A stretch of DNA of 10,266 nucleotides from an uncultured Oscillospiraceae bacterium (GTDB lineage Bacteria; Bacillota; Clostridia; Oscillospirales; Oscillospiraceae), in contig CAKTED010000036.1 in NCBI GenBank assembly GCA_934546725.1, positions 1 through 10,266 on the forward strand, given 5' to 3'. A program made the position numbers and the translations under genes. The notes beneath the pieces are model-generated. The model searched no databases, had not been told where the DNA came from, and was given only the letters and a program-made list of their open reading frames with translations. This document shows positions 1 to 10,266 of the stretch, piece after piece. The first letter of the stretch is position 1, and the number at the start of each line of letters is the position of its first letter.

Positions 1-1221
1 CTCTTTGGGTTCCGACTGCTCGATTTTTTCCGCTTCTCCGTCTTCCTCCGGCGCGGTCGCTTCGCCGCCCTCCGCAGCCGTCACGCTCTCTTCGTTCGCG
101 GCCGCCGCCGTGCTCTCCCCGACAGGCGCCGCGGCGCATTCAGGATAAGCGCTGGTATCCCACCAGTAGCGGCCAAGCATATCGCCGTCGCTTCTGAAGC
201 GAACGTTTTCACCCGCCAGGTCGGCCTCAAAAACGTCGGCGTGGCAGTAGCGTCCGTTAACATTCACGATGTTCCAGAAATGCTCCTCGCCGTTTAGCCT
301 GCCCTCGACGACGTAGCACTCTATACCGCTCAGCGCGCAGAGCAGCTTTACGGCCATGGCATAGCCCTCGGAATTTGCCCCCTGCCCGGCCATCAGCGCG
401 TCATACGCCGTTATTCCCCTCTCGGCCGGATACGCCGCCGCCGCGACGGAGCCGCAGATATAGCTTATGCTGCCATAGGTCGAGCTGTCGAAAAGCGAGT
501 ACGCAAAGCTTCTGAGCACGGCGGCTCTCTGCGAAAGCTCCTCACGCGTCATCGTAAAGCTTTCCTCGATCTCCGTGATGCGCTGGATATTGTTTGAGGG
601 CGAGGCATAGGTGTTTATCTTCAGCGACGGGCGCTCCGGAATGTCCTGCGGCGAGCTGCGGTAGCAGCCGTCCACCATCGCGGCTATTTCCTCGTCGCTT
701 ATATCCGTGGATACCTGCATGACGGCAACGGAACCGCTGTAGCTTTTCATCATTGCGTCTATCAGCGACTGAAGCTCCCGCGCGGAGCGAACGGTCTTCA
801 CTCCGCTTATCTCCTCCGCCGTGCGCTTGTAGGATATGTTTATCTCTATCTCATAATAGGATACGATGCGGGTTATGGAATGCGTCATGTAGTCCACGGC
901 ATATATGCCCATCGGGCTTTCGCGCGTTACCTCAAAGCAGGCTCTCGAGATATCGTCCTCCGCCGAACCGCTGTACTTCGCCGTGCGGATTATGCCATGC
1001 TCCGTCCCGTTATTTATAAGGTTGAGCAGCGCGCTCTTCATGCCTACGTAATTGCGCACCTCCTGAATGGATGAATCGTCCCTGAGTGAGGAATACTCCT
1101 CTTCATACGTTTCTTCATAGCGGTACTCCCTGTCAAACACGCCGGAGCAGCCGGAAAGCGCCATGCTCAAAAGGCATGCGGCGGCGGCAGCCCTGACTTT
1201 TTTGCCGTTACACATGGCCAT
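1..1221 (-). CDS. Transglutaminase-like lipoprotein, catalytic Cys replaced by Ser (partial, C-terminus off window)
   Basis: The frame is open from 1221 to the left edge: 407 residues are visible and no stop is reached. The N-terminus has Lys/Arg, a short hydrophobic stretch and a lipobox ending ALSGC (Cys25), so it should be an exported, lipid-anchored protein. Residues about 230-335 resemble the transglutaminase/protease core (PF01841-type): a GANSEGYA segment (281-288) where families usually read G-x-C-x-G-Y-A, then CALSGI, then EEHFWN with His314, then CHADVF with Asp329. His and Asp are present, but the nucleophile position is Ser284 (codon TCC at 370-372). Residues 1-230 match no family I can name. 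The visible tail from about 363 is rich in Ala and Glu. Possible starts are 1224, 1221 and 1215. I chose 1221 because GGAGG lies 4 bases upstream; 1224 overlaps the yitT-like stop as ATGA. It is the last gene of the leftward run, so translation is probably coupled to the gene before it. Function may be binding of peptide or cell wall rather than catalysis (inference). Confidence 0.8.
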   Translation of the reverse strand, partial: MAMCNGKKVRAAAAACLLSMALSGCSGVFDREYRYEETYEEEYSSLRDDSSIQEVRNYVGMKSALLNLINNGTEHGIIRTAKYSGSAEDDISRACFEVTRESPMGIYAVDYMTHSITRIVSYYEIEINISYKRTAEEISGVKTVRSARELQSLIDAMMKSYSGSVAVMQVSTDISDEEIAAMVDGCYRSSPQDIPERPSLKINTYASPSNNIQRITEIEESFTMTREELSQRAAVLRSFAYSLFDSSTYGSISYICGSVAAAAYPAERGITAYDALMAGQGANSEGYAMAVKLLCALSGIECYVVEGRLNGEEHFWNIVNVNGRYCHADVFEADLAGENVRFRSDGDMLGRYWWDTSAYPECAAAPVGESTAAAANEESVTAAEGGEATAPEEDGEAEKIEQSEPKE

Positions 1222-2084
1222 CATCCCTCCGCGCTGTTTTTGTCAAATCCCTTGCCGAGTATCTCCTTCGTATCGGAAATTATCATAAAAGCCTTCGGGT
1301 CCGCCTCGCGGACTATGCGCTTTATCTCAACTATCTGGCGCTTTTTTATCGCGCACATGATAACCTTCTTATCCTTGCCGGTATAGGCGCCCATACCGCT
1401 CAGCTCCGTTACGCCGCGCCCCATGATGCGGTTTATCTCGTGGCTTATCTCCTCGTACTCGTCGCTTATTATGAAGGCGAGCTTGCCGTAATTAAGACCG
1501 TACAGCACCTCGTCCATCACCCTTGAGCTGACGAAGATACACACGACGGAATAAAGCGCCGCGTCCGCCTGGCGCGTCATTATCGCGTAGCCGATAACGA
1601 TGGCCGCGTTCATGATGAGGATGAACTGCCCCATGTTTATGTACTGATACCTCATCCGCAGCAGCTTTGCAACGATATCCGTGCCGCCCGTGGTCGCGCC
1701 CGTGGCAATGACCGTCCCAAGGCCTGCTCCCATCAGCACGCCGCCATACAGCGCCGCAAGCAGCGGCTGCCGCGTGAACGATATGTTGAGCATACCAAGA
1801 ACGTCAATGAGTACCGAAAGCGAGACGGTACCCACGGCGGAGTCGATCAGGAAGCGCCAGCCAAGCTTTTTCGCGCCGATGAGAAACACGGGAATGTTTA
1901 TCACGATCATCATTACGCCCACGGGCAGGCGGAACAGGTAGTTCAGAATGGTTGAAATACCGGCTACGCCGCCCGTTACGAGCGAATTGGGGTAAATAAA
2001 AAACTTGTATCCCGCGGCGTACAGCGCCGCTCCCAATATTATTTTCACATATTTCAGGACATTGTCCCTTATATTTGCCTTCAC
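1221..2084 (-). CDS. YitT-family integral membrane protein (DUF161 + DUF2179)
   Basis: This 287-residue protein has the YitT architecture: about five or six hydrophobic segments over residues 10-190, followed by a soluble C-terminal DUF2179 domain at about 222-276. Diagnostic motifs are TGGVAGIST (37-45) and ATGATTGGTDIVAK (127-140), which are typical of the family, and GMGAYTG (230-236) at the start of the C-terminal domain. The molecular function of YitT proteins is not settled; they sit in the cytoplasmic membrane and are often present in several copies in Bacillota. The start is GTG at 2084. A stop codon lies six codons further upstream in frame and no other start codon lies between. The ribosome binding site is weak (AAGGA about 13 bases before the start), so a GTG about 12 codons downstream cannot be excluded. 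It begins 36 bp after the parC stop and its TGA overlaps the next gene's first ATG, so it is co-transcribed with both. Length is normal for the family. Confidence 0.9.
   Translation of the reverse strand: MKANIRDNVLKYVKIILGAALYAAGYKFFIYPNSLVTGGVAGISTILNYLFRLPVGVMMIVINIPVFLIGAKKLGWRFLIDSAVGTVSLSVLIDVLGMLNISFTRQPLLAALYGGVLMGAGLGTVIATGATTGGTDIVAKLLRMRYQYINMGQFILIMNAAIVIGYAIMTRQADAALYSVVCIFVSSRVMDEVLYGLNYGKLAFIISDEYEEISHEINRIMGRGVTELSGMGAYTGKDKKVIMCAIKKRQIVEIKRIVREADPKAFMIISDTKEILGKGFDKNSAEG
1225..1230 (-). promoter_or_regulatory. Ribosome binding site of the transglutaminase-like lipoprotein gene
   Basis: GGAGGG on the minus strand lies inside the last codons of the YitT-family gene. It is 4 bases from the ATG at 1221 and 10 from the ATG at 1215. 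It is too close to the ATG at 1224, which is why the start was placed at 1221. Its position within the upstream coding sequence supports translational coupling. Confidence 0.6.
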
Positions 2085-2120
2085 TGATGCAGTCCAGTCC
2101 TTCTATACCTTTTGTTCTCT

Positions 2121-4364
2121 TCAGAATATCGCAATCTGTTCCTCGCCGGAATCCTCCGGCTTGAGCAGCGCGCCCGCCGCGGGCAGGCTCCGCACACGGT
2201 AGCGCGGAAGATTTTTTATCGCCGTTCTGTCCAGCCACTGCGCCGCCCGCAGGCGATACTTCGTCTTGAGAGTCATGACGGCCACGCCCTGTGTATCGCG
2301 CGAAGCCTTCGGCGCAAGCTGGGAGGAATTGAATATGAGCGCTCTGCCCTCCGTGGAGAACACGGCGATATCGCCCTCCTCCGTTATGGGCAGAATGGTT
2401 TTGAGCGCGGCTTTGTCGGAATACGCGCCCGTGAGCTTTTTGCGGTTCGTCTTCGTTGCATATGACGAAAGCTGCACCCTCGCCACCTTGCCGTTTTCGT
2501 AGAAGAACAGCAGCCCGGCGGAGTAATCTCCGGGATCCATGATGTATATCGGGCTCTCGCCCTCGTCCATCTGAAGCTTCGCGGGCAGGAACGTTCCGAG
2601 AGCCGAGGCCTTCGTATCCTCAAACTCGGATACACGCGTCTTATACACCTGGCATTTATCGGTAAATATGAGCAGCTCCGAGCAGTTCATGGCCTCAAAG
2701 CTCATGAACGCGCCGTCCTCTTCCTTATATTTCTGCTCGCTGTTCATGCGCAGAGACTGCGGCGTGATCTTCTTGAAATAGCCGTGGCGCGACATGAACA
2801 CCGTTACGGGGTACTCCTCCACCTCTTCGGCAACGCTCATGGCCTCGGCCACCTCATGCTCAAAAACTATTTCCGTTTTTCGCGGCTCGCCGTACTTCTT
2901 TGCAACGTTCTCCAGCTCGCCGATAATTATCTTCTTTATCCTCTCGCGCTTTTTCTCAATGTCCTCAAGGTCGGCTATCTCGGCCTCCAGCGCAGACTTC
3001 TCATCTACGCGGCGGAGGATATATTCGCGGTTTATGTTGCGAAGCTTTATCTCGGCGACATATTCAGCCTGGATCTCGTCTATCCCGAAGCCGACCATGA
3101 GGTTCGGCACAACGTCCGCCTCATGCTCCGTTTCGCGGATGATTTTTATGGCCTTGTCTATATCGAGCAGTATGCGCTCAAGACCCTGAAGAAGGTGCAG
3201 CTTTTCGCGCTTCTTCTCCAGCTCGAAATGTACTCTCCTGCGGACGGACTCAACGCGCCACGCCGTCCACTCGTCGAGTATCTCGCGCACGCCCATAACG
3301 CGCGGCATGCCCGCCACCAGAATATTGAAGTTGCAGGAAAATGTATCCATAAGCTGCGTTTTTTTGAAAAGCTTCTGCATGAGCTTTTCCGGATCTGTAC
3401 CGCGCTTGAGATCGATGGCAAGCTTGAGACCGCTCAGGTCGGTCTCGTCGCGCATGTCCGCTATCTCCTTCACAGCTCCCTGCTTTATAAGCTCCGCGAC
3501 CTTGTCCATTATGGCCTCCACCGTCGCGGTATAGGGTATCTGCCGGATCTCGATGATATTCTGATCCTTTATATATTCCCACCTTGCGCGAACGCGGAAG
3601 CTTCCGCGCCCGGTCTCATATATCTGCTCCATGGCCTCGCGGTTGAATACAAGCTCTCCGCCGGTTGGGAAATCCGGCGCGGGCAGCGTTTCAAAGAGGT
3701 CGCAGTCCGGATTTTTAATGAAGGCCACAGCAGTGCGGCAGACCTCGGCGAGGTTGAAGCCGCATATCATGCTCGCCATGCCTACGGCTATGCCCTGGTT
3801 GGACGAAACGAGGATGTTCGGAAACGTCGTGGGAAGCAGCGCCGGCTCCTTCATGCTGCCGTCATAATTGTCCACAAAGTCCACAGTATCGCGGTCTATG
3901 TCCCTGAATATCTCCGCACAGACGGGTGCAAGCTTCGCCTCGGTATAACGCGACGCGGCATACGCCATATCGCGCGAATAGACCTTACCAAAGTTGCCCT
4001 TCGAGTCAACGAACGGCGCAAGCAGCGCCTCGTGACCCTTTGAAAGGCGCACCATCGTTTCATATATTGCAGAATCGCCGTGCGGATTGAGCCGCATCGT
4101 CTGACCCACGATATTGGCAGACTTCGTTCTCGCGCCGCCGAGCAAGCCCATTTTGTACATGGTGTAAAGCAGCTTGCGGTGCGACGGCTTGAAGCCGTCT
4201 ATCTCCGGTATGGCGCGGGAAACGATAACGCTCATGGCGTAGGGCATATAATTCGTCTCCAGCGTATCGGTTATGGCCTGCTCAAGCACCTCCGCGCGCA
4301 GTCCCTCGACCTTTGAGGCGTCAACCTTCTTTGTCGAGCTTACTTCCTTCTTTTTTCTTGCCAT
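2121..4364 (-). CDS. parC: DNA topoisomerase IV subunit A (ParC-type type IIA topoisomerase)
   Basis: This 747-residue protein is the DNA-cleaving and rejoining subunit of a type IIA topoisomerase, expected to work as A2B2 with the ParE-like product encoded just upstream, and to relax and decatenate DNA. The start of the breakage-reunion domain reads MPYAMSVIVSRAIPEIDG (40-57), followed by KPSHRKLLYTM. The quinolone-determining stretch HGDSAIYE has Ser98 and Glu102, the residues usual in susceptible enzymes. The active-site pair is Arg139-Tyr140 in AASRYTEAKLAP. A coiled-coil-like charged helix lies near 370-480, and a beta-pinwheel-like C-terminal domain spans about 500-730. I see no GyrA box (QRRGGKG-like), which favours topoisomerase IV over gyrase; length matches ParC (about 750). 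The ATG at 4364 has AAAGGA about 9 bases upstream. It starts 32 bp after the parE stop, so the two subunits are probably made together. Confidence 0.9.
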   Translation of the reverse strand: MARKKKEVSSTKKVDASKVEGLRAEVLEQAITDTLETNYMPYAMSVIVSRAIPEIDGFKPSHRKLLYTMYKMGLLGGARTKSANIVGQTMRLNPHGDSAIYETMVRLSKGHEALLAPFVDSKGNFGKVYSRDMAYAASRYTEAKLAPVCAEIFRDIDRDTVDFVDNYDGSMKEPALLPTTFPNILVSSNQGIAVGMASMICGFNLAEVCRTAVAFIKNPDCDLFETLPAPDFPTGGELVFNREAMEQIYETGRGSFRVRARWEYIKDQNIIEIRQIPYTATVEAIMDKVAELIKQGAVKEIADMRDETDLSGLKLAIDLKRGTDPEKLMQKLFKKTQLMDTFSCNFNILVAGMPRVMGVREILDEWTAWRVESVRRRVHFELEKKREKLHLLQGLERILLDIDKAIKIIRETEHEADVVPNLMVGFGIDEIQAEYVAEIKLRNINREYILRRVDEKSALEAEIADLEDIEKKRERIKKIIIGELENVAKKYGEPRKTEIVFEHEVAEAMSVAEEVEEYPVTVFMSRHGYFKKITPQSLRMNSEQKYKEEDGAFMSFEAMNCSELLIFTDKCQVYKTRVSEFEDTKASALGTFLPAKLQMDEGESPIYIMDPGDYSAGLLFFYENGKVARVQLSSYATKTNRKKLTGAYSDKAALKTILPITEEGDIAVFSTEGRALIFNSSQLAPKASRDTQGVAVMTLKTKYRLRAAQWLDRTAIKNLPRYRVRSLPAAGALLKPEDSGEEQIAIF

Positions 4365-4396
4365 ATGATCGTTCCTTTAAAGAAATCAGTCAGTTT

Positions 4397-6382
4397 TTAC
4401 GAAATATCGGCCAGATCGAGATATTTGTAGCCGTTATCGGCAATATGATCCTTTCTTCCCGCGAGATTATCGCCAAGAAGCATATCAAAAACTCTTGCCG
4501 TTGCCTCAACGTCCGTGGGCATTACCTTTATGAGCCGCCGCGTCTCCGGGTTCATCGTGGTGAGCCACATCATCTCCGGATCGTTCTCGCCAAGACCCTT
4601 CGAGCGGTTTATGGTATATTTCGCATCGCCAAGGCTCTTTACTATATCCGCCTTTTCCCTGTCCGAGTAGGCAAACCAGGTCTTGTCCCTGCATTGTATC
4701 TCATAAAGCGGCGATTCCGCGATATAGACATAGCCCTCGTCTATCAGCGTGGGCGTAAGCCGGTAGAGCATTGTAAGGATAAGCGTTCTTATCTGGAAGC
4801 CGTCAACATCGGCATCCGTGCAGATGATGACCTTGTTCCAGCGCAGGTTATCAAGACTGAAGGCGCTCATGTCCCTGCTGTGGCGGTTTTGTATCTCAAC
4901 GCCGCAGCCCAGAACCTTGATGAGATCCGTTATTATTTCGCTCTTGAATATTTTGTCGTAATCCGCCTTGAGGCAGTTGAGGATCTTGCCGCGCACGGGC
5001 ATTATGCCCTGATACTCCGCATCCCGGCTCGTTTTGCAGGAGCCCAAGGCCGAGTCGCCCTCGACGATGTATATCTCGCGGCGGCTTACGTCCTTCGTGC
5101 GGCAGTCGACGAACTTCTGGATGCGGCTCGTTATGTCAACGCTGCCGGTTATCTTCTTTTTAATGTTCTGCCGCGCCTTCTCGGCCGTTTCGCGGCTGCG
5201 CTTGTTTATGAGCACCTGCTCGGCGATCTTCTCGGCATCCATATGGTTCTCGATAAAGTATACCTCGAGCCGCTCCTTGAAGAACTCCGTCATGGCGTCC
5301 TGAATGAATTTGTTCGTTATCGCCTTTTTCGTCTGGTTTTCATACGACGTGCGGTTGGAAAAGCAGTTCGTTACAAGGACAAGGCACTCCTGAATATCCA
5401 CGAAGCTTATTTTGCTCTCGTTCTTCTGATACTTGTTCTGGCTGCGGAGATAGGCGTCTATCGCCGAGACAAAGGCGCTGCGAACGGCCTTGTCCGGCGC
5501 GCCGCCGTGCTCCAGCCAGGAGGAGTTATGATAATATTCTATCCGGTTCACGCGGTTTGAAAAGCACATTGCGGCGGATATCTTAAGCTTGTATTCGCCC
5601 TTATCCTCTCTGTCGCGGCCCTTACGCTCCGTTTCCGTATAATACGGCAGCGTAAGCGAATCCTCGCCTGCTATCTCGCTGACGTAGTCTATTATGCCGT
5701 TTTCGTAAAGAAAGTCTGTTGTTTCAAATTTGCCCTTCCTCTGGCGGCGGAAGCGAAATGTTACACCTTTATTAACTACTGCCTGACGTTTCAGCACGTC
5801 GAGATAATACTCGTCCGGGATATCGATATCCGTAAAAACCTCGATATCCGGCTTCCAGCGCGTAAGGGTGCCGGTGCGCTTCCCCTTTTCCTCAACGCAG
5901 CTCAGGCCGCCGACATTCTGGCCCTTTTCAAAGTGGAGACTGTATTTTCTTCCGTCACGCCAGACGGTAACATCCATGTACTCGGATGAATACTGCGTCG
6001 CGCAGGCACCGAGGCCGTTCAGACCGAGGGAATACTCATAGTTTTCCCCTTCCTTATTATCATACTTGCCTCCGGCGTAAAGCTCGCAGTAGACCAGCTC
6101 CCAGTTATAGCGCTGCTCGTTGGGGTTAAAGTCCAGCGGGCAGCCGCGTCCAAAATCCTCCACCTCAATGGAGCCGTCCTCATAGGCTGTGAGCACAATG
6201 AGCTTGCCGTGCCCCTCGCGCGCCTCGTCTATGGAATTGGACAGGATCTCAAAAACGGCGTGCTCGCAGCCCTCAAGCCCATCCGAGCCGAATATGACGC
6301 CCGGCCGCAGTCTGACGCGATCCGCGCCCTTGAGCATGGATATGCTCTCGTTACCGTAATTTTCAGAGCCGCTCTTCTTCAT
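4397..6382 (-). CDS. parE: DNA topoisomerase IV subunit B (ParE-type ATPase)
   Basis: This 661-residue protein is the ATP-binding, strand-passage-driving subunit. The GHKL ATPase domain has the catalytic Glu45 and Mg-binding Asn49 in FEILSNSIDEA, the DFGRG motif (76-80) and the ATP-lid motif GLNGLGA (120-126). A transducer domain follows, with QTKKAI near 360. The Toprim domain has EGDSA (441-445), MPVRGKILN (461-469) and TDADVDG (522-528), the metal-binding residues of cleavage. KGLGE is at 595-599, and the C-terminal end is typical. It differs from textbook ParE in small ways: EGDSALG instead of EGDSAGG, and no KLG after QTK. Such variants fit the clostridial branch of these enzymes. The start at 6382 is supported by GGAGGG with a 5-base spacer. 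It is the first gene of the leftward run and is followed by parC. Gyrase B is the alternative name, but the pairing with a subunit A lacking a GyrA box argues for topoisomerase IV. Confidence 0.9.
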   Translation of the reverse strand: MKKSGSENYGNESISMLKGADRVRLRPGVIFGSDGLEGCEHAVFEILSNSIDEAREGHGKLIVLTAYEDGSIEVEDFGRGCPLDFNPNEQRYNWELVYCELYAGGKYDNKEGENYEYSLGLNGLGACATQYSSEYMDVTVWRDGRKYSLHFEKGQNVGGLSCVEEKGKRTGTLTRWKPDIEVFTDIDIPDEYYLDVLKRQAVVNKGVTFRFRRQRKGKFETTDFLYENGIIDYVSEIAGEDSLTLPYYTETERKGRDREDKGEYKLKISAAMCFSNRVNRIEYYHNSSWLEHGGAPDKAVRSAFVSAIDAYLRSQNKYQKNESKISFVDIQECLVLVTNCFSNRTSYENQTKKAITNKFIQDAMTEFFKERLEVYFIENHMDAEKIAEQVLINKRSRETAEKARQNIKKKITGSVDITSRIQKFVDCRTKDVSRREIYIVEGDSALGSCKTSRDAEYQGIMPVRGKILNCLKADYDKIFKSEIITDLIKVLGCGVEIQNRHSRDMSAFSLDNLRWNKVIICTDADVDGFQIRTLILTMLYRLTPTLIDEGYVYIAESPLYEIQCRDKTWFAYSDREKADIVKSLGDAKYTINRSKGLGENDPEMMWLTTMNPETRRLIKVMPTDVEATARVFDMLLGDNLAGRKDHIADNGYKYLDLADIS

Positions 6383-6411
6383 CAGTACCCTCCGTACATA
6401 AGTTTCATTGC

Positions 6412-6428
6412 ATACATTATAAATGTAT
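6412..6428. promoter_or_regulatory. Hyphenated palindrome over the parE -10 box, possible operator
   Basis: ATACAT and ATGTAT form perfect 6-base arms around a 5-base centre (TATAA). The site covers the candidate -10 box, where a bound repressor would block transcription of the topoisomerase operon. In AT-rich DNA such a palindrome can arise by chance, and no regulator gene is in the window. Confidence 0.3.
6416..6421 (-). promoter_or_regulatory. Candidate -10 box of the parE-parC promoter
   Basis: On the minus strand TATAAT lies 34 bases upstream of the parE ATG, which leaves room for a short leader containing the GGAGGG site. No convincing -35 box stands at 16-18 bases; a TTGATT is present but 23 bases away. 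The box lies inside a short hyphenated palindrome described separately. Confidence 0.5.
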
Positions 6429-6517
6429 CATATTGCGGCGGATAAATCAAGCCCGAGCTTTTGCTGTAAGGGTATTGCAAATTTTGCCGTGCTCTGCTGC
6501 ATGCTTTCCTTATTGCA

Positions 6518-6768
6518 CGTCATTAAGCGGAAGCGGCACGACCGAAGAATCCCACAAATCATGCTGTCATTCAGAGCCTGCGCAAGCAGGCGAAGAATCC
6601 CCCCGTTGGTTGCTGAAGGGCAGCGGCGGCCTCCTCTCAAGCTCTGCTGTCATTCTCGCGCTTTGCGTGGGAATCCCCTGGATGGTTCCACCAGGATAAC
6701 GACAACGTACTGCCCAGCCCCTGACTGGGGGATTCCACGGGGTACTGGCGCACCCCTCTGAATGACGG
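6518..6768. repeat. Cluster of dispersed-type intergenic repeats (TGTCATTC...GAATCC units)
   Basis: Four units share a start of the form [CT]GTCATT and an end near GAATCC, 30-40 bases each. Unit 0 is at 6518-6553 (degenerate start CGTCATTAAG, end GAAGAATCCC). Unit 1 is at 6565-6604, and unit 2 at 6648-6678. Unit 3 is inverted at 6727-6768 (GGGGATTCC ... CTCTGAATGACGG). Units 1 and 3 therefore form terminal inverted repeats of a segment of about 200 bp: TGTCATTCAGAG against the complement of CTCTGAATGACGG. Inside are small hairpins, CCTGG/CCAGG (6677-6695) and CCCAG/CTGGG (6713-6729). Repeats of this shape are common between genes in clostridial genomes. No long open frame with a ribosome binding site is present, so it is non-coding, like a REP or MITE relic. 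Confidence 0.6.
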
Positions 6769-6779
6769 AAACTTCAAGT

Positions 6780-6845
6780 CTCCGCGTCCACGGCGGCGAC
6801 CCTCCGCGTCCACGATGCACCGTCTCCGCGTCCGCATCCGCCGCC
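6780..6845. repeat. 22-bp periodic GC-rich repeat
   Basis: CTCCGCGTCC occurs at 6780, 6802 and 6824, exactly 22 bases apart; the first two copies extend to CTCCGCGTCCACG. The other half of each unit is divergent. It abuts the TGTCATTC repeat cluster and ends just before the AT-rich promoter region. With only three imperfect copies and no constant spacer-repeat pattern, it is not a CRISPR array. Confidence 0.55.
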
Positions 6846-6871
6846 TCACCCCGGCGGTGTAAATATATCAC

Positions 6872-6900
6872 TTGACATATTCGCCTATATTTGTTATATT
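6872..6900 (+). promoter_or_regulatory. Strong sigma-A-type promoter for the secreted DUF4430/peptidase-like gene
   Basis: TTGACA at 6872-6877 is followed after exactly 17 bases by TATATT at 6895-6900. The TG at 6892-6893 makes an extended -10 (TGTTATATT). Transcription would begin near 6907 and leave a leader of about 115 bases before the ATG at 7023. The leader is AT-rich. I see only a small CCCT/AGGG hairpin around 6977-6988 in it and recognise no riboswitch. Confidence 0.7.
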
Positions 6901-7008
6901 AAAATTAACTATAATTCTCCAATATATTAACTTGACATTTTGATGCAATTCATAATCGCTTATTAAATATGCTTACCCTGCCCGAGGGCTACAGATATAT
7001 TTTACAAC

Positions 7009-7015
7009 GAGGAGG
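7009..7015 (+). promoter_or_regulatory. Ribosome binding site fixing the start at 7023
   Basis: GAGGAGG lies 7 bases before the ATG at 7023. The in-frame ATG at 6969 has no such site and would put 18 polar residues in front of a classical signal peptide, so 7023 is preferred. Confidence 0.85.
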
Positions 7016-7022
7016 AACCAAC

Positions 7023-9191
7023 ATGTCAAAACGCATTGGAAAACTGCTGTCTCTCATTCTCGCGCTCACCCTTGTCCTGTCAGTCTGTCCGCCGGCCGGC
7101 GCCACGGACGACGATCCGGAAATCAGCGGCTACGCCACAATATCCGTCGAGGCCTTCACCATCGGCGGCGGATATCTTGTCGCTCCGGTATCCTTCCCCA
7201 TCCACGAGGGCGAAAACGCCGCCCAGACCCTGCTCCGTCTCCTTGACCAGTATGGCTACACATACCGCTATACCGGCAGGCCGGAGGCCAACTTCTATCT
7301 TTCCTCGCTCAGCGGCGGGCGGATCAATTATCTGCCGATAGACGCGAATGTCCCCGAGGTGCTGCGCGGGCAGATAGCCCTGCACGGCGGGATGAACGTG
7401 AATTACTCCAACCGCACCGCAGGCTCCCTCGGCGAATTCGACTATACCTCCGGCTCAGGCTGGATGTACTGTATCAACAACACTTTTCCCGAAGTTGGCT
7501 TCTCGGACAAAACGCTGCGCAACGGCGACGTAATGCGCGTTCAGTTCACCCTTGCATATGGGCGGGACATCGGCGGCAGCTATTCCATGGGTCCCGATTT
7601 CCCCGGCTCGGACTATTACCCCGTGCCGAACAAGGATGAGCTGACCGTCAGCATAGCCGAATTTCTAGGCGAAAACAATTATATTCCCGCTTCGGCTCTC
7701 GTTGAGGTCTCAAAGCTCTGCGAGGCTGACGAGGGCATGTACTATACCCCCGAGCAGATACACGCCATCGCCGTCTACCACGCGGGGTATACGGACGTTG
7801 ACCAGTACACCGTCGGAGACGAATACGTCCCGCTTTACGATAATTCCGGCGCATACTTTGCCTGCGCCGTCCCTCTGCTCGACGCTTCCGGCGCTCCGGC
7901 GGGGCACATAAACGTCGGCGCGATAAAAAACGGCCTGAATTTTTATCTGACGGATCCGTTTGCAAGCAACTACACCAATATAAAGACGCACGCCGATAAC
8001 GGCGAATGCGTCAGATATTCCCCGCCCTTCATATACTATCTTGCCGACCCTGAAGCGGAGCAGCAGTACGGCTATCCGCCAAATTCAAACGTCTCCGTCC
8101 AGTCCGATACGGCGGATGCGCAGGAGGAAATACCGTTTACGGCAAACAGCGATTATTTTAACGACAAAAATTATCAGCGAAACAAAACCTTCCTTGAATG
8201 GCTCGAGCTTCAGAACGCGCGCAGCAATCCGTCGCTCGGAAGCGGCGAGCTTCGCCGGGTCCATAACAGGGCTCTGATGAGCTGGCTCACATGGAAGGAC
8301 TCTCTCGGCGAAGCCGGAGAAGCGCTCAGCACCTCGGGAGAAAACCTTTCCGTCGGCCTTGCCTGCGACCTCACCTCCGAGCGCTACGCCTCGATATCTG
8401 AAGGTAACCGCGTTTATTACGGCGGCAACCAGAGCTGGGTTCCAGATGATTTTACTTTCAGACGCAATACCACGCGGGATACCATGACGGCTGAACTCTT
8501 CAGAGAAAAGGGCTGCGGCGCCGTGGCCTTTGCCGACTGTATTCTGTATTATATCCAGAAGGATTACGCAACCTATTACAAGCTGCTGAAGCATAATCAT
8601 GAATCCAAATATATTTTTGACCTCACCACAGATATTCGGAATCCCGACTACGATAATTTCAACGAATGGTATACACTTTCAGCAGACGGTACCATGAGTA
8701 AGGAAACCTATCTCGACTTTTTGGACTTTTATGCTTCCATGGGAGAAATCCCCAGTAAATCAGGTACTTCATTGGACGATTTGGATATAGCATTTTTGGC
8801 CTTAAGCGACCACACAGATTACAACGCTGTTAAAAGCTTTCCGGTAAAAGGCTTGTTTCCATCTCATGACATCGAAACAGTCGAAAACTTTTTAATTGAA
8901 CAGTTAAGCAATGGCGTACCTGTTTTTTTTCTTAATTCAAATGTCGACAATAAAATAACTCAATACCTTTTAAATGATCCTGAGCAGGCCGCTGCCGTCG
9001 GATTGAGTAAAATTCAAAATTTTGATAATCATTGGATGACAGCAACAAAATTTTTCCGCAACGTTACTTTTGGAGATACTCACATTGCCTTTGCCACCTG
9101 GGGAAGGCGCATTTCCATTAACGTTGAGCTTCTGCAGCTGGACGGAAAATACTATCCACATTTTTACGCATACAAAATTATTCCGGACTGA
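7023..9191 (+). CDS. Secreted DUF4430-domain protein with C-terminal papain-like (C39-like) peptidase region
   Basis: This 722-residue protein begins with a signal peptide (MSKRIGK, then a hydrophobic core) and a likely signal peptidase I site after AGA (residue 27). Cys22 is not in a good lipobox, so secretion is more likely than lipid anchoring. Residues about 38-180 look like DUF4430 (PF14478, a beta-grasp-like fold): GSGWMYCINN (143-153) and the closing LRNGDVMRVQFTLAYG. Residues 210-480 have no domain I can name. The C-terminal part has the motif order of a papain-like peptidase: EKGCGAVAFADCILYY with candidate nucleophile Cys498, NHWM with His670, and ATWGRR at 691-696, as in C39-like families. 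The peptidase call rests on motifs only. The final ~200 residues are encoded by much more AT-rich DNA than the rest. Two paralogous membrane protein genes follow, the first 14 bp after the stop with its ribosome binding site overlapping that stop, so they form one transcription unit from the promoter at 6872. Confidence 0.8.
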   Translation: MSKRIGKLLSLILALTLVLSVCPPAGATDDDPEISGYATISVEAFTIGGGYLVAPVSFPIHEGENAAQTLLRLLDQYGYTYRYTGRPEANFYLSSLSGGRINYLPIDANVPEVLRGQIALHGGMNVNYSNRTAGSLGEFDYTSGSGWMYCINNTFPEVGFSDKTLRNGDVMRVQFTLAYGRDIGGSYSMGPDFPGSDYYPVPNKDELTVSIAEFLGENNYIPASALVEVSKLCEADEGMYYTPEQIHAIAVYHAGYTDVDQYTVGDEYVPLYDNSGAYFACAVPLLDASGAPAGHINVGAIKNGLNFYLTDPFASNYTNIKTHADNGECVRYSPPFIYYLADPEAEQQYGYPPNSNVSVQSDTADAQEEIPFTANSDYFNDKNYQRNKTFLEWLELQNARSNPSLGSGELRRVHNRALMSWLTWKDSLGEAGEALSTSGENLSVGLACDLTSERYASISEGNRVYYGGNQSWVPDDFTFRRNTTRDTMTAELFREKGCGAVAFADCILYYIQKDYATYYKLLKHNHESKYIFDLTTDIRNPDYDNFNEWYTLSADGTMSKETYLDFLDFYASMGEIPSKSGTSLDDLDIAFLALSDHTDYNAVKSFPVKGLFPSHDIETVENFLIEQLSNGVPVFFLNSNVDNKITQYLLNDPEQAAAVGLSKIQNFDNHWMTATKFFRNVTFGDTHIAFATWGRRISINVELLQLDGKYYPHFYAYKIIPD

Positions 9192-9205
9192 AGGAGGACC
9201 GTCTA

Positions 9206-9652
9206 ATGTATCCTTTGGATTATGTAGCCGACTATACGCCTGAACAGCTTGCTGATATTGCCTGCGAGTTATTCATGAAGAACGTTTATAATAGTCCCCC
9301 ATTTGAAATTTTCCTTTTTCTCATGCCGGTACTGACCATTGCTCTCTCCTTTTGCAAAAGAAAGCTTTGGGGACTTCTTCCTTCCTTCTGCATCGGTATT
9401 GCCGTAATTTTACAAACCATCATTATGCTTTTCAAAACAAGTCTGTTCTACGGCATCCGGACAGAACCGGTGATGTGTGTTTACTCATATCCTTATTATG
9501 TATATTTCGCGCTTTTTCGCAGGCTGTTTATCTGCCTCGCTCTGTTCTTCGCGATACATTACGGCTTCCCCGTTCTCAAAAGGCACGTGCAGCACAAGAG
9601 GGAAATCAGCCAGTACATGAAGTTCAAACGTGAGCAGGATAAGCTGGAATGA
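9206..9652 (+). CDS. Small three-helix membrane protein, tandem paralogue 1 (MYPLDY family, unrecognised)
   Basis: I do not recognise this 148-residue family. No signal peptide is visible. An acidic N-terminal segment (1-32, with MYPLDY and ELADIA-like parts) precedes three hydrophobic segments at about 33-49, 56-76 and 101-118. The loop between the first two is basic (KRKLW). The C-terminal tail KRHVQHKREISQYMKFKREQ is strongly basic. By the positive-inside rule the tail and first loop are cytoplasmic, and the N-terminus and the 77-100 loop are outside. AAGGAGG at 9191-9197 sits 8 bases before the ATG and overlaps the stop of the preceding secreted protein gene, pointing to translational coupling. 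A close paralogue follows 37 bp downstream. With 32 differences over 148 ungapped residues (manual count), the pair is about 78% identical. Possible roles include a membrane partner, anchor or protective factor for the secreted protein; this is inference. Confidence 0.85.
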   Translation: MYPLDYVADYTPEQLADIACELFMKNVYNSPPFEIFLFLMPVLTIALSFCKRKLWGLLPSFCIGIAVILQTIIMLFKTSLFYGIRTEPVMCVYSYPYYVYFALFRRLFICLALFFAIHYGFPVLKRHVQHKREISQYMKFKREQDKLE

Positions 9653-9689
9653 TTCCACTAATGACTGACCCGCAAAGGAGGTTTATATA

Positions 9690-10154
9690 ATGTATCCTTT
9701 GGACTATGCAGTCGACTATACGCCTGAGGAGCTTGCTGACATTGCATGCGAATTGTTTATGCATGACGTTTATAATAGTCCGCCATTTGAAATCATTCTT
9801 TTTCTCATGCCCGTACTGACCATTGCTCTCTCCATTTCCAAAAAGGAAATTCGTGGGCTTATACCGTCCTTCTGCATCGGTCTTGCAATAATTGTGCAAA
9901 CCATCATCATGCTTTTCAAAACACGTCTATTTTACGGAATCTGTACAGACCCACCGTTCATTGTTCCCCCATTTTCCGGTTTTGTTTACAGAGCACTTTT
10001 CTCCAAGCTGTTTATCTGCCTCGCATTGTTCTTCGCGATACATTACGGCTTCCCCGTTCTCAAAAGGCATGTGCAGCACAAGAGGGAAATCAGCCAGTAC
10101 ATGAAGTTTAAACGTGAGCAGGATAAGCCGGAATACAGGGATTCCGGTAATTAA
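9690..10154 (+). CDS. Small three-helix membrane protein, tandem paralogue 2 (MYPLDY family, unrecognised)
   Basis: This 154-residue protein has the same layout as the gene before it: the MYPLDY start, three hydrophobic segments and a basic tail, plus six extra C-terminal residues. Residues 107-146 are identical to paralogue 1. Residues 85-106, predicted to be mostly an external loop, differ at 14 of 22 positions without any insertion or deletion. The loop between helices 1 and 2 also differs (49-58). At DNA level the last 126 shared coding bases differ at about 5 positions, far fewer than the upstream half. AAAGGAGG ends 8 bases before the ATG. The stop at 10152-10154 overlaps the ribosome binding site of the next gene. 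This arrangement suggests a recent tandem duplication inside an operon, with the loop under different pressure from the tail. The function is unknown. Confidence 0.85.
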   Translation: MYPLDYAVDYTPEELADIACELFMHDVYNSPPFEIILFLMPVLTIALSISKKEIRGLIPSFCIGLAIIVQTIIMLFKTRLFYGICTDPPFIVPPFSGFVYRALFSKLFICLALFFAIHYGFPVLKRHVQHKREISQYMKFKREQDKPEYRDSGN

Positions 10155-10168
10155 GGAGGTTTTCTGAT

Positions 10169-10266
10169 ATGTCTCCTGCCGCCGAAATGTTTCTTTATAA
10201 CATTTGTCAAAACGTTGCAGTTGCTATTATTTTCCTTTTGCTGCCCCTTGCTGCAATTCTGCTCTC
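10169..10266 (+). CDS. Start of a third, divergent small membrane protein (partial)
   Basis: Only 32 codons and two bases are visible before the window ends. ATG at 10169 follows AAGGAGG (10153-10159) by 9 bases; this site overlaps the previous stop codon. The product begins MSPAAEMFLYNICQNV and then runs into a hydrophobic segment (VAIIFLLLPLAAILLS). It aligns without gaps to residues 21-48 of the two preceding proteins: E-x-F-x-x-N at the start, P at the same point in the hydrophobic helix, and I, L and S at the end (about 8 identical of 28, plus several conservative changes). It lacks the first ~15 residues of the family, including MYPLDY. I read it as a distant third member of the tandem array. 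The alternative is an unrelated small membrane protein with chance similarity between hydrophobic helices. Confidence 0.65.
   Translation, partial: MSPAAEMFLYNICQNVAVAIIFLLLPLAAILL

Follow-up and report, generated by a model that had tools for sequence, protein, structure and literature searches.

A Probable Toxin–Immunity-Like Operon Pairing a Putative Zymogen Cysteine Peptidase with Tandem Three-Transmembrane Proteins

The right end of the window (the whole stretch of 10,266 nucleotides analyzed here) carries a compact run of four frames on the + strand, with ORFs of 722 aa, 148 aa, 154 aa and a partial frame of 32 codons. We consider it most likely that this run is a toxin–immunity-like operon, in which a polymorphic-toxin-like zymogen protease is followed by tandem three-transmembrane (3-TM) membrane immunity proteins. 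An earlier note on this DNA had offered three roles without choosing among them, i.e., a surface complex, a processing and export system, or an effector with protective factors. Comparative evidence favors the last of these, owing to the C-terminal peptidase tip, its different carriers, the linked membrane-anchored partners, the tandem paralogues and a break in composition. We infer export, proteolytic activity, toxicity, a target and a protective role of the small proteins as follows. A secreted papain-fold cysteine peptidase, borne on a DUF4430 scaffold, would be held inactive by its own pro-domain; once released outside the cell, the C-terminal domain would act on an extracytoplasmic target of neighboring cells, for instance a surface protein or a wall peptide. 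In the producer and its kin, the tandem 3-TM proteins would block the peptidase at the outer face of their membrane, probably via a variable outside loop, and the paralogous copies would cover variant tips.

The genes follow one another at gaps of 14, 37 and 14 bp, and an AGGAGG-type site lies before each of the four starts (7009, 9191, 9675 and 10153). The tight spacing of 14–37 bp and the ribosome-binding-type site at every start were already described in the earlier note and hold; of the three sites that it counted as overlapping or abutting the previous stop, the correct number is two, each overlapping a preceding stop codon. It also proposed a single upstream promoter, and a promoter-like site is present at the expected place (Table 1). 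The only terminator-like site within 6383–10266 is at 6488, upstream of the operon genes. The 32 residues of the third small frame gave nothing meaningful in BLASTP against P0128, the most distant member of the small family, the frame being too short to judge kinship.

Table 1. Coordinates of features at the right end of the window.
Feature	Position	Strand	Remarks
Sigma-70-type promoter-like site, TTGACA-17-TATATT	6872..6900	+	Consensus scan 11/12, TG before second hexamer; in itself no evidence of function
Gene of the putative toxin, a zymogen-type cysteine peptidase of 722 aa, predicted to be secreted	7023..9191	+	
Signal-peptide-like segment, residues 1-27	7023..7103	+	Read from the sequence
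DUF4430 match, residues 136-175	7428..7547	+	PF14478, E 1.1e-7
Pro-domain, about residues 239-341	7737..8045	+	Common to secreted relatives; zymogen-like in two-domain model
Predicted papain-fold catalytic domain, residues 452-722	8376..9188	+	Gln470, Cys498, His670, Trp693-Gly694
GC3 change point within catalytic domain	8592..8592	.	0.69 before, 0.39 after; 0/1000 shuffles reach the step
First small 3-TM membrane protein (protein 1; 148 aa), a candidate for immunity	9206..9652	+	Predicted outside loop 9440-9511, variable
Second small 3-TM membrane protein (protein 2; 154 aa), paralogous to protein 1	9690..10154	+	Predicted outside loop 9924-9995, variable
Third small membrane-protein-like frame, start only	10169..10266	+	ATG 10169, 32 codons, then contig end

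From the N- to the C-terminus, the 722-residue protein falls into a signal-like segment, a DUF4430 region, a pro-domain and, as the fourth part, a papain-fold cysteine peptidase. The DUF4430 guess made from the letters was borne out by the PF14478 match (32.6 bits, cut-off 23.8), which covered profile positions 32–70 of 72; the predicted papain fold speaks for the peptidase guess as well. The structure model of the catalytic domain reached a pLDDT of 90.4, and the domain combines the predicted papain-like fold with the oxyanion Gln, the catalytic Cys and the His. As for a third catalytic Asn/Asp, the alignments contain no invariant Asp or Asn after the His and do contain a conserved (S/T)WG motif. 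When the pro-domain and the catalytic domain were modeled together, proSpeB, prostaphopain B and prointerpain A were the top structural entries, and the zymogens aligned with the model over 252–279 residues (rmsd 5.2–5.7 Å) compared with about 200 for the mature forms. In the model, the two domains thus take the predicted arrangement of C10/streptopain-type zymogens. By sequence, the 722-residue protein matched none of Peptidase C10 (PF01640), Peptidase_C39_2 (PF13529) and the LXG domain (PF04740) at E up to 1; PF13529 scored 22.4, 19.4 and 18.2 in the relatives L002, L005 and L069, respectively, all under the cut-off of 24. A search by sequence for solved relatives of A1, A2, A6 and A7 gave none that was significant.

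These best structural matches are zymogens of secreted nutritional or surface-remodeling proteases, and the main rival explanation is that the 722-residue protein is such a protease, with membrane proteins that shield the producer alone and no rival attacked, as in SpeB–Spi, staphopain–staphostatin and Bfp–Bfi. Passages of PMC2873492 and PMC3462683 describe that the protease genes of these systems, including the Bacteroides C10 pair Bfp–Bfi, are co-transcribed with small inhibitor genes; Spi and the staphostatins are described there as acting in the cytoplasm, and the Bacteroides inhibitors are predicted to be periplasmic proteins or lipoproteins. As far as these passages go, the window is alike in its putatively exported zymogen, its similar pro-domain arrangement (in the model) and its adjacent small protein gene, but it differs by its tandem 3-TM proteins and its DUF4430 scaffold. 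In addition, secreted relatives share both the pro-domain and the catalytic domain, and several of them have a single partner gene. Even so, we regard this explanation as rather unlikely.

The C-terminal half of the 722-residue protein retrieved only two proteins in a protein search; scanning genomes and searching with profiles turned up further tips, at first in 6 loci. At E up to 1e-10, the tip was found in 17/299 genomes of one family, 15/296 of one order and 17/391 of one class, with some genomes shared among the samples. As a C-terminal tip, the catalytic domain has distant relatives on varied carriers, namely LXG, vWA and secreted pro-domain proteins. The carrier at L068 is an LXG protein with a PF04740 match, and that at L067 is a 582-aa protein without a Pfam match, whose neighbors are an FHA protein, an FtsK/SpoIIIE-type protein and a YukD-like protein, the last scoring slightly under the cut-off. 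The vWA carriers are those of L005 and L069; the vWA match of L071 and all TSP3 repeats among the carriers were below the cut-off. Genome G004 holds one longer copy and four short C-terminal pieces, three of them carrier-less (C10, C167 and C188) and a fourth (C36) lying where a contig starts, and each short piece is followed by an anchored-protein gene. As in polymorphic toxins, therefore, a C-terminal catalytic tip occurs on variable carriers (LXG, vWA, pro-domain and DUF4430), whose export is putative. The G004 pieces, together with the GC3 break in the window and the divergence of its tip, likewise provide the tip exchange or standalone cassettes known from such toxins.

The drop in third-position GC (GC3), from 0.69 to 0.39, falls after codon 523 of the 722-aa gene, inside the catalytic domain. 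The value upstream of the break matches those of ParE, ParC, YitT and a transglutaminase-like gene (0.69–0.73), and the small genes, at 0.51–0.53, are below these host genes and above the tip. As controls, ParE and YitT showed weaker steps near an end, which were reached in 11/1000 and 48/1000 shuffles, respectively. At the 26 other scaffolded loci, which mostly have low GC3 anyway, the GC3 of the domain was at most 0.08 below and up to 0.18 above that of the scaffold; the step is informative about the window alone. The close homologue P0001 is identical to the 722-residue protein at 410/426 positions of the scaffold, 112/154 of residues 491–645 and 72/77 of residues 646–722, whereas P0130 shows the opposite tip profile (128/155 and 59/77). 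Both the GC3 break and these identity profiles would result if sequence had been exchanged in and around the tip.

We then counted partner genes, defined as genes no longer than 300 codons that encode a hydrophobic anchor at the N-terminus and follow within 130 bp; control genes (at least 150 aa) were taken from the same loci as the tips. Anchors and topology were called by hydropathy only, and gene calls were the longest ORFs. A partner gene followed the tip in 25/32 scaffolded or fragment loci (among them the window; the loci counted include several close relatives, and the near-identical L038, L039, L040 and L042 were retained) and did not in 7/32, compared with 5/23 standalone relatives and 24/237 control genes (Fisher p 9e-16 and 4e-5 for these comparisons). 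Hence the linked downstream candidate immunity gene of polymorphic toxins is found here above the control level. Loci L007–L012, L017 and L065 were removed as duplicates, 20 short loci gave way to longer stretches that cover them, L006 and L073 were excluded at contig ends, and L075 is absent because the ORF selection did not include its tip piece. Fragments of < 190 aa, among them L077, which is cut by the contig start, were grouped with the scaffolded class, and the secreted L080 (448 aa) was classed by the script as standalone. Longer anchored neighbors at L024 (412 aa), L028 (472 aa) and L083 (412 aa) were not counted as partners.

By the anchor criterion, 29 partner proteins fell into 8 BLASTP clusters, two from standalone relatives (L003 and L060) and six from scaffolded loci; this clustering used slightly different limits and 1.1–4 kb of downstream DNA per locus, and it missed L071. 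Tandem paralogous partners were present in 6/29 loci, including L067 and L069 with three each, the copy at L072 being a 51-aa fragment only. The three L067 partners align with the partners of L066, L068 and L082. One partner set adjoins type VII secretion genes.

Several of these observations stand against a nutritional or remodeling protease. That the tips are exchangeable and serve in conflict is suggested by the LXG and vWA carriers, the type VII-like neighborhood, the tips without a carrier and the break in composition; the secreted relatives L041, L046 and L047 have no partner gene at all; and the passages on the SpeB, staphopain and Bacteroides systems do not describe a 3-TM inhibitor.

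The two small proteins are close paralogues, as had been noted, with 78% identity. The earlier statement that the family cannot be assigned also stands, as no match with a meaningful score was found in Pfam, NCBIfam, PHROG, PADLOC or PDB. Eight small-family clusters, seven besides the window's own, occur in the protein database, on contigs no longer than 4,701 bases; the 3-TM family is rare, with 7 database relatives. Hydropathy and charge suggest three TM segments, an N-terminus outside and a basic C-tail inside. Proteins 1 and 2 differ at 13/24 residues of the outside loop, 5/32 of the N-terminal segment, 3/18 of TM1, 4/6 of the short inside segment, 4/22 of TM2, 2/18 of TM3 and 1/28 of the C-tail. 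Conservation across eight family members is lowest in the outside loop (0.59), and even P0128 retains YMKFKREQDK. The nearly invariant tail, predicted to be cytoplasmic, could serve a response inside the cell.

The conserved TM3 and tail after variable segments could instead be the constant recognition part of a precursor, in which case the peptidase would mature the small membrane proteins into signals or surface peptides; C39 domains process leader peptides, according to a passage of PMC3482391. However, the conserved tail is predicted to be cytoplasmic and the peptidase looks exported, and the partners elsewhere belong to different sequence clusters and resemble anchored globular proteins or lipoproteins. 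We therefore consider a processing system improbable. Still less probable, in our view, is a coincidental neighborhood, in which membrane proteins specific to the lineage would have nothing but the transcript in common with the protease. The family was found in 0/391 sampled genomes, in a search that had no positive control and was thus uninformative, speaking neither for nor against a fixed neighborhood of the family, and direct co-occurrence was seen once only. Against coincidence, the GC3 of the small genes is lower than that of the host genes, though higher than that of the tip; the spacing is tight; and membrane-anchored genes fill the same position in relatives. Furthermore, the longest contig listed is 4,701 bases for both P0128 of the small family and P0130, the protein with the tip, a match that hints at physical linkage without demonstrating it. 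The tie of the 3-TM family to the protease rests on this window and on that one suggestive match.

Within the toxin–immunity-like reading, we put forward a bolder version, tentatively and as an unlikely one: the 3-TM proteins may be new membrane immunity receptors, in which the variable loop would read the tip and the tail YMKFKREQDK would engage a common machine or signal attack. Protection would then need both recognition and an inside response, and loop and tip would co-diversify as a matched cassette under resident scaffolds.

The closest described system is Tox-PLC39 (Zhang et al. 2012, PMC3482391), presented in the relevant passages as a C39-like papain-fold toxin domain of polymorphic toxins, with Firmicutes listed; toxin peptidases sit at the C-terminus of such toxins, and the table gives C, H and D as catalytic residues. 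By description, not by sequence, the window is alike in its C39-like papain-fold domain as the putative toxin of a putatively exported protein, but no invariant Asp was seen in the alignments here, and membrane-anchored partners and a pro-domain are present. In passages of PMC6193138, TelC of the LXG pair TelC–TipC of Streptococcus intermedius is a lipid II phosphatase exported by the T7SS, and TipC carries a globular domain on the outside and a single TM; a toxin outside the membrane, membrane-anchored immunity and several paralogous immunity genes in the operon resemble our proposal, whereas the window protein has no LXG match. EsxX–ExiCD (passages of PMC12744356), in which EsxX is a membrane-depolarizing glycine-zipper toxin and both ExiC and ExiD are required, is likened by description, not by sequence: polytopic membrane proteins act against a toxin at the outer membrane side. 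Cpe1–Cpi1 (passages of PMC12136450) pairs a papain-like protease toxin, used between bacteria, with an immunity protein, as proposed here; it is Gram-negative and cleaves GyrB and ParE. PDB 9l5u, by its title a papain-like cysteine protease toxin/immunity pair and presumably Cpe1–Cpi1, was a weak Foldseek match only. Titles and abstract starts in the open-licence literature on DUF4430 with C39, on C39/LXG/T7SS and on papain-like protease with immunity did not describe the pairing. The kind of weapon is thus already known; the protease and 3-TM pairing was not found in the literature searched.

Other origins were considered and rejected. The small family has no relatives in viral contigs, where the tip pattern had no match either; the L002 tip had no phage match and the window proteins no PHROGs match. 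For plasmids, the window tip gave no match and the L002 tip a single weak match, in a Fusobacterium record of 2.1 Mb. As for anti-phage defence, PADLOC gave no meaningful hit, and the 2TM effector model (E 0.029) was taken as chance.

Tox-PLC39 had a dash under immunity in the 2012 table, as shown in the passages of PMC3482391; the present loci give candidate immunity genes in eight clusters, all chosen for a membrane anchor and some encoded in tandem. If the proposal is true, a SpeB-like zymogen module would be an interbacterial weapon in Bacillota, and the protease–inhibitor operons of secreted proteases and toxin–immunity operons would form one continuum, testable pair by pair.

The C-terminal tails of the two small membrane proteins in the window carry the motif YMKFKREQDK, which is conserved as far as the most distant database member of their family (P0128; 39% identical). 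This conservation is unusual for a C-tail with no expected contact with the putative toxin.

The distant relatives of the peptidase catalytic domain included a group of 13 standalone proteins of 209–310 aa (L020–L026, L028–L031, L033 and L034), and the domain was located at the very start of the protein in most of them. None of the 13 was followed within 130 bp by a gene of at most 300 codons encoding an N-terminal hydrophobic anchor; the anchored proteins downstream of L024 and L028 were longer and fell outside this definition of a partner. These relatives are a separate branch, which is possibly cytosolic.

We read the gene pair upstream of the operon as parC and parE. The putative ParE was 74% identical to its best match in 245 sampled genomes; therefore, the lineage of the window is not closely represented among them. 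PMC12136450 gives ParE as a target of Cpe1, a different papain-like toxin; the position of parE beside the peptidase operon is probably a coincidence. We guess that the repeat between them may belong to a small dispersed element. At the left end of the window, the transglutaminase-core match was weak and below the cut-off, and the two frames there share a few bases.

Coordinates of the features discussed
Feature	Location	Strand or position	Content or basis
Type VII-like locus	L067 4–9398		FtsK/SpoIIIE-type, YukD-like and FHA genes
C-tails of small proteins 1 and 2	window 9566–9649 and 10050–10151		
Transglutaminase-core-like protein and YitT/DUF2179 membrane protein	window 1–2084	transglutaminase-like gene on minus strand	family match, frame overlap
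Putative topoisomerase IV ParC and ParE genes	window 2121–6382	opposite to operon, upstream of it	read from sequence
Imperfect inverted repeat, 21 nt	window 6595–6735	between parE and operon	

The type VII-like locus L067 also encodes a peptidase-tipped protein and three anchored paralogues in tandem. As a test case, this locus is cleaner than the window operon.
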